64,000 nt of DNA from contig CANLLF010000002.1 of assembly GCA_947491935.1 (NCBI GenBank), forward strand, positions 558,001 to 622,000. The letters run 5' to 3'. Positions within the stretch are counted from its first letter, which is position 1. Each line of letters opens with the position of its first letter. This document shows positions 1 through 64,000 of the stretch, piece by piece. Below the pieces are notes generated by a model. That model made no database searches. It saw only the letters and a list, made by a program, of their open reading frames with translations, and was not told the DNA's origin. The stretch comes from an uncultured Roseicyclus sp. GTDB taxonomy: Bacteria > Pseudomonadota > Alphaproteobacteria > Rhodobacterales > Rhodobacteraceae. The position numbers were made by a program, and so were the translations under genes.

Positions 1-1291
1 AGATGGTGCCCGCCCGGATCGCGCGGCTGACGCGCAGGGCGCGCGACCCGTCAGCGGTGAAGACCGAGGCGGCCAGCCCGTAGGAGGTTGCGTTGGCCTT
101 GGCGACGGCTTCGGTTTCATCAGCGAAGGTTTCGAAGGTCACGATGGGTCCGAACAGTTCTTCTTGTACAAGATCGGAGGTTATATCATCGATCCCGAAA
201 AGGGTGGGGGTGAGGAACGCGCCCTGATCGGAGGCCTCTCCGCGCAGGATCATCCGGCCCTCGTCACCCGCGCGCGCGACCAGCCGTTCAAGCCGCACCC
301 GGTTGTTGAGGTCGATGATCGCGCCGCATTCGCTGGAGGGGTCCGCCCCGGGGCCGACCCGGATCGCGCCAAGGGAGGCCGCCATCCGGGCCTCGAGATC
401 GGCGGCGATGCTGTCTTGGACAAGGATGCGGGCCACGGCCACGCACATCTGCCCGGCAATGGGCAGCACGCCATGGGTGATCTCGCGCGTCGCGCGGTCC
501 AGATCGGCATCGGCGAAGATGAGGGCGGGGGCCTTCCCGCCCAGTTCCAGCCCGACGCGTTTGAGGGTTTTGGCGGCACCTTCCTGGATCAGTTTGCCGG
601 TCCGGCTCGATCCGGTGAAGGAAATCACGTCGATATCCGGGCTTGCCACCATGGCTTGCCCGACGGTGATCCCATCCTCGCTGACGGAGTTGACGACGCC
701 CGGCGGAAGGGAGGGACAATCGGCCAGGCATTCCATTATGCGCGCATGGACCATCGGCGTTTGTGCGGCGGGCTTGATCACGGCCGTGCAGCCGGCGGCA
801 AGCGCGGGGGCGAGCGAGCGGATCAGGAGCGTGACCGGCGCGTTCCACGGCACGATGATGCCCGCGACGCCCGCGGCCTCCCGCGCGAAGAGCGACAGCT
901 GGCCCGGCGCGATTTCCTGCATCGTGCCGCGGATGTTGCGCGCAAGGCCCGCGTAATATCGGCTTTCCGAGATCCCGGCCATGGTCTCGCCCATCGCTTC
1001 CTTCCGGATCTTGCCGTTTTCGGCCACGACCAGATCGGCGATCTCGTCCTTCGCGGCCTCCAGGGCTGCGGCGATTTCAAGGAGCGCCTGCGCGCGCAGC
1101 CGCGGCGAGGCGGCCCATTCGCCCGCATCGAAGGCGGCCTTGGCGGCCGAGGCCGCCTCGTCGGCCAGCGCGGTGCTGCCGGGATGGTAGTGCCCGACCG
1201 TGCTGCCATCCGCCGGGTTCAAACTGTCGCGCAGGGCGCCGCCATCCGCGCGCCAGGCGCCACCGATGAAATGTCTTGCCGGGTTGGTCAT
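1..1291 (-). CDS. Aldehyde dehydrogenase, NAD(P)-dependent (partial, C-terminus beyond window)
   Basis: The frame encodes 430 residues and runs off the left edge, so the C-terminus is missing. It starts MTNPARHFIGGAW, and a GAGGA ribosome site precedes the ATG at 1291. Family hallmarks of the aldehyde dehydrogenase superfamily are visible: the cofactor-binding stretch IIVPWNAP, the general-base motif LELGGKAP, and the catalytic cysteine in GQMC near residue 280. It would oxidise an aldehyde to the acid in the cytoplasm. It lies directly behind the IclR regulator and TRAP genes on the same strand, so it is probably the last visible gene of that operon. The likely role, by inference, is to oxidise the aldehyde made by the divergent ThDP enzyme. 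The substrate cannot be read from the sequence. Confidence 0.9.
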   Translation of the reverse strand, partial: MTNPARHFIGGAWRADGGALRDSLNPADGSTVGHYHPGSTALADEAASAAKAAFDAGEWAASPRLRAQALLEIAAALEAAKDEIADLVVAENGKIRKEAMGETMAGISESRYYAGLARNIRGTMQEIAPGQLSLFAREAAGVAGIIVPWNAPVTLLIRSLAPALAAGCTAVIKPAAQTPMVHARIMECLADCPSLPPGVVNSVSEDGITVGQAMVASPDIDVISFTGSSRTGKLIQEGAAKTLKRVGLELGGKAPALIFADADLDRATREITHGVLPIAGQMCVAVARILVQDSIAADLEARMAASLGAIRVGPGADPSSECGAIIDLNNRVRLERLVARAGDEGRMILRGEASDQGAFLTPTLFGIDDITSDLVQEELFGPIVTFETFADETEAVAKANATSYGLAASVFTADGSRALRVSRAIRAGTI

Positions 1292-1301
1292 TCTGCGGTC
1301 C

Positions 1302-2045
1302 TCATGCGTCTTCGATTTCCTTGCCGTCGGCCTCGATCGCCTTTTCCGAGATTGCCCGGGCGGCCCTGCGCACGGCGTCTTTCAGGGCGGTTGTGTCGAG
1401 CGCCTCATAGCGCTCCGTTCCCATGCTCACGCAGATCGACGCGAGCGGGTGGCCGCCGGTATCGAGGATCGGGGCCGCCGTGCCGACGATGCCGGGCGTA
1501 ACCTCCCAGAAGGCGGTGGAGACGCCATCGCGGCGCACATCCTTGAGGACGGCGCGGATTGCATCGGCATCGGCGCGTGCGCCCAAGATCGCGTCTTGCC
1601 GCCGCTTCGGCAGATGCGCGAGGATCACCTTCGCCGCCGCCCCGGCCGCAAGCGGCATGGGCCGCCCGCGCGGATAAGACGTGCGCGCGGTGGCATCCCG
1701 GCTGGCCGAGGCGACGCAGAGCAGCTTGTCGCCGTACCATTGCACCACGAAGGCGGTGCCGGGGAACCGGTCGGCCAGCGCGTCGAGAAGGGGCTGGCTT
1801 CGTGCGACAATAGGGTCGGAGGCGCGGACGAGAAAATCCAGCTCCACCACGCGGGGCCCGAGGCCGAACCGGCCGCCCGGCAGCGAGGTTAGGAAACCGG
1901 TATCCTTGAGGAGTTTGAGGTAGCGATAGAGCGTCGGCCGCGAGTAGCCCAGGCGGTCCATCATCTCCGCCGGGGACCAGGCGAGGCGCTCCTCGCTGAA
2001 CAGATCGAGGATCGACAACAACCGCTCTCCACTGCCCCGGCTCAT
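1302..2045 (-). CDS. IclR-family transcriptional regulator
   Basis: This 247-aa protein has an N-terminal winged helix-turn-helix (about residues 5-65, including SPAEMMDRLGYSRPTLYRYL) followed by an IclR effector domain. I chose the ATG at 2045, not the longer upstream frame, because it forms an ATGA overlap with the end of the TRAP permease gene and has GGAGG about 8 bases before it. The position between transporter and aldehyde dehydrogenase suggests it controls this catabolic divergon in response to the imported substrate. A 15-bp near-palindrome at 5021-5035 in the divergent promoter region is a candidate operator. Confidence 0.9.
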   Translation of the reverse strand: MSRGSGERLLSILDLFSEERLAWSPAEMMDRLGYSRPTLYRYLKLLKDTGFLTSLPGGRFGLGPRVVELDFLVRASDPIVARSQPLLDALADRFPGTAFVVQWYGDKLLCVASASRDATARTSYPRGRPMPLAAGAAAKVILAHLPKRRQDAILGARADADAIRAVLKDVRRDGVSTAFWEVTPGIVGTAAPILDTGGHPLASICVSMGTERYEALDTTALKDAVRRAARAISEKAIEADGKEIEDA

Positions 2046-3979
2046 GTCACGGCCTCCGCACGGCGATTGCGCCACAGGTCGATGCCCATCAGCACCACGC
2101 CGACGCAGACGCCCGCGATATCCGTCAGCATGGCGCCGTCAAAGGCGGCGGCGGGCACCAGGGCGGCCAGCCCGGCCCCAGCGAAGCCGATCCGCATGGC
2201 GGGCCCGAGGGGGCCGGAGAAGTAGCCGGCTAAAGCACAGGAGACGAGCCAGACGCCAAGCGTTGCCGTTGCGATGGCCCATGCGATGTCGACGGGCGCG
2301 CCGATCATCAGGAGCGTGGGGGAGGCCACGAAGAGGAACGGGATCACATAGGCCAGCCAGCCGAACCGCATCGCGGCCCATCCCGTCGCCATGGCGGGGG
2401 CCTTTGCGATGGATGCCGCGGCGAAGGCCGCCAGCGCGATGGGAGGTGTGATCATCGACATCATCCCGAAATACAGCACGTATAGATGCGCCCCGATGGG
2501 CGAAATTCCCACCTCGATCAAGGCGGGTGCCACCAACGCCGCAAGTAGGACATAGACGCCAAGGGTCGGGAGGCCCATGCCCAGAACGATGCAGACAAGG
2601 GCCGACAGGACCAGCAACAGCACGGCGCTGCCACCGCCGATCTGCACCAGCGCGTAGGTCAGGTTGAAGGACAGGCCGGTGACGTTCAGAACGCCGATCA
2701 CTATGCCCGCCGCTGCGGAAATCAGGATGATCTCCACCACGGCCAGCCCGCAGCGCGACAGAGCGCCCAAGATCGCGCCAAGCGTCGGGCGTGCGCCACG
2801 ATAGCCGATTGCCAGCGATGTCAGGATCAACGTCGCCGCCGCCCAGATCGCCGCGCGCTCGGGCTGATACCGTTCCCAGAACAGCAGGTAGATCAGCACC
2901 GCGAAGGCAAGCAGGAAATGCAGGCCCCGAAAGACCGTCCGCCCCTCCGGGATCTCGGAGGCGGGCACAGCGCGAATGCCGAGCTTGGCGGCCTCCATAT
3001 CCGCCTGGATGAACAAGGCGACATAGTAGAGGAGCGCGGGAACCAGCGCCGCCAGAACGATCTCGGAATAGGGGACAGCCAGAAATTCGGCCATCAGGAA
3101 GGCCGCGGCCCCCATGACGGGCGGCATCAATTGGCCGCCGGTCGACGCCACGGCCTCGATCGCTGCGGCCTTGTGGCCGGGATAGCCATCGCGCTTGATC
3201 ATCGGGATCGTCACGACGCCGGTGCCCACCACATTGGCCACAGCCGAGCCCGAGATGGAGCCGAAGAGGCCGGAGGCAAGAACCGCGATCTTCATCGATC
3301 CGCCCCGGAAGCGGCCCATGCCCAGCATCGCGGCATCGGTGAAAAAGGTCGATCCGCCGGTGATCGCCAGCAGGGTGCCGAAGAGAATGAAGGCCACGAC
3401 AACCGTGGCGGCCACCGAGATCGGCAGGCCAAGCATCCCGTTGGAATCGAGCGCCATGTAGCCAGCCAGCAATTGCCAATTCTGCGCGCGGCCCTGCAAC
3501 CGGCCCGGAAGCGCATCGCCGAAGAGCGCGTAGAGCAGGAACATGACGATGATCGCCACAAGCGCCCACCCCGTGGCCCGGCGCAGCGCCTCCAGCGTCA
3601 GGACCAAGATGACGAGGCCGGGCACCCAGACCTCGGCGGAGCGGGAGAAGATCTGCAAGACAAGGCGCGGGTAATGGTAGGCCACGTAACTCATCGCGAC
3701 GAAGGCGATCAGGGCAAGGCCCGCGTCGATCCATGGCACGCGGTCGCGCTCGGCCTCCCGCCGCGCGGGCAGCGACAGGAAGGCCAGCGGCAGGGCCAAT
3801 GCGAGGATGGCCGCAAAGAGCTGCTGCGGATATAGGTTCAGCCCGATACTGCGCTGGAGCGACAGCGCCCACCCCATCGCCAGAAGCGTGATGAGCGCGG
3901 CCAGCCCATGTGCAAGAGGCCGCCAGACGCGGGCGGGCAGGCCGGAGCCGCCGCCCGTCGATGTTGTTTCTGTGGTCAA
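2042..3979 (-). CDS. TRAP transporter fused permease, TAXI type (4TM plus 12TM)
   Basis: This 645-aa, very hydrophobic protein fuses the small and large permease subunits of a TRAP transporter. The large-subunit part has the typical GSISGSAVANVVGTG and MPPVMGAAAFLMAEF segments, which mark the fused permeases that pair with TAXI receptors. It sits in the inner membrane and drives secondary, ion-coupled uptake. It appears to start at a TTG (3979) with AGGG upstream. The receptor gene ends only 15 bases before it, so the two are translated from one mRNA without a separating hairpin, unlike the other two TRAP loci in this window. Confidence 0.92.
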   Translation of the reverse strand: MTTETTSTGGGSGLPARVWRPLAHGLAALITLLAMGWALSLQRSIGLNLYPQQLFAAILALALPLAFLSLPARREAERDRVPWIDAGLALIAFVAMSYVAYHYPRLVLQIFSRSAEVWVPGLVILVLTLEALRRATGWALVAIIVMFLLYALFGDALPGRLQGRAQNWQLLAGYMALDSNGMLGLPISVAATVVVAFILFGTLLAITGGSTFFTDAAMLGMGRFRGGSMKIAVLASGLFGSISGSAVANVVGTGVVTIPMIKRDGYPGHKAAAIEAVASTGGQLMPPVMGAAAFLMAEFLAVPYSEIVLAALVPALLYYVALFIQADMEAAKLGIRAVPASEIPEGRTVFRGLHFLLAFAVLIYLLFWERYQPERAAIWAAATLILTSLAIGYRGARPTLGAILGALSRCGLAVVEIILISAAAGIVIGVLNVTGLSFNLTYALVQIGGGSAVLLLVLSALVCIVLGMGLPTLGVYVLLAALVAPALIEVGISPIGAHLYVLYFGMMSMITPPIALAAFAAASIAKAPAMATGWAAMRFGWLAYVIPFLFVASPTLLMIGAPVDIAWAIATATLGVWLVSCALAGYFSGPLGPAMRIGFAGAGLAALVPAAAFDGAMLTDIAGVCVGVVLMGIDLWRNRRAEAVT

Positions 3980-3994
3980 GATGGCGGCCCTGAC

Positions 3995-4945
3995 CTACTC
4001 GATGCCCATCTCGTCGTAGAACTGGATGGCACCGGGATGGAATTCCGCCACGCCCGGATCGCCGCGCATGTTTTCGGGACGGAAGGCGCGCATCGGGGGA
4101 AAGGTCTCTCCCATCACGGCGGCATTGTCGTGCAGCGCCCGGGTGAATGCATACACGACGTCATCGGGCACATTGGCATGGGTGAAGATCACTTGCGGAA
4201 AGGCGATAAACGTTCCGTCCTCCACGATCCCCGGCAGCGCGCCTGCGGACATCTCCATGAAGAAGGCGGTTGGCCAGTGTTCGCGCGCGGCGGCCAGCGC
4301 CTCGTCACCGGGATCGGCCACGGGCAGGGCGCGCAGCCCGCCAACGGCGGCGTCGGCCTCCCGCACCTTGCCCGCGCCATGGGCGAAGTAGAAGGCCACG
4401 GCATCGCCCGCCATGAAGGCATCACCGCCCGCCACCACTGAGGTGACGTTGATCGGCTCCACATCGTCGCGGGTGAGGCCAGCGGTGGCGTAATAGGCCG
4501 CAAGCTGCGGCAGGATCGTGTTTTGCGCGGTGTACCCATCTGTCACCGGCTGCCCCGCGAGGCCTGCGAGATCCATGATGTCGCCATCAGCGCGCACGAA
4601 GAAGGCCGTCACTAGCGGTTGCAGATGCGCCACGACGCGGATCTCGGGGTTTTCGACGCCGTTCCACCAGGCATCGCCGCCAAGGGCGTAGTTGATCTCC
4701 TGCAAATTCGCGACGCCGAACTCGATGCCGCCGGAATTGACGAAGGGGATGTACTGGTTCGGGCTGGTGGCGGGCTGAATGGTTGTATCCACGCCACCGG
4801 CATTCGCGGCATTGGCCACGGCGGTTCCGATATTGTGGAACAGCGAGCCCGGATTGGACGTGGCGACCCCCACGGTCTGTGCCGCGACGGGGGCGGCGAT
4901 GGTGATTGAGGCCGCAACAAGTGCGCCGGTGATCCAATTCTTCAT
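3995..4945 (-). CDS. TAXI-family TRAP transporter solute receptor
   Basis: This 316-aa periplasmic protein begins MKNWITGALVAASITIAAP and has a clear Sec signal peptide ending at AAPVAAQ. The mature part matches TAXI receptors (early GVATSNPGS; later segments resembling lysine/arginine-type periplasmic binding folds). The ATG at 4945 was chosen because AGGGAGGATC lies directly upstream; the frame stays open further upstream but without signal-peptide logic. The protein captures the substrate in the periplasm for the fused permease encoded next. Substrate unknown; TAXI systems often carry small carboxylates or amino acids. Confidence 0.92.
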   Translation of the reverse strand: MKNWITGALVAASITIAAPVAAQTVGVATSNPGSLFHNIGTAVANAANAGGVDTTIQPATSPNQYIPFVNSGGIEFGVANLQEINYALGGDAWWNGVENPEIRVVAHLQPLVTAFFVRADGDIMDLAGLAGQPVTDGYTAQNTILPQLAAYYATAGLTRDDVEPINVTSVVAGGDAFMAGDAVAFYFAHGAGKVREADAAVGGLRALPVADPGDEALAAAREHWPTAFFMEMSAGALPGIVEDGTFIAFPQVIFTHANVPDDVVYAFTRALHDNAAVMGETFPPMRAFRPENMRGDPGVAEFHPGAIQFYDEMGIE

Positions 4946-5014
4946 GTGGTCTGATCCTCCCTGAATTCGACCGGTTGCAGGCGGCGTCGGGTGTATCGAT
5001 CCGATCTTGTTCCG

Positions 5015-5042
5015 CCAAAATCCCATATTATGAGAATTTTGG
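5015..5042. promoter_or_regulatory. Candidate IclR operator in divergent promoter region
   Basis: The 28-bp stretch runs from CCAAAA to TTTTGG and holds a 15-bp near-palindrome at 5021-5035 (TCCCATA-T-TATGAGA, one mismatch between arms). It lies between the TAXI receptor start (4945) and the ThDP enzyme start (5148), about where an operator serving both directions would be. Assigning it to the IclR protein of this cluster is inference from position and symmetry. Confidence 0.45.
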
Positions 5043-5147
5043 GGAATATCGCTTGCGGATAGCCCGCCTGCAAGACATTTTGTGCGAAGGCGGACCTGAT
5101 CGGGATGATCCCCCTCGGGCCGTGGCTGACGCGGGGAGGGCATCGGC

Positions 5148-6866
5148 ATGTCAGAGACCGGATCCGTTGCGACCCCGGCCACCGGGGCGGAGGCCCTGTT
5201 GATGGGCCTCAAGGCGCAGGGCGTCGATTACATCTTCGCCAATGCGGGCACGGATTTCCCGCCGATCATCGAAGCCTACGCGACGCTGCCCGCCGATGCG
5301 GTGCCGGAGCCCGTCACCGTCCCCCATGAAACCGCGAGCGTGGCCATGGCGCACGGCCATTGGCTTGTGACCGGTAAGCCGCAGGCGATGATGGTGCATG
5401 TGAATGTCGGCCTCGCCAATGCGGTGATGGGGGTGATCAACGCGGCGTCGGACAACGTTCCCGTCCTGATCATGTCGGGGCGGACCCCTTTGACGGAGGA
5501 GAACCGGCCCGGCCACCGGATGTCGCCGATCCATTACGGGCAGGAGATGTCGGACCAGACGGCGCTGGTGCGGGACGCGACCAAGTGGACTTACGAGATG
5601 CGCTATCCCGAGCAGGGCGGCGCACTGGTGGGCCGGGCGCTCAGCATCGCGACAACGGCCCCCGAGGGGCCGGTCTATCTCAGCCTGCCGCGTGAGCCGC
5701 TGGCCGCGGCGATCGAGGGCGCAATGCCCGCGCCACAGGATCCCGCCCGGCCCGCAGCGACACCTGCGGCCCCGGATCCGCAGGCCATCGCGGCCCTGAC
5801 GGAGGAGATCGGAGCCGCCACGCGACCGCTGATCATCTGCCAGCGTGGCGATCCGGCGGGCCGCCTGGGTGCGGCCTTGGGCGATTTCGCACGGGATTAT
5901 GGCATCGGTGTTGCCACGCCCTTCGCCACCCGCACGGTGCTGGCCTCGGATCATCCGTGCCTTGTCGGCTACCGCGTGGATGACGCGCTGAAGGATGCCG
6001 ACCTGGTGATTGTGCTCGACAGCCCGGTGCCGTGGCTGGCCGCGTCGCAGGGGCCTGCTGACGCCGCGCGGGTCGTTCACATCGCGCCGGACCCGCATTT
6101 CGCGCGGATGCCGGTGCGTGGGTATCGGACGGATCTGGCCATCGCGGCCGATCCGGTGCTGGCGCTCGACGCGCTGCGGGCTACGCTCGGGGGCCCGAGT
6201 GATGCCGCAACGGCGCGCGTATCGGCCCTCCGCGCGGCGTCGGAACAGCGGCAGGCGACGCTTGCCGCGCGGGCCGCGGACAGCGCCGAGATCGACCCGA
6301 TGGGGGCCGAATGGCTGAGCCACTGCGTCGGGCAGATCCTGGGCGAGGACGGCGTGGTGTTCTCGGATCTCGGGATCCTGCCCCCTTTCATGGACCTCAA
6401 GGGGCCGAATCGTGTGTTCATCTCACCCCATTCCGGCGGGCTGGGATGGGCGATGAACGCGGCCCTTGGCGCGCAGCTGGCGGACCGGGACCGCCTTGTT
6501 CTGGCCTGTGTGGGCGACGGCTCCTACATGTTCGCCAACCCCGTCGCCGCGCATCAGATCGCCGAGGCGCTGCACCTGCCGATCCTGACCATTGTGAAGA
6601 ACAACGCCATGTGGAACGCGGTGCGCCGTTCGGTGCTTGACAGCTATCCGGAGGGCGCCGCGGCCCGGGCGAATGCGATGCCGCTCACCGCGCTCGACCC
6701 GTCCCCCGATTTTCGGCAGGTCGCGCGTGCCAGCCGCGCCCATGCCGAACGGGTGGAGACGGCCGCCGATCTGCCCGGCGCGCTCGCCCGGGCGCTGGAG
6801 GTCATCCGGACCGAGCGCCGCCAGGTGCTTCTGGACGTGCGGGTGGCCGTTTCCGATGCCCACTGA
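5148..6866 (+). CDS. Thiamine diphosphate-dependent enzyme, acetolactate synthase/benzoylformate decarboxylase type
   Basis: This 572-aa cytoplasmic enzyme has the three-domain layout of the ThDP family. The N-terminal pyrimidine-binding domain carries the catalytic glutamate in VPHETAS (Glu61). The C-terminal domain has the diphosphate/metal motif GDGSYMFAN through IVKNN at about 456-485. A GGGGAGGG ribosome site sits before the ATG. The family includes 2-keto acid decarboxylases, acetolactate synthase-like carboligases and sulfoacetaldehyde acetyltransferase; I cannot choose among them by eye. The neighbours suggest a keto-acid or aldehyde step: the divergent operon encodes an aldehyde dehydrogenase, and the next gene encodes a TauE-type exporter. 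It overlaps that gene by 11 bases. Confidence 0.88.
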   Translation: MSETGSVATPATGAEALLMGLKAQGVDYIFANAGTDFPPIIEAYATLPADAVPEPVTVPHETASVAMAHGHWLVTGKPQAMMVHVNVGLANAVMGVINAASDNVPVLIMSGRTPLTEENRPGHRMSPIHYGQEMSDQTALVRDATKWTYEMRYPEQGGALVGRALSIATTAPEGPVYLSLPREPLAAAIEGAMPAPQDPARPAATPAAPDPQAIAALTEEIGAATRPLIICQRGDPAGRLGAALGDFARDYGIGVATPFATRTVLASDHPCLVGYRVDDALKDADLVIVLDSPVPWLAASQGPADAARVVHIAPDPHFARMPVRGYRTDLAIAADPVLALDALRATLGGPSDAATARVSALRAASEQRQATLAARAADSAEIDPMGAEWLSHCVGQILGEDGVVFSDLGILPPFMDLKGPNRVFISPHSGGLGWAMNAALGAQLADRDRLVLACVGDGSYMFANPVAAHQIAEALHLPILTIVKNNAMWNAVRRSVLDSYPEGAAARANAMPLTALDPSPDFRQVARASRAHAERVETAADLPGALARALEVIRTERRQVLLDVRVAVSDAH

Positions 6867-7614
6867 CCCATTGGCCCTTGCATTGGCGGTGGCGGGCATC
6901 CTGATCGGCGGGGTGATGAAAGGCGCCACGGGCGCCGGCGCGCCGGTGATCGCCGTTCCGATGCTGGCCCTGGCCTTCGATGTGCCGACGGCGGTTGCGA
7001 TCTTCACGATCCCCAACCTGCTGTCCAACGGGTGGCAATCCTGGCAGTATCGAGATCATCAGGCACCCGATGGCTTCACACGGGCGCTGGCCCTTGCGGG
7101 CGTCGGTGGCGCGGTCGCCGGAACCCTGCTTCTGGTATCGCTTCCGTCGGCATTTCTTGAAGGTCTGGCCGCTCTGGTGATCTGCGCCTATATCTGCTTT
7201 CGCCTTGCCCGGCCGGGATGGAGCCTGTCCTGGGCCGCGGCCCGTAAAAGCGTCTGGCCGGTGGGCGCCGCGGCGGGCGTGCTTCAGGGTGCGATCGGAG
7301 TGTCCGCGCCGATCTCCGTCACCTACCTGAACGCGATGCGGCTCGATCGGCTGCAATTCGTGGCGACCATCGCGATCTTTTTCCTGGCGATGTCATTGGT
7401 GCAGATCCCGATGATGGCGAGCTTCGGCCTGATGACGCCACGCGTGGCGCTGTTGGGGCTCGGGGCCTTCGTGCTGATCGTAGCCGCGATGCCGGTGGGC
7501 GCCGCCATCGCCCGCCGCTTGCCACCGCAAGCCTTCGATTGGCTGATCCTGGCTCTGCTGGCGGTGGTCGCGTTGCGCCTGGGGCTGTCGGCCTTCGCAC
7601 CTTCCGCAGCCTAG
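6856..7614 (+). CDS. TauE/SafE-family membrane exporter
   Basis: This 252-aa polytopic protein has about eight membrane segments in the paired arrangement of the TauE/SafE (DUF81) family. The first repeat contains GGVMKGATGAGAPVIAVP and the second repeat has VLQGAIGVSAP, both family signatures. The ATG at 6856 lies inside the end of the ThDP enzyme gene (11-base overlap), indicating translational coupling. Characterised members export sulfite, sulfoacetate or other small anions. A role in exporting an anionic product of this pathway is inference from the operon. Confidence 0.88.
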   Translation: MPTDPLALALAVAGILIGGVMKGATGAGAPVIAVPMLALAFDVPTAVAIFTIPNLLSNGWQSWQYRDHQAPDGFTRALALAGVGGAVAGTLLLVSLPSAFLEGLAALVICAYICFRLARPGWSLSWAAARKSVWPVGAAAGVLQGAIGVSAPISVTYLNAMRLDRLQFVATIAIFFLAMSLVQIPMMASFGLMTPRVALLGLGAFVLIVAAMPVGAAIARRLPPQAFDWLILALLAVVALRLGLSAFAPSAA

Positions 7615-7779
7615 GCACCCACCTCATGCGACATGCGGCCTGCATGCCATCTGCGCGATACCCGAGACGGTCGGAGCGGATACTCCGGCAACGGACATGC
7701 GTGTCGCAGTCGCCCCAACGATGACCAAAATGCCCGGCGGCGCTGACTGTGTTGCAACGGCACCGGTGGGCAGTGGCCG

Positions 7780-8263
7780 TCAGGTCTCGAGCCCCAGTTG
7801 CTGCTTCCGGATCGACGCCCATTTCATGATGATCAGATCAAAGCTGAGCGCCATGAGCGACACGCAGAGACCAAGCACGAAATTGGCGCCGAGGTTGGTG
7901 CCCGCAAGCGTGCGCTGAAGTTCTTGCCCAAGGTCCTGCGTGCCGATGAAAGCGGCAATGATGACCATGAAGAACGCGAACATGATGACCTGGTTCACGC
8001 CCACCAGGATCTCGGTCCGGGCGGAGGGGATGTAGACATGGCGCAGCGTCTGGAAGCGGGTGCAACCGCTCATCTTTCCGGCCTCCACCACTTCGGGTAA
8101 GACCTTCTGGAGGCCCAGGATCGTCATCAGGATCATCGGCGGAATGGCGTAGATCACGGTCGCCACGGCGCCCCCGGTAGGGCCGACCTTGAAGGAGATC
8201 ACCGCCGGAAGCAGGTAGGTGAAAAGGCGGGGTTTGCTGGACGGCCAGAGCCGGTTTGATCAT
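7780..8263 (-). pseudogene. Remnant of a ProW/OpuAB-type ABC transporter permease
   Basis: The minus strand encodes the C-terminal half of a glycine betaine/proline-type ABC permease. It includes YAIPPMILMTILGLQKVLPEVVEAG and the following coupling-helix region, ending at 7780. The N-terminal half is absent. Just upstream, a second frame encodes IKPALAVQQTPPF, the expected preceding residues, and the frame switches within a run of four A at 8222-8225. A one-base indel therefore interrupts it. No ATPase or binding-protein gene is adjacent. I read it as a decayed gene; a sequencing error at the homopolymer would not restore the missing N-terminus. Confidence 0.75.
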
Positions 8264-8455
8264 CTGTTTCGACGCGGGATATCTCAGGTCGATATGGCCA
8301 TCGCGCCAGGGGATACGGGATTGTCAACGGACACGGTCAATGGGTCCTCAACCATTGGTGTGATCGGCAATCGGCTCGAAGCGCTCAAGCTGGCGCGCCA
8401 CGTCACGGGGCGCGCCGGGGCCGATCGTCGCCGTCCGCTCCCGGGCAAGGCCGCC
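8264..8455. other. Noncoding gap with short tail-like reading frame
   Basis: This gap lies between the FAD gene stop and the permease remnant. On the minus strand, directly after the FAD stop and in the same frame, a protein-like stretch of about 33 residues (containing DVARQLERFEPIADH) ends at a stop near 8345. It has no start of its own and may be the tail of a deleted gene. I do not recognise a family. Confidence 0.3.
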
Positions 8456-9838
8456 TCACGGCGTCTTGCGGATCGCTAGGGCCGCCTGCCTCCCCGCGAC
8501 ATGGCCCAGCACGACGGCCGACAGAAGGCCGTTGCCCGAAAGATAGCCGCTGTCGCCGGTGCCGGAGACGCCGACCGCCGCGCCACCCGCGGCAAAGAGA
8601 TTTGGGAGCGCGGTGCCGTCGTTGCGCCGCACCTGTGTCGTTTCGGTGATGTCGAGGCCGCCCTGCGTGTGAAAAAGCGCGCCGGTCACTTTCACGGCGC
8701 AAAAGGGCGGGGATAAGGACGGATTAGCAAACGTCCGGTCAAAGGCATCGGGTCCGTTTGAGGGGAGCTTTGCCATCGTGTCTTGCAACGCTGCCTCGGG
8801 CAGGCCGGTGGTTGCCGCAAGCTCGGCGACCGTATCGGCCCTGCGGATGGCACCGATATCCTCGGCATCCTTGAAGTCCTGAAACTGGCGGGCGATGCCG
8901 GCAATCCGGGTGTCGAAGATCGTCCAAGCCACGCCGCCGGGCTGAGTCAGGACCGCGCGGGCGGCCTCTGAATAACCCTGGCTTTCATTCCAGAACCGCT
9001 TGCCGTCGATATTCACCTGAATGCCGCCTTCGGTGATGACGGCCCAGGTGATCAGGATGCCCTGGGGGTGCGCCACGTTGCCATGGCCCTGATAGGCGCC
9101 CAGATGGAGGCATCGCCCGCCAAGCGCCTTGCCCCAGGTGATGGCATCGCCGCGATTGCCGTCATGGCCGAACCAGACGGCGCCTTCGATTTCGGGCATG
9201 AACCGCGCAACCATCTCGCGGTTGCCGCCATAGCCGTTGCAGGCCAGCACCAGCGCCGCGCAGCCGATCCGCTCGCGCCCATCGGGGGCGGCGATGTCTA
9301 CCCCGGTGATCCGATCATTCTCGGCAAAAAGCGTTGTGGCGCGCCGGTGGCATACGATATCGATCCCTTCGGCTTCACAGGCCATGCGCAATCGGTCGAT
9401 CAGCTCGCGTCCGCTGCGCGTCGGCAGGCCGTGCATCCGGCGGCGTGAATGTCCCGGATAGTCGAAATCCGCGACCAGCGAGAAGGGCAGCCCGACCCGG
9501 TCGGCCAGCCATTCCACCGTTGGCCCCGCATTCCGTGCCAGAAGATCGACCAGCGCCTGCGGGTTTTCGCCATGGGCCTTGCGCTGGATATCGGCGGCAA
9601 AGAGATCTGCGTTGTCCTCGATCCCGACATCGCGTTGGAGCCGCGTGCCCGCCGCCGGGATCAGCCCTGCCGACAAAGCCGTGGACCCCGATGGCGCGGC
9701 ATCCGCCTCGATCACCAGCACCTCGGTGCCCGCCTCGCGGATCGACAGGGCCGCCACAAGTCCGCAGGCCCCGGCGCCGATCACCAGCACCGGGACGTGC
9801 AGATCAAACCCCGCCTTGGGCGTTGGCCGCACGGACAT
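8456..9838 (-). CDS. FAD-dependent oxidoreductase, fumarate reductase/3-ketosteroid dehydrogenase type
   Basis: This 460-aa flavoprotein has an N-terminal dinucleotide-binding fold (VLVIGAGACGLVAAL, residues 18-30, then an acidic VIEAD). The C-terminal FAD-contact region is LPNLFAAGGAAVGVSG followed by GYLSGNGLLSAVV. This layout matches the soluble fumarate reductase / succinate dehydrogenase flavoprotein family, whose members reduce or desaturate carbon-carbon bonds next to a carbonyl or carboxylate. It starts 2 bases after the lyase gene ends and is the last intact gene of the minus-strand operon. Its substrate is unknown; desaturating or reducing a branched dicarboxylate would fit the neighbours. 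Confidence 0.88.
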   Translation of the reverse strand: MSVRPTPKAGFDLHVPVLVIGAGACGLVAALSIREAGTEVLVIEADAAPSGSTALSAGLIPAAGTRLQRDVGIEDNADLFAADIQRKAHGENPQALVDLLARNAGPTVEWLADRVGLPFSLVADFDYPGHSRRRMHGLPTRSGRELIDRLRMACEAEGIDIVCHRRATTLFAENDRITGVDIAAPDGRERIGCAALVLACNGYGGNREMVARFMPEIEGAVWFGHDGNRGDAITWGKALGGRCLHLGAYQGHGNVAHPQGILITWAVITEGGIQVNIDGKRFWNESQGYSEAARAVLTQPGGVAWTIFDTRIAGIARQFQDFKDAEDIGAIRRADTVAELAATTGLPEAALQDTMAKLPSNGPDAFDRTFANPSLSPPFCAVKVTGALFHTQGGLDITETTQVRRNDGTALPNLFAAGGAAVGVSGTGDSGYLSGNGLLSAVVLGHVAGRQAALAIRKTP

Positions 9839-9840
9839 GC

Positions 9841-10710
9841 TCAGGACCTGCCGTCATCTTCGAACCGTTTGCCCTCTGCCAGCATGTCGGCCGTTCCGAT
9901 CCGCGCGTTCAGCCCGTCGAAATCGAACATGCGATCCGAGAACGGGCGATTGCTGCCGTTTGCATGCAGGCTGGCGTAATAGGCCTCTGCGGTCCGGGCG
10001 AGGGCACGCACGATGCCGCCGGGAAAGATAACGATGGAGAAGCCAAGCGCTTCGAGGTCGGAGGCGCTCCGGATCGGCGTTGCGCCGCCTTCGACCATAT
10101 TGGCGAGCAGGGGGATCCGGCCCCGGAAGTGGTCGGCGACCGTCTGCAATTCCCCGTCCGACCGCAACGCCTCGATGAACAGCACATCCGCGCCGGCCTC
10201 GATATAGGCCTCGGCGCGGTCCAGCGCGGGCTCGAACCCTTCGACGGCGACGGCATCGGTGCGCGCGATGATCAGCGTCTCGTCGGAGGCACGGGCGTCG
10301 GCCATGGCGGCGATCTTTCCCGCCATCTCGCCCCTGGGGATCAGGGACTTGTCCGAGAGGTGCCCGCAGCGTTTCGGGAAGGTCTGATCCTCGACCTGCA
10401 AGGCATTGGCACCGGCCCGTTCGTAAAGCCGCATCGTGCGTTGGGCGTTGAGCGCATTGCCGAACCCGGTATCGGCGTCGATGATCACCTGCAGATCGAC
10501 CCGGTCGCGGATCAACGCCATCGTATCGGCCATTTCAGAGACCGAGGTCAGGCCGATATCGGGCCGACCCAACCGGGTGTAGGCGACGGCGGCCCCGGAC
10601 AGGTACAGCGCCTCGAACCCCGCCTGTTCGGCAAGGGCGGCGGTCAGCCCGTCATAAACGCCCGGGGTCAGCAGGATCTCCCTGGCGGCGAGGCGCGTGC
10701 GGAGGCTCAT
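9841..10710 (-). CDS. Isocitrate lyase/PEP mutase-superfamily carbon-carbon lyase
   Basis: This 289-aa TIM-barrel protein has the superfamily metal and catalytic motifs: DADTGFG at 78-84, VEDQ at 106-109, and KRCGH at 113-117. The cysteine in KRCGH is the lyase-type catalytic residue, as in 2-methylisocitrate lyase, 2,3-dimethylmalate lyase and oxaloacetate-type relatives. It therefore likely cleaves a 2-hydroxy or malate-like acid to pyruvate or a related keto acid plus a second carboxylate. Its start codon overlaps the stop of the upstream gene as ATGA. With the LeuCD-like hydro-lyase encoded divergently, the pair recalls the dimethylmaleate hydratase plus dimethylmalate lyase pair of nicotinate fermentation (known family logic; inferred here). 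Confidence 0.88.
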   Translation of the reverse strand: MSLRTRLAAREILLTPGVYDGLTAALAEQAGFEALYLSGAAVAYTRLGRPDIGLTSVSEMADTMALIRDRVDLQVIIDADTGFGNALNAQRTMRLYERAGANALQVEDQTFPKRCGHLSDKSLIPRGEMAGKIAAMADARASDETLIIARTDAVAVEGFEPALDRAEAYIEAGADVLFIEALRSDGELQTVADHFRGRIPLLANMVEGGATPIRSASDLEALGFSIVIFPGGIVRALARTAEAYYASLHANGSNRPFSDRMFDFDGLNARIGTADMLAEGKRFEDDGRS

Positions 10711-11312
10711 GCCAAGGCCTCCAGCATCTCGGCGCAGGTCAGGATCGGGGTGATCGACCCGAGCGAGACCAGCGTGGCGTCATGGACGTTTTGGCGGAAC
10801 GCGGCGCAGCCATCGGACAGCAGCACGGTTGAGATATTGCGCAGATGGGCGTCACGGACGGTGCTTGCCACCCCGCCATTGGTGACGATACCGCCGATGA
10901 TCAGCGTGTCGATCTGAAGGGCGCGCAGGATGTATTCCAGCCGCGTCTGGTAGAGCGCCGAATAGGCAACCTTTTCGATGGTGTAATCGGCCGGGGCCAG
11001 GGCATCGACCAGATCGTGCCCGAAGGCCCCCGGCGCAAAATCCCCCTTGCCGAGAAAGGGCCGCAGCTCCTTCAGGTGTGGCGCGATCAGGGGCGCGCCG
11101 CCCGGGCCGGGCACAAGGGTGAACTGCGCGCTGATATAGGTGCCGCCGTGCGCGCGCAGGGCATCGGCGATGGGGCGGATGCGGGCGGGCAGGGCGGCGA
11201 TGGCCTCCGCGCTCTGCCCGGCCCGGCCATAGGCGCCGTCGGGATGCAGGAAGTCATTCTGCAGGTCGATGGTCAGGAGTGCCGTCCGTTTCGGATCGAT
11301 CGGTGTGGTCAT
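10707..11312 (-). CDS. Isochorismatase-fold hydrolase lacking the usual cysteine
   Basis: This 201-aa protein belongs to the isochorismatase-like superfamily. The usual catalytic Asp is in LLTIDLQNDF (Asp16) and the Lys in TIEKVAYSA (Lys114). The position normally holding the nucleophilic Cys (motif TN-x-C) is glycine here: GIVTNGGVAST, Gly147. It is therefore unlikely to act as a standard cysteine amidohydrolase and may use isochorismatase-like chemistry or have another role. I chose the ATG at 11312, one base after the HyuA stop, since the upstream extension lies inside hyuA. ATGA overlap with the following lyase gene shows tight coupling. Confidence 0.87.
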   Translation of the reverse strand: MTTPIDPKRTALLTIDLQNDFLHPDGAYGRAGQSAEAIAALPARIRPIADALRAHGGTYISAQFTLVPGPGGAPLIAPHLKELRPFLGKGDFAPGAFGHDLVDALAPADYTIEKVAYSALYQTRLEYILRALQIDTLIIGGIVTNGGVASTVRDAHLRNISTVLLSDGCAAFRQNVHDATLVSLGSITPILTCAEMLEALA

Positions 11313-11313
11313 G

Positions 11314-13386
11314 TCAGACCTCGCTCGCTTGGGCCGCATCGGGCGTGATGATGGTGTTGCCGCAGGCATCGACCCGGCCCACAAGGCCCGGATCGATCAG
11401 GACGGTCGTATCGGGCTGCACCAGGATGGCCGGTCCGCGGATCTCCGCACCCACCGGCAGCGCCAGCCGCTGATAAATCGTGGTCTCGTGCCAGGCATCG
11501 CCGAAATGCACTTGCCGCTTGCCTGTTACCGCATCGTCCACATGGCCACCCTTGGGTGCGAGGGTGGTGAGGTCGAATTTCGGACGGCGCCCGATCACCG
11601 CTGTTCGCAGGTTCATCACGCGCCGTGTTCCGGTATCGAGAAGCCGCCCGTAGGTCGCCTTGTAGGCCGCATCGAAGGCGGCCTCGACCTCTGCAATGTC
11701 GGGCGCAACGACCGTGCCGTCCTGCACCGATACAGGCAGGGGCACCGACACGGTGTGCGTCTGGCCGACATAGGCCATGTCCAGCTCGAAGATCAGGTGG
11801 CGCGCCTCGAACCGGGAGTTTGCGGCATCGAGCAGGGCGCGCCCGTCATCGGCGTGGCGCTGCATCACATCGCACAGCATGGCGGTGTCGAGTGTTGCGG
11901 TCAGGCTGTTGATGGTCTGCACAAAGTCCTGCCGCATATCGGCGATCACACAGCCCATCGCCGAGGTCACGCCGGGGTAGCGCGGCACGACGGCGCGGCC
12001 GATGCCGACCTCCTTGAGCATGGCGCCGGTATGCAGCGCCCCGCCGCCGCCAAAGGGCATGAAAGCGAAGCGTTTGGGATCGTATCCGCGCTCGATCGAG
12101 ACAAGCCGGATCGCGCCGGCCATGCGCGAATTGGCGACCGTCAGAATGGCCTCGGCGGCCTGCGTGGTCGACAGGCCAAGCTTCGTGCCCACATGGGCGT
12201 CGATGGCGCGCGCGGCGGCGTCGACATCCAGCCGCGCCAGCTTGCCGCCGATGGGGCTGTCGGGATCGATGCGGCGCAACACGATATTGGCATCCGTCAC
12301 CGTGGGCCGTGTATTGCCCTGCCCGTAGGCAACGGGGCCGGGGGTTGAGCCCGCGCTTTCGGGGCCGATGTTCAGCAGCCCGCCCTTGTCGACCCAGGCG
12401 ATGGACCCGCCGCCGGCACCGATGGTGGTGATCTCGATCATCGGCGTGCGCACCACCATGCCGAAATCGATCGCGGTCTGGGGGGCAAGCCGCGATTGCC
12501 CCTCGGCGATCAGGGCGACGTCGAAGCTGGTTCCGCCCATGTCGCCGGTGATCACGTTCTCGAACCCGGCCATGCGCGCGATATGACCCGCCGCGATGAC
12601 CCCTGCCGCCGGCCCGGACAGCGCCGTTCGTACCGGCAGGCGGCAGGCAGTGTCCGTGCCCATGACGCCGCCATTCGATTGCACGATCATGAATTCGCCG
12701 CCGAAGCCGCCTTCTGACAGGGCATGGCCAAGCCGATGGATATAGCCCGAGACCTCCGGCTGCAGATACGCGTTGAGCGCCGTGGTCGAGAAGCGTTCGA
12801 ACTCGCGGATCTCGGGCAGGATCTCGGACGAACAGCTGACGTGACTGTTGGGCCAGATCTCGCGGACGACCGCGACCGCGCGGGCCTCGTTCTCGGAATT
12901 GGCATAGGCGTTGGCAAACAGCACCGCAACGGCCTCGCAGCCCGCATCGATCAGGGTGCGCGTCGCGGCCCGCACCGCGTCGAGGTCCACCGGCGTTCGG
13001 ATCGTGCCGTCCGCCAGCGTGCGCTCCGGCACTTCAAGGCGCCGGTCGCGGGGCACGATGGGCACGAAATCGCCGCGCAGGCCCCATGTCCGCGGGCGGT
13101 CGCGGCGGCGCATTTCCAGGACGTCGCGCAGGCCGTGCGTCGTGATGATACCGATCCGCGCGCCTTTCCGTTCAAGCAGCGCATTCGTGCCCGCGGTTGT
13201 GCCGTGAACGACGACATTGACCGTCGACAGATCGTCGGTGTGTTTCGAAATGCCGTCGAGAAAGCCCGCCGACTGGTCGGGGCGCGTGGTTGGCACCTTG
13301 GCCACCTCGGCGGTTCCGGTCACCTCGTCGAGCACAAACACATCGGTGAAGGTGCCGCCGACATCGACGCCGATCATGCGGCTCAT
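11314..13386 (-). CDS. Hydantoinase/oxoprolinase family protein, subunit A (HyuA-like)
   Basis: This 690-aa protein shows the HyuA layout: an N-terminal ASKHA-type segment (MIGVDVGGTFTDVFVLDE), the central GDMGGTSFDVALI motif, and GAGGGSIAWVD. The family makes ATP-dependent ring-opening hydrolases (hydantoin, 5-oxoproline) and acetone/acetophenone carboxylase relatives, always with a B subunit. The hyuB-like gene overlaps it upstream as ATGA. In this cluster it would open a cyclic amide or imide, or carboxylate a ketone; the sequence alone does not decide. Confidence 0.92.
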   Translation of the reverse strand: MSRMIGVDVGGTFTDVFVLDEVTGTAEVAKVPTTRPDQSAGFLDGISKHTDDLSTVNVVVHGTTAGTNALLERKGARIGIITTHGLRDVLEMRRRDRPRTWGLRGDFVPIVPRDRRLEVPERTLADGTIRTPVDLDAVRAATRTLIDAGCEAVAVLFANAYANSENEARAVAVVREIWPNSHVSCSSEILPEIREFERFSTTALNAYLQPEVSGYIHRLGHALSEGGFGGEFMIVQSNGGVMGTDTACRLPVRTALSGPAAGVIAAGHIARMAGFENVITGDMGGTSFDVALIAEGQSRLAPQTAIDFGMVVRTPMIEITTIGAGGGSIAWVDKGGLLNIGPESAGSTPGPVAYGQGNTRPTVTDANIVLRRIDPDSPIGGKLARLDVDAAARAIDAHVGTKLGLSTTQAAEAILTVANSRMAGAIRLVSIERGYDPKRFAFMPFGGGGALHTGAMLKEVGIGRAVVPRYPGVTSAMGCVIADMRQDFVQTINSLTATLDTAMLCDVMQRHADDGRALLDAANSRFEARHLIFELDMAYVGQTHTVSVPLPVSVQDGTVVAPDIAEVEAAFDAAYKATYGRLLDTGTRRVMNLRTAVIGRRPKFDLTTLAPKGGHVDDAVTGKRQVHFGDAWHETTIYQRLALPVGAEIRGPAILVQPDTTVLIDPGLVGRVDACGNTIITPDAAQASEV

Positions 13387-15077
13387 GATGTATGCTCCTG
13401 CCAGGCGGGCCCGTAGGTTTCGGTTGCGGCCTCGGCGCTCAGATAACCAAGCGCCACGTCCCGTGCGACAACGTCAGGCGCACGGTTTGCGGCGTCGCCA
13501 TATCCGCCGCCACCGGGCGTCTCGAGGCGCACGGCCTGGCCCTTTTGCAACTTGATGCCGACCATCTTGGAGGCCAGCGGCGGGGCCTTCCAGCCGTCCT
13601 CCTGCTCATAATGGAAGACGTTCATCGCACCCGGCGCGCCGCCCGACACGCCTTGTGGCGCAAATCGCCCGCGTTCGCCGAACAGGAATGCCTCCGCCGT
13701 TTCCTCCAGCACTTCGATCTCGTAAATCGCGCCAAGGCCGCCGCGATGGGCGCCTGCACCGGCGCTGTCGGGGCGGAGCGCCCATTGCCGGAACATCACC
13801 GGATAGGCGGCTTCGAGGATTTCCATGGGCGGGATCGTCGCTGTCGAAATCGGCGCGTTGCCATGGTTGAGCCCATCGCTCTCGATGCTGCCCCCATGCC
13901 CGCCGCCATAGAAGCTGAACATCACCCAAGGCGCGCCATTGCCGCGTTTGCCCGCGATGGAAAGCGCGTTGATCGTCCCGTAGGCATTGGCGACAACACG
14001 CTCCCGCGCCGCCAGCGACGCGGCGCTGAAGATCACGTCGATCATGCGCAGAATGGTCTCGGTATAGCCGCCAACCGGCGCCGGGAACTCCGCCGCCAGA
14101 AGCGAGCCTTCCGGCACGCGTACCTCGATAGGGCGCATGACGCCCGAATTTGCCGGCAGATCGGGGAAGATATGTTTGACGGCGACATAGGCGGTGGCGA
14201 CGGCCGTGGGCAGGGCGATGTTGACCGGGCCCGCCGTCACAGGGGCTGTCCCCTCGAAATCGAGCACCATCCTGTCGCCTTCAATCTCCAGCGTCACGCA
14301 GATCGGCAGGGCGGTGTCGGTGATGCCGTCATTGTCGAGGAAATCCGTGGCCTGCCAGCGCCCGTCCGGCAGCCCGGAGAGTTCCGCGCGCATCAAGGCC
14401 TCGGCCCGGTCCTGCAGCGCATCGAGCGCGGCGCGGACCGTGTCTGCCCCGTATTCGCCCAGCAATTCGTCGAGCCGCCTGACCCCGAGGTCAAGCGCGC
14501 CGAGCTGCCCATTGAGATCACCCATCGCGGATTGCGGCAAGCGGGTGTTGCGCAGAAGGATATCGATGATGTCCTGCTGTATCTCACCGCCGCGCGCGAG
14601 CTTGACCGGTGGCAGGACGAAGGCCTCCTGAAAGACATCGGTGGCCGACGGGTTGTAATTGCCCGGAACCGCGCCCCCCACATCGTGCCAATGCCCGACG
14701 GAGGCGAGGTAACAGAACAATTCCCCGTCATGGAAATAGGGGCGCACGAGGCGCATGTCGGACAGGTGCGTCCCGCCCATATGGGCATCGTTGAAGATGT
14801 AGATGTCGCCATCGGACAGCGCGCCCGTCTCTGCCGCCTTGTCGATGACCGCCTTCACGGCGAAGGACATGACGCCGACGAAGATCGGCAGGCCGGACTT
14901 GCCCTGCACCAGCGTATCGCCGCTGACCGCATGGTAGAGGCCGTGGCTGGCATCATGGGCCTCGGCGATGATCGGGTTGAAGGCCGCCCGGAACAGCGTG
15001 GCGTCCATCTCGTCGGCGATCTGTTCCATGCGCCCGGCCAGAACCGCTAGCGTGATCGGGTCGATGTCGCTGCTCAT
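13383..15077 (-). CDS. Hydantoinase B/oxoprolinase family protein (HyuB-like)
   Basis: This 564-aa protein is the partner subunit of HyuA. Family features are PITLAVLAGRMEQIADEM at the N-terminus, HASHGLYH-like AHDASHGLYH, NDAHMGGTHLSDM, and a glycine-rich C-terminus, TPGGGGYGDA. The ATG at 15077 was chosen because it makes an ATGA overlap with the preceding gene; a longer frame lies wholly inside that gene. It forms a cytoplasmic AB complex that hydrolyses or carboxylates with ATP. The whole minus-strand operon from 15634 to 8456 is packed with 1-4 base overlaps, implying one transcript. Confidence 0.92.
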   Translation of the reverse strand: MSSDIDPITLAVLAGRMEQIADEMDATLFRAAFNPIIAEAHDASHGLYHAVSGDTLVQGKSGLPIFVGVMSFAVKAVIDKAAETGALSDGDIYIFNDAHMGGTHLSDMRLVRPYFHDGELFCYLASVGHWHDVGGAVPGNYNPSATDVFQEAFVLPPVKLARGGEIQQDIIDILLRNTRLPQSAMGDLNGQLGALDLGVRRLDELLGEYGADTVRAALDALQDRAEALMRAELSGLPDGRWQATDFLDNDGITDTALPICVTLEIEGDRMVLDFEGTAPVTAGPVNIALPTAVATAYVAVKHIFPDLPANSGVMRPIEVRVPEGSLLAAEFPAPVGGYTETILRMIDVIFSAASLAARERVVANAYGTINALSIAGKRGNGAPWVMFSFYGGGHGGSIESDGLNHGNAPISTATIPPMEILEAAYPVMFRQWALRPDSAGAGAHRGGLGAIYEIEVLEETAEAFLFGERGRFAPQGVSGGAPGAMNVFHYEQEDGWKAPPLASKMVGIKLQKGQAVRLETPGGGGYGDAANRAPDVVARDVALGYLSAEAATETYGPAWQEHTS

Positions 15078-15634
15078 GTTGCCCGCCCTTCGGCTAGATC
15101 GTTCCACACATCCTTCCGTATCACTTGCCCCTCCGACACTTCGAACCGGTCGATGAAACGGATGCCGGAAAATGGCGTGCCGTCCGGCCATTCACCGGCC
15201 AAGGTGCCGCGCGCGAACACCACCGCAATGCCCCCGGACGGGAAGGCCTCGACGGCCTCATAGGTCTTTGACACGAAACGGTATCGCGGCTTGGCCCAGG
15301 CGATCAGCTCGGTGAGCGAGGTCATCGGGGCGGTTCCGGGAAAGGTCATCCGGAAGCCGGGGCCGAGCATGGAGCGGGCTGTTTCAATATCGCGGGCCTC
15401 CATCGCGTTTAGATAAGCCAAAACCAGCTTTGCGGGATCGGGCAGGGCGGGGGCGGAGCGGTGCAAACTGCCCTCGCGCGCCTCGTGCCCGGATGCATCG
15501 TCGTGCAGCGTGACGGTGACGGCCTCATCGCGTGCGGGAACGACGAACCGAATCGCGTCGGTCAGGGCGCGGACAAGGCGACGTTTGTCATCCGGTCCAT
15601 ACCCGGATGGAATACGGGCCTCCACGATCGGCAT
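15074..15634 (-). CDS. Tautomerase-like domain fused to an NTF2/SnoaL-like domain
   Basis: This 186-aa protein opens the minus-strand operon. Residues 1-60 (MPIVEARIPSGYGPDDKRRL and on) look like a 4-oxalocrotonate tautomerase domain: Pro2 would be the catalytic N-terminal proline after Met removal. From about residue 68 it continues as a SnoaL/NTF2-like cone fold (AYLNAMEARDIETARSMLGPGFRMTFPG, ending with FIDRFEVSEGQVIRKDVWNDL). Such folds often act as isomerases or polyketide-like cyclases. The fusion is unusual to me and suggests a double-bond shift in an unsaturated keto or dicarboxylic intermediate. Confidence 0.75.
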   Translation of the reverse strand: MPIVEARIPSGYGPDDKRRLVRALTDAIRFVVPARDEAVTVTLHDDASGHEAREGSLHRSAPALPDPAKLVLAYLNAMEARDIETARSMLGPGFRMTFPGTAPMTSLTELIAWAKPRYRFVSKTYEAVEAFPSGGIAVVFARGTLAGEWPDGTPFSGIRFIDRFEVSEGQVIRKDVWNDLAEGRAT

Positions 15635-15775
15635 TTGATCTCCCCAAAAATCTGCACTTCAAATATAACAGGTTTGCGGATATGAAAATGTCAAATATCG
15701 TGAATGCGGATTACCAGCGGGTTGACGGGGGCGGCCCTGGACATCGCATCACACATCACCGGGAGCCGCATTGCC
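15635..15775. promoter_or_regulatory. Divergent promoter region with repeated TCAAATAT
   Basis: This AT-rich region separates the two arms of the catabolic divergon. It has a direct repeat TCAAATAT at 15659-15666 and 15691-15698, 32 bp apart, and an interrupted symmetric GATAT...ATATC stretch around the second copy. These are candidate GntR-binding sites by position only. Confidence 0.35.
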
Positions 15776-16570
15776 GTGACCATCCACGCCCAACCGACAC
15801 TGCCCGAAGGCGGCAAGGCCCGCCGCGTCTACCTGTCGTTGCGCGATGAGATTACCAACGGCACCTTGGCACCGGGCACGCGTTTGCCCGGGGAGCACAA
15901 GCTGGCCGATAGTTTCGATGTCAGCCGGATCACGATCCGCCGCGCGCTGGACGCGCTGGCCCTCGATGGCCTGATCGAGAAACGCGCCGGTTCGGGCTCG
16001 GTCGTGCTGCGCCGGTCCGACGACGAGCAGCGCATTGCGGCGGATTTCGCGACGCTCATTCCGCAGCTCGTGGAGATGGATCGGACCACCACGGCCCGTC
16101 TGCTGTCCTTCTCCTACACAAAGGCATCCGAGGCGGTCGCCAAGGCCCTTGGCCTCGACGCCGGGGAGAAGGTGCAAACGGCGGTTCGGGTCCGGTCGTT
16201 CGGCGATCAGCCTTTTTCGCATCTGACAACACATGTGCCCGAAGGGATTGCCGAGAGTTATGGCGAGGCAGATCTTGCCACCCAGCCGCTCTTCCGCCTG
16301 TTGGAACGCAGCGGTGTGGCGGTCGACTCGGCGCATCAGTCAGTCTCGGCCGCCCTTGCGGTGCCGAATGTGGCGGAGGCGCTGAATATCTCGGTCGGAT
16401 CGCCGCTGCTCTTCGTGCAGCGCGTGGTGCGCGATGAGAGCGGGCGCGGTGTGGAATACCTCTCGGCGCTCTATCGGCCCGACCTCTTCCGCCTCGAGAT
16501 GCGTCTGGCGCGCGTGGGGGCCGGCGAGACGCGCCACTGGGAACCCGTCATCGGGGCGCGCGATCCATGA
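15776..16570 (+). CDS. GntR-family (HutC subfamily) transcriptional regulator
   Basis: This 264-aa protein has an N-terminal winged helix (VYLSLRDEITNGTLAPGTRLPGE, then DSFDVSRITIRRALDALALDGLI) and a C-terminal UTRA effector-binding domain that ends with EYLSALYRPDLFRLEM. The GTG at 15776 has GGGAG about 10 bases upstream; an in-frame start at 15704 would add 24 residues with no family match. It overlaps the LeuC-like gene as ATGA, so it is the first gene of the plus-strand operon and probably represses the whole divergon until a pathway substrate binds. Confidence 0.9.
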   Translation: MTIHAQPTLPEGGKARRVYLSLRDEITNGTLAPGTRLPGEHKLADSFDVSRITIRRALDALALDGLIEKRAGSGSVVLRRSDDEQRIAADFATLIPQLVEMDRTTTARLLSFSYTKASEAVAKALGLDAGEKVQTAVRVRSFGDQPFSHLTTHVPEGIAESYGEADLATQPLFRLLERSGVAVDSAHQSVSAALAVPNVAEALNISVGSPLLFVQRVVRDESGRGVEYLSALYRPDLFRLEMRLARVGAGETRHWEPVIGARDP

Positions 16571-17967
16571 CCGCGCAGACCCTTCTGGACAAGCTGTGGA
16601 TGTCGCACGAGATCATCCGCCGCGACGATGGGGCGTCGCTCCTCTGGGTCGACCGGCATCTGGTGCACGAAGGCTCACATCATGCGTTCGCCAAGCTTGA
16701 GGCCCGCGGCGCCCGTGTGGCGGAGCCCGGCCTCACGTTCGGGGTGGTCGACCATTACGCGCCGACCCGTGGCCGTCCGGGCCGCCCGGAGATTGCGCGG
16801 ATGATTGCCACGCTGGAGCACAATGCGGCCGCCCACGGCATCACCTGTTTCGGGCTGGACGACCCGCGCCAGGGGATCGTGCATGTCATCGGGCCCGAGC
16901 AGGGCCTGACCTTGCCGGGGCTGCTGATCAATTGCGGCGATAGCCATACCTCCACCCATGGCGCATTCGGCGCGCTCGCTTTCGGGATCGGCGCGACGGA
17001 AGTGGCCCATGTGCTGGCCACCCAGACGATCTGGCAGAAGAAACCGGCGGCGATGCGGATCCGGTTCACCGGGCGATTGGGGCCGGGCGTTGGCGCGAAG
17101 GATATGGCGCTGTGCTGGATTGCAAAGCTGGGGGCGGACGGGGCGCGTGGCCATGCCATCGAATACACGGGCGAGGCGGTTCGGGCGCTTTCGATGGAGG
17201 GGCGGATGACGCTGTGCAACCTGTCCATCGAAGGCGGTGCCCGATTCGGGATGATCGCACCCGACGCCGCGACCTTCGCGCATGTGAAGGGCCGTCCCTT
17301 TGCGCCGGAGGGCAACGCTTGGGACGACGCGGTGGCGACCTGGTCCACCCTACCCAGCGACCCCGATGCCGCCTTTGCCCGCGAGATTACGCTCGACGCC
17401 AGCGACATCGCCCCCATCGTCACCTGGGGCACGTCACCCGAAGATGCACTGCCGGTCACCGCGACCGTGCCGGACCCGGACCGTGCACCCGCGAAACAGG
17501 CGGACCGCGTTCGTGCCGCCCTCGATTACATGGGCCTTTCCGCGGGTCAGCCCCTGTCCGAGATCGCCGTGGATCAGGTTTTCATCGGCTCTTGCACCAA
17601 TGCGCGGATCGAGGATCTGCGCGCCGCCGCCGCCGTCCTTGCTGGTCGGCGGGCCAGGGTGCCGGGCCTCGTCTCACCCGGCTCGCAACAGGTCAAGGCA
17701 CAGGCGGAGGCCGAGGGGCTCGACCGGATCTTTATGGAGGCCGGGCTGGAATGGGTCGGCGCGGGCTGTTCGATGTGTGTGGCGATGAACGGGGATACGG
17801 TGCCGCCGGGCAAGCGCTGTGCCTCCACCACCAACCGCAACTTCCGTGGCAGGCAGGGCCGTGGGGCGCGGACCCACCTGATGTCACCGGCCATGGTGGC
17901 CGCCGCCGCGATCACCGGGCATCTGACGGATGTGCGGCCCATGCTTGCAGGGAGGTCCGCGGCATGA
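16567..17967 (+). CDS. LeuC-like hydro-lyase, large subunit (aconitase superfamily)
   Basis: This 466-aa protein is the large subunit of a 3-isopropylmalate dehydratase-type enzyme. The three [4Fe-4S] ligand cysteines are present: Cys343 (GSCTN) and Cys401 and Cys404 (GAGCSMC). It also has NCGDSHTSTHGAFGALAFGIG and the C-terminal STTNRNFRGRQG motif. It sits in a catabolic operon rather than with leucine genes, so it is more likely a maleate, citraconate or dimethylmaleate hydratase-type enzyme (relatives of this family). That assignment is inference. ATGA overlap with the small subunit gene. Confidence 0.9.
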   Translation: MTAQTLLDKLWMSHEIIRRDDGASLLWVDRHLVHEGSHHAFAKLEARGARVAEPGLTFGVVDHYAPTRGRPGRPEIARMIATLEHNAAAHGITCFGLDDPRQGIVHVIGPEQGLTLPGLLINCGDSHTSTHGAFGALAFGIGATEVAHVLATQTIWQKKPAAMRIRFTGRLGPGVGAKDMALCWIAKLGADGARGHAIEYTGEAVRALSMEGRMTLCNLSIEGGARFGMIAPDAATFAHVKGRPFAPEGNAWDDAVATWSTLPSDPDAAFAREITLDASDIAPIVTWGTSPEDALPVTATVPDPDRAPAKQADRVRAALDYMGLSAGQPLSEIAVDQVFIGSCTNARIEDLRAAAAVLAGRRARVPGLVSPGSQQVKAQAEAEGLDRIFMEAGLEWVGAGCSMCVAMNGDTVPPGKRCASTTNRNFRGRQGRGARTHLMSPAMVAAAAITGHLTDVRPMLAGRSAA

Positions 17968-18590
17968 GCGGTTGGACCAGACATGAGGGAAAAGCCGTCG
18001 CGCTGGATCGCGAGAGCATCGATACCGATCAGTTGATCCCGGCTCGCTTCATGTCAACACCGCGATCCGAGGGCTACGGCCCGTTCCTGCTCCACGATCT
18101 GCGGTTCGACGCCGAGGGAACGCCGGTGGAGACCTTCCCTCTAAACCGCGTGTCCGAGTCCAGCGTCCTGATCACCCGGCGCAATTTCGGCAGCGGATCG
18201 TCGCGCGAGGCGGCGGTCTATGCGCTGGTCGATTTCGGCATCCGCGCAGTGCTTGCCCCGAGTTTCGGCGACATTTTCGCGTCGAATGCCGTCAATAACG
18301 GGTTGCTGCCCGCGCAGGTCGACGCGGGCGTCGTCGATGCGCTCATCGCTGATCTTCCAGAAACCGGCGCGTCGGCACGGATCGATCTCGCGGACGGGAC
18401 GGCGCGCATCGGCGACCGGTCAATCACCTTCGAGATCGACCCGATCTGGCGGAAAAAACTTATCAACGGATGGGACGATATCGATCTGACCCATCGCCAT
18501 GCCGATGCCATCGCAGCCGACCGCGTCAATCGTGCGCGACGGTCCCCTTGGGCCTTCCCAAGCGGCGAGGGCCACCAGACAACCGCGTGA
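17964..18590 (+). CDS. LeuD-like hydro-lyase, small subunit
   Basis: This 208-aa protein is the swivelling small subunit that pairs with the LeuC-like protein. Hallmarks are DTDQLIPARFM near the N-terminus and the substrate-loop motif NFGSGSSREAAVYAL, followed by SFGDIFASNAVNNGLLP. It begins with an ATGA overlap with the large subunit gene. The two subunits form a cytoplasmic iron-sulfur dehydratase/hydratase. The C-terminal tail after NGWDDIDLT is somewhat longer than in many LeuD proteins. Confidence 0.9.
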   Translation: MSGWTRHEGKAVALDRESIDTDQLIPARFMSTPRSEGYGPFLLHDLRFDAEGTPVETFPLNRVSESSVLITRRNFGSGSSREAAVYALVDFGIRAVLAPSFGDIFASNAVNNGLLPAQVDAGVVDALIADLPETGASARIDLADGTARIGDRSITFEIDPIWRKKLINGWDDIDLTHRHADAIAADRVNRARRSPWAFPSGEGHQTTA

Positions 18591-18655
18591 CGGAGATCCG
18601 CACGCCTGAATGCAAGGCCAGACCACTGGCGAACAGGGAGAGGAGATACACACCC

Positions 18656-19666
18656 ATGAATATGCGACTACTTGCCGGCGCCTTCGCCGGGGCCACAGCC
18701 ATCGGGACCATGGCGCAGGCCGAACAAACCATCACCGCGGTCCATGCATTTCCGGAAACGCTGATCTACACACAGAGCTTCTTATCCTTCGTGGAGGCAG
18801 TGAACGAAGCGGGCGAAGGGGTGATCCAGATCGACGTGCGCGGCGGGCCCGAGGCCATCGGCATGATGCAGCAGCCCGACGCCGTACGCGACGGGATTGT
18901 CGACATGGTCTATACGCCCGGTTCGTTCTATGGCGGCGCCTTTCCTGAAAAGGACGCGCTTGTTGCATCGAACCTGACGGCAATCGAAACGCGGGAAAAC
19001 GGCGGTATCGCCCTGATCGATCAGATCCACCGCGAGCGGATGGGCGTGATGTATCTGGGCTGGTTCGACAGCGGCGTCTGTTACAACCTCTGGACCCGGG
19101 AGGCGCCGACCTTCGATGATGCCGGGAACCTCGAAGTTGATGGCCTGCGTCTGCGCGGCAATGCCGTCTACAATGCGTTCTTCAGCAATTATCTGGAAGC
19201 GCAGGTCATCGATCTGCCGACGGGTGACGTCTACAGCGCCTTGCAAAACGGGGTTGTGGACGCGACGGGCTGGACGCAGATCGGCCTGATCGATCTGCGC
19301 TGGAACGAGTTCCTGAACTATCGGATCGAGCCGTGCTTCTTCTCGACCGATCTGGGTGTCATCATCAATCTCGAAAGCTGGGATGGGCTGACGCCGGAAG
19401 CGCAGCAAATCCTGCAGGACACCGCGATCCAGCACGAGATCGACAGCGTGAATGCCTTGCGCGAACGGCGCGATGTGGATTTCGCCGCGCTTGAGGAACA
19501 GGGCATGCAGGTGGTGGAACTGGAGGGTGAGGCCCGTGCCAACTACCTCGCTGCCGCGCGCCAGACGACGTGGGACCGGATGCGCGGTCTGATGGAGGAA
19601 GATCCCGCACCATCGTCCGATTACGAGCAGCTGATCGACCTGTTCTACGATCCGTCGGCAGACTGA
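18656..19666 (+). CDS. TRAP transporter solute-binding protein, DctP family
   Basis: This 336-aa periplasmic receptor has a signal peptide (MNMRLLAGAFAGATAIG...MAQAE). The DctP-family body includes a central GLRLRGNAVYNAFF segment (position of the usual carboxylate-binding arginine) and GVVDATGWTQIGL. AGGAG lies about 10 bases before the ATG at 18656; an ATG two codons later is possible. It delivers the substrate to the DctQM permease encoded next. The context suggests it imports the starting compound of the catabolic divergon, likely an organic acid. Confidence 0.9.
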   Translation: MNMRLLAGAFAGATAIGTMAQAEQTITAVHAFPETLIYTQSFLSFVEAVNEAGEGVIQIDVRGGPEAIGMMQQPDAVRDGIVDMVYTPGSFYGGAFPEKDALVASNLTAIETRENGGIALIDQIHRERMGVMYLGWFDSGVCYNLWTREAPTFDDAGNLEVDGLRLRGNAVYNAFFSNYLEAQVIDLPTGDVYSALQNGVVDATGWTQIGLIDLRWNEFLNYRIEPCFFSTDLGVIINLESWDGLTPEAQQILQDTAIQHEIDSVNALRERRDVDFAALEEQGMQVVELEGEARANYLAAARQTTWDRMRGLMEEDPAPSSDYEQLIDLFYDPSAD

Positions 19667-19674
19667 TCCGACAT

Positions 19675-19708
19675 GGGGCCGGGGCAGCACGCCCCGGCCC
19701 CTCTTTTT
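19675..19708 (+). terminator. GC-rich hairpin plus T-tract between dctP-like and dctQ-like genes
   Basis: There is a perfect 11-bp inverted repeat (GGGGCCGGGGC, 5-base loop AGCAC, GCCCCGGCCCC) followed by TCTTTTT. It fits an intrinsic terminator or attenuator. Its place just after the receptor gene would let the cell make more receptor than permease. Confidence 0.8.
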
Positions 19709-19719
19709 CCGGAGCCCCC

Positions 19720-20226
19720 ATGCGCGCGCTTGTCCGTGTCTACGACATCTTGCTTTACCTGATGGCCTTTGTCGCGGCGGCGACGCTGGTCTGGCTGATG
19801 ATATCGGTGGTCACGTCGGTGGTGATGCGCAACCTTGGGATCCAGCCCTTTGCATGGCTGTTCACCTCGGCCGAATACGGCCTTCTCTATATCACCATGC
19901 TGGGCGCGCCGTGGCTGGTGCGTGAGAAGGGGCATGTCCATATCGAGCTTGTCACCGCGGCACTGCCCCCCGGCATCCGCCGCGTGGTCAGCCGCGCCGT
20001 CGCCCTTGGATGTGTTGCCGTTTCCGGCATCCTGGCGTGGTACGGGTTGGAGTTGTTCCTGACCAATATCGAACGCAATGATTACGATGTCCGCGCCTAT
20101 TTCTATCCCCGCTGGCTGCTGACGATCACCTTCCCGATCGCTTTCAGCTTCATGGCCATCGAATTCGCGCGTTTCGTTTTCGGGCGCGAGTTGATGCATT
20201 CCGGCGAAGCGGGAATTCACGAATAA
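19720..20226 (+). CDS. TRAP transporter small permease subunit, DctQ family
   Basis: This 168-aa protein has four hydrophobic segments and the DctQ-family features EYGLLYITMLGAPWLVREKGHVHIEL and a late PIAFSFMAIEF helix. It is an inner-membrane subunit that supports the DctM transporter. It starts at 19720, about 10 bases after the terminator-like hairpin, with GGAG in front. Its TAA stop shares one base with the ATG of the DctM gene. Confidence 0.9.
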   Translation: MRALVRVYDILLYLMAFVAAATLVWLMISVVTSVVMRNLGIQPFAWLFTSAEYGLLYITMLGAPWLVREKGHVHIELVTAALPPGIRRVVSRAVALGCVAVSGILAWYGLELFLTNIERNDYDVRAYFYPRWLLTITFPIAFSFMAIEFARFVFGRELMHSGEAGIHE

Positions 20227-21536
20227 TGGAATGGTACGAAGCCCTCGCGTTGCTGGTCGGCAGCATCATGGTGCTGATGGCCGCGGGGATGCCGGTGGCG
20301 CTGGCCTTCCTTGCCGCCAACATCATCGGGGCCTGGGTGTTCATGGGCGGCGAACGCGGCGTTGTGGCGCTCCTGAACAATGGCTGGGGCGCGCTGACCA
20401 CCTTCGCGCTGGTTCCGATCCCGCTCTTCTTGTTGATGGGAGAGATCTTCTTTCAGACTGGGCTTGGCGCGCGGATGTTCTCGGCGATCGACAAGCTTCT
20501 CGGACGGCTGCCGGGGCGGCTGAGTTATGTCACGGTGCTGGGGGGCACCGGGTTTTCCACCTTGTCTGGCTCATCCATGGGATCCACCGCCCTGCTGGGA
20601 TCGCTGATGGTGCCGGAGATGGAGCGCCGCGGGTACAAGAAGTACATGTCCATCGGCCCGATCCTCGGCACCGGCGGTCTGGCCATCATCATCCCGCCCT
20701 CGGCTCTGGCGGTGCTTCTGGCGACGCTTGCGCAGATTGATGTGGGCGCTTTGCTGATTGCAGGTGTCATCCCCGGGCTGATCCTTGCCGGTCTCTACAT
20801 TTCGACGATCTACTTGCAGACGCGGTTGGACCCGGCGGCGGCACCGGCCTATGACGTGCCGCCGCAATCGATCCTCAGCAAGCTGGGCCTGTTGATGCGG
20901 GACGTGGTGCCCATGATCGGCCTGATGGTCGTGATCGTGGTGCTGATGATCACCGGGTTCATGACCCCGTCCGAGGCTGCGGCCTTCGGCGCGCTTGGCG
21001 TTTTGATCCTGGCCGCGTGTTACCGGCGCCTGAGTTGGGAGGCGATCCGCAAATCCGTGACGGGCGCCTTGCGCGTGACCCTGATGGCCTATCTGATCGT
21101 GTTCGGCTCGGCGACGTTCAGCCAGCTTCTGGCGTTCTCCGGGGCGTCGCGCGGGCTGATCACCTGGGCGACGGGGTTCGAGCTTGATCCGATCATGATG
21201 CTGCTTGTGATGTTCGGCGTGCTGCTGATCCTGGGCATGTTCATGGAGCAGATCTCCATCATGCTGCTGACGGTGCCGATCTTCTTTCCACTGGCGACGC
21301 AACTTGGCTTCGATCCGATCTGGTTTGGCCTGATCATGCTGCTGGCGCTGGAGATCAGCTTCACCACGCCGCCCTTCGGGTTGCTGCTGTTCGTGATGAA
21401 GGGCGTGGCGCCGCCCGACACCACGATGCGCGAGATCTACGGTGCCGCGATCCCGTTTATCCTGTGCTCGCTCATCCTGGTCGCGCTGCTGATCGTGTTC
21501 CCCCCGCTCGCAACGTGGCTGCCGGGCATAGAATGA
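20226..21536 (+). CDS. TRAP transporter large permease subunit, DctM family
   Basis: This 436-aa protein has about 12 membrane segments and is the ion-coupled translocation subunit. Family signatures are GRLSYVTVLGGTGFSTLSGSS, GTGGLAIIIPPSALAVLLA, LGMFMEQISIMLLTVPIFFPL and EISFTTPPFGLLLFVMKG. It completes the DctPQM set and is the last gene of the plus-strand operon that starts with the GntR regulator. Confidence 0.92.
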   Translation: MEWYEALALLVGSIMVLMAAGMPVALAFLAANIIGAWVFMGGERGVVALLNNGWGALTTFALVPIPLFLLMGEIFFQTGLGARMFSAIDKLLGRLPGRLSYVTVLGGTGFSTLSGSSMGSTALLGSLMVPEMERRGYKKYMSIGPILGTGGLAIIIPPSALAVLLATLAQIDVGALLIAGVIPGLILAGLYISTIYLQTRLDPAAAPAYDVPPQSILSKLGLLMRDVVPMIGLMVVIVVLMITGFMTPSEAAAFGALGVLILAACYRRLSWEAIRKSVTGALRVTLMAYLIVFGSATFSQLLAFSGASRGLITWATGFELDPIMMLLVMFGVLLILGMFMEQISIMLLTVPIFFPLATQLGFDPIWFGLIMLLALEISFTTPPFGLLLFVMKGVAPPDTTMREIYGAAIPFILCSLILVALLIVFPPLATWLPGIE

Positions 21537-21798
21537 GGCGAGGGGTCTGCGTCGCCGAAACGACAGCAGTGGCTGGCACGCCTGCGCCAGCGGATCATTG
21601 ACGCGCGAAAGGACGGGGTGTTCGCAAGGCGGCTCAGGTGCCTGCTTTACGCCCAGCCAATCAGGCACCGACGATCAAGACGGGCCACTCAGGTGGAGCT
21701 TACAACCGGATTGGCATTCAGGACCGATTGCTCGTGCAACCAGCCGGAATTTGACGTAGCAAATCGGTGTTCCAGAACTTTGGCCAGGGCAGTGCAGC

Positions 21799-22572
21799 GT
21801 GACATCAGGACATAAAACGGCAATCGTAACGGGTGGACTGTCGGGGATGGGGCTGGCGATTGCGCGTCGGCTGGCGCGGGACGGAACGAACGTTGTGATC
21901 GGCGCACGAAGCGCAGGCGACGTGTCCCACGTGCGCAACGTTCTTGGTGCAGATGCCGGTACCCTAAGCGCCGCCAGGCTGGACGTGCAGTCGCGTGAGA
22001 GCGTCGATGCGTTCGTCGCCGACGTTGTTGAGACCCACGGTGGTGTTGATATTCTGGTCAATGCAGCCGGTGTTTATGAAGAAGCCCCGGTGATCGATCA
22101 CCCCGAACAGATCTGGGACGATCACATCGAGACAAACCTGAGCGGTACGTTCCGCATGATACGGGCGGCGATGCCGCATATGAAACGTGCCGGATGGGGG
22201 CGGATCATCAATATGGCGTCCGTGGCGGCCCATAACGGTATGGCCAACAACGCGGCCTATTGCGCGTCCAAGGCGGGGCTTTTGGGTCTGGGCCGTTGTG
22301 TGAGCCTTGAGGGGGCCGCGCACGGCATCACCTGTGTTTCGATCAGCCCGACCTGGGTCGAGACCGAGATGCTCAGGCGATTTATCGACGCCGACATGAA
22401 GGCGACGGGTCAGACATTGGACGAGGTGCGCGCGGACTATGCGAAGTCCAACCCGCAGAACCAGCTTGTCCAGCCGTCCGAGGTTGCGGAGCTGGCCGCG
22501 TTTCTGGCCAGTGACGCGGCCCGCGCTCTGACCATGGAAGATTTTCAGGTCAACGCGGGATCGCTTTGGTAG
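21799..22572 (+). CDS. Short-chain dehydrogenase/reductase
   Basis: This 257-aa classical SDR has the cofactor motif TGGLSGMG, the NAAG motif, the catalytic Ser in INMASVAAHN, and YCASKAG (Tyr and Lys). It resembles 3-hydroxybutyrate dehydrogenase and beta-ketoacyl reductase types, which interconvert a hydroxyl and a keto group with NAD(P)H. It begins at a GTG (21799) with a weak ribosome site. Its last 28 bases overlap, tail to tail, the gene for the adenylation-reductase enzyme. The pair may act on the same compound; they cannot share a transcript. Confidence 0.88.
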   Translation: MTSGHKTAIVTGGLSGMGLAIARRLARDGTNVVIGARSAGDVSHVRNVLGADAGTLSAARLDVQSRESVDAFVADVVETHGGVDILVNAAGVYEEAPVIDHPEQIWDDHIETNLSGTFRMIRAAMPHMKRAGWGRIINMASVAAHNGMANNAAYCASKAGLLGLGRCVSLEGAAHGITCVSISPTWVETEMLRRFIDADMKATGQTLDEVRADYAKSNPQNQLVQPSEVAELAAFLASDAARALTMEDFQVNAGSLW

Positions 22573-25328
22573 TCACGGGCGCGGCGCGCCAGAAGGGTGC
22601 CGCAATCGCTGATGTCGCTGAAGGGGCGGGCGGTCATTTGCTCCCATGCGGTGCGGGCAGCGGTGTTTTCAAAAGTTGAATCGGCGCGCAGGGTATCCGG
22701 AAAGTCGGCGATGACCTTGGCGATGCCGGGGGCCAGCGTGACCTTGGCCAACCACTCCTTGGCGGCCAGAGCATTCAGGTCGCTGGGCGCGATGCGCGCA
22801 TCGGCCATCAGGTTGTAGATCGGGGCGTCCCGCGCCGTGACGGGGCCAAGCAGGAACGCGGCCGCGGCCGTGACATCGGTCATCGGGAATTCGAGCGATT
22901 GCGGCATGTGACCGGCGCGCAAGGATGCCTTGAGAATGATCTCGTAGATGTCACGCGGATTTGGAGCCTCTAGATCATAAAGCGACGGCAAGCGCACGAT
23001 GGCGGCCCGGATGCCCGAGGCGAGGATTGCGGCCTCTGCCGCGATCTTGGCCGCACCATAGCCGGTGCAGCCCTCCCAAGGGGTGGCGGGCGCCTCGGGC
23101 CACGGGCCACCCCGGTCGGGAAAGACCGCACTTGATGAGGTGAAACGCAGATCGGCGCCCGCGTCCTTGCAGAAGGTCAGCACGGTTTCCATCCCGCGCG
23201 CCGACCAATCCAACATCTCCTCGCGCCCGATGGCGAGGTTCACCATAGCCGCGCAGTGCACGACCCCTGTGACCGAACCGGTCAACGCCGCATACTCCGA
23301 TGGCCCAAGCGCGAAACGTGGGGCGTCCAAGGTGCCGTGGACGATGACATAGCGGTCGGGTGCGACCCCATGCGCAAGCGCCACCTCGTCCAGCCGGTCC
23401 CGCGCGCCCCGGTTCTTGTCCCTGACCAAGCAATAGACGACCTCTCCGGGTTGCAGATCGCGGGCCGCTTTCGCGAGGACGTGGCCCCCCAGAAACCCCG
23501 TCGCGCCGGTCAGAAGGATACCCGGCCGGTCGAAGTCTTCTGCCGGGGGGGGTGCGTCCGCCTCCTGGGTCATCAACTGGTCCAGCCGATGCAGCGGCAC
23601 ATTCATCGCGAGGTCGAAGTCGATGGGAAGACCGTATGTCTTTTCAAGCTCCAGCATCAGGGTCACGCACATCAACGAGTCGCCACCCTGATCGTGAAAG
23701 CTCAAGGCCGGGTCGATCTGCGATGGCGCACACGACATGGCGAGGGCCGCGGCAGAAATGACCGCGTCCTCTGCGTAATCCGTGCCGTGGCGTTCCTCCT
23801 CGACAGCGGGCAGGGCGCGCATATCCGCTTTGCCCGATACCGGATGCAGCGGCAGCGCATCCATCTGAACCAGGAAGGCCGGCACGCAATAGGCGGGCAG
23901 AACGGCGCGTAGATCGGCGGCGAGGGTGGCAGGCATCTTGTTGGTTCCCGCCTTGAGTCCCCAGCTATCGGCATTCCGCCGAGCCTGTCCGGCATCGGCG
24001 GCGAAGTAGAAGATCAGGCTCTGGCCGCGCGCGCCGACCTCTGCCACCCAGGGCGCGGCGCTGGAAAAGGCCAGCCGGTCGCGCATGGTATCCGTCAGTT
24101 CCTTGGTCTGGATCGAAAACCCGCGCAGCTTCAGCATGTGGGCGATGCGCCCTTCAATATGCAGCGCACCCGCGTCATCGACCCAGGCCTGATCGCCGGT
24201 GTCGTAGAGCCGTGCCTCGCGCCCGTCGATTATGAGGCTGCGAAATCTCAGACGGGTTTCCTCAGGGCGGTTCACATATCCCGGCCCCAGCATCCTCGGA
24301 CCCTCGAAGTGCAATTGCCCGGACGTCCCGGTGGGGCAGGGCGTGTCATTTTCATCCAGAATGACGGCGTGCAGATGTCTCATTGGAACGCCCACGGACG
24401 CGGGCGCATCGCCCGCCGGTTCCGTTAGATGCGACATACAGACATCGTGGGTTTCACAAATGCTATAAAGGTTCCACAGCGCGACCTTGGGCAGTTTGGC
24501 AAGGGATGCGATGATCAGGTCATCGCTGACGACCTCGCCATTCAAGACAACCCGACCAAGGGGCAGTGCCGCCGCCTTGTCGCTGTCGAGCGCGTTGAGG
24601 AAGGTGTCGTAGAAGGAGGGTGTGAACAGCATCTCATCGATGTCGTTCGCGATCAGAAAGTCGGCCAGCTTGCCCGGCGCAAACAAGGTGCTGGCATCGG
24701 GGAACCACAGACCGGCCCCCTTGCGCAGCGGGCGAAACATCTCCCAGATTGCGAAGATGTAGATGCCGACGCGCATATCAGGACCATAGGGTGTGAATGC
24801 GTCGCGCCACTCGTAAGACAGATAGGCCGCGTCCTGGGCCACGGGGATGCATTTGGGCCGACCTGTCGTGCCGGAGGTCGCTACCAGATAGATCGGGTCG
24901 TCGGGGGCGACCGCGGCGGCGCGCAGCGGTGCGTACGATTCGGGCGCGTCGATCAGCACGCCATTGGCATCGACCGTCTTGCAATCGCCCGGCAACTGAC
25001 CCGAAGCGGCAGTTTCACAAGTGACGATAAGGCTGACCTGAAGTTCGGACACGATGTTGTGCAGCACCATTTGCGGCATGGCCGGGTCGAGATGCACGAA
25101 AGGGCGGCCATGGATCACGCAGGCAACGGCGCTCGCCGCCATGGCGACCCCCGGCGAACCAAAAACGCCGACAACCTGCGGCGTTTCCAGATGGCTGCCC
25201 AGTTTCGCCACGAATTGTCCAAGCCTGTCATAGGTTATCGTGCGCGCCTGATCGGACATCGCGGGCAGGTTCGCGAATTCCGAAAGTGCGCGGACAAGAT
25301 CGGCAGCAAGGGTCTGTGTTGACGTCAT
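22545..25328 (-). CDS. Adenylation-carrier-thioester reductase enzyme (A-T-R, NRPS-like)
   Basis: This 927-aa multidomain enzyme has three parts. The adenylation domain has A3 at about 148-162 (VATSGTTGRPKCIPV), A7 YDTGD at 375-379, A8 GRIAHMLKLRGF at 393-404 and the A10 lysine at Lys500. The carrier domain has GGDS with phosphopantetheine Ser551. The reductase domain has GATGFLGGH from 608 and a YGAAK pair at Tyr757/Lys761. There is no condensation domain. By family logic it activates a carboxylic or amino acid, tethers it and releases it as an aldehyde or alcohol with NADPH, as in carboxylic acid reductases and Lys2-type enzymes. It needs a phosphopantetheinyl transferase, not seen here. 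Substrate unknown. Confidence 0.88.
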   Translation of the reverse strand: MTSTQTLAADLVRALSEFANLPAMSDQARTITYDRLGQFVAKLGSHLETPQVVGVFGSPGVAMAASAVACVIHGRPFVHLDPAMPQMVLHNIVSELQVSLIVTCETAASGQLPGDCKTVDANGVLIDAPESYAPLRAAAVAPDDPIYLVATSGTTGRPKCIPVAQDAAYLSYEWRDAFTPYGPDMRVGIYIFAIWEMFRPLRKGAGLWFPDASTLFAPGKLADFLIANDIDEMLFTPSFYDTFLNALDSDKAAALPLGRVVLNGEVVSDDLIIASLAKLPKVALWNLYSICETHDVCMSHLTEPAGDAPASVGVPMRHLHAVILDENDTPCPTGTSGQLHFEGPRMLGPGYVNRPEETRLRFRSLIIDGREARLYDTGDQAWVDDAGALHIEGRIAHMLKLRGFSIQTKELTDTMRDRLAFSSAAPWVAEVGARGQSLIFYFAADAGQARRNADSWGLKAGTNKMPATLAADLRAVLPAYCVPAFLVQMDALPLHPVSGKADMRALPAVEEERHGTDYAEDAVISAAALAMSCAPSQIDPALSFHDQGGDSLMCVTLMLELEKTYGLPIDFDLAMNVPLHRLDQLMTQEADAPPPAEDFDRPGILLTGATGFLGGHVLAKAARDLQPGEVVYCLVRDKNRGARDRLDEVALAHGVAPDRYVIVHGTLDAPRFALGPSEYAALTGSVTGVVHCAAMVNLAIGREEMLDWSARGMETVLTFCKDAGADLRFTSSSAVFPDRGGPWPEAPATPWEGCTGYGAAKIAAEAAILASGIRAAIVRLPSLYDLEAPNPRDIYEIILKASLRAGHMPQSLEFPMTDVTAAAAFLLGPVTARDAPIYNLMADARIAPSDLNALAAKEWLAKVTLAPGIAKVIADFPDTLRADSTFENTAARTAWEQMTARPFSDISDCGTLLARRARDYQSDPALT

Positions 25329-25889
25329 GACATCGGCCTCTTTTCTGGCCGCACGATTATCAGGATCAGGGCCATAAGACAGCCTGACTTTTCACTTAGC
25401 GGAAGATTGCCGCGCCTAGGGGTGCCGGGCACTTGGGTGTGTGCGGGCTTACCGCCAATCTCGGATGCAGCGCAAAGCTGTTACGAGCGCCTTGGCCCGC
25501 GGCAATAGCCAGAGTGGACGGCAGGATGACGGCGAGAGCCAGGCTTTGTCGGCGCGTATTGCAATGATGCATGAAGCGGGCGGGGCGGGATTTTGTGGAA
25601 ACGTGCCTATGCTCCATACAGACACCTCTTCATGTCATGTCATGTCATGGCAGGGCGCAAGGCGTGCAACGTTGCGTCGGACCACCGCTGGCATTGTTCT
25701 GGTGGCTATCGTGTCCGACGGCACGAGGATTTCCAAGCCTGATACGAGGACTGCGCTGCCGTTGGGCGAGGCATCCGGAACCCAACGATTTCCGGGGCCG
25801 ACGCGGTCGAGGCCTGCAAAAGGCCGTGCAACAAAGAGACGCCCGTCTCTCGCCGCGTGTGCAAATCCCCGCTAAGTATCGGATTTTGT
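25329..25889. other. Intergenic region between the A-T-R gene and the left attachment site
   Basis: About 560 bases without a convincing gene. Reading frames here lack family features and ribosome sites. It contains a small tandem CATGT repeat (25631-25649) and should hold the promoter of the A-T-R gene on the minus strand. I see no other structure. Confidence 0.5.
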
Positions 25890-25936
25890 TGGAGGCGAGT
25901 ACCGGAATCGAACCGGTGTACACGGATTTGCAATCC
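25890..25936. repeat. Left attachment site (47-bp tRNA-Cys fragment)
   Basis: This is a perfect 47-bp copy of the 3' part of tRNA-Cys, starting TGGAGGCGAGTACCGG and running through the anticodon to CAATCC. The sequence diverges at once on both sides, so the rest of the tRNA is absent. It marks the left end of the integrated element. Confidence 0.93.
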
Positions 25937-26087
25937 TTCGGACGCCTCTGAAAACGTTGCACAAGATTGTAAACACCCACCCTTTGAGGGCGTAGAAAAA
26001 TCAAACGGTTACACGCCCCCTGTAAACCGAAAATGCCGGTCTAACCTCGGTCGTTCGATAAAGCTCCAGCATAAGCGCATATCGCGC
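25937..26087. other. Left end of the element, noncoding
   Basis: About 150 bases between the left attachment site and the first element gene. An open frame continues through it from the chromosome side, but its residues look like translated tRNA and have no family features. Confidence 0.45.
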
Positions 26088-26429
26088 GTGATTGGCTATT
26101 GCCTGACGGTCGGAGATTTCGAGGCCTGGACTCGTTTCAGCATCGTTGCCATCGCGCAATTGAACCGATCTGAGCGTGCTGCGCTGGCTTATGCGGCACT
26201 GGGGGCCTTACCACCGGAAACCGCGGTTGAAGCCGCTGCAACAGCATTGGGTGCTCGCGGCGAGCCATTGCCCCCGTTCCTTGGCGGCATGACAGACGCC
26301 CGGGGGTGGGCCGCCCGCGCGACGAAAGCGGAGCTGCAAGCCTACGCTCTTGCCGCCTTCGACGCCATGGAGCCGAAGGACCAGGCCGCTTTCTATCACC
26401 ATATCAGCGAAATCGAGGTAGCGGCATGA
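26088..26429 (+). CDS. Small hypothetical protein, first gene of the packaging operon
   Basis: The credible part encodes about 90 to 113 residues. It is rich in Ala and Leu, with LNRSERAALAYAALGALPPETA, then DARGWAARATKAELQAYALAAFDAM and KDQAAFYHHISEIEVAA. No ATG is available upstream; GTG at 26088 or TTG at 26160 are possible starts, and I am unsure between them. The stop overlaps the connector start as ATGA, which supports it as a real, coupled gene. The function is unknown; mostly helical and soluble by appearance. Confidence 0.55.
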   Translation: MIGYCLTVGDFEAWTRFSIVAIAQLNRSERAALAYAALGALPPETAVEAAATALGARGEPLPPFLGGMTDARGWAARATKAELQAYALAAFDAMEPKDQAAFYHHISEIEVAA

Positions 26430-26974
26430 GCAAGGTTGTCGTGCAACGGGATTTGAACGCGGCAGATCCTTTCGTCTTGGGCGAGGTGAAGGCGCACCTT
26501 CGTGTGACCTTTGACGACGACGACGACGACATTCAGGCGAAGGCTCGCGCCGCCGCCGCTGAATTCGAGCAAGTCGCGCAAATGGCCCTGCTGAACCAAA
26601 CCATCAGGGTGAACATACTGGGCGGCCAGATCGAAAGCGTTCTGCGCTTGCCAATCGGGCCTGTTGACCAATCCGCGACAGTATCGGTGACCGCAGATGG
26701 TGTTGTCTGGACAGATTACGATCTGATCGCCGGACACAGGCCAGTGCTTTTGTTCTCAGATGATCTGACCGGGGCCTGGGTGGAGCGATTGGTGGTGGAA
26801 TACACCGCAGGTTTTGGCGCGGCGGCGAGCGATGTCCCAGCCGATATTGCCGAAGCTGTCATGGATCAGACGGCCATACACTTCGACGGACGATCGCCAA
26901 TGCACCGTAAGGACCTGTCGACGTCAGCGCACATGATGCGGATCGCGGCGCGGTATCGGGGGGTGCAGGTATGA
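26426..26974 (+). CDS. Phage head-tail connector protein (gp6-like)
   Basis: This 182-aa protein has the layout of HK97 gp6-like connectors: an N-terminal LGEVKAHLRVTFDDDDDDIQAKARAA helix region, a central beta part and a late VPADIAEAVMDQTAIHF helix. Connectors form the ring under the portal to which tails attach. Its presence with no tail genes in the element suggests heads are made ready to receive tails from elsewhere. It starts with an ATGA overlap and ends with another ATGA overlap into the next gene. Confidence 0.78.
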   Translation: MSKVVVQRDLNAADPFVLGEVKAHLRVTFDDDDDDIQAKARAAAAEFEQVAQMALLNQTIRVNILGGQIESVLRLPIGPVDQSATVSVTADGVVWTDYDLIAGHRPVLLFSDDLTGAWVERLVVEYTAGFGAAASDVPADIAEAVMDQTAIHFDGRSPMHRKDLSTSAHMMRIAARYRGVQV

Positions 26975-27201
26975 CTGACCTCGAGCTGGATGAGATCCTT
27001 ACCATCCATTGGCCCACTGTGGTGCGGCGCGCCATGGGTGGCGCGGCTGACGAATGGGTGCAGGCGTTCGTGCGGTCAATCGCCCGGCAAGGCAAGAGGC
27101 CATCGTGGCGTCCTTCCCTCAAGCAGCAACAGATCATGCGGCGGCTGGTGTCCGAGTTGGGCACGGCACCTGATGACGATTTCGACGTGATTGAGAGGTG
27201 A
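26971..27201 (+). CDS. Small hypothetical phage protein
   Basis: This 76-aa protein (MTDLELDEILTIHWPTVVRR...) is coupled to the connector gene by an ATGA overlap. It has a Trp-Arg-Pro-Ser-Leu-Lys-Gln segment followed by a basic helix (IMRRLVSELG) and an acidic tail. I do not recognise a family. Its place upstream of the large terminase would suit a small terminase or DNA-binding helper, but the sequence does not show this. Confidence 0.65.
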   Translation: MTDLELDEILTIHWPTVVRRAMGGAADEWVQAFVRSIARQGKRPSWRPSLKQQQIMRRLVSELGTAPDDDFDVIER

Positions 27202-27580
27202 GAACAAGAAAGCCCGCCGGTGCAACGGCGGGCTCATGCGACGTCTGGCTTTCAAGGGTTAGCCGGGGACATCGCATCACAGTGCTACCGGGTAACGGGC
27301 CACAGCACAAGGGCAGCTATCCCGCCATGAGCGGTCTCTCCACGCCCTAAGGCCCCACTGCCACCCTCGCGGCGGTGAACATTGGAGAGCGGACCGAGCC
27401 GAGGGAAAGGCAGGTCTGGCCTAAGCGGCGGCTCGGCTCCGGTGAGCAGGCAAGATCGCGGCGGTCAGGGCGGGAGACGGGTCTTAATGCCCGTCGCAGT
27501 AACCCGCTTCCTGACCGTCACAACGACCCTCACCAGTGAGCAGGTGGGCAGACAGAGCAACATCAGGACGACGCGAGAAC
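27202..27580. other. Noncoding, structured stretch 5' of the large terminase gene
   Basis: About 380 bases in an otherwise gene-dense operon with no convincing ORF. It holds a perfect 9-bp hairpin at 27211-27234 (AGCCCGCCG / CGGCGGGCT) whose minus-strand side is followed by T-rich sequence. It also has an imperfect inverted repeat, ACCGAGCCGAG (27393-27403) with CTCGGCTCCGGT (27432-27443). Position next to terminase and HNH genes makes it a candidate cos or pac packaging site, or a structured RNA. Confidence 0.5.
27211..27234 (-). terminator. Hairpin with T-rich tail on the minus strand
   Basis: Perfect 9-bp arms AGCCCGCCG and CGGCGGGCT with a 6-base loop. On the plus strand it is preceded by AAGAA and not followed by T; on the minus strand the hairpin is followed by TTCTTGTTC. 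It may stop antisense transcription or simply be RNA structure after the small gene. Confidence 0.45.
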
Positions 27581-29296
27581 ATGACCGAGGCAGCGAAGAC
27601 AGGACAGCGGAAGTGGCGCAAGGCTGACGGCTCTAAGCTCGATCCCGAGCCCGCGCCTGTACCGTTGTCAAAGCGCTACGCCGAAGACCTCTTTGGAAAT
27701 GGTCCCAATGCCGCAACTTGGCAAAACGGCCGGGACCGTCCCCCTAAGTTATCAATTTTCGCGCACCTGCCGGAACTGGAAAACGGGCCACCGGCAGAAA
27801 GAGCTATGCAATTCATGCATGGCCTCAAGATCCCGGAAGGGCCCAATTCGGGAAAACCGGTAACGCTCGCGCCCTTCCAACGCCAATTCATCGAAGGCGC
27901 GATGGCGGCGGACACCGCCAACGCGATTTTGAGCATCGGTCGCGGCAACGGGAAATCGGCGATCACGGCAGGCTTGGCGCTTGGCGGGTTGATAGGGGTT
28001 TGGGACCGTCAGCCTCGGCGCGAGATCATCGCCGCTGCCCGGACACGCGATCAAGGGCGCATCATTTGGGATTTTGTCGCCGGCTTCATTTCGACCCTCC
28101 CGCCCGAAATTCAACGCGACTTCATTTTTCGCCGGGCCCCTCGCCTTGAGATCGAGTATCAGGGCGATGGCGGCGGGCATGTCCTGCGTGTGATCGCTGC
28201 GGATGGTAAGTCAGCGCTCGGCGGCGCGCCGACAATGGCCATCCTCGATGAACGCGGACACTGGGCACTGGATCGCGGCGACGAGCTGGAACACGCACTG
28301 TTGTCCGGTCTTGGCAAACGGGACGGCCGGGCATTCTTGATCAGCACCAGCGCGCCAGACGACGCGCACCCATTTTCTCGCTGGATCGATGACCCGACCG
28401 CAGGCACATATGTTCAAGAGCATCGTCCAGCGCCTGGGCTTCCCGCAGATGATCCCGAAAGCCTCTTGATCGCCAACCCTGGTGCGCCTCATGGCATCGG
28501 CGGATCGCTGGAATGGCTGGAAGCGCAGGCCAAACGTGCCATTTCGCGCGGCGGATCCAGCCTCACCAGTTTCCGGCTCTACAACCGCAATGAACGCGTG
28601 TCCGGCGAGTCCCGCGATCTGCTGATCACACTCGATGAATGGCTTGGCTGCGAAACCGATGCCTTGCCGCCGCGTGAAGGTGGCGTCGTGATCGGAATCG
28701 ACCTCGGCGGCTCAGCCTCCATGACAGCGGCGGCATTCTACTGGCCTGAAACTGGCCGACTTGAATGCCTCGGAACCTTTCCCTCCATGCCCAATCTCTT
28801 GGACCGTGGCCAGGCGGATGGCGTGGCCGGGCGCTACGTGGAAATGCACGATCGCGGCGAGCTATCTGTTCTCGGCGACAAGACCGTGCCTGTCGCGCCA
28901 TGGTTGGTTGAGGTCATGCGCCATGTCGAGGATCAGCTCGTCATTGCAATCACCATGGACCGCTACAAGCAGGCCGAGTTGGGCGAAGCGCTTGGACGCG
29001 CGGGCATTCGTGCGCCCCTGGTCTGGCGCGGTCAGGGTTTTCGGGACGGTGGCGAAGACGCAGAGCGGTTCCGCCGGGCCGCCTTTGACGGGCTTGTGAA
29101 AGCCAAGCCGTCGCTGCTTCTACGTTCAGCCTTTGCCGACACCGTGTGCCTGCGCGACCCCGCCAACAACATTAAGATCGCCAAAGCCCGTTCAACCGGC
29201 CGGATCGATGCGGCCGCTGCGTCTGTTTTGGCCGTTGCTCAGGGCGCGCGGATCGCGGCGCAGCCCAAGTCGAAAGCGAGACTAATATGGGCCTGA
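27581..29296 (+). CDS. Phage terminase large subunit
   Basis: This 571-aa packaging motor has an N-terminal ATPase with Walker A GRGNGKS (120-126) and Walker B AILDERG (Asp223, Glu224). A C-terminal RNase H-like nuclease domain starts at IGIDLGGSASM (catalytic Asp374). The domain set fits the Terminase_1 type used by HK97-like phages. It would cut and pump the element DNA into procapsids. The ATG at 27581 follows GCGAGAAC and lies after a long noncoding stretch. Its end overlaps the HNH gene by 10 bases. Confidence 0.9.
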   Translation: MTEAAKTGQRKWRKADGSKLDPEPAPVPLSKRYAEDLFGNGPNAATWQNGRDRPPKLSIFAHLPELENGPPAERAMQFMHGLKIPEGPNSGKPVTLAPFQRQFIEGAMAADTANAILSIGRGNGKSAITAGLALGGLIGVWDRQPRREIIAAARTRDQGRIIWDFVAGFISTLPPEIQRDFIFRRAPRLEIEYQGDGGGHVLRVIAADGKSALGGAPTMAILDERGHWALDRGDELEHALLSGLGKRDGRAFLISTSAPDDAHPFSRWIDDPTAGTYVQEHRPAPGLPADDPESLLIANPGAPHGIGGSLEWLEAQAKRAISRGGSSLTSFRLYNRNERVSGESRDLLITLDEWLGCETDALPPREGGVVIGIDLGGSASMTAAAFYWPETGRLECLGTFPSMPNLLDRGQADGVAGRYVEMHDRGELSVLGDKTVPVAPWLVEVMRHVEDQLVIAITMDRYKQAELGEALGRAGIRAPLVWRGQGFRDGGEDAERFRRAAFDGLVKAKPSLLLRSAFADTVCLRDPANNIKIAKARSTGRIDAAAASVLAVAQGARIAAQPKSKARLIWA

Positions 29297-29625
29297 GGCG
29301 CGATCATCACCGCTATTCCAAGCGCGTCACACGCACCAAGCGTTGGCAGGTGCTTCGAGCCGAGATCCTCGAACGTGACCGTTATCGGTGTTGCTCCTGT
29401 GGCTGCGGCGGACGTCTTGAAGTCGATCACATCAAGCCTGTCAGGACGCACCCGGAATTATCCTACGACCCCGGCAACCTGCAGGCGCTTTGTCCGTCCT
29501 GCCATACCCGAAAAACCCGGATCGAGTGCGGGCATCCCCCGCCCCGAAAGGACCGCCAGGACTGGCGGCAAGCAGTCGAGTCGCTTGAACGGCCCGGCAC
29601 AAACTCTGTTGAGCAGAAAGGATAA
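29287..29625 (+). CDS. HNH endonuclease
   Basis: This 112-aa protein has the zinc-ribbon cysteines CCSCGCGG, the HNH core LEVDHIKPV, then NLQALCPSCHTRKT. Basic N-terminus. In HK97-like phages, an HNH protein beside the terminase stimulates cos cleavage during packaging (established for that group). It overlaps the end of the terminase gene by 10 bases and directly precedes the capsid gene, which supports the same role here. Confidence 0.9.
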   Translation: MGLRRDHHRYSKRVTRTKRWQVLRAEILERDRYRCCSCGCGGRLEVDHIKPVRTHPELSYDPGNLQALCPSCHTRKTRIECGHPPPRKDRQDWRQAVESLERPGTNSVEQKG

Positions 29626-29628
29626 ACC

Positions 29629-30900
29629 ATGCTCGAATCTGTGAAGATCGCCCGGCGGCAAAGCGAAATCCGCCAAACCCTCGCTGAGCTGGCGGGTAAG
29701 GAAACCCCATCTGAGGATGAAATCCGCCAGATGGATGAGTTGGATCGGGAATACCGCTCCAACGAGACCCGGTATCGCGCAGCCCTTATCGCCGAGGATA
29801 CCGAACGCCGGGACGCCGGAGACGAGCTTGAAACCCGCTCTGCCCAGGAATGGGCCGACCTTATGGCTGGTTTCGAAATGCGCCAGGTCGCGCTGGCCCT
29901 CGATGAAGGACGCCAACTCGACGGGCAGACGGCAGAGATCGTGTCCGAGCTGCGCAGTGCGGGCGGCTTCCGGGGCATTCCGGTGCCGTGGCAGGCTTTG
30001 GAAGCCCGGGCCGGTGAGACCATCGCCAGCGGCACCCCGAACCCAGTCCAGACCCGCCCTATCATTGACCGGTTGTTCCCCGACAGCGTGGCGGCGCGCA
30101 TGGGGGCGCAGATGATCAGCATCGACGCGGGCGCGGTGGAATGGCCGGTGACCACCTCGGCCGTCACGGCGGGTTGGGCGGATGGCGAGACGGCGAATGT
30201 CGCCGGCCCGACCGTCTATGCCACGACCGACCGCGCCATGTCGCCTGACCACAATCTGGGCATTCAGATGCGGATCACGCGCAAGACGCTGAAACAGTCC
30301 GGTGCGGCTATCGAACAGGCCGTCCGGCGTGACATGAGCGGAGCCATGGGCGCGGCGATGGATCAGGCGACGTTCCTCGGCACCGGGGCCAACGGTCAGC
30401 CCCTTGGCGTCATCACAGGCGCAGGCACTTATGGCATCACGTCTACGGCGGTGGACGCGCTGGCAGAGTGGGCCGCGTTCCGGGCTGGCGTGACCCGCTT
30501 CATGACCGCCAACGCGGCCAATGCCCCCGGCCAGGTCCGGGCCCTGCTGCGGCCCGAGTTGTGGGATTACATGGAGGGCAAACAGTCCATCTTGCCGGAT
30601 CTGTCGGAGTGGGATCGTCTCTTGAAGAATATTCCGGCAGCCAACATTGCCATGACGAGCAATGCGCTCGAAGAGCCTTCCGGGTCGCCGTTGGCAACCT
30701 CGTCTCTGCTGACCACCTCGGCTGGAGGGGTTGCGCCCATTTTCATCGGGGCATGGGGCGCGGTCGACATGATCCGCGACCCCTACAGCGATGCTCAGTC
30801 CGGAGGGCTGCGGATCACCGCCCTCGCCACCATGGATGTGACCGTAGCGCGAGAGGCTCAGCTCGAACTGCTCACCGGCTTGGAACTGGAAGCCGCGTGA
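29629..30900 (+). CDS. Major capsid protein, HK97 fold
   Basis: This 423-aa protein starts with a charged, helical delta-like scaffold region (residues 1-100, ARRQSEIRQTLAELAGKE...). The HK97-type shell domain follows. Recognisable parts are TIASGTPNPVQTRPIIDRLFP, DQATFLGTGANGQPLGVIT and the C-terminal FIGAWGAVDMIRDPYSDA, TMDVTVAREAQL. The delta domain is normally removed by the protease encoded next and serves as built-in scaffold, so no separate scaffold gene is needed. AAAGGATAAACC precedes the ATG. The protease gene overlaps the stop by one base. Confidence 0.9.
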   Translation: MLESVKIARRQSEIRQTLAELAGKETPSEDEIRQMDELDREYRSNETRYRAALIAEDTERRDAGDELETRSAQEWADLMAGFEMRQVALALDEGRQLDGQTAEIVSELRSAGGFRGIPVPWQALEARAGETIASGTPNPVQTRPIIDRLFPDSVAARMGAQMISIDAGAVEWPVTTSAVTAGWADGETANVAGPTVYATTDRAMSPDHNLGIQMRITRKTLKQSGAAIEQAVRRDMSGAMGAAMDQATFLGTGANGQPLGVITGAGTYGITSTAVDALAEWAAFRAGVTRFMTANAANAPGQVRALLRPELWDYMEGKQSILPDLSEWDRLLKNIPAANIAMTSNALEEPSGSPLATSSLLTTSAGGVAPIFIGAWGAVDMIRDPYSDAQSGGLRITALATMDVTVAREAQLELLTGLELEAA

Positions 30901-31478
30901 TGCTGTGGGGCGCTCATGTCGGCAGCCTTGAGCTGCGCACCGAAGGTGGGGAAACCCGCCTTCGGGCAACCTTCCCGTATGGCCGGGAAACCGTTCTGGC
31001 CGAGGGCATGGGGGCGGGCCGTGAGCGTCGTGAGATGATCGCAGCCCGTGCCTTTGCGGATCGGATCGAGCGCGGCGAGGACGTGCACTTTCTGTCAGGC
31101 CATGACTTCAACAAGCCGCTGGCCTCACGTTCAGCCGGGACGCTGACCCTGACGGAATCGGATGATGCCTTGACCGTCGACGCCAAGATTAGCGCCGACA
31201 TGGGACAAGTCAGCTACGTCCGGGACTTCCTGTCCGCCCATGCGGCCGGGTTGGTCCGAGGCCTGTCTCCCGGCTTCCGCGTCCGACCGGGCGGCGAGAC
31301 GGTCGAGGAGCGCGGCAACGCGATCCTGCGGACCATCAAGGCGGCTGACCTGATCGAGATCAGCGCCGTCACGAAACCCGCCTATCCGCAAGCCCAGATC
31401 GAGGCCCGGAACTGGCAACCCATTGGCGAGGTGGCAACCTACTCAAGGCACCCCCCCGCCGCGATCCGCTGGAGGTGA
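30900..31478 (+). CDS. HK97-family prohead protease
   Basis: This 192-aa serine protease has the family motifs FLSGHDFNKPLASR (catalytic His68) and GLVRGLSPGFRV (catalytic Ser123), ending with EISAVTKPAYPQAQI. The U35/S78 proteases trim capsid delta domains during head maturation. The ATG shares its A with the capsid stop codon. Placement after the capsid gene, not before, reverses the usual order. Confidence 0.9.
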   Translation: MLWGAHVGSLELRTEGGETRLRATFPYGRETVLAEGMGAGRERREMIAARAFADRIERGEDVHFLSGHDFNKPLASRSAGTLTLTESDDALTVDAKISADMGQVSYVRDFLSAHAAGLVRGLSPGFRVRPGGETVEERGNAILRTIKAADLIEISAVTKPAYPQAQIEARNWQPIGEVATYSRHPPAAIRWR

Positions 31479-31480
31479 CA

Positions 31481-32545
31481 ATGCTCGGATGGCTCATGAA
31501 CAAGCTGCGCCCAATCGAGGCCAGGTCGAGCGGCGCAGGCTATACCGCCCAGGTCATGGCAGCACGGGACAGCTTCATTAGCGGGCGGCGCGGTGTGGCC
31601 GAACTGACCGCGACAGTGCAGAGCTGTGTGAGCCTGTGGGAAGGCGGATTTGCGATGGCGGACGTGACCGGCACCGAATTGCTGACCCGTCAGACAATGG
31701 CCATGATCGCCCGAGCGGTCGCATTGAACGGCGAGGCTGTCTACCTCATCACCGATCTCGGACTTGTCCCGGCGACGGATTGGGATGTCACAACCCGTGA
31801 CGGGCGGCCGCGCGCCTATCGCTTGTCCATCCCGGAGGCTGGCGGCGGGCGCACGGTCACGGCACTTGCCGCCGAGGTGCTGCATCTGCGGATCGGCTCG
31901 GATAACCTGACGCCGTGGATCGGGACAGCGCCGCTGCGACGGTCCAGCCTCACGGGGTCTATGCTCCATGCGGTGGAATCCGCGCTTGGCGAGACGTTTG
32001 AGAATGCCCCGCTTGGCTCGCAGATCGTGCCATTACCCGATACCGGTGCTGACGACATGGCCTCAATGCGCGGTGCGTTCAAAGGGCGACGCGGTTCAAC
32101 CCTGGTGATCGAGGGCGTGGCCCAGGCGACTGCGGCGGGCATGAACCCCACGATCGGCCAAAAGCCGGATCAGCTTTCGCCGGATTTGTCCAAGAGCATG
32201 ACGGCCGAGACGCTGGCAGCCGCCCGTGAGGGTATTCTGATGGCCTATGGCGTCCTGCCATCGCTCGCGAACCGCGCGGCCACCGGCCCGGTTGTCAGGG
32301 AGGCACAGCGCCAGCTCGCAATCTGGACGTTGCAGCCCATAGCGGCGCTGCTGGCAGACGAGGCGACCGCCAAGCTCGGCGGGCTGGTGGAGATCGACAC
32401 CATCCGGCCGCTACAGGCCTTCGACGCGGGCGGGCGTGCCCGCGCCCTGTCGGCGATTATCAAAACCATGGCCGAGGCAAAGGAGGCGGGGATCCCGCCA
32501 GCCGACGTGTCCGGCGCGATGCGCATGGTGGACTGGAAGGAATAG
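31481..32545 (+). CDS. Phage portal protein
   Basis: This 354-aa protein matches HK97-type portals: an N-terminal domain with LTATVQSCVSLWEGGFAMAD, a central ALNGEAVYLITD and LHLRIGSDNLTPWIGTAPL stretch, and a late ILMAYGVLPSLANRAATGPVVREAQRQ crown-side region. It would form the dodecameric DNA entry ring. I chose the ATG at 31481 because GGAGG lies 5 bases upstream; a GTG two codons earlier is too close. It is the last gene of the plus-strand packaging operon. Confidence 0.88.
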   Translation: MLGWLMNKLRPIEARSSGAGYTAQVMAARDSFISGRRGVAELTATVQSCVSLWEGGFAMADVTGTELLTRQTMAMIARAVALNGEAVYLITDLGLVPATDWDVTTRDGRPRAYRLSIPEAGGGRTVTALAAEVLHLRIGSDNLTPWIGTAPLRRSSLTGSMLHAVESALGETFENAPLGSQIVPLPDTGADDMASMRGAFKGRRGSTLVIEGVAQATAAGMNPTIGQKPDQLSPDLSKSMTAETLAAAREGILMAYGVLPSLANRAATGPVVREAQRQLAIWTLQPIAALLADEATAKLGGLVEIDTIRPLQAFDAGGRARALSAIIKTMAEAKEAGIPPADVSGAMRMVDWKE

Positions 32546-32666
32546 GGCGGGACCAGCCCTGCGGTTCGCAATTTCGCCGCAAAATGCCCGGTTAGTCGGT
32601 GAGTGCGTAAACCCCGACAGCGCGCGGTCTGCTCCGATCCAAGGCGGGCGCGGCGCGCTATCTGCT

Positions 32667-33071
32667 TTACTCCCAAACGAACTCAGGAGCATTCCGTATC
32701 CGCGCCCTGCAAGCTGGATCGGGACAAACTTGGTAGAGCCCATCGCGATACGTCAGCGACTGTGTTCCATCTCGCCTCAAGCAGATCGGGCAATACGGAG
32801 GGCCTACCGGGTCTCCGTTTTCACCTACGTTGAAGAAAAAGGTTCTATATTCTACTAGACGAGCTTTATCGGCTAGATTGTCTTTAAGCTTCTCTGCTCT
32901 CATCGATTCCGACTTTAGTTGTTGATTCAGCTCCATGATCGTTTCTTGGGCTTCAACCAAAAGCGAACGAAGCGAGAGGATTTCCTCGCGAAAATCCATG
33001 TCGTTCAGGTCTTTGTTTAGCGACTGCAAGCGCCTGAGTCCGTTTGTGATATCCGCAATCGATAGTGCCAT
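32667..33071 (-). CDS. Coiled-coil protein with C-terminal zinc ribbon
   Basis: This 134-aa protein has a long helical, heptad-like N-terminal half (about residues 5-70, LVEAQETIMELNQQLKSESMRAEKLKDNLADKA). The C-terminal zinc-binding module has cysteines PPYCPICLRRDG and YQVCPDPACRAR. It starts one base after the XRE-type regulator gene ends and likely shares its promoter. I do not know the function. Base composition is lower in GC than the packaging genes. Confidence 0.75.
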   Translation of the reverse strand: MALSIADITNGLRRLQSLNKDLNDMDFREEILSLRSLLVEAQETIMELNQQLKSESMRAEKLKDNLADKARLVEYRTFFFNVGENGDPVGPPYCPICLRRDGTQSLTYRDGLYQVCPDPACRARIRNAPEFVWE

Positions 33072-33072
33072 T

Positions 33073-33324
33073 TTATTCCCTTCTCAGGCGAACACCCACT
33101 CCGCCCCCGTTCTTAGCAATAAATTCAATACCGGCGTCCTCGAGAGCAAAGATGAGCGAAACATAGGTAGAGGGATTAGGTGACGTCTGCCCTAATTCAT
33201 AGCTCGCGATTGTCCGTTTAGATACTTGAGCGACCGCCGCGAGGTATTCTTGAGACCAGCCCAGTAGCGCTCTGGCCGCACGTAATTGTGCTGGTGTCAT
33301 ACCGGAATGTGTTTCATCTTGCAT
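33073..33324 (-). CDS. XRE-family helix-turn-helix regulator (repressor-like)
   Basis: This 83-aa protein is almost entirely a Cro/C1-type HTH: MTPAQLRAARALLGWSQEYLAAVAQVSKRTIASYELG. A short C-terminal tail (EDAGIEFIAKNGGGVGVRLRRE) is typical of small alphaproteobacterial XRE proteins. The start at 33324 follows the family boundary; a much longer frame upstream runs through the divergent gene and is not credible. It is divergent from the gene at 33388 with a palindrome between them, so it is likely the element's lysogeny-type switch. Confidence 0.85.
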   Translation of the reverse strand: MQDETHSGMTPAQLRAARALLGWSQEYLAAVAQVSKRTIASYELGQTSPNPSTYVSLIFALEDAGIEFIAKNGGGVGVRLRRE

Positions 33325-33348
33325 CAATAATGCAGCCTTGCTATGAAA

Positions 33349-33367
33349 GTTGCACCATTGATGTAAC
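33349..33367. promoter_or_regulatory. Palindromic operator candidate between divergent genes
   Basis: The 19-bp site GTTGCA-N7-TGTAAC (one mismatch between arms) lies in the 63-bp gap between the XRE regulator and the divergent gene at 33388. Binding by the XRE protein is inference. Confidence 0.45.
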
Positions 33368-33387
33368 CTAATCTGGGAATTCTTACA

Positions 33388-33909
33388 ATGACCAATGAAC
33401 GCGCCTGCGCGAAGGCCCCAGTATTGCTCGAAGAGCAATTGGCTGAAGTAGAGCAAATGATGGCTAAAGCCGCCTCGTGCTACGAGCACATGAAACGATA
33501 CCTTGAGACACACGATCAGATCGATCCGCAACAGGTTCAAATGCACTTTGGAGCTGCCGCGCATCAGTGTTTTGTTGCACAGCAAGCCTTGGAAAGTATC
33601 AGGTGCCCTGCACAAGACAGCGCAGAGATGCTTTTTCCACGCTGGTCGAAGGTCCGTGAGACGATCAATTGGTTGGCTAAGCATCCAGATGCCGACGACG
33701 ATTTGTTGGAAGACCTTTTGCCTAGTCTCTACAGCCTGGAAAGCCGTATTATGGCTGCGCCAATTCGCAGCGCTCGTGACCTGGCGGCAAAACTGCTGTG
33801 CCATACAGCACTAGGCGATCATTGCATGGAAAAGTCATTTCTTGATGAAGCCACTGCAGTGCTCGGTTTGGCAGGCGACAGGACAACAACAATCCTAACA
33901 GCTGCCTGA
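33388..33909 (+). CDS. Hypothetical element protein
   Basis: This 173-aa, helix-rich protein begins MTNERACAKAPVLLEEQL and has MMAKAASCYEHMKRYLETHDQIDPQ, then LAKHPDADDDLLEDLLPSLYSLESRIMAAPI. No membrane segment, signal or known motif is apparent. It is divergent from the XRE regulator across a 63-bp gap, so it is probably the first gene controlled by it. It could be an antirepressor or helper-interaction factor; this is only a guess from position. Confidence 0.7.
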   Translation: MTNERACAKAPVLLEEQLAEVEQMMAKAASCYEHMKRYLETHDQIDPQQVQMHFGAAAHQCFVAQQALESIRCPAQDSAEMLFPRWSKVRETINWLAKHPDADDDLLEDLLPSLYSLESRIMAAPIRSARDLAAKLLCHTALGDHCMEKSFLDEATAVLGLAGDRTTTILTAA

Positions 33910-34002
33910 CCCGTCGCGATGGCAAACGGCAAGATCTAATGGACGATATGGTCAGGTAGACGGTGGGCACAGTTCGCGGCACGAAGCTGGATCAATCTAA
34001 AA

Positions 34003-34044
34003 CGTGAGAGATGACACGGTTATTGAACCGTGTCATCTCTCACG
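34003..34044. repeat. Perfect 19-bp inverted repeat with 4-base loop
   Basis: The arms 34003-34021 (CGTGAGAGATGACACGGTT) and 34026-34044 are exact reverse complements around ATTG. No T-tract follows. It lies 25 bases before the start of the MerR-like gene. It may be an operator, attenuator hairpin or recombination-related site. Confidence 0.88.
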
Positions 34045-34069
34045 AAACCACTTATCGAGGCAGGCTAAA

Positions 34070-34654
34070 ATGGTTGACCGGGTTCAGCACGTAGAGGCAT
34101 TTACACCTGCGGAGGCAGAAGCTCTCTCAGGGATCGGAACTGCTCTCCAAAGAGATCATCGCAGACGGTTTCCTAACTGGTTGCCTCAAAAGTCAGGGCA
34201 CGCAAGGTTTGATCTATTCCAATGCCTACAGATGCGGTTTGTCGCAGATGCGAGCGAGTTGGGAATAGGTCCTGCCCATGCGTACCAGACGGGCGAATGG
34301 GTTGCGCACCACGCTCTTGCATTCGCGCTGAACGAACCCGGCTGTGTTGCTGGTGACTTGTCTTATGAATGCACTCTTCCCGACGCGAACGAGGACGAAA
34401 TTCGAGAGTATACCGCCCGCCGTGTTTTTGCAGAGGCGTTTGGGCGACCCAAGATAATGCCAAACGAATTTGCATTTGTTTGGGGAGACGGCACCGACTG
34501 GTTCGGCCCGTCATTTTCCGATTGCCTTGAGGCATTACCCAGAGAAGACCCCCGCCGAGGGAAGCCAACAGTGGCAGTCCATTTGCCTTCCTTCGCACGC
34601 CAGATCGTCGTGAAATTACCGCGTCCAGCGGTTCGCATTCTCGTCGAGGCATGA
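34070..34654 (+). CDS. MerR-like winged-helix protein, putative element regulator
   Basis: This 194-aa protein has an N-terminal HTH-like start (AFTPAEAEALSGIGTALQRDHRRRF) typical of a MerR-like group common in alphaproteobacterial prophages. The rest (FDLFQCLQMRFVADASELGIGPAHAYQTGEW, later WGDGTDWFGPSFSDCLEAL) has no motif I know. The ATG at 34070 follows CGAGGCAGG. The long inverted repeat is immediately upstream. An ATGA overlap links it to the next small gene and so to the integrase, suggesting it controls or assists integration and excision. Confidence 0.7.
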   Translation: MVDRVQHVEAFTPAEAEALSGIGTALQRDHRRRFPNWLPQKSGHARFDLFQCLQMRFVADASELGIGPAHAYQTGEWVAHHALAFALNEPGCVAGDLSYECTLPDANEDEIREYTARRVFAEAFGRPKIMPNEFAFVWGDGTDWFGPSFSDCLEALPREDPRRGKPTVAVHLPSFARQIVVKLPRPAVRILVEA

Positions 34655-34863
34655 GTATGGAGCGTCGGCCCGCCGCAATTCGGAAATCAGATCTAACACC
34701 TGCTTTTGAGGCGGCGTTCTCGGCGGGTTGGGATGAAGTGTCGGTAGATACCCCTGTTCCGGGCGGGGAGCGTCTCAAGATCACCGCTCGGCGAAACCCC
34801 GAAACTGGAGAACCGGATATGTCTCCTCTCGAAAAATGGAAGGCGACCCGAAATGGGAAGTGA
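34651..34863 (+). CDS. Small hypothetical protein upstream of the integrase
   Basis: This 70-aa basic protein (MSMERRPAAIRKSDLTPAFEAAF...) begins with an ATGA overlap and ends inside the integrase gene (11-base overlap). The body contains WDEVSVDTPVPGGERLKITARR and a short basic tail. It might be a recombination directionality factor by position, but no HTH is visible. Confidence 0.65.
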   Translation: MSMERRPAAIRKSDLTPAFEAAFSAGWDEVSVDTPVPGGERLKITARRNPETGEPDMSPLEKWKATRNGK

Positions 34864-35902
34864 CCTTCCCAAAGGCGTGCACCGCGTCCGGCGGAAGCTG
34901 GCGAACGGCAAGAGTCGCTTTCACTTCTACGCCTGGCGTGGTGGTCCCAAATTCTGGGAAGATGACCACCGCAAACCGAGCGACCCCGCGTTCTATCAAG
35001 CATTTGCCGAAGCCACTGCGCGCCCGAAGCCGGCCGACTATACGACGCCCCAGATGGTGGATGACTTCCTGTCCAGTACCGCCATGCCCAAGGGCGAACG
35101 GTCGCGCGCCGACATTCGGAAATGGGGCTTGCGCTTTGCGGACCATTTCAAGGATGCGCCTGCCGTCATCTTTGAGGAACGCGGCGCACGGGGCGAGGTG
35201 AACGCATGGCGGGCGCTCTGGAAGCACTCGCCCAAGCAGCACGATATGGCGGGCACCCACGCGGTTCGCATTCTCAATTGGGCGGTAGATGAGGGCAAGC
35301 TGTCCGAACATCACTGCCACAAGCTCCACCGGCTCTATGAGGTGGACCGCTCGGAAATCGTCTGGACCCCGGCCGACCGGGAAGTCTTCAACGCGGCCGC
35401 GCCGGAATGGGTGCGCCGCATTCTCTGCGCAGCCTGCGAAACAGGCTTGCGCCCGGCTGACCTGATCAAGCTGACCCAGGCCCATGTCGAACAGACGCCG
35501 CGCGGCCGCCGCCTTCGCGTTAGGACGAACAAGCGCAAGCGGCTGGCCCATATCCCGATCACGCCCGCGTTGGCCGAGGTGATCGACACGACCCCACCGG
35601 GACGGTTGCTGATCCTCACGAATGCCAACGGTAACGCCCTGACCCCGCACCGCGCGTCCGAGGGTGTCCGCCAGTGGCGCGACAAGGCCAAGCTGTCCGA
35701 TGAGCTGCGCCTGTATGATGCGCGCGGGACGGCTGCAACGCGCCTGCTAAATGCGGGCCTGTCGCTTGCTGAAATCGCCAATCACATGGGCTGGTCTGTC
35801 CGCTATGCTGCGAACGTGATCGAGCATTACGCCCGCGTGTCGCCCGACGAAACCGACGCGGTTCTGGTCAAGCTGGCCCAAGCGAAAGGGGGTGTAGCAT
35901 GA
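34853..35902 (+). CDS. Tyrosine recombinase (integrase)
   Basis: This 349-aa site-specific recombinase has an N-terminal arm region, a core-binding domain and a C-terminal catalytic domain. Visible residues are the first Arg in ACETGLRPADL (Arg200), a Lys in NKRKRLAHIP (227-229), Tyr-Asp-Ala-Arg with Arg291, Trp314 in HMGWS, and the nucleophile Tyr326 in IEHYARV. The first His of the usual H-x-x-R box is Tyr288 here. It ends 75 bases from the tRNA-Cys repeat, consistent with catalysing integration there. Confidence 0.92.
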   Translation: MGSDLPKGVHRVRRKLANGKSRFHFYAWRGGPKFWEDDHRKPSDPAFYQAFAEATARPKPADYTTPQMVDDFLSSTAMPKGERSRADIRKWGLRFADHFKDAPAVIFEERGARGEVNAWRALWKHSPKQHDMAGTHAVRILNWAVDEGKLSEHHCHKLHRLYEVDRSEIVWTPADREVFNAAAPEWVRRILCAACETGLRPADLIKLTQAHVEQTPRGRRLRVRTNKRKRLAHIPITPALAEVIDTTPPGRLLILTNANGNALTPHRASEGVRQWRDKAKLSDELRLYDARGTAATRLLNAGLSLAEIANHMGWSVRYAANVIEHYARVSPDETDAVLVKLAQAKGGVA

Positions 35903-35976
35903 ACAAAACTGTAAACGCCCCTGTAAACGGAGCAGGCCGCGCAAGCAGCAGTGAGGCGCAAGTGTCTGATATTAAA

Positions 35977-36023
35977 TGGAGGCGAGTACCGGAATCGAAC
36001 CGGTGTACACGGATTTGCAATCC
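35977..36023. repeat. Right attachment site within tRNA-Cys
   Basis: This 47-bp segment is identical to 25890-25936 and makes up the 3' part of the intact tRNA-Cys gene. Identity stops after CAATCC, where this copy continues into the tRNA 5' half. Confidence 0.93.
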
Positions 36024-36050
36024 GCTGCGTAACCACTCCGCCAACTCGCC
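35977..36050 (-). tRNA. tRNA-Cys (GCA)
   Basis: The 74-nt cloverleaf runs 5' GGCGAGT ... ACTCGCC T CCA 3' on the minus strand, with CCA encoded. The anticodon loop is TTGCAAA (anticodon GCA) and the T arm has GGTTCGATTCC. The element's right attachment repeat occupies its 3' 47 bases (35977-36023), and integration left this copy intact. Confidence 0.97.
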
Positions 36051-36232
36051 GCCGTGGTGCGTGTCGTGCATAAGTGAGGCTCCCACCTCCGACAACCCCC
36101 AATCGTGGCGCGTGAGCCACTGTGACGTGGCCAGAATTGGCCCGGTTGAGCGCCGCGGCCCAGCGTGCGGTTGCGTGCGTTTGGGCTATGTGCGATGACA
36201 AATTCAGAAACTAGACGAAATGGTTCAGTTTG

Positions 36233-36886
36233 ATGTCCGACTTCACACAACGCCGCGTCACGATGGTTGATACGCAAGTCCGCCCATCGGATGTAACCCA
36301 GTTCCCGATCCTCGATGCCATGCTCAACGTCCCGCGCGAGGTCTACGTCCCGGACGCGCAGCGGGATCTGGCCTATGTGGACGGGTCGATCGACCTCGGC
36401 GACGGGCGACAATTGCTTGACCCGCGCGCGATCGCAAAACTGCTGGAGGCCCTGTCGCCGACGCCAACGGACCTGGTCCTCGAAATCGGCGTGAACGGCG
36501 GCTACACCACCGCACTTTTGGCCCATATGTCCGAGGCCGTCGTCGCCGTGGAAGAAGACGAGGCGCTTGCCAAGGACGCGCAGGCCGCGCTGAGCGATCA
36601 GGGCGTGGATAATGCGGCGTTGATCACCGGCCCGCTGGTTGCCGGAAGCGCCAAGCACGGGCCGTTCGATGCCATTGCGATGTTCGGCGGAGTCGAGGAC
36701 ATCCCGGCCGAGATCACCGACCAACTCAAGGATGGCGGCAAGATCGCCGCGATCTTCATGGATGGCCCGTTGGGTGAAGCCCGGATCGGGTTCAAATCAG
36801 ACGGTCGAGTATCCTGGCGCATGGCTTTCAACGCGACGGCCCCGATCCTTCCGGGCTTTGCGAAGGTCCCAAGTTTCGAATTCTGA
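36233..36886 (+). CDS. Protein-L-isoaspartate O-methyltransferase-like protein
   Basis: This 217-aa protein belongs to the PCMT family. The early MVDTQVRPSDVTQFPILDAML matches alphaproteobacterial members, and LVLEIGVNGGYTTALLAHM is the SAM-binding motif I (with Asn in place of one usual Gly). The last beta strands are degenerate compared with E. coli Pcm, so the activity may differ. ATG at 36233 (an in-frame TTG sits just before). It lies before tolC, an arrangement I associate with Rhodobacterales; cytoplasmic. Confidence 0.82.
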   Translation: MSDFTQRRVTMVDTQVRPSDVTQFPILDAMLNVPREVYVPDAQRDLAYVDGSIDLGDGRQLLDPRAIAKLLEALSPTPTDLVLEIGVNGGYTTALLAHMSEAVVAVEEDEALAKDAQAALSDQGVDNAALITGPLVAGSAKHGPFDAIAMFGGVEDIPAEITDQLKDGGKIAAIFMDGPLGEARIGFKSDGRVSWRMAFNATAPILPGFAKVPSFEF

Positions 36887-36933
36887 TCGGCAGGCGCAAA
36901 AATCCACTGACAGAGCGCGATCAACAGACTAAG

Positions 36934-36942
36934 TTATCCACA
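36934..36942 (+). promoter_or_regulatory. Perfect DnaA-box sequence upstream of tolC
   Basis: TTATCCACA matches the DnaA consensus. It is followed by AT-rich AAT repeats (about 36955-36969) in the 102-bp gap before the tolC gene. A single box does not make an origin; it may be chance or link tolC expression to DnaA. Confidence 0.4.
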
Positions 36943-36988
36943 AGCAAAAGCAGCAATAATAATAATTTACAGGCGGAAGGAGCTTATC

Positions 36989-38374
36989 ATGGCTCAAAGC
37001 TGGACCTCCCGGATGCGCACGGCATTGACGGCGATCACGGTAACATTTGCCACTATCCTTCCGGCGCACGCCGATGGTTTACGGCAGGTCATGGTTGATG
37101 CGTACCGGCATTCTAACCTACTGGAACAAAACCGATATTTACTCCGAGTGCAGGACGAGGGCGTGGCGCAGGCGGTTGCACAATTGCGCCCGGTGCTCAC
37201 CTTCGTGGCATCGACCAGCCGTGATGTGATCAACAATACGTCGAACGCGTCGGCCGCACTCGTTGCGGAATATCTGCTTTATGACGGCGGGGCGCGCCGC
37301 TTCGCGCTGGACGCGGCAGAGGAAACCGTGCTGGCCACCCGCGAACAACTTGTCTCTTTAGAGCAACAGGTGCTGCTCGATGCGGTGACCGCTTACATGA
37401 ACGTTTGGCGGGATATGCAGGTGGTCGGTGTGCGAGAACGCAACGTGCGTGTGATCACGCAGCAGCTGCGCGCCGCGCAGGACCGCTTCGAAGTCGGTGA
37501 AGACACGCGCACCGATGTGGCCCAGGCCGAGGCGCAGCTTGCAACGGCCCGATCGCAATTGGCTGGCGCGCAGGGCGCGCTCGATATCAGCCGTGAGTTG
37601 TTCAACCTGGCCGTGGGCCGCTATCCCGGCGGACTGTCCGGCCCCGGGTCCTTGCCCCATCTGCCGCGAACCGAAGACGCGGCGCGCGCGCTTGCCCGCC
37701 AGGAACATCCGGCCATCCGTGCCCTGCAGCATGAGGTGCGCGCGGCAGAGCTAGGGATCGAGCAGGCCCGCGCCGGTTTGCGCCCGCAAATCGCCCTTGA
37801 GGGACGCGCGACGGAGACATTCCTCAATCCCAACCCGCTGTCCGAGGGCTCGTCCGCCACGATTGGCCTGACCCTGACCCAACCGATTTACCGGGGCGGT
37901 CAGCTCCTGTCCCTGGAGCGGCAATCGCGGGCCCAGGCGTCGGCGGTGCGGGCGAGTCTGAACCAACAGGTTCGGTTGAATCTGCAGGCCGTCGGCAATG
38001 CATGGGCGCGAATGGAGATTGCATCGGCCCAGATCCAGGCCGCGGATCAGCGCATCGCGGCGGCCGATCTGGCCTTTCAGGGGGTCAGTGAAGAGGCATC
38101 GCTCGGCGCGCGGACAACGCTTGATGTGCTGGACGCCGAGCAAGATGTGCTCGACGCGCGGATCAGCCGGATCGAAGCCCAGACGGACCTCTATCTCAGC
38201 GGCTATCAGCTTCTCGCGGCATCGGGGTTGCTGACGGTCCAGAACCTGCATTTGCCGGTTCCGGAATATGATCCCGCCGCCTATGCGAACCTGTTCTCGA
38301 ACGCTCCGGCCCGCGTCAACAGCCCGCAAGGGGCGCAACTTGACGCCGTGTTGGAGCGCGTCGGTCGCGACTGA
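36989..38374 (+). CDS. tolC: TolC-family outer membrane efflux protein
   Basis: This 461-aa protein has a signal peptide (TALTAITVTFATILPAHA) and the TolC duplicated beta-barrel/alpha-hairpin layout. The two repeats have related motifs: DRFEVGEDTRTDVAQAEAQLATA in the first and EASLGARTTLDVLDAEQDVLDA in the second, plus IGLTLTQPIYRGGQ. It forms a trimeric outer-membrane duct for type I secretion and drug efflux pumps. GGAAGGAG precedes the ATG. No pump genes are adjacent, so it is probably a general exit duct. Confidence 0.93.
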   Translation: MAQSWTSRMRTALTAITVTFATILPAHADGLRQVMVDAYRHSNLLEQNRYLLRVQDEGVAQAVAQLRPVLTFVASTSRDVINNTSNASAALVAEYLLYDGGARRFALDAAEETVLATREQLVSLEQQVLLDAVTAYMNVWRDMQVVGVRERNVRVITQQLRAAQDRFEVGEDTRTDVAQAEAQLATARSQLAGAQGALDISRELFNLAVGRYPGGLSGPGSLPHLPRTEDAARALARQEHPAIRALQHEVRAAELGIEQARAGLRPQIALEGRATETFLNPNPLSEGSSATIGLTLTQPIYRGGQLLSLERQSRAQASAVRASLNQQVRLNLQAVGNAWARMEIASAQIQAADQRIAAADLAFQGVSEEASLGARTTLDVLDAEQDVLDARISRIEAQTDLYLSGYQLLAASGLLTVQNLHLPVPEYDPAAYANLFSNAPARVNSPQGAQLDAVLERVGRD

Positions 38375-38587
38375 ACCGATCGTCGCCCGTGTCTGACGGA
38401 CGGGTGCGGGGCCTGTAGTTGCTTTGCTTTTGAGGCAAATCCAACGCGGGTCGTTGCCATGATCTGTTGTGAGAATCTGTTGATTTGGGTATCTTCCCGG
38501 CGAGTTGATCATCAGAACGGCCCGAAAACGGGCGACAAGTGATGCGATCTGGGGTTGCGGCCCCTCCCGTGTCTGAGGAGAGCATGA

Positions 38588-39832
38588 ATGTCTGATCCTG
38601 CGAAATCGCCGGAAGAGATTGAGGATGTGCTGGCATCTGTCCGTCGTCTGGTCTCCGATCACGGCGCAAGCGGCACGGATGGCCCGTCTGCCGGAGCGGT
38701 CGTTCCCCAGAAGGACAGTCATGCCTCTGACGAGGGCGCGCGGCTGGTCCTGACGTCCTCCTTCCGCGTCGCGGATACGGAAGCTCCGTGGGCCTCGGCC
38801 GAAACGGACGGTGAAGATGCCTCAACGGATCAGACCGACACGCTGGTATCCGAGTTGGTGACGGCCGAGGATGAAGATGGGTCCGAGGATCATCCGCAAT
38901 CCACGTGGCAGCCCGATGACCGGATGGCGGAATTCGATATCGTCGGCGATGATGGCAGTGCTGGGGATGCGGACGACGGCGCCGATATGTCCGCGTTCGG
39001 GGCCTTGGAAGACATCTCCGACGATGACCTGGTGGATCTCACGCGTCTCGATGGTGCATCCTCCATGCCGGAGAACTTCGAATCCGATACCGGGGATGAA
39101 AACTGGCCCGGCGAAGGGGCCGAAGCGGCCCTGTTGACGCTTGTGGCCCGCCGCGATCCCGCGGCTGAGCCGCGCGCAAGTGAGGCGGAGTCCGACATCG
39201 CCGAGACGTTCGATGGTGATGACGCGTCGGATGCACTCGACGATCATGAAGGATTGGCGGCTGCAGAGGCAGGGCTGGAGCCGGCGGAGGTGGGCGAATC
39301 CCTTGAGGAAGACGAAGGTATTTCCGAGCCTGAATCGGCTGACGGAGGCAGTGAAACCGACGACATGACCACGGCCGAGCCCGCTGGCGACGGCGCGGAT
39401 GTGGATGACACAGAGATGCTCAGCGCAGCGACCGGGGATCTGGATATCGGCCATTCCCCTGCGGTGTCGGACGATGATCACACGGAGCATGACGCCTCGC
39501 ACCAAGAGATGCGCACGCCATTGTTCTCGCGCCGCGCGCAGACCGCCGGGGATGTTGACGCTGAGGTCGAGGCCGACGACGAAGACACGCCCACCGATGA
39601 AGATGAAATGGTCCTCGACGCCATGAGCGACGAAGCAGAGGGCGATGCATCGCTCTTTGCGCTGACCGATGAGTATGATGGGATTCTTGACGAAGAAACC
39701 TTGCGTGAGATCATCGTCGACGTTGTGCGTGAAGAGTTGCAGGGCGTCTTGGGCCAGCGCATTACCCGAAACGTTCGCAAATTGGTGCGTCGCGAAGTTC
39801 GCCTCGCGCTCGCGGCCGCGGATCTCGAGTAA
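38588..39832 (+). CDS. Acidic PopZ-like/DUF2497-like protein
   Basis: This 414-aa protein has a short conserved N-terminus (SPEEIEDVLASVRRLVSD), a long, very acidic, low-complexity middle (about residues 60-360, rich in Asp, Glu, Ala and Gly) and a conserved C-terminus (DEETLREIIVDVVREELQGVLGQRITRNVRKLVRREVRLAL). This three-part plan matches PopZ-type polar organisers of alphaproteobacteria, where the ends drive assembly and the acidic linker sets fluidity. The link to PopZ is inference from layout. AGGAGAGC precedes the ATG. Confidence 0.65.
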   Translation: MSDPAKSPEEIEDVLASVRRLVSDHGASGTDGPSAGAVVPQKDSHASDEGARLVLTSSFRVADTEAPWASAETDGEDASTDQTDTLVSELVTAEDEDGSEDHPQSTWQPDDRMAEFDIVGDDGSAGDADDGADMSAFGALEDISDDDLVDLTRLDGASSMPENFESDTGDENWPGEGAEAALLTLVARRDPAAEPRASEAESDIAETFDGDDASDALDDHEGLAAAEAGLEPAEVGESLEEDEGISEPESADGGSETDDMTTAEPAGDGADVDDTEMLSAATGDLDIGHSPAVSDDDHTEHDASHQEMRTPLFSRRAQTAGDVDAEVEADDEDTPTDEDEMVLDAMSDEAEGDASLFALTDEYDGILDEETLREIIVDVVREELQGVLGQRITRNVRKLVRREVRLALAAADLE

Positions 39833-40056
39833 CCGGCCCCTCCACCCGCCAGAGTGGATGGTCGCAGGTCATGTCAGTGTCCCTACGAGGGGTTTATTCC
39901 CCGACGCGTGCTTGGCGGCTGACGTTGCGCAACTGACCCCTGGGTGTTGGTGCGCGAGCGTTCTGCACCTTCAAAAGGCGTCGGATAAGTCAGGTCCGTC
40001 GGATAAACCGGTAAACCCCTATTGACCCCCGGGACCCCGCATCTGACCTTGCTGCC

Positions 40057-40914
40057 ATGTTTCCGATCCGCGACCATAACCCCTCCGAAAGAACCGCCTT
40101 CGTGACCTGGGCCCTGATCGTCACGAATGTGGTGATCTTCCTCCTGTATTACCCCGCCCTGTCGGGAAATGACGCCGCGCTCGAGGCTTTCTATCGCAAC
40201 TGGGGCTTGGTGCCCGAGCAGGTGCTGTCCGGCGGCCCGTTGCAGCCGATCGTGACATCCATGTTCCTGCATGGCGGCTGGATGCATCTGATCGGCAACA
40301 TGCTGTTTCTCTACATCTTCGGCGATAATCTCGAAGACCTGATGGGCCATGTCGGGTTCGCGGTGTTCTATCTGCTGGGCGGGCTGGCAGCGGCGGGCGG
40401 GCAGATCCTGTCCGATCCGTCCTCGACCCTGCCCATGGTCGGGGCCTCCGGGGCGATTGCCGGGGTGATGGGCGGCTACCTGTTGATGTTCCCCCGCGCA
40501 CGGATCGACGTGTTGGTGATCCTGGTGGTAATCGTGAAGGTCTTCACGATTCCGGCCTGGCTGATGCTGGGGCTGTGGTTCGGCCTGCAACTGGTGAATG
40601 GATTGTCGATGGACCTGGTGGGCGGGGGCGTGGCCTATTGGGCCCACGCGGGCGGCTTTGTGGCCGGTCTGATCCTGACTCTGCCGATCTGGTTGCGGCG
40701 GGGCGGGCAGGGGTATTGGGCCGAATTCGGCGGCAAACCACCGCATGATGAGGTGGAGTACCGCGTGGAGCGGCGGGGGCGCTCGCCCATCCCCGCGGTG
40801 CGCCGGGTGCGATCCGTCAGGGAAGCGGAGCGTCCCCTGGGGGATCTGGGGCGTATCCCGCGTGCAGGATCGCGGCGCGGCGCGCCGGGGCCGTGGTCAG
40901 GCCGCAAGGACTAG
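40057..40914 (+). CDS. Rhomboid-family intramembrane serine protease
   Basis: This 285-aa membrane protein has about six transmembrane helices. The catalytic dyad is Ser131 in GASGAIAG and His197 in YWAHAGGF; the upstream Asn is in HLIGNMLFLY (Asn81). After the last helix it has a basic, Arg- and Pro-rich cytoplasmic tail of about 70 residues without known function. It cleaves transmembrane substrates in the inner membrane; substrate unknown. Confidence 0.9.
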   Translation: MFPIRDHNPSERTAFVTWALIVTNVVIFLLYYPALSGNDAALEAFYRNWGLVPEQVLSGGPLQPIVTSMFLHGGWMHLIGNMLFLYIFGDNLEDLMGHVGFAVFYLLGGLAAAGGQILSDPSSTLPMVGASGAIAGVMGGYLLMFPRARIDVLVILVVIVKVFTIPAWLMLGLWFGLQLVNGLSMDLVGGGVAYWAHAGGFVAGLILTLPIWLRRGGQGYWAEFGGKPPHDEVEYRVERRGRSPIPAVRRVRSVREAERPLGDLGRIPRAGSRRGAPGPWSGRKD

Positions 40915-40947
40915 CATTTATGACGGCAGGGGCCAGCCCGAGGCGCA

Positions 40948-41511
40948 TCAGGCGCGCTCGGAATAGTCCATCGTCTCGGTGTTCACGATGATGTCCTCAT
41001 CCTGACCCACAAAGGGGGGCACCATGATCTTGACGCCGTTATCGAGGATCGCCGGTTTGAACGAGTTCGCGGCCGTCTGGCCCTTGACCACCGGTTCGGT
41101 CTCCACAACCTTGCAGGTCACTTTCTGCGGCAACGTCGCGTTGAGCGCTTCCTCGTCATAGAATTCCACAACGATGGTCATGCCGTCCTGAAGGAACGGC
41201 CGCCGCTCGCCCAGAAGGTCGGCCGGCAACTCGATCTGCTCGTAGGTTTCGGCGTCCATAAAGACGAGCATCCCGTCGGATTCGTAGAGGAATTGCTGGT
41301 CCTTCTGCTCCAAACGGACCCGCTCCACCTTGTCGGCGGACCGGAAGCGCTCGTTGAGCTTGGAGCCGTTACGCAGATTGCGCAATTCGACTTGCGCAAA
41401 CGCGCCGCCTTTGCCGGGCTTGACGTGATCGACCTTCACCGCGGCCCACAGGCCGCCATTGTGTTCCAGCACATTGCCGGGGCGAATCTCGTTACCGTTA
41501 ATTTTTGGCAT
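40948..41511 (-). CDS. efp: Translation elongation factor P
   Basis: This 187-aa protein is EF-P: an N-terminal KOW-like domain with the modifiable lysine in KPGKGGAF (Lys34), an OB domain ([18 protein letters not shown]) and a C-terminal domain with [24 protein letters not shown]. It rescues ribosomes stalled at polyproline. The start at 41511 ([12 protein letters not shown]) fits the family; longer upstream frame is noncoding. Confidence 0.95.
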
Positions 41512-41725
41512 GTGGCAAAACCTTGGCGAAACCTTGAGAAATCGTTGACGGCTCCTATATCTGGTCGTTGGAGGGGTGTCCATACACCGGAAAAAGTGCG
41601 GAAAATCGCGTAGCATTGCGCTGAGCGAATACCACATATGCGAAATTCGCATCCCTGCGGAGCACAGAATCTGGGCATAAGGACCCTCACGCCAAAAATG
41701 CAAGAGCAATAAAAAGGAAGACGGA

Positions 41726-42037
41726 ATGCGGGATTTCGTTGACGGAACCGCCTTCAACTTTGAACAGGGCACACGCGCGCGGAAGCTTTTCGCCGCTGTG
41801 GTACTGGCCGCGTTGGATGATGCGATTGCCGATGACAAGAAATATGGAAACGGGCCTGAGCAGATTGCCCGGTGGGCACGCTCGCGCGATGGCCGCGAAG
41901 TGCTGTCATGCGCCGGGATCGACCCGAACGAACGGGTTGTGCAAGGTTTGATGGCGTTTGTCGGAAACGGGGTTCGGACCTCCGTGGCGCTCAGCCGCGA
42001 GGAAAGCGAACGTCGCTCTCAGGCCGAAGCCGCCTGA
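41726..42037 (+). CDS. Conserved small Rhodobacterales protein (DUF6280-like)
   Basis: This 103-aa soluble protein ([27 protein letters not shown]...) matches a conserved family I associate with Rhodobacteraceae. No catalytic motif is visible. AGGAAGACGG precedes the ATG, and a strong terminator follows at 42068. It is likely monocistronic and divergent from efp. Confidence 0.8.
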
Positions 42038-42067
42038 CCCGACAGCCAATAAGCTGCCAGCTTCGAA

Positions 42068-42094
42068 AACGCGCCCCTCTGCAGGGCGCGTTTT
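42068..42094 (+). terminator. Intrinsic terminator
   Basis: The hairpin ACGCGCCC ... GGGCGCGT is followed by a T-rich run (TTTTTCGTTT) about 30 bases after the stop of the small conserved gene. Typical rho-independent structure. Confidence 0.85.
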
Positions 42095-42164
42095 TCGTTT
42101 CGGGACCGGTTTACATCGCGCGCCAAAGCGGCCTTCATCGCGGGCACGAAATGGGGGACGGTTT

Positions 42165-43559
42165 ATGGCAGATGCGGATATCGGTTTGATCGGATTGGGC
42201 ACGATGGGCTCGGCCCTTGCGCTGAACATAGCGGAAAACGGGTTCAAGGTGGCGGTGTGGAACCGGACCACGGCCCGCACTCACGCATTCGCGGAGGAGG
42301 CCGGGGATCTGGCGCCGCAGGTGGTCCCGACTGAAGAGCTCGACGCGCTTGTCGCCGCGTTGAAGCCGCCGCGGGCGATTATCCTGATGGTGCCAGCGGG
42401 CGATCCCGTCGATGCCCAGATCGAGGCGCTCGATCCCTATCTCGACCCCGACGATCTGATCATTGATGCAGGCAACGCCAATTTCCGTGACACGATGCGC
42501 AGAATGGATGCGATGGAGCGACCTTTCCTTGGCGTCGGCGTGTCTGGCGGGGAAGACGGCGCGCGCCACGGTCCGGCGATCATGGGCGGCGGTGAAAAGG
42601 CCCATTGGGATAGGGTGGAGCCGATCCTGACGGCCATCGCGGCCAAGTTCGAAGAGGCACCCTGTGCCGCCCTGATGGGGGAAAATGGGGCGGGGCATTT
42701 TGTGAAGGCCGTCCATAACGGCATCGAATACGCGGATATGCAGCTGATCGCGGAAACCTACGGCCTGATGCGCGACGGGCTGGGGATGACTGCGGCAGAT
42801 ATCGGCGCGCGGTTCACGGACTGGAACGACGGGCGGCTCAGCTCCTACCTGATCGAGATTTCGGGGATCGTGGCGAGTACGACCGATGCCGCGACCGGCG
42901 GCCCGCTTCTGGAGGTCATCGTGGATGCCGCGGGGCAGAAGGGCACCGGGCGCTGGACGGCGATTGAGGCGCAGCATCTTGGCACGCCGATCCCGGTGAT
43001 CGAAGCGGCGGTGGCGGCGCGCAACATGTCGGCGCAGCGGTCACTCCGGGCCGATCTGGCGGAACGCTTCGGCTCAGAGAAAGGCGAGATTGACCTGTCG
43101 CCCGAGACGCTGGAAGCCGCGCTCACGTGCGGCAAGGTGCTGTGCTACACCCAAGGCTTCGACATGGTCCGCGCGGCGGCTGAGGCGTTCGAGTGGTCGC
43201 TGGAGCCGGAGGCCATCGCGCGCAACTGGCGGGCGGGCTGCATCATCCGGTCGGCCATGCTGGACGACATGGCGGAGGCGTTCGAGAAGGCGCCCGGCAC
43301 CACCTTGATGGCCGCGCCCTATTTCGCGGATCTTCTGGCGGACACGATTGATGCCCTGCGTACCGTGGTCGTTGCGGCCAGTGCGGCCGGTCTGCCGGTT
43401 CCCGCCATGGCTGCGGCCCTGTCCTATTTCGATACGATGCGTCTGGCACGCGGAACCGCCAACATGATCCAGGGCCAGCGCGACTATTTTGGCCTGCACG
43501 GGTTCGAGCGGATGGACAATGGCAAGACGGATCAGCACGGGCCGTGGGCCGAGGACTAG
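42165..43559 (+). CDS. gnd: 6-phosphogluconate dehydrogenase (decarboxylating)
   Basis: This 464-aa enzyme has the NADP-binding motif GLIGLGTMGSALALN at the start, the substrate motif GVGVSGGEDGARHGPAIMGGG, the catalytic lysine region GHFVKAVHNGIEYADMQ, and the C-terminal DYFGLHGFERMD. It converts 6-phosphogluconate to ribulose 5-phosphate and CO2 in the oxidative pentose phosphate pathway. ATG at 42165 chosen because the motif begins four residues later. Confidence 0.95.
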   Translation: MADADIGLIGLGTMGSALALNIAENGFKVAVWNRTTARTHAFAEEAGDLAPQVVPTEELDALVAALKPPRAIILMVPAGDPVDAQIEALDPYLDPDDLIIDAGNANFRDTMRRMDAMERPFLGVGVSGGEDGARHGPAIMGGGEKAHWDRVEPILTAIAAKFEEAPCAALMGENGAGHFVKAVHNGIEYADMQLIAETYGLMRDGLGMTAADIGARFTDWNDGRLSSYLIEISGIVASTTDAATGGPLLEVIVDAAGQKGTGRWTAIEAQHLGTPIPVIEAAVAARNMSAQRSLRADLAERFGSEKGEIDLSPETLEAALTCGKVLCYTQGFDMVRAAAEAFEWSLEPEAIARNWRAGCIIRSAMLDDMAEAFEKAPGTTLMAAPYFADLLADTIDALRTVVVAASAAGLPVPAMAAALSYFDTMRLARGTANMIQGQRDYFGLHGFERMDNGKTDQHGPWAED

Positions 43560-43604
43560 ACGCCTGGCCCGTGGCAGATCGACTGAAAGACGCAGGCGGA
43601 GTTG

Positions 43605-44171
43605 CTACCGCGCGATGCTGGCGGCGATCTGCGTTGCCAGGTCCGTCACGGCAAGACCAAGGGCATCGGCAACCGATTGCGGATCCGTACCGGTGAGCGG
43701 GCGGCGGATATCGAACCGCCGCAGGAATTCCCGCGCCGCGCCGGTGCGCGAGATCATGGCGAATTGGCCCCCCAGCTCGAAATACCCGTCTTCAAGGGCG
43801 ACCATGCGATCGATCGTGACCTGAACTGCACGGTCCGGCCCGTCGAACAGGGGCCAGGGCTCGACGGCCACCGTGGCGGTTGTGCCCAGATCCAGCCTGA
43901 CCGCGAGGGCCTGGGTGATCCCTGTGATCGGGTCATCGGCCCAGAGCGCGCTGCCGACGGGGCGCAGGGCGCCGTCGCTTTCCTGAACCAGAATATCGGC
44001 CTCGGCGGCGTAGGCCGGCAGCACCACGTCGCGCACCTCGATACTGCGCGTGTTCACGCGGATCTGCTCCTGCATTGGTATGTTCGGCACGAGGAACAGA
44101 TCGTCGTTCCCGCCGCAGGCGGCGAGGGCGATCAGGGCAGGGAAAACAAAGGTCAGGCGGGGCAGGGTCAT
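43605..44171 (-). CDS. pqiC: PqiC-like lipoprotein (ABC-type transport auxiliary)
   Basis: This 188-aa protein has a lipoprotein signal (TFVFPALIALAAC, Cys19 lipidation) and the DUF330/ABC-type auxiliary fold typical of PqiC. It should be anchored to the outer membrane and dock onto the PqiB tube. It starts one base before the end of pqiB and ends the pqi operon. Confidence 0.85.
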   Translation of the reverse strand: MTLPRLTFVFPALIALAACGGNDDLFLVPNIPMQEQIRVNTRSIEVRDVVLPAYAAEADILVQESDGALRPVGSALWADDPITGITQALAVRLDLGTTATVAVEPWPLFDGPDRAVQVTIDRMVALEDGYFELGGQFAMISRTGAAREFLRRFDIRRPLTGTDPQSVADALGLAVTDLATQIAASIAR

Positions 44172-46238
44172 TCAACGTCCAGTCAACAGCGCATTCGGGT
44201 TGCGTTCAATCGTGCGGGCCAGCTGCGCGATGGACCGCGCCGCCGCGGAAATCTCACGCAAGACATCCATCGCCTCGGTCAGGAAGACCGAGCGGGTGCC
44301 ATAGGCTGACGATAATGTGCCGATCTGGGCAAGCACCAATTCGGTCTGCTCGACCAGGGCCGGGAGTTCATCTGCCGCGGCCTCGGTGGAGGCCAGCGTC
44401 GAATTCAGGCTGCCCACCACGTCCGCTTCGCTGAGCGCCGTCAGAAGGGTTTCCAACTCGGCCAGCGCCGTTGACAGGGCAGGCGGGACGGCCGCCAGCT
44501 CCTCGCTCGACAGGAACGTGTCCGCCGTCGCAAGCACGGTGGAGGCGGATGTGACAAGCGCCTCGATCTCAAGGGCCGCGGCGGTTTCCGACAGGGCCGA
44601 GAGGTTTGCCATGAGGTCGGGCAACCGTTCGCTCGCCTCCGAGACGGGGCCCATGGCGGTGTCGGCCTGCGCCAATACCGACGTCAGCGCCTCAATACTG
44701 CCGCTTTCCCGCAGCTCCGCGAGGATATCGCGCAGATCGGTTACAGCGGCAAAGGCCGCCCTCGGAATGGCCTGGGTCTCTTCACCGCCGATCAGGTCGC
44801 GCGCATCGGCGAGGAGCGAGGCGGCTTCGGCGGGCACCTGGCGCAGCTCTTCATCGGCGGCCAGATCCTCGATACTGGCCATCGTGTCGATTGCCTGGGT
44901 CAGCAAACGCTCGAACGGCAACGCGGCAACCCGCTCCAGAACGCCCTCCGCGGTGGTATTCATCGTGGGCCGTTCGGTGGCGACGGCGGGGATCCGCGGG
45001 AACGGCACCGCGTCCCGTTCGAAGGCTGCGGGGTCGGCGCGGGGAACCTCGGCCAATTCGATCCGGAATTCCGACGTGATCAGCCCCTCCGCCGACAGCC
45101 GCGCGCGCAGGCCGTTCTCCACCGCATCGGCCAGATAATCGTAGAGCTCCTCCGGCCCCGCGCCATCGGGCAGGGCGTCGAAGGCGGCGGGATCCAGCAG
45201 CAGGCTGGCCACATGGCGCCGCTCGGTTCCGGTATCGGTCTCGAAGGAATGCACCGTCACGCTTGCAACCTCGCCCACACGCTCCCCGTCCATCTGCACG
45301 GTCAGCCCGGCGCGCAACCCGCGCGTAAAGGTATCGAATTGGACGGAGACCGGCACTTCCCCCCCCACATCGGTTACAAAGGCGCTGGCGCGCGCCAGCG
45401 CTTCGGAGGAGTAGATGTCGAACCGAAAGCCGTCCGGCACCTCGGCGCCATTTGTGTAGACCTCATCAAACTCGATCCCGCCACTGACCAGCGAGGCGAG
45501 GCTTTCGACATCCAGCGACAGGCCGTCCGCCCCGAAATCGATGGAGAAGCCAGAGCTGTCCCAGAACCGTGTGGCGCTGGAAATCCGGGCATCATGGGGC
45601 GCCTCGATGAACGCATCGACCTGGATCGTCATGTTGTCGCCCACCAGACGCGGCTCTTCCAGGCGTCCGACCTCGATGCCCCGGAAGATCAGCGGCGTGC
45701 CGCCCTGCAATTGCATGTCTGGTGCGACATTAAGCGTGATCCGCCGCCCTTCCTCGCCCGGGCGCACGAAGAGCGGGTTTTCCAACCCTTCAAAGCTGTT
45801 GGTGGCCTCCCCCGGCACGCTATCCCACGCGCCCTCGATGTAGACACCCGACACCACGGTCGACAGCCCGCTGACCCCCTGGGCCGAGATTTCGGGCCGG
45901 ACAACCCAGAACCGGGCATCCTCGTCAAGAAAGGGCAGGATCGCGTTTTCCACCCGCGCGCTCACCACGACCGAGCGGAGGTCGTCGCTGAAATGCACGC
46001 CCTCGACCTCACCGATCACAACATCCCGGTAGCGCAATGTGGTCTCGCCCGCCGTGACACCGGCGCCGTTTTCGAACAGGATCTCGATCAGCGTGCCCCG
46101 GTCGGAATAGGCTTGCCACGCGATCCCAAGCGCCACGACAAGGGCAAAGACCGGCACCAGCCACACCAGCGACAGGTTGCGCCAAATCGATTGGCCGGGG
46201 CCTTCGACGTCGGGCAGGGAACTGGAATGCTCGCTCAT
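44172..46238 (-). CDS. pqiB: PqiB-like MCE-domain protein
   Basis: This 688-aa protein has one N-terminal membrane helix (LVWLVPVFALVVALGIAWQAY) followed by repeated MCE domains (for example GTLIEILFENGAGVTAGETTLRYRDVVIGEVEGV and GTPLIFRGIEVGRLEEPRL). A long helical C-terminal part (about residue 420 on) is rich in Leu, Ala and Glu. PqiB forms a tube across the periplasm that moves lipids between membranes. The start overlaps the PqiA gene as ATGA. Confidence 0.9.
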   Translation of the reverse strand: MSEHSSSLPDVEGPGQSIWRNLSLVWLVPVFALVVALGIAWQAYSDRGTLIEILFENGAGVTAGETTLRYRDVVIGEVEGVHFSDDLRSVVVSARVENAILPFLDEDARFWVVRPEISAQGVSGLSTVVSGVYIEGAWDSVPGEATNSFEGLENPLFVRPGEEGRRITLNVAPDMQLQGGTPLIFRGIEVGRLEEPRLVGDNMTIQVDAFIEAPHDARISSATRFWDSSGFSIDFGADGLSLDVESLASLVSGGIEFDEVYTNGAEVPDGFRFDIYSSEALARASAFVTDVGGEVPVSVQFDTFTRGLRAGLTVQMDGERVGEVASVTVHSFETDTGTERRHVASLLLDPAAFDALPDGAGPEELYDYLADAVENGLRARLSAEGLITSEFRIELAEVPRADPAAFERDAVPFPRIPAVATERPTMNTTAEGVLERVAALPFERLLTQAIDTMASIEDLAADEELRQVPAEAASLLADARDLIGGEETQAIPRAAFAAVTDLRDILAELRESGSIEALTSVLAQADTAMGPVSEASERLPDLMANLSALSETAAALEIEALVTSASTVLATADTFLSSEELAAVPPALSTALAELETLLTALSEADVVGSLNSTLASTEAAADELPALVEQTELVLAQIGTLSSAYGTRSVFLTEAMDVLREISAAARSIAQLARTIERNPNALLTGR

Positions 46239-46876
46239 GTCTTGGAATGGTCCCCATAGGCCCAGATGGTTTTCGGATTGAAGCTCTGCGCCGAAAGCAT
46301 GGTGAATGCAACGGAGAGTGCGAAGCTGATCGCCGCAATCCCGGGATTAATTGTGGCCGCGAAATCCAGTTGGACAAGGGCGGCAAGGATCGCAACCACG
46401 AAAACGTCGATCATCGACCAGCGCCCGATGAATTCCACAACCTCGTAAAGCCGGTAACGGCCATGGACGCCCTGGCGAACTTTCCGCTGAATGCTGAGCG
46501 CCAGATAGGCGATGGCAAAGAACTTGCCGATGGGAATTGCGATGCTCGCGACAAACACGATGATCGCCACGCTGTAGGAGCCGTGGTGGAGCAACTCAAC
46601 CACACCTTCCAGGATCGTGCTCTCGCTGGTGCGGCCAAGGCTCTGGGTACGTAGCATCGGATAGATGTTGGCGGGAATATAGGCGATCAGCCCGGCAAAG
46701 AACCACGCCCACACCCATTGCAGGCTGGTATCTGGCACATTCGCGGCCAGCCGCCAACCGCAGCGCACGCACATATCGGGCCCGGGTGCCTCATGCACCC
46801 GCCCGCAATGGGGGCAGCCCACCAGACCCTGTTCCCGGGCGGTGCTTATTGGCGGCGATGTTCGAGCGTTTTCCAT
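46235..46876 (-). CDS. pqiA: PqiA-like membrane protein, second copy
   Basis: This 213-aa protein has a zinc-ribbon-like cysteine set (GCPHCGRVHE and MCVRCGWRL) and four membrane segments (from QWVWAWFFAGLIAYIPANIYPML on). It corresponds to the C-terminal half of a classical PqiA, with both halves encoded as separate genes here. Start at 46876 lies 31 bases inside the preceding gene, and its end overlaps pqiB as ATGA. Confidence 0.85.
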   Translation of the reverse strand: MENARTSPPISTAREQGLVGCPHCGRVHEAPGPDMCVRCGWRLAANVPDTSLQWVWAWFFAGLIAYIPANIYPMLRTQSLGRTSESTILEGVVELLHHGSYSVAIIVFVASIAIPIGKFFAIAYLALSIQRKVRQGVHGRYRLYEVVEFIGRWSMIDVFVVAILAALVQLDFAATINPGIAAISFALSVAFTMLSAQSFNPKTIWAYGDHSKT

Positions 46877-47445
46877 ATCGTCAATCGGCACATGAAGTTG
46901 TCTTTCAGCGCGACCACAAGGACCAGCGCGGCAAAGGCCCAGAAGGCCGGGCCAAGCGACAGATGCGCCAGCCCCGCCACTTTGATCAGGGCCACGGCAA
47001 CCCCGACGATAAAAATCTCGGCCATGGACCACGGCTTGATCCGTTCCGAGAAGCGGAAGACCGGGATCGCGTCCCGCGCCGGGCGCCAGCCGAAGGACAT
47101 GGGCGCGAGCACGTAGATCAGCGCCAGAAGCCGCAGCAGCGGCAGAACGACGATCAAAGCGCCCACCGCGATGGCAAGGCCCACGAAGGGCCCGTCGGCA
47201 AAGACCAGCACCACATCCATGATGGAGCTGCGCTGCGTCCGCCCTGCTGCGGTCAGTTCCAGAAACGGAAAGAAGATCGCGGCCAGCATCAGGATGAAGG
47301 ACGTGCTGGCCAGCATCACGATCCGCGTCATGGCGCCCTTGCGCGGCGCGGTCAGGACCGTGTGGCACCGGCGGCACCGCGCCCGCGCGCCTTCAGCCAC
47401 ATCAGGCAATGTATACAGCGCGTCGCAGGTGGGGCAGGCGATCAT
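46846..47445 (-). CDS. pqiA: PqiA-like membrane protein, first copy
   Basis: This 199-aa protein begins MIACPTCDALYTLPDV with a four-cysteine zinc ribbon (CPTC and CRRCH), followed by four hydrophobic segments. It corresponds to the N-terminal half of PqiA. GGAGG lies 6 bases before the ATG at 47445, which decides the start over a longer open frame. It opens the pqiA-pqiA-pqiB-pqiC operon. Confidence 0.83.
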   Translation of the reverse strand: MIACPTCDALYTLPDVAEGARARCRRCHTVLTAPRKGAMTRIVMLASTSFILMLAAIFFPFLELTAAGRTQRSSIMDVVLVFADGPFVGLAIAVGALIVVLPLLRLLALIYVLAPMSFGWRPARDAIPVFRFSERIKPWSMAEIFIVGVAVALIKVAGLAHLSLGPAFWAFAALVLVVALKDNFMCRLTIWKTLEHRRQ

Positions 47446-47691
47446 ATCCTCCAGCGCGGCGTCGGCGGGCCCGGTGCCGTTTGCGGACGTGGGAGGCTGG
47501 TGCAGGGCGCTTGAAATGACGATGCCACCTTCTTTGGACGGGCAGGGAGAGACCGAAGGCACAGGTAGGCCAATCGGTCTATCCGTCCATTCCGACCAAT
47601 GCAGTGCCCCTAGGCTGCTGATCACCTTCGCCCAGTGCCGCGCCGACCGCAAGGCAGACCAAGGGGCCTGCCGTGAGCGGGGGGCCCGTGC

Positions 47692-49011
47692 TCAGATCAC
47701 GGCGGCGATGGCCCGGTCCAGCTTATCGACCAATTCGTCGATCTGGTCATCCTCGATGATGAAGGGTGGCGCGAGCAGGACGTGATCGCCGCGCCGGCCA
47801 TCGATGGTGCCCGACATGGGGTAGCAGATCAGGCCCTCGGCAAAGGCCGCCTTCTTCACCTTCGCCGCGACACCCCTGGAGGGGTCGAAGGGCTCTTTCG
47901 TGGCGCGGTCCTCAACGATCTCGACGCCCCGGAACAGGCCGCGGCCCCTTATGTCGCCGATATGGGGGTGCTGGCCAAACCGCTCCATCAGGCGGTCTTG
48001 CAACAGCGCGCCTTGAGTTTGCACCCGTGGGATCAGCCCCCGATCAAGCAGGGCGTTGACCACGGCCAATCCGCCCGCCGCAGCGGCGGGGTGGCCGACA
48101 TAGGTATGACCGTGCTGAAAGAAACCGCTGCCCGATGCGATCGTCTCATAGATGTCCGACGTGCACAGCATGGCGCCAATCGGTTGATAACCCGCGCCCA
48201 ACCCCTTGGCGATGCACGCAATGTCAGGGGCGATGCCATCTTGTTCGCAGGCAAACAGGCTGCCCGTCCGCCCCATGCCGCACATGACCTCATCCAGGAT
48301 CAAAAGAACGCCATAGCGGTCACAGATTTCGCGGATGCGTTTGAAATAACCGGGCGCGGGGGCAACGGCGCCTGCCGTGGCGCCAACCACCGGCTCGGCC
48401 ATGAATGCCATGACCGTCTCGGGCCCAAGGCGCAGGATTTCATCCTCAAGGGCCTGCGCGGCGCGCGATCCGTACGCCTCCTGGCTCTCCCCGTCCTCGC
48501 GGTAGCGGTACTCATAACAGGCATCTATGTGGCTCACGTCGATCAGGAGCGGCCCGAATTGCTGTCGCCGCCATGCATTGCCCCCCGCACTCAGCGCGCC
48601 GAGGGTGTTGCCGTGATAGCTCTGCTTGCGGGCAATCAGGTGCCCGCGCGCGGGCTCGCCCTTTTCCACCCAGTATTGCCGCGCCAGCTTGATCGCGGCC
48701 TCCGTCGCCTCCGACCCGCCGGAGACAAGATAGACGCGGTCCAGATCGCCCGGCGCGTTGGCAATCAACAGATCGGCCAGTTTTTCCGCAGGCTCCGATG
48801 TGAAGAAACCGGTATGGGCGAAGGCCAGTTGGTCCAGCTGCGCCTTGATCGCGTCGGTGATGGTCGGATCGTTGTGGCCGAGGCAACTGACGGCGGCCCC
48901 GCCCGAACCATCCAGATAGCGCTTGCCGGCGGCATCGATCAGGTAACATCCCTCCCCTGAAACCGCCACGGGCGGGCTGGCATGGCAGTGCCGTCCGAAA
49001 ATGTGGGACAT
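47692..49011 (-). CDS. Class III pyridoxal phosphate aminotransferase
   Basis: This 439-aa enzyme has the class III hallmarks: LVSGGSEATEAAIKLAR, SYHGNT, LLILDEVMCGMGRTG and the PLP-binding lysine in AKGLGAGYQP. Family members use omega-amino acids, beta-alanine, taurine or diamines with pyruvate or 2-oxoglutarate. It is divergent from a TAXI-TRAP receptor gene, so the imported compound may be an amine or amino acid; this is inference. Confidence 0.9.
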   Translation of the reverse strand: MSHIFGRHCHASPPVAVSGEGCYLIDAAGKRYLDGSGGAAVSCLGHNDPTITDAIKAQLDQLAFAHTGFFTSEPAEKLADLLIANAPGDLDRVYLVSGGSEATEAAIKLARQYWVEKGEPARGHLIARKQSYHGNTLGALSAGGNAWRRQQFGPLLIDVSHIDACYEYRYREDGESQEAYGSRAAQALEDEILRLGPETVMAFMAEPVVGATAGAVAPAPGYFKRIREICDRYGVLLILDEVMCGMGRTGSLFACEQDGIAPDIACIAKGLGAGYQPIGAMLCTSDIYETIASGSGFFQHGHTYVGHPAAAAGGLAVVNALLDRGLIPRVQTQGALLQDRLMERFGQHPHIGDIRGRGLFRGVEIVEDRATKEPFDPSRGVAAKVKKAAFAEGLICYPMSGTIDGRRGDHVLLAPPFIIEDDQIDELVDKLDRAIAAVI

Positions 49012-49213
49012 GGCGCTCTACTCCTGTCTGGTGCTGGCCGGGCCAGGCGGTGATTTCGCCAGCATGGCACGAAACCGCGCGATGCAGTGAGTCCTTGCGC
49101 CTCGCGGATATTCTGATCAACCTTGCATCCATTGCGGTGCGCCAACGGGCGTCCTGCGCAACGGGCGGTGCACGCCACCCGGAAAAAGCAAGTAAAACAG
49201 GGAGATGGCTTTC

Positions 49214-50176
49214 ATGAAACACTGGAAAAACCTTGGACTCGCTGCCGTTCTGGCCGCAAGTGCGACCGGGGCAACCGCCCAGGAGACGTTCATCAACATC
49301 GGCACCGGCGGCCAGACGGGCGTTTATTTCGTCGTCGGTCAGTCGATCTGCCGGCTGGTGAATCGGGGCACAGCCGACCACAATGTCCGCTGCACGGCGC
49401 CGTCCACCGGCGGGTCCATCGCCAACATCAACGCCATTGCGGCGGGCGACATGGAAATGGGCGTTGCCCAGTCCGACTGGCAGTTCCACGCCTATAACGG
49501 CTCGTCTGAATTCGAGGGCAACCAGGTCGGCGATCTGCGCGCCGTCTTCTCGGTCCACCCCGAACCGTTCACGGTTGTGGCCCGCGCCGATGCAGGCATC
49601 TCCGCCTTCGCCGATTTGCAGGGCATGCGGGTGAACGTGGGCAACCCGGGATCGGGCCAACGCGCCACGATGGAGGTTGTTCTGAACGCGCTTGGCTGGA
49701 CGATGGATGATTTCTCGCTCGCCTCGGAACTGGCGCCTGCGGAACAGGCCGCGGCCCTTGGCGACAACAACGTGGATGCGATCATCTACACCGTGGGCCA
49801 CCCCAACGGCTCCATCCAGGAGGCGGCCTCCACGGTTGAATCGGTGCTTGTGCCGGTGACCGGCCCCGAGATCGAGGCCCTGATCGCCGATAACCCCTAC
49901 TATGCCGCCGCCACCATTCCCGGCGGGATGTATGAAGGAACCCCTGATGACGTCACCACCTTCGGCGTGCGGGCAACCTTCGTGACCTCGGCTGAGGTTC
50001 CCGATGACGTGATCTACACCGTGGTGGCCGCCGTCTTCGACAATTTCGACCGGTTCCGCGGCCTGCACCCGGCCTTTGCCAACCTCAGCGAGGAAAGCAT
50101 GATCGCCGATGGCCTCTCCGCGCCGCTCCATCCCGGGGCCGAGCGGTATTACCGTGAGCGCGGCTGGATCGAATAA
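49214..50176 (+). CDS. TAXI-family TRAP transporter solute receptor
   Basis: This 320-aa periplasmic protein has a signal peptide (MKHWKNLGLAAVLAASATGATAQ) and the TAXI features FINIGTGGQTGVYFVVGQSIC, CTAPSTGGSIANINAIAAGDMEMGVAQSDW, and GNPGSGQRATMEVVL. I chose ATG 49214 because GGGAG at 49200-49204 is correctly spaced for it, while an ATG three codons earlier is too close. The permease follows after a strong hairpin. Confidence 0.92.
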   Translation: MKHWKNLGLAAVLAASATGATAQETFINIGTGGQTGVYFVVGQSICRLVNRGTADHNVRCTAPSTGGSIANINAIAAGDMEMGVAQSDWQFHAYNGSSEFEGNQVGDLRAVFSVHPEPFTVVARADAGISAFADLQGMRVNVGNPGSGQRATMEVVLNALGWTMDDFSLASELAPAEQAAALGDNNVDAIIYTVGHPNGSIQEAASTVESVLVPVTGPEIEALIADNPYYAAATIPGGMYEGTPDDVTTFGVRATFVTSAEVPDDVIYTVVAAVFDNFDRFRGLHPAFANLSEESMIADGLSAPLHPGAERYYRERGWIE

Positions 50177-50190
50177 GCCACGAATACCAC

Positions 50191-50218
50191 GCCGCCCCCG
50201 TCGTCTGACGGGGGCGGC
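50191..50218. terminator. Perfect 12-bp hairpin between receptor and permease genes
   Basis: Arms GCCGCCCCCGTC and GACGGGGGCGGC flank loop GTCT, 14 bases after the receptor stop. There is no T-tract, so it may be an mRNA-stabilising or attenuating structure that raises the receptor to permease ratio. Confidence 0.75.
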
Positions 50219-50308
50219 GCAAGACGCCACCAACCAGCGATACGGGGCACGAGCCCGCCCCGGCTGGCGATGGCAGGCCGAAACGGCCGTCCAGAACAGG
50301 GGGACATG

Positions 50309-53086
50309 ATGAGCGATCCGAACACAGACCGCGACCAGATGCAGGCCGCCGCCGTCGAAAACGAAGCCGCAGGGCGCGGCGGGTTGACCCAGGCGGAACT
50401 CGACGAGCTTGTCGCCTCCTCCGATACCGGCGCGCGCGGCAGTGGCGGCCCGGTGGGCACCTTCATCATCATCGTCGCGCTCAGCTGGTCGCTGTTCCAG
50501 CTCTGGATCGCGTCCCCCCTGCCGTTCATGTTCGGCTTCGGCGTCTTCAATTCGACGGAATCCCGGTCCATCCATCTGGGCTTTGCCATGTTCCTGGCGT
50601 TCCTCGCCTTTCCCGCCGCCCGCACGCGCGTGCAACTGGTCCTCGGGGTCGGTATTCCGCTGCTGATGGGCCTGCTCTTCGTGCTATCGGCCAAGGACGA
50701 CACGGCCACCTGGTGGATCCCGATCATCGCCGTGGGCACCGCGGTGGGCGTGCTTCTGGGCTCCCCCAAGGATCGTGTGCCGCCCTGGGAATGGGTGATG
50801 GCGATCGTAGGCGCCGCCGCCGCGCTTTACCTGTGGTTTTTCTACACCTCGATCTCCGGGCGTGTTGGTGCGCCGATCACGCAGGACTTCGTCGTCTCTG
50901 TTGCGGGTATCATCCTGCTGCTGGAGGCCACGCGCCGGGCGCTTGGCCCCGCCCTGATGATCGTGGCGAGCGTCTTCCTGATCTACACCGTTCTCGGGCC
51001 CTACATGCCCGACCTGATCGCCCATGGCGGCAACAACCTGTCGGAGATCGTGAACCATCAATGGATCACGACCCAGGGTGTGTTCGGCATCGCGCTCGGG
51101 GTGTCGACCGGGTTTGTCTTCCTGTTCGTGCTGTTCGGGTCGCTCCTGGATCGCGCGGGGGCGGGCAATTACTTCATTCAGGTGGCCTTCAGCCTGATGG
51201 GCCACCTGCGCGGTGGACCGGCGAAGGCCGCCGTCGTGGCCTCGGCGATGACTGGCCTGATCTCGGGCTCGTCGATTGCCAACGTTGTCACGACGGGCAC
51301 ATTCACAATCCCGCTGATGAAGAAAGTCGGCTTCAATTCCGAGAAGGCGGGGGCTGTCGAAGTGGCCTCGTCAGTTAACGGCCAGATCATGCCGCCCGTC
51401 ATGGGGGCCGCGGCCTTCCTGATGGTCGAATATGTCGGCATCCCCTATTTCGACGTGGTCAAACACGCTTTCCTGCCAGCGGTGATTTCCTACATCGCGC
51501 TGGTCTACATCGTGCATCTTGAGGCGATGAAGGCCGGGATGCAGGGGCTCGAGCGCGCCTATACGCCCAAGCCCATTGTCCAGCGCCTGATCGGCATCGC
51601 CTTTGCCGTCGCGGCCATCTGTGCATTGTCGTTCGGCGTCTACTACCTGATGGGCTGGATCCGGCCCGCCTTCCCGAATTCGGCAGGCTACATCATCTTT
51701 GCCTTCCTGACGGTGATCTATGTCGGCCTGCTCTATGTCGCGAGCCGGGAGGAACCCCTGAAGCTCGACGATCCCAAGTCCGAGGTCACGGTTCTGCCAA
51801 TGCCCGGGCCGACGGCGCGGTCGGGGTTGCACTTCATCCTGCCGGTGGTGGTTCTGGTCTGGGCGCTGATGGTCGACCGGTTATCGCCGGGCCTCTCGGC
51901 CTTCTGGGCCACGACATACATGATCTTCATCCTTGTGACGCAACGCCCGCTGCTGGCGATCATGCGCAAGGCGGGCGATATGGCGACCGAGATCAAGGGC
52001 GGGTTTGCCGACCTTGTCGATGGCCTTGTGACCGGTGCGCGGAACATGATCGGCATCGGCATCGCCACGGCGACCGCCGGTATCATCGTGGGCGCCGTCA
52101 GCCAGACGGGTGTTGGCTCCGCCCTTGCCGATGTGGTCGAGGTTCTGTCGGGTGGCAATATCCTGGCGATCCTGATGCTGACCGCCGTGCTGAGCCTGAT
52201 CCTCGGCATGGGCCTGCCGACAACGGCGAACTACATCGTTGTCTCCGCCCTTCTGGCGCCCGTCATCGTGACGCTGGGCCAACAGAACGGCTTGATCGTG
52301 CCACTGATCGCGGTTCACCTCTTCGTCTTCTATTTCGGGATCATGGCGGATGTGACACCGCCTGTCGGCCTTGCAAGTTTCGCCGCCGCGGCGGTGTCGG
52401 GCGGCGATCCGATCCGCACCGGGGTGGTGGCATTCTTCTACAGCCTGCGGACGGCGGCGCTTCCGTTCCTCTTCATCTTCAATACGGAGCTGTTGTTGAT
52501 CAACGTGACAGCGGTTCAGGGGGTGTTCGTCTTCATTGTCGCAACCATAGCGATGCTGCTGTTTGCGGCCGCCACGCAGGGCTGGTTCCTGGCGCGCAAC
52601 CGCATCCATGAAACCGTGATCCTCCTTCTGGTGGCCTTCACGCTCTTCCGGCCGGGCTTCTGGATGGACATGATCTATCCGCCCTATACCGAGGAACAGC
52701 CCTCCGCCCTGATCGAGGCCGCGGCCGCCACCCCGGACGGGGAGCAGTTGCGGCTGCGTGTGGCCGGGGTAAACGATCTGGGGGATCCTATCGAATTCGT
52801 GGCCATCCTGCCCATCGGCGAGGGGGTGACCGGCGAAGAACGCCTGACGAATGCGGGTGTGATCCTGCGCGACGATGGCGGACGGACGATCATCGATGAT
52901 GTCACCTACCAGAGCCCGGCGGCAGAGGCGGGGCTCGATTGGGACCAGGAGGTTCTGCGCGTCCTGCGCCCGGTGGAGGTGCCGTCTAAATACTGGATGT
53001 TCCTGCCCGCCCTCCTGCTGCTGGGCCTCGTGGTGGTGATGCAGCGCGGGCGGCAGCCGAAATCGCCCACGCCGGAACCGGCCTGA
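50309..53086 (+). CDS. TRAP transporter fused permease with DUF3394-like C-terminal domain
   Basis: This 925-aa membrane protein fuses small and large TRAP subunits, as in the minus-strand homologue at 2042. Shared marks are GLISGSSIANVVTTGTFTIPLMKK and QIMPPVMGAAAFLMVEY, plus LILGMGLPTTANYIVVSALLAP. It is longer because it has an extra C-terminal region (about 800-900, RVAGVNDLGDPIEFVAILPIGEG and DWDQEVLRVLRPVEVPSKYWM) that looks like DUF3394, then a final helix. GGGGGA is 5 bases before ATG 50309. Confidence 0.92.
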   Translation: MSDPNTDRDQMQAAAVENEAAGRGGLTQAELDELVASSDTGARGSGGPVGTFIIIVALSWSLFQLWIASPLPFMFGFGVFNSTESRSIHLGFAMFLAFLAFPAARTRVQLVLGVGIPLLMGLLFVLSAKDDTATWWIPIIAVGTAVGVLLGSPKDRVPPWEWVMAIVGAAAALYLWFFYTSISGRVGAPITQDFVVSVAGIILLLEATRRALGPALMIVASVFLIYTVLGPYMPDLIAHGGNNLSEIVNHQWITTQGVFGIALGVSTGFVFLFVLFGSLLDRAGAGNYFIQVAFSLMGHLRGGPAKAAVVASAMTGLISGSSIANVVTTGTFTIPLMKKVGFNSEKAGAVEVASSVNGQIMPPVMGAAAFLMVEYVGIPYFDVVKHAFLPAVISYIALVYIVHLEAMKAGMQGLERAYTPKPIVQRLIGIAFAVAAICALSFGVYYLMGWIRPAFPNSAGYIIFAFLTVIYVGLLYVASREEPLKLDDPKSEVTVLPMPGPTARSGLHFILPVVVLVWALMVDRLSPGLSAFWATTYMIFILVTQRPLLAIMRKAGDMATEIKGGFADLVDGLVTGARNMIGIGIATATAGIIVGAVSQTGVGSALADVVEVLSGGNILAILMLTAVLSLILGMGLPTTANYIVVSALLAPVIVTLGQQNGLIVPLIAVHLFVFYFGIMADVTPPVGLASFAAAAVSGGDPIRTGVVAFFYSLRTAALPFLFIFNTELLLINVTAVQGVFVFIVATIAMLLFAAATQGWFLARNRIHETVILLLVAFTLFRPGFWMDMIYPPYTEEQPSALIEAAAATPDGEQLRLRVAGVNDLGDPIEFVAILPIGEGVTGEERLTNAGVILRDDGGRTIIDDVTYQSPAAEAGLDWDQEVLRVLRPVEVPSKYWMFLPALLLLGLVVVMQRGRQPKSPTPEPA

Positions 53087-53101
53087 AAAGGAGCCAAGCT
53101 G

Positions 53102-53527
53102 ATGTTTGACAAGGTTTTGCTACCCGTCGATCTGACCCATCCGGAAAGCTGGCAACTGGCGCTTCCCGCCGCGCGGCAATGTGCCGGCCCCGAGGGCGAG
53201 ATCCACCTGCTCGGGATCATGCACGAGGTTGGCGGGCCGCTTGTGGCGTCCTTTCTGCCCGAGGATTTTGCGCGCAAGGCCATGAGTGCCATGAAGGACG
53301 AGCTGAACAGCCTCGCGGCCGCTGAAATGTCCGACGGTCCGAAGGTGAAGCTGCATGTGAGCCACGGCCACGTGCCCGAGACCATCCTGAACATGGCGCG
53401 CGAGGTGGGCGCCAACCTGATCGTGATGGCCTCCCATCCCCCCAACGAGCTGAAATCCATGCTCGTCGGCTCGAACGCCAGCAAGATCGTCCGCCATTCG
53501 CCGATCCCCGTTCTGGTCGTGCGCTAA
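53102..53527 (+). CDS. Universal stress protein (UspA family)
   Basis: This 141-aa protein has the Usp fold with FDKVLLPVDL at the N-terminus, NLIVMASH and GSNASKIVRHSPIPVLVV at the C-terminus. The first Gly of the ATP-binding G-x2-G motif is replaced (SHPPN). It starts 15 bases after the TRAP permease. In the Halomonas TeaABC system, an Usp-type protein (TeaD) regulates TRAP activity; a similar role is inferred here. Confidence 0.88.
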   Translation: MFDKVLLPVDLTHPESWQLALPAARQCAGPEGEIHLLGIMHEVGGPLVASFLPEDFARKAMSAMKDELNSLAAAEMSDGPKVKLHVSHGHVPETILNMAREVGANLIVMASHPPNELKSMLVGSNASKIVRHSPIPVLVVR

Positions 53528-53610
53528 CGCCTTGGCGGACACGTATGATTCGTATGGGCTAACGGTCGTCCGGCCTCAAGTAGCGCGAAGCGCGGTAGGC
53601 CAACGAAAAC

Positions 53611-53698
53611 TGGTGCGGGCGGCGGGACTCGAACCCGCACGGGCACAGGGCCCAACAGATTTTAAGTCTGGTATGTCTACCAATTCCATCACGCCCGC
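53611..53698 (-). tRNA. tRNA-Leu (UAA)
   Basis: The 88-nt gene runs on the minus strand with encoded CCA, acceptor GCGGGCG ... CGCCCGC, a long variable arm as expected for Leu, and anticodon loop CTTAAAA giving UAA. The T arm is GGTTCGAGTCCC. Confidence 0.96.
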
Positions 53699-53926
53699 AA
53701 CGACCCAGACCTAGCCGGGCGGGACGGGGATGACAATGCGGTGCGATGTGGGGAGGGGAGCGGTCCGGTGGCCAGCTGCTGCACATTCCGGATTGGGGTC
53801 GGAATATGCAGCATCTGGTTACGCGAGCAGCAAAAATCCGCCAAATACCCGGCGAATAGCCAAGACTTAGGTAAAACTGATTAACGGCGGGTTAATGCCG
53901 GATCGGGCAAACCGAAACGTTGCGGG

Positions 53927-54466
53927 TCACGCCCCCTCGAAGGCGCAGATGGCATGGACGGGAACCCCCATCGCCTCCACCTTGGCGCGCCCCCCCAGAT
54001 CGGGCAGGTCGATCACGAAGGCGCATCCGATCACCTCGGCACCCAGACGCTCGATCAGCTTAATGCCCGCCTCTGCCGTGCCCCCCGTGGCCAGCAGATC
54101 GTCCACGATCAGCACCTTGTCACCGGGGGCCACCGCATCGTCGTGGATCTCCACGACCGCCTCGCCGTATTCCAGCTTGTAGGCCTGCTCGATCGTCGCG
54201 GCGGGCAGTTTGCCCTTCTTGCGGATCGGCACGAACCCCTTGGACAGCTGATGGGCCACCGCGCCGCCAAGGATGAAGCCGCGCGCCTCAAGCCCCGCGA
54301 CGCAATCGATGGTCTGGCCCACAAACGGCGCCAGCAGCTGATCCACCGCAAGCCGAAACCCCCTGGGATCCTGGAACAGCGTTGTGACATCGCGAAACAA
54401 GATGCCCTCATGGGGAAAGTCCGGGATCGTCCGGATGTAATCCTCGACGGTTTTGTGGTCGATCAT
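53927..54466 (-). CDS. apt: Adenine phosphoribosyltransferase
   Basis: This 179-aa enzyme has the PRPP-binding motif [14 protein letters not shown] and the Apt features [17 protein letters not shown] and [14 protein letters not shown]. It salvages adenine to AMP. An MTA phosphorylase encoded at 59610, which would release adenine, is nearby but not in the same operon. Confidence 0.95.
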
Positions 54467-54481
54467 GGGCGAAGCTTTCCC

Positions 54482-55177
54482 TTAATTTGAAGCGCGTTCA
54501 GGCACGCCGGGGCGCGGGTAATGACGGCGTAGGGCGGCGGCATCCTGGCCGCGCAGACGGGTCGTGTTGTTGCCGTTCTCGGCGAAGATGGAATGATCAT
54601 AGGCCGGTGAGGCGATGTCGGTGACAAGACCCAGCGATTGCACCAGTTCCTCCAGCACAACCGATGCGATTTCCCGGCGGCGAATATCCTGGCTGATGGC
54701 GATCGAGGCCGAGAGGATGTCTTCCCCGCGCGACCGGATCGCCACTCGCCCAATGGCGATGTCCGACCCGTCCAGCTCCGCCACGCCGGTTGAGGAAATG
54801 ATGCCGCCCTGCGGCGTGTCAACCAGATGAAACGGAATGTCCATGTCCCCTTCATACACCCGTTCAAGGAAGATGTGCGCCCCCGCGGCGTTGATCTCGG
54901 CGATGGCGGCATCCAGCGCGGTATCCACAAGGTCGAACTTGTAGTCCGGAAAGCTGTCGGCCGAGGCCGCGATGCCCACGCGGAGGCTCAGCCGCTGATC
55001 CTCCGGCCAATATATGAACGGCTTGGCGCAATCGCCGCCGGGCGGGGCCGCACAGGCCACGAGCCGATAGAACGCCCCATCGGAAATCAGGTCGGGCACG
55101 GCCAGGAATTCCTGCGCCGATGGCCCGCGCGGGGCCGGGAGGGAGACAAGCAGAACAGCCAGAAGAACACGCAACAT
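54482..55177 (-). CDS. Secreted DUF2927-like protein
   Basis: This 231-aa protein has an N-terminal signal (MLRVLLAVLLVSLPAPRGPSAQ) and matches the layout of the DUF2927 family, with a conserved core RVAIRSRGEDILSASIAISQDIRRREIASVVLEELVQSLGL. The catalytic status is unclear. The ATG at 55177 directly precedes the signal helix; a TTG-started longer frame is less likely. Confidence 0.72.
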   Translation of the reverse strand: MLRVLLAVLLVSLPAPRGPSAQEFLAVPDLISDGAFYRLVACAAPPGGDCAKPFIYWPEDQRLSLRVGIAASADSFPDYKFDLVDTALDAAIAEINAAGAHIFLERVYEGDMDIPFHLVDTPQGGIISSTGVAELDGSDIAIGRVAIRSRGEDILSASIAISQDIRRREIASVVLEELVQSLGLVTDIASPAYDHSIFAENGNNTTRLRGQDAAALRRHYPRPGVPERASN

Positions 55178-55293
55178 GGCGTCCGTGATGGCGTGCCGAA
55201 CGCGACGGATCAAGCGGGCTTATCCGAATGATCGCAAACCTGTTGCGCGGGTGCCGAACCGGCGACGCCGCGCGCGCCACCGGGCCGCCGCCG

Positions 55294-55770
55294 TCAGTGC
55301 CCCCACCGCGTCACGGGGCCCGCGACGCCCTCCCAATCGCCATGGCCCAGAACGCGCGCCGGGTTGGTGGGCGGCGGCATCTCGACCGTTGGCAAATGCC
55401 CGAACCCGAACCGCTCGTAATAGGGGGCGTCGCCGACCAGAAGCACCCGGACCCAACCGGCCTCTGCCGCGCCGTGCAACCCCGCCTCCATCAGGAGCGC
55501 GCCCAGGCCCTCGCCCTGACGCGTCGGGTGCACGGCAATCGGCCCCAGCAGCAGGGCCTCGACCCCGCCCACCATGACCGGCCAGAACCGCACCGCGCCT
55601 GCCACGATCTCCAGATCATCGCGGGCCACAAGACACAGATCACCCACCGGCGGCACATGATCGCGAAGCCTGTAGGACGACAGCGCCTCGCGCCCCGGGG
55701 CGAAGCATGTATCGAACAGCGCCTCAACCTCGGGCCCGTCCGCCTCCGTTTCACCCGATAGCACGTACAT
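55294..55770 (-). CDS. GNAT-family N-acetyltransferase
   Basis: This 158-aa protein has a GNAT fold with the acetyl-CoA loop LGPIAVHPTRQGEGLGALLMEAGL and the late YYERFGFGHLP. It resembles YhbS-type acetyltransferases. Substrate unknown. It is divergent from the flavin reductase gene. Confidence 0.88.
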   Translation of the reverse strand: MYVLSGETEADGPEVEALFDTCFAPGREALSSYRLRDHVPPVGDLCLVARDDLEIVAGAVRFWPVMVGGVEALLLGPIAVHPTRQGEGLGALLMEAGLHGAAEAGWVRVLLVGDAPYYERFGFGHLPTVEMPPPTNPARVLGHGDWEGVAGPVTRWGH

Positions 55771-55865
55771 CGCCTGGCCTGCGCGCCTTCCGTCCCTCTG
55801 CCTCTGGCGCTTGGCGTAACACGGGGCTAGGTCTTTGCCAAACCACGACTAAAGGCGCCCATTCC

Positions 55866-56471
55866 ATGTATTATCGCCCGGCTGACGGCCACGGCCTGCC
55901 GCATAACCCGTTCAACGCGATTATCACCCCGCGCCCCATCGGCTGGATCTCCACCCGCGGGGCCGATGGCTCGGAAAACCTTGCGCCCTATTCGTTTTTC
56001 AACGCGGTCGCCTATGTGCCGCCGCAGGTGATGTTCGCGTCGACCTCGGCGAAGGAGGATCGCGGCGACACCAAGGACAGCGTCGCCAATATCCGCGAGA
56101 CGGGCGTGTTTTGCGTGAACATCGTGGAATACACGGCGCGCGACGGGATGAACCAGACGTCCGGCATGTGGCCAAAGGAGAAGGATGAATTCACGCTGGC
56201 CGGCATCGCCCGCGATGAATGTGCCGAAATCCCTTGTTCCCGCGTGGCCGACGCGCCCGCCAACCTCGAATGCAAACTCACGCAGATCGTGGAGCTGGAA
56301 GGCACATCGAACTTCGCCGTCTTCGGGGAAGTGGTGGGCATCCACATGCGGGATGATTGCGTGGTGGACGGCGTGTTCGACGTGACCAGGTTCAATCCGC
56401 TCACGCGCCTGGGCTACCGCGATTACTCCGTGATCCGGGAGGTCTTCTCCCTCAAGCGTCCGGGGGAATAG
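55866..56471 (+). CDS. Flavin reductase/flavoredoxin-family protein
   Basis: This 201-aa FMN-binding split-barrel protein has PRPIGWISTRGADGSENLAPYSFFNAVAYVPPQVMF (the FMN-contact region) and GVFCVNIVEY. Members reduce flavin for partner monooxygenases or carry electrons. Its last 20 bases overlap the convergent flavodoxin gene. Confidence 0.88.
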   Translation: MYYRPADGHGLPHNPFNAIITPRPIGWISTRGADGSENLAPYSFFNAVAYVPPQVMFASTSAKEDRGDTKDSVANIRETGVFCVNIVEYTARDGMNQTSGMWPKEKDEFTLAGIARDECAEIPCSRVADAPANLECKLTQIVELEGTSNFAVFGEVVGIHMRDDCVVDGVFDVTRFNPLTRLGYRDYSVIREVFSLKRPGE

Positions 56472-56970
56472 CCTGAGCGGCACCCGCCTGTTCGATCCTT
56501 GATCGGACCTCCGCTTCGAACGCATCCGTCATCGCATTGCCTTCGGCGGTGTCCAATTGCTCCCGCGTCAGGGCAAGCCACGGCGGGGTGGCACGGTTCG
56601 GGCCGATGGCTTTGATCTGGCCCTCGATATTATCGGGCTCCCCTTGGCCGCCCCCGGTGGTGAACACGCCAAGGATCGGGATCTCGTCGGCCTTGGCCTC
56701 CAGGTAGCTGCGCACTGGCGTCGACAGGTAGCTGGTCCAGATCGGCCCCCCCAGAAGCACCCAATCGGCCGCCCCGACCGCCGGGCTGACGGTGACGGGC
56801 AGTTTCACCTGACGCAGGCTGTCAAATCCCGCCCGCGCATATCCCAATGCGCCGCTGCCATAGCGTGCGGTTGTGATGCGCGAGATCGGGACGGAGAACC
56901 GGGCTGCCAGGGCCTCGGCCAGCCGGGATGTCGTGCCCGTGCGGGAATAGACGATGATGCGACCGGTCAA
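56452..56970 (-). CDS. Flavodoxin-family protein
   Basis: This 172-aa protein begins IIVYSRTGTTSRLAEAL (FMN phosphate loop Ser-Arg-Thr-Gly-Thr-Thr) and has LLGGPIWTSYLSTPVRSYLE and GVFTTGGG for the isoalloxazine ring. It likely carries electrons or has quinone/nitroreductase-like roles. Convergent overlap with the flavin reductase gene. Confidence 0.88.
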   Translation of the reverse strand: MTGRIIVYSRTGTTSRLAEALAARFSVPISRITTARYGSGALGYARAGFDSLRQVKLPVTVSPAVGAADWVLLGGPIWTSYLSTPVRSYLEAKADEIPILGVFTTGGGQGEPDNIEGQIKAIGPNRATPPWLALTREQLDTAEGNAMTDAFEAEVRSRIEQAGAAQAIPPDA

Positions 56971-57061
56971 AGGGCGGCTCCCTGCGGATGAAACTCCGCA
57001 GAATATCCCACGGTCGGGCCGCGGCCACGTTGATGCAGGTCAACCGCGGCGTGTTGCGCAC

Positions 57062-58729
57062 CTAGTGGTCGCCGAGAATGCCGGTGCGGACGGAATAGTT
57101 CGTCGCCACTTCGTAATCGGGGTCATCGTCACTATCGACCACAAGGTGCCCCGCCTTCGTCAGCAGCGCATGGCAATCACGGGTCAGGTGGCGAAGCTCG
57201 ATCTTCTTGCCCGCCGCTTCATAGCGGCCCGCCAGCTTCTCGATGGCCTGCAGCGCGGATTGGTCCGCCACCCGGCTTTCGGCGAAATCCACCACAACGC
57301 GCGACGGGTCGTCTTGCGGGTTGAACAACTCGCTGAACCCCTCGGCCGAGCCGAAGAACAGGGGGCCCTTCACCTGGTAGACGCGGGCGCCTTCCGGTGT
57401 CTCGTAGGCCGAGGCACTGATCCGCGTCGCGTTTTGCCACGCATAGGCCAGCGCCGAGACGATCACACCAACCACAACCGCCGTGGCGAGGTCTGTCGCC
57501 ACCGTCACAACCGTGACCAGGATGATGACAACCGCATCCGTGCGCGGCACCTTGAACAGGATCGTCAGGCTGTTCCACGCGAACGTTCCGATCACCACCA
57601 TGAACATCACACCCACCAGCGCGGCCAGCGGGATCTGCTCGATCAGCGGCGCGCCGACAAGGATGAACGACAGCAGGAACAGCGCCGCCACCACGCCGGC
57701 CACGCGGGTCCGCGCGCCGGATTTCACGTTGATCATCGATTGGCCGATCATCGCGCAGCCGCCCATGCCGCCGAAGAACCCGGTTACCGTATTGGCCACA
57801 CCCTGCGCGATGCATTCCTGCGACGCGCCGCCCTTCTGGCCGGTAATCTCACCCACCAGATTCAAGGTCAGAAGACTCTCGATCAGCCCGATCGCCGACA
57901 GGATCAGGGCGTAGGGCAGGATGATCCACAGCGTTTCCAGCGTGAAGGGCGCCAGGACATCCCCGTAGAGTCCCTCAACCTCGCCGCCCGCGAAGGTGAA
58001 CGGAATATGGAAGCCGGGAAGCCCGCCCGCAATCTCCGCCAGGTCGCCCACCCGCGGCACGTCGATGGCGAAAATCAGGACAATGGCCGCCGTGATCCCG
58101 ATACCCGCCAGCGGGGCGGGGATAACAGTCGTAACCTTGGGTAGCAGCCAGATGATCGCCATCGTCAGCGCCACCAGGGCCAGCATCATCGCCAGTTGCG
58201 GGCCGGGCAGCCAATCGCCGCTGGCCATCCCGTGGCCCGACGCCTCGGCGCTTCCGGGCACCTGGAACTGCCCCAGTTGCGCAAAAAAAATCACGATGGC
58301 CAGCCCGTTGACGAAGCCCAACATCACTGGATGCGGCACAAGGCGGATGAATTTGCCCCATTTCAGCACCCCCACCGCGATCTGGATAAGGCCCATCAGG
58401 ATCACCGTCGCGAACAGGTATTCGACCCCGTGCTGGGCCACCAGAGCCACCATCACCACGGCCAGGGCCCCCGTCGCGCCCGAGATCATGCCGGGCCGCC
58501 CGCCGATGATCGCCGTGATCAGGCCCACGATGAACGCCGCATAAAGCCCCACCAGCGGATGTACGCCCGCCACGAAAGCAAACGCCACCGCCTCGGGCAC
58601 CAGTGCCAACGCCACGGTCAGGCCCGCCAGGATCTCGATCTTCATCCGGTTCGCACCCCAGCCATGCCCCATGTTGGACAATTCGGGCGACAAACGGTTT
58701 TTGGCCGCGGCCATCAGGATGCGGGTCAT
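57062..58729 (-). CDS. SulP-family anion transporter with STAS domain
   Basis: This 555-aa protein has a membrane part of about 11-14 helices with LVPEAVAFAFVAGVHPLVGLYAAF, MISGATGALAVVMVALVAQ, and GGMGGCAMIGQSMINVKSGARTR. A C-terminal STAS domain (about 430-540) contains VVVDFAESRVADQSALQAIEKL. Family members take up sulfate or bicarbonate. GAGG lies just before the ATG at 58729. Substrate uncertain. Confidence 0.92.
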   Translation of the reverse strand: MTRILMAAAKNRLSPELSNMGHGWGANRMKIEILAGLTVALALVPEAVAFAFVAGVHPLVGLYAAFIVGLITAIIGGRPGMISGATGALAVVMVALVAQHGVEYLFATVILMGLIQIAVGVLKWGKFIRLVPHPVMLGFVNGLAIVIFFAQLGQFQVPGSAEASGHGMASGDWLPGPQLAMMLALVALTMAIIWLLPKVTTVIPAPLAGIGITAAIVLIFAIDVPRVGDLAEIAGGLPGFHIPFTFAGGEVEGLYGDVLAPFTLETLWIILPYALILSAIGLIESLLTLNLVGEITGQKGGASQECIAQGVANTVTGFFGGMGGCAMIGQSMINVKSGARTRVAGVVAALFLLSFILVGAPLIEQIPLAALVGVMFMVVIGTFAWNSLTILFKVPRTDAVVIILVTVVTVATDLATAVVVGVIVSALAYAWQNATRISASAYETPEGARVYQVKGPLFFGSAEGFSELFNPQDDPSRVVVDFAESRVADQSALQAIEKLAGRYEAAGKKIELRHLTRDCHALLTKAGHLVVDSDDDPDYEVATNYSVRTGILGDH

Positions 58730-59026
58730 GCTTACCTCAATTCAGGGCTTTGAACGGAGGGTCACGCAACCTCCGCCGTCAGATCTTGTCGCTACGGCGT
58801 GGGGCCTTGTCCAACCCCGCCGCGCTGGCGTTGCGCATAAAGGCTCTGCCCCCGCGCGGCAAGGGGGCAGGGGGCCATCGTCATTCTTAACTCGAGATGT
58901 TTAAGACCTGCCTAAGGAGAGGTCGAAATCGGCAACGGATCGCCGAAAAGCCCGGCCGCTGTTGCGCAGGCCGGGCCTGGCTCGCACAACGCGTCGGACA
59001 GCTGATCAGATCACCGGAGGATCCCC
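58730..59026. other. Intergenic region between SulP and lipoprotein genes
   Basis: About 300 bases without an ORF I trust. It contains an 8-bp GC-rich hairpin at 58846-58870 (CTGCCCCC / GGGGGCAG) without a T-tract and the GGAGG ribosome site for the lipoprotein gene at its right end. Confidence 0.5.
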
Positions 59027-59530
59027 ATGCCGCTTTCCCGTTTCGCCCTGATGGCAACCCTGTTCGCCGGTCTGGCCGCCTGCACGCCCACCGCCGATCC
59101 CGATGGCCTGACGGGGGCCGAGCGCCGGGCCGTCACTGCCGCACCGCAGGTTGCGCAAACCACCGCGCGGATGCAGCTTCTGGCGCCGCAATGCATCCGG
59201 TTCTGGCGGGGGCAACCCATCGACACCGCCGCCATGGCAGCAGGCGGCTTTACCGAAATCAATGTCCTGAACCCCGCTGCGCGCGGGTTTCGCAGCGGGT
59301 CCGGCCGTGACCGCGTGAACGTCACCTTCCTGCCGCGCGAATGCAATGTCGGCGGGCCGAACTACATCCTCGAAGGCGGCACGTTGCCCGACGCGGTAGG
59401 CGCAGCACTGGCCCCTTTGGGTTTTGCTGCCACCGGCGCGCGCGGCACCTATGCGGCGTCGGATATGAGTGTGCGGCTGGGCTATCCGCAAACCGGGCGC
59501 GGCACGCCGAATATCACGCTGCGCCGTTGA
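59027..59530 (+). CDS. Small hypothetical lipoprotein
   Basis: This 167-aa protein starts MPLSRFALMATLFAGLAAC, with a lipobox (LAAC) placing Cys19 as the lipidated residue. The mature part has CIRFWRGQPID, FTEINVLNP and NVTFLPRECNVGGPNY; its repeated Cys may form a disulfide. I do not recognise a named family. GGAGGATCCCC precedes the ATG. Confidence 0.78.
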   Translation: MPLSRFALMATLFAGLAACTPTADPDGLTGAERRAVTAAPQVAQTTARMQLLAPQCIRFWRGQPIDTAAMAAGGFTEINVLNPAARGFRSGSGRDRVNVTFLPRECNVGGPNYILEGGTLPDAVGAALAPLGFAATGARGTYAASDMSVRLGYPQTGRGTPNITLRR

Positions 59531-59609
59531 GCCTGTCCCCTGCGACGGGCTGGCCATTGCATCACGACAGGCCCGGTGCAACCTTTCGCAAGGACAGGCG
59601 GAGGGGCGC

Positions 59610-60479
59610 ATGAACAGGCATCTGGCAATCATCGGCGGGTCGGGTCTCTACCAGATCGACGGGCTTGAAGGGCCGGCGTGGCAGGGGGTCGACAGCCCCT
59701 TCGGCACGCCGTCGGACGCGATCCTGACCGGGACGTTGGCTGGCCTGACGCTCAGTTTCCTGCCCCGCCACGGCCGCGGCCATGTGCATTCCCCCACCAC
59801 TGTGCCCTATCGCGCCAATATCGACGCGCTCAAACGGCTTGGCGTAACTGACGTGGTTTCAGTCTCCGCCTGTGGGTCGTTCCGCGAGGAGATGGCCCCG
59901 GGCGATTTCGTGATCGTGGATCAGTTCATCGACCGCACCTTCGCCCGCGAGAAAAGCTTTTTCGGCACCGGCTGCGTCGCCCATGTCTCCGTCGCCCACC
60001 CGGTCTGCCCGCACCTTTCCGATGTCTCCGAGGCCGCCGCGCGGGACGCGGGCGTGACCGTCCACAAGGGCGGCACCTATCTCGCCATGGAAGGCCCGCA
60101 ATTCTCGTCGCTAGCTGAAAGCCGGATGTATCGCGCCTGGGGCTGCGACGTGATCGGCATGACCAACATGCCAGAGGCGAAACTGGCCCGCGAGGCCGAG
60201 CTCTGCTACGCCTCCGTCGCCATGATCACGGATTACGACAGCTGGCATCCCGACCACGGCGCGGTCGACATCACTCAGATCATCGACACGCTCCATGGCA
60301 ACGCCGCCGCCGCCCGCGCCATGGTCGTGGGCATCGCGACGGCCCTGTCGCCCGACCGCACGCCCTGCGGCGCAGGCTGCGACCGCGCCCTCGACCACGC
60401 CATCATGACCGCCCCCGAGGCGCGGGACCCCGACGTGATGGCCAGGCTCGACGCCGTGGCGGGGCGCGTGCTGGGGTGA
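59610..60479 (+). CDS. mtnP: S-methyl-5'-thioadenosine phosphorylase
   Basis: This 289-aa enzyme has the MTAP/PNP-family motifs LAIIGGSGLYQI, FLPRHGRGH, VSACGSFREEMAPGDFVIVDQF and the MEGPQFSSLAES and TNMPEAKLAREAELCYA stretch. It phosphorolyses methylthioadenosine to adenine and methylthioribose 1-phosphate. ATG 59610 chosen as the motif starts five residues on. Confidence 0.92.
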   Translation: MNRHLAIIGGSGLYQIDGLEGPAWQGVDSPFGTPSDAILTGTLAGLTLSFLPRHGRGHVHSPTTVPYRANIDALKRLGVTDVVSVSACGSFREEMAPGDFVIVDQFIDRTFAREKSFFGTGCVAHVSVAHPVCPHLSDVSEAAARDAGVTVHKGGTYLAMEGPQFSSLAESRMYRAWGCDVIGMTNMPEAKLAREAELCYASVAMITDYDSWHPDHGAVDITQIIDTLHGNAAAARAMVVGIATALSPDRTPCGAGCDRALDHAIMTAPEARDPDVMARLDAVAGRVLG

Positions 60480-60689
60480 CTGGGGAGCGTGCCGGAGGGC
60501 GGCTTCGCGCTTGATCCCGCTGAAGCCCGTACCCGCCCGCCCGATATGGGTGTGGCGTCGGGGATATCTCTTCATCGGATAGCGACTTCGCGGACGAAGC
60601 TGCCCACTTGCATCCAGTTGACCTAAACCGAACTTGAGGGCTTAGGCTATCGAAACTGGGTAACAGTTTAAGGCAAGGGGCGTTCGAAA

Positions 60690-61067
60690 ATGGACATGAA
60701 CCAAGTGACGGTTGAAGCACGAGACTTCAACGAGGCCCTAGCATTTTACTCCAAAATCGGCTTGCGGTTGATCGTTTCGGAAAGGGATGCATATGCGCGG
60801 TTCGAGCTTCCATCTGGCTCAAGCACATTTTCACTTTACGTCTCAGATCAACCGGTTGTTGGAAACACAGTGTTGTATTTTGAAGTTGACGACGTTGATA
60901 AAAAATTCATCGAGCTTGGCAAATTAGGGATCAAATTTGAAAGCCCTCCCACGGATCAGACTTACCGGTGGAGAACGGCGCATTTTACTGATCCGACCGG
61001 AAACAAGTTGTGCTTATTTCACGCAGGCAATGAACGCCGTTTCCCTCCATGGCGGCTCACCGACTAG
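60690..61067 (+). CDS. VOC-family (glyoxalase/bleomycin resistance-like) protein
   Basis: This 125-aa protein has the VOC beta-alpha-beta layout: VTVEARDFNEALAFYSKIGLRLI, later LYFEVDDVDKKFIELGKLGI and ending HFTDPTGNKLCLF. The usual first metal ligand is not obvious. Its base composition is visibly AT-richer than the neighbours, suggesting recent acquisition. Ligand unknown. Confidence 0.85.
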   Translation: MDMNQVTVEARDFNEALAFYSKIGLRLIVSERDAYARFELPSGSSTFSLYVSDQPVVGNTVLYFEVDDVDKKFIELGKLGIKFESPPTDQTYRWRTAHFTDPTGNKLCLFHAGNERRFPPWRLTD

Positions 61068-61173
61068 CATGATACGTCTCGGTTGTCCGTCACGATGGGC
61101 TACTTAACGGCCGTTCGTCGCTTACCCCGTCACCGCACGCATTTTTTCCAAAGTTGGCATCAGGCCTGTTTCG

Positions 61174-61884
61174 TCACAGCAGCGCGGATCCCGGGATCAA
61201 AAACTCTGTGTTTGGTGTGACCTTGATCGCCACGTCACTCAGAAAGTCGAATATGCGTGCGTCCTTAAAAAACACACCGGGCTGTATGTCCGTGGGATGA
61301 ATATGGTAATTTGGCTTTATCAAGAGCCGACCACCGGGATTGAGCCGTGTCGCCGCGTCGCGCAACAGGAACTCCCATTCCGAAAGGGTCCATGGCTCGG
61401 CGCTTTGCGGGCCCCAATCGAGCCGGTCGAACTTTATGGCAATAGCCGAAATCAGGTCGAAACCATGCAGATCATCCGGAAGGGGCGTGTTCGCCAAAAT
61501 GGGTGAGGCCCGCCAATCTACATCGAGAACGCCAGCCATCTGGCGATACATTTCAGATGCCAGATCAAGCCCGACACCCTCATGGCCAAGCACCTTGCCG
61601 ATGTAGAGGAAAACACCCGCACCACATCCAAGATCAAGAATGCGCTCGGCACCGTCGGTCTCGTGCAGGCCCGCCGTTATCGCGTGGCGCGTGTGATACC
61701 GGAACCATTTGTCTAAATCGAAGTACTTTGAATAGTTCTTTTCCAATCGAAATATCTTGTCAGGCGACCGTGTTTCACCTTGCGCGGCAAATTTCCGGTC
61801 ATAGTCCCCTCGCAACTCCTCCCACGCCGAGTTGTCCAATTCGGCAGATGCCTTTTCCATGATGTCCTTAGCCGTTAACGACAT
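61174..61884 (-). CDS. Class I SAM-dependent methyltransferase
   Basis: This 236-aa protein has the SAM-binding motif ILDLGCGAGVFLYIGKVLGHEGVGLDLASEMY, then FDLISAIAIKFDRL and NPGGRLLIKPNY. It has a somewhat lower GC than neighbours. AAGGAAT lies before ATG 61884, which I prefer to an in-frame start eight codons upstream. Substrate unknown. Confidence 0.85.
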   Translation of the reverse strand: MSLTAKDIMEKASAELDNSAWEELRGDYDRKFAAQGETRSPDKIFRLEKNYSKYFDLDKWFRYHTRHAITAGLHETDGAERILDLGCGAGVFLYIGKVLGHEGVGLDLASEMYRQMAGVLDVDWRASPILANTPLPDDLHGFDLISAIAIKFDRLDWGPQSAEPWTLSEWEFLLRDAATRLNPGGRLLIKPNYHIHPTDIQPGVFFKDARIFDFLSDVAIKVTPNTEFLIPGSALL

Positions 61885-62344
61885 TCTCTTATTCCTTTTC
61901 CAACTCACCCGTACCGGGGGCCAAGGTCACACGCTTTCGTCTGACGGGCAGCACTCCCCGTCGTGGGACAGAAAGACCATTGTCGCTTCGGTATGGCAAG
62001 GAGACCCGCGACAAGAGAAGCGGTTGAGATGGGTTTATTGCCCCAGGGTACCTCGAAACCGATTTTCCCGCCGCACCGCGCGCGAACGCTCAGCCGCTTC
62101 TGTCAGGGTGCGAATGGCCCGAACCCGCTAGCCTGCGCGCCCACGGGAAAACCGTGCCCGCCAGGTTTTGGGCGCGGGACTTTCCCTGACGAGCGGTTAA
62201 CAGGATACTGATTTACAAGCCTTATCAGAGCTTTAAGCCCACTTATCAACCTTGAAAACCCCCTGCCACTCCGAAATCCAATGACATCGTTCTCCATTTC
62301 AGGCTCTCTGTTCCCAGAATGACGACGCGACAAGACCTCAACGA
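61885..62344. other. Intergenic region between methyltransferase and SDR-DoxX genes
   Basis: About 460 bases with only short frames that lack ribosome sites or family features. I see no repeat, tRNA or terminator I trust. Confidence 0.5.
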
Positions 62345-63604
62345 ATGACCCTCAAGGTCCTGATCCTCGGCGCCGACGGGTTCATCGGCCGCCACATCGC
62401 GTTTCAGCTGCGGGCGGACGGTTGGGATGTCCTCGCCTCGGCCCGTCGCACCACCCGGCTTGCCAGGATGGGGTTCGGGACCGTCACCGCCGATCTGGCC
62501 GATCCGGCAACCCACGATCCGGCCTTTTGGCAGGCCGCGGTGCAGGGCAGCCACATCGTCAACGCGGCGGGCCTTCTGACCGCCACTGATGCGCGGTTCA
62601 GGGCCGTTCATGTGGACGCACCGGCGGCCGCCTATCACCACGCAATCGGCGGTGTCCTGATCTCCGCCGTGGGGATCGAAGCCGACACGCCCTTCGCCCG
62701 CTGGCGGCGTAAGGGGGAGCGGGTGGCGCACGAGGCGGGCCTGACAATCCTGCGCCCGGGCCTCGTGATGGCCGAAACGTCGTATGGCGGCACGTCGCTT
62801 CTGCGGGGGCTGGCCGCGATGCCCTTCGTCACGCCCACGGTGGGGCAGGGCGATCAGGTGTTCAATCCGATCCATGCTGCGGATCTGGCCTGCGTCGTGG
62901 GCGAATGCCTGGAGACGCCGAGGCCGGGCCAGCCCTGGGATATCGGCGGACCAACGCGGATCACGCAGGCGCACTTGCTTCGGGATCTGCGCGATTGGTT
63001 GGGCCTTCCCAAGGCGCGCCCGCTGCGGCTGTCACCCGCCGTTGCCAATGCGGGCGGTGCGATCGGGGATGCCCTGAACATGGGGCCGATTTCCCGCACG
63101 GCGGTGGCGCAGATCACCCATGGTGTGGAAACGAACGAAGCGCCGCTTGTCTCGCAACTCACCCACAGGCCCCGCGGCGTCGAGGCCTTCCTCGCCGCCC
63201 GCCCGGCGGGAACGCAGGACCTGTGGCATGCGCGCCTGTTCTTGCTCCGCCCCGTCGTGCGGCTGACCCTCGCACTCCTCTGGATCGCCTCCGGCCTCCT
63301 TGGCCTGTTCCTGCCGGCAGACACATTCCTTCCCATGACGACCCATCTCGGCCTGCCGGACGCCGTCTGGATCGCCTTGGCCCGGATCGGCGGCCTTGCG
63401 GACCTCGCCATCGCGCTGGCGCTTCTGCGCAACTGGCGGCCCCGCCTGATCGGCTTGGCGCAGCTTGCACTTGTCGGAACCTACACCGCCGCATTCACGC
63501 TACTCGCACCGGGCCTCTGGCTTCTCCCCCTCGGCGGGCTCTTGAAAAACCTGCCCATTCTCATGCTGATCTTGGTTTGGATGGTGCTGGAGGATGAGCG
63601 CTGA
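62345..63604 (+). CDS. NAD(P)-binding (SDR-type) protein fused to DoxX-like membrane domain
   Basis: This 419-aa protein has an N-terminal atypical SDR/epimerase part (LILGADGFIGRHIAFQL, residues 5-21; NAAGLLT; ILRPGLVMAE) to about residue 290. A C-terminal membrane part of about four helices follows (LFLLRPVVRLTLALLWIASGLLGLF to NLPILMLILVWMVLED), resembling DoxX-like domains. The next gene begins at its stop (shared A), so the two are co-translated. Function unknown. Confidence 0.85.
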   Translation: MTLKVLILGADGFIGRHIAFQLRADGWDVLASARRTTRLARMGFGTVTADLADPATHDPAFWQAAVQGSHIVNAAGLLTATDARFRAVHVDAPAAAYHHAIGGVLISAVGIEADTPFARWRRKGERVAHEAGLTILRPGLVMAETSYGGTSLLRGLAAMPFVTPTVGQGDQVFNPIHAADLACVVGECLETPRPGQPWDIGGPTRITQAHLLRDLRDWLGLPKARPLRLSPAVANAGGAIGDALNMGPISRTAVAQITHGVETNEAPLVSQLTHRPRGVEAFLAARPAGTQDLWHARLFLLRPVVRLTLALLWIASGLLGLFLPADTFLPMTTHLGLPDAVWIALARIGGLADLAIALALLRNWRPRLIGLAQLALVGTYTAAFTLLAPGLWLLPLGGLLKNLPILMLILVWMVLEDER

Positions 63605-64000
63605 TGGATCCATACCTGATCGCCAAATGGATCCATATCCTGTCGAGCACGGTTCTGTTCGGCACCGGCATCGGCACCGCGTTTCAGATGGTCTGGGCCA
63701 TGCGGCGGGCGGATCCGGCGCAAGTGCATGGCGTGGCTTCGGGTGTTGTGATCGCCGATTGGATCTTCACGACACCCGCCGGGATCGTCCAGCCCGCCAC
63801 CGGCCTGTGGTTGATCTGGCTCGCTGGCTGGTCGCTTACCGAGCCGTGGCTGCTACTGACCTATGGCCTCTATGTCCTGGCCTTTCTGTGTTGGGCCCCG
63901 GTCGTGCATCTGCAAATCCGCATCCGGGATCTGGCCGCTGTAGCGGTGGCAAACGGCACCGCCCTGCCGCTCGAGGCGCACCGCGCCTATCGCATCTGGT
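63604..64000 (+). CDS. DUF2269-like integral membrane protein (partial)
   Basis: The frame begins at the shared base of the preceding stop and is cut by the window end after 132 codons. It starts MDPYLIAKWIHILSSTVLFG and has several hydrophobic helices (LLLTYGLYVLAFLCWAPVVHLQ). The conserved His in WIHILS fits DUF2269-type proteins. It is co-translated with the SDR-DoxX fusion. Confidence 0.8.
   Translation, partial: MDPYLIAKWIHILSSTVLFGTGIGTAFQMVWAMRRADPAQVHGVASGVVIADWIFTTPAGIVQPATGLWLIWLAGWSLTEPWLLLTYGLYVLAFLCWAPVVHLQIRIRDLAAVAVANGTALPLEAHRAYRIW

Follow-up and report, generated by a model that had tools for sequence, protein, structure and literature searches.

Introduction

Among the closest described systems are the capsid-forming PICIs (cf-PICIs), which carry an integrase, as does the element reported here. 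In gene content the two also have in common their own capsid, protease, portal, connector, TerL and HNH proteins and the lack of tail genes, as far as cf-PICIs are set out in the portion of PMC10690885 on which we draw. The element differs in length (about 10 kb, against a cf-PICI mean of 14 kb in the excerpted text of PMC10803314), in having no TerS that we could find where cf-PICIs are described with one, and in carrying a structured RNA. It also differs in replication: the same portion of PMC10690885 reports a satellite-encoded replication gene in all satellites known earlier, whereas none is found in the window; some RNA-free relatives of the element have one.

The Streptomyces satellites MulchRoom and MiniFlayer, compared here by their description in that portion of PMC10690885, resemble the element in encoding encapsidation genes without replication genes. 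MulchRoom also carries an integrase and seemingly uses its helper's tail; the capsids measure 43.7 and 42.5 nm. Unlike the element, they have genomes with direct terminal repeats and encode a small terminase subunit, and their hosts are different. The passages concerned mention no structured RNA of the kind described below.

A compact integrative element in tRNA-Cys

The window is a 64,000-nucleotide stretch of a contig from an uncultured Roseicyclus sp. Within it, a perfect 47-bp direct repeat of the tRNA-Cys 3' end (47 of 47 positions identical; unstranded) bounds 10,087 bp, of which 90% is occupied by called genes. The left copy (25890-25936) is a partial tRNA duplicate, and the right copy (35977-36023) makes up the 3' portion of the tRNA-Cys(gca) itself, which is intact and lies on the minus strand (35977-36050). 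We consider this, with a probability of roughly 0.8, to be an intact, integrative capsid-forming satellite. The tyrosine integrase would insert the element in tRNA-Cys, the element would build a small head from its own genes, and its own TerL and HNH protein would package the ~10-kb genome. For a tail (and for lysis) the element would turn, through its fast-evolving connector, to some other phage or particle present in the cell. Excision, the small capsid and the helper's tail are steps that we infer.

Families were assigned to the 14 called proteins by Pfam and PHROGs profile searches. On the plus strand, a head-tail adaptor or connector of 182 aa (26426-26974; phrog_442, 8e-19) precedes the packaging and head genes: the TerL ATPase and nuclease (27581-29296; phrog_9, 4e-58; PF20441, PF03354), an HNH endonuclease (29287-29625; PF01844, 1e-10), an HK97-fold major capsid protein (29629-30900; PF05065, 7e-15; phrog_617, 2e-20), an S78 prohead protease (30900-31478; PF04586, 5e-22) and a portal protein (31475-32545; PF04860, 3e-12). 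The TerL start was picked from relatives, and an in-frame GTG lies further upstream at 27536. The tyrosine integrase (34853-35902, plus strand; PF00589, 4e-12; phrog_1, 1e-19) is the last gene of the element. These results bear out the original prediction on the 47-bp repeat bounding about 10 kb and on all seven of these genes, and they agree with its claim that tail, lysis and replication genes are missing, as none of the 14 proteins matched such a family in Pfam or PHROGs at E<=0.001.

The connector matches the RcGTA adaptor Rcc01688 of Rhodobacter, at 8e-5 by sequence and 2.3e-15 by family profile, and by these comparisons Rcc01688 is its sole convincing solved relative. Two small proteins flank it. 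sm1 (26088-26429, plus strand; 113 aa; GTG start picked from relatives) is a conserved helical protein with no assigned function, with a mean column identity of 71% over 27 aligned rows. It has no Pfam or PHROG match (scanned from 26100) and no PDB sequence match, and its low-confidence AlphaFold model (pLDDT 69) is too weak for a fold search. sm2 (26971-27201, plus strand; 76 aa) is modelled as a three-helix protein (pLDDT 88) that accompanies the RNA; it has no family, no PDB sequence match and no PDB fold match at E<=0.001.

Pfam and PHROGs recognised no TerS gene among the 14 proteins. The HNH protein does match phrog_4581, annotated as a terminase small subunit (1.5e-14), through its HNH domain, and this match stands beside many HNH families among the 25 listed of 39 matched. 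The results for sm1 and sm2 given above gave no support for either as a TerS, and both proteins lack an assignment.

The remaining genes lie between portal and integrase. An HTH repressor-like protein (33073-33324; PF01381, 4e-11) and an ORF of no assigned function (32667-33071; phrog_1244 of unknown function, 5e-5), coiled-coil-like and with cysteine pairs as read by eye, are on the minus strand. On the plus strand are an ORF without a significant Pfam or PHROG family (33388-33909), another without any (34070-34654) and a small ORF 5' of the integrase with no significant family (34651-34863), which has relatives in tRNA-Cys elements L012, L030 and L031. The HTH gene, the four ORFs without assigned function, sm1, sm2 and the structured RNA were absent from the earlier list of features.

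A conserved structured RNA 5' of TerL

Beyond the confirmed element, what the analysis adds is a predicted ~330-nt covarying RNA between sm2 and TerL (27212-27544, plus strand), which the original inventory overlooked. It lies in the non-coding stretch 27202-27580, begins with a GC hairpin and is drawn from this first hairpin to a 3' repeat copy; the model core spans 27276-27467 and the ends are predicted. The element-specific repeat GTGAGCAGG occurs on the plus strand as an internal copy (27442-27450) and as a 3' copy (27536-27544) 94 nt downstream. In one genome that holds two copies of the RNA, their identity ends at the 3' repeat copy.

We regard the RNA as a candidate for a new family. 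Rfam gave no match over the window's RNA at E<=5. Across 12 RNA loci the best match was RF02932, at 27-33 bits in four of the 12 against a cut-off of 49.4, so we rejected assignment to a known Rfam family; a literature search on RF02932 by name found nothing. Structure at the DNA level only was also considered. The minus strand folds nearly as well as the plus strand (-241.9 against -252.4; -213.8 against -221.6), but pairs predicted for both strands include 53 G-U and 18 A-C, and this excess therefore favours a plus-strand RNA. A guide-like role was rejected, as complements of the repeats numbered 11 against 14.4 in the control, and third repeat copies were not enriched (19 against 23.9 and 7 against 11.2 in the control).

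The RNA and sm2 travel together: sm2 is present in 63 of 65 RNA-bearing loci and in 3 of 49 RNA-free ones. The sm2-RNA module also stands 5' of lambda-type terminases in four loci, and because these elements share the RNA it is not tied to one terminase type. Nine further RNA loci (L163, L164, L166, L167 and L169-L173) have no recognised sm2 or head gene of the element's family.

A possible replication role of the RNA

Among 114 related loci, some of them recorded in both collections, 65 have the RNA only, 24 a replication gene only, 25 neither and none both, with replication queries that were chosen from RNA-free loci after the pattern had been noticed. A stricter tally with the eight family-supported queries gives 65, 21, 28 and 0, the first three classes comprising 44, 18 and 23 distinct TerL ends. 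In L009 and L025 an O-like initiator occupies the slot 5' of TerL. When 132 of 333 ORFs were scanned, from the portal-to-att stretch of 16 of 17 elements (all RNA-bearing; L009, which has no RNA, was omitted), no replication family appeared among the 25 listed of 33 matched families. Outside the 114, L172 has, about 2.2 kb downstream of its RNA, a primase-like stretch. By position, the RNA seems to occupy the place of the DNA-replication genes of the element's relatives.

Given this mutual exclusion, we tentatively propose, at somewhat less than even odds, that the window's branch, in which no replication gene was found, relies on the sm2-RNA module to supply or attract replication. The module could provide an RNA primer at an origin, or an origin read by the helper. 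ColE1-type plasmid origins work with a structured RNA and no Rep protein, and a likeness to them, drawn by reasoning only, would account for replication without Rep. The RNA thus opens a testable question: can an RNA stand in for a Rep protein in the replication of a satellite?

The RNA could instead be a long leader that regulates the late operon by antitermination, attenuation or sensing of helper infection. Two unrelated cassettes have it 5' of their packaging genes, and it begins with a GC hairpin; both features would suit such a role, but a leader alone leaves both the exclusion of replication genes and the two matching repeats unexplained, and we regard it as a rather unlikely account. 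Less likely still is a packaging RNA or cis packaging site that replaces TerS, in the manner of the phi29 pRNA, without a role in replication. The RNA lies directly 5' of TerL, the window has no recognised TerS, and the TerL of many RNA-bearing relatives has a basic N-terminal motif, read by eye. Against this, the lambda-type loci L174 and L175 have the RNA, then a Nu1-like TerS (phrog_57 at 3e-26 in L175; under the Pfam cut-off in both), then a different TerL, and the nine RNA copies named above have no TerL of the element's family.

Conservation of the element among relatives

To return to the satellite as a whole, 51 of the 114 loci (37 distinct by TerL) carry all eight of its core genes, with the same order and strand in 51 of 51. 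The 29 elements with accepted ends span 9,566-10,973 bp, and for the 22 of them that bear the RNA the mean length is 10,096 bp (SD 213). At 9.6-11.0 kb, the 29 elements could not accommodate a tail module in addition to the head genes. The ORF scan did return a single match to a tail-fibre family (phrog_12296, 5e-23) and a single match to a TerS family, neither of which was traced to an ORF when 20 of the 132 were rescanned singly. Relatives are bounded by tRNA-derived repeats at Cys, Glu, Arg, Thr, Phe, Leu, Lys, Met and Asn genes. Against three relatives, dN/dS is 0.03-0.16 for the head, packaging and integrase genes, which by this measure are under purifying selection. Sequence divergence is faster in the connector, sm1 and sm2 than in portal, TerL and capsid, as would be expected of a connector that adapts to helpers.

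Occurrence is patchy. Strong capsid matches were found in 3 of 61 genomes, the element's own included, and weak ones in four more; tRNA-Cys sites with two copies and with a single copy both occur among 13 same-genus genomes. Other tRNA-Cys occupants in the genus (L195-L199) matched neither of the two RNA models, and the profiles detected no head gene in them. In 50,697 phage records no capsid or TerL match reached 60% identity, and the matches listed lay below 30%; at the limits used, the same records held no match to the connector, sm2 or a type-B RNA. Simple end matching found no circular or terminally repeated viral contigs, and L168, a 4.6-kb contig with the RNA, was rejected as a plasmid as it has no terminal overlap.

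The original prediction of a capsid-forming satellite is thereby strengthened. The small element is conserved beyond this copy, two-copy and single-copy tRNA-Cys sites both exist, and the possibility that relatives always carry adjoining tail or lysis genes fails on the 29 measured elements, which are too short for a tail module. The best reading is that the window belongs to a lineage of capsid-forming satellites that would depend on a helper's tail.

Could the head genes instead be a host-domesticated cluster, GTA-like or defensive, and not a mobile satellite? The element's own genome has an RcGTA-type cluster (G000:C1, ~156-171 kb), and host-kept head clusters therefore do occur here. That cluster encodes a tail (tape, hub and megatron), whereas no tail gene was found in the element; GTAs package host DNA and are not known to have att sites. 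The element carries both att repeats and an integrase gene, its relatives sit at many tRNA genes, and its occurrence is patchy as noted above. We judge domestication very improbable. Decayed prophage remnants are common and some relatives are broken (TerL is split in L027), but a decaying prophage stripped of its tail, lysis and replication genes is the least probable account and is rejected, because the same core order, size and att structure recur across many genera, dN/dS is low and 90% of the element is coding.

Head size and host range

We found no report of self-encapsidating satellites in Rhodobacterales in the open-access literature available to us, and the element would extend such satellites to this order. 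The excerpted text of PMC7762592 gives model genome lengths of 8.94 kb for T~2.49 and 11.78 kb for T=3, between which the element's length falls, and describes it as puzzling that T=1 and T=3 heads are lacking among tailed phages. A broader and doubtful conjecture is that Rhodobacterales satellites share one sm2-RNA chassis with exchangeable HK97- and lambda-type heads, that the RNA replaces an initiator and the two repeats mark an RNA-directed origin, and that ~10-kb T~3 heads may dock on host GTA tails; if they did, the GTA would be the satellite's helper. A sequence repeat search also located a 19-bp perfect inverted repeat with a 4-nt spacer (34003-34044, unstranded).

Anatomy of the element and its relatives

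The element lies in a genome of 14 contigs (G000) and, as the original prediction held, is bounded by a perfect 47-bp repeat, with copies at 25890-25936 and 35977-36023; the right-hand copy belongs to an intact tRNA-Cys, of which it makes up the 3' part. Between the repeats, 14 called genes cover 90% of 10,087 bp. Pfam and PHROGs name the predicted connector, TerL, HNH, HK97 capsid, S78 protease, portal and tyrosine integrase, and an HTH repressor besides. As to the gaps noted in its gene content, the 14 called genes match no tail, lysis or replication family at E≤0.001 in either database, and neither reveals a separate TerS gene in the element. The HNH protein matches phrog_4581, labelled terminase small subunit, via its HNH domain. 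A perfect 19-bp inverted repeat with a 4-nt spacer (34003-34044), possibly an operator or terminator, lies upstream of an unknown ORF.

A TerL search returned 33 loci in genome contigs, which, going by their titles and genera, we take to be 29 Rhodobacterales and 4 Rhizobiales, and 80 loci kept of 81 qualifying in viral contigs; the two collections overlap, some genome elements recurring as viral contigs. The gene set proposed as that of a satellite recurs: a core of sm1, connector, sm2, TerL, HNH, capsid, protease and portal is complete in 51 of 114 loci, window included, with identical order and strand in all 51 (37 distinct by TerL). The other loci are truncated at contig ends or have another gene set. 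In three of the 114 (L024, L032 and L097), TerL is preceded by a head-closure gene (phrog_161) and by a gene for a primase or AAA ATPase, and the portal is near the right end.

Size, selection and integration sites

Element ends were defined by direct repeats at tRNA genes for Cys, Glu, Arg, Thr, Phe, Leu, Lys, Met and Asn. Some repeats are just 15-21 bp and were accepted on the strength of their position at a tRNA 3' end; the ends of L074 were accepted because its 51-bp repeat is identical to that of the tRNA-Phe elements. With L022 (10,699 bp), L075 (10,590), L162 (10,109) and repeat matches away from tRNA genes left out, 29 elements span 9,566-10,973 bp, and the 22 with the RNA described below average 10,096 bp (SD 213). 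That elements with several integrases and sites have one size suggests a packaging limit. In a published scaling model (PMC7762592), a T=3 head corresponds to 11.78 kb and a T~2.49 head to 8.94 kb, both within wide intervals.

Against L184, a 9.7-kb same-genus relative in tRNA-Cys, dN/dS is 0.069 for capsid, 0.047 for portal, 0.093 for TerL and 0.056 for integrase, as simple counts with synonymous sites close to saturation; comparisons with the relatives L031 and L030 agree. Identity to these three is 87-95% for capsid and portal, 44-52% for connector, 47-57% for sm1 and 46-70% for sm2. Among 80 random pairs the lowest values were likewise those of sm1 (0.58), connector (0.65) and sm2 (0.67), against 0.75-0.85.

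The tRNA-Cys locus is present in 13 of 13 same-genus genomes, with a second repeat copy 10-35 kb away in five (G000 included) and a single copy in eight. In G010, the right flank aligns at 95.7% over 984 bp and the left over only 56 bp; this is thus a single-copy site, with no clean flank pair. Other islands of about 10.6-34.5 kb occupy the same tRNA-Cys: L197 (G009), L195 (G004), L196 (G007) and L198-L199 (G002). With the models used, the occupants in G004, G007, G009 (second island) and G002 gave no RNA or head-gene match.

A structured RNA between sm2 and TerL

The stretch between the end of sm2 (27201 in the window) and the start of TerL (27581) is conserved, its indels have lengths not divisible by three, and it measures 250-432 nt as projected in 64 sequences including the window, two loci with an 867-nt stretch being excluded. 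The sequences fall into type A (n=28) and type B (n=28), with eight untyped. RNAalifold energies against 30 column shuffles give z -14.4 for type A (19 sequences) and z -7.3 for type B (18 sequences); the window RNA alone gives z -2.4. The minus strand folds nearly as well as the plus; among the pairs that both strands are predicted to form, G-U outnumbers A-C by 53 to 18 (p 4e-5, ignoring relatedness). Under a fixed structure, both sides changed in 13 of 39 type B pairs (97.7% of cells pair; slid controls 0-3) and in 5 of 51 type A pairs (98.4%; slid controls 0-2); in type A, the count of further pair types was not above shuffles. No Rfam family matched above threshold. Four RNA loci (L135, L137, L141 and L143) have a sub-threshold likeness to RF02932 (Betaproteobacteria-1 RNA), hinting at a wider family. 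The TerL N-terminus (27581-27640) carries a basic, KKxRxWRKADGS-like motif before the ATPase domain, which is common to many RNA-bearing relatives and absent from some (e.g. L010, L052).

In most RNAs a 7-9-nt motif stands at the core end (27442-27450 in the window) and recurs 88-97 nt downstream (27536-27544). Its letters vary among elements and match within one (GTGAGCAG, TTGAGCAG, ATTGGCAG, CCAACAGG, GCCGGAAC and others). A word of 7 letters or more is common to the two places in 37 of 41 distinct loci, against 332 of 956 control pairs from loci of differing letters, whose classes still partly share GAGCAG. Agreement is poor in L030 and partial in L013, L031 and L062; neither a complement nor a third copy occurs above chance. 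Two RNA copies in genome G016 (L171 and L172) are 92.5% identical, and the identity ends at the second repeat. The genes that follow the two copies differ (944 aa and 508 aa).

The RNA and replication genes

Among the 114 loci, 65 have the RNA only, 24 a replication gene only, 25 neither and none both (Fisher p 2e-11, ignoring relatedness, in a test that is not blind since the replication queries were drawn from RNA-free loci). Four of the twelve queries behind this tally (from L072, L084, L021 and L086) came without a family scan, that from L086 being an HTH gene by reading, which counts itself; the eight family-scanned queries give 65, 21, 28 and 0. A contig end is no more than 2.3 kb from TerL in 19 of the 25 loci with neither, and farther away in L020, L081, L095, L100, L106 and L027. 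An O-like initiator (3-4e-10) occupies the slot upstream of TerL in L009 and L025, and L185, which lacks the RNA, has a primase-like match. When 132 ORFs of 16 RNA-bearing elements were scanned with PHROGs, the 25 families listed of 33 included no replication family; they were integrases, regulators, excisionases, one ParA, one TerS and one tail-fibre match. L172, outside the 114, is a counter-case, with the RNA and a primase-like stretch in one locus. We put the probability that the sm2-RNA module takes the place of a replication initiator at roughly 40%.

Tail source and classification

The element probably works like a capsid-forming satellite. It is not filed with the capsid-forming PICIs because it has no replication gene and no recognised separate TerS gene; it is set apart by gene content, not by clade placement. 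No tail donor was identified. Compared with solved structures, the connector profile has one convincing match, the RcGTA adaptor Rcc01688 (2.3e-15; next 0.74), and in G000 it finds just one further homologue (E 2.9e-10), located in an RcGTA-type cluster that also carries genes for tape, hub and megatron (L224, G000:C1 ~156000-171000). Gene transfer agent tails are only a candidate source; shared ancestry with siphophage adaptors explains the likeness of connector and RcGTA adaptor as well.

Distribution of the head genes and the RNA

Among 50,697 phage records, 23 match the capsid and 124 match TerL; identity is under 60% in all of them and under 30% among the matches listed. The connector had no match there at E≤0.01, sm2 none at E≤0.1, and the type B RNA of L015 none (the window RNA is type A). 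In plasmids, TerL identity goes up to 67%, in a single Pseudorhodobacter record, and the L015 RNA is unmatched.

RNA matches occur in 25 of 295 same-family genomes with model R1 and in 7 of 295 with model R2. Thirty loci were fetched, 28 via RNA matches and two via a capsid search; TerL of the window's family exceeds 300 bits in 11 and sm2 matches in 19. Where measured (9 of 20 loci, sm2 read by motif), sm2 lies 58-91 nt upstream of the RNA. Nine loci (L163, L164, L166, L167 and L169-L173) have the RNA without sm2 or a head gene of the window's family, L169 showing weak integrase and HTH matches. Four other loci tested (L174, L175, L181 and L187) have a lambda-type TerL (PF05876, PF20454). L174 and L175, the two of these also tested for portal and TerS, both have a PF05136 portal and a Nu1-like TerS below Pfam's cut-off (phrog_57, 3e-26, in L175), and L174, the one tested for it, has a fused protease-capsid protein. 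In genome G275, the lambda-type, RNA-bearing L175 starts about 6 kb past a capsid, protease and portal of the same HK97-type family as the window's; the two may be satellites of different kinds in tandem.
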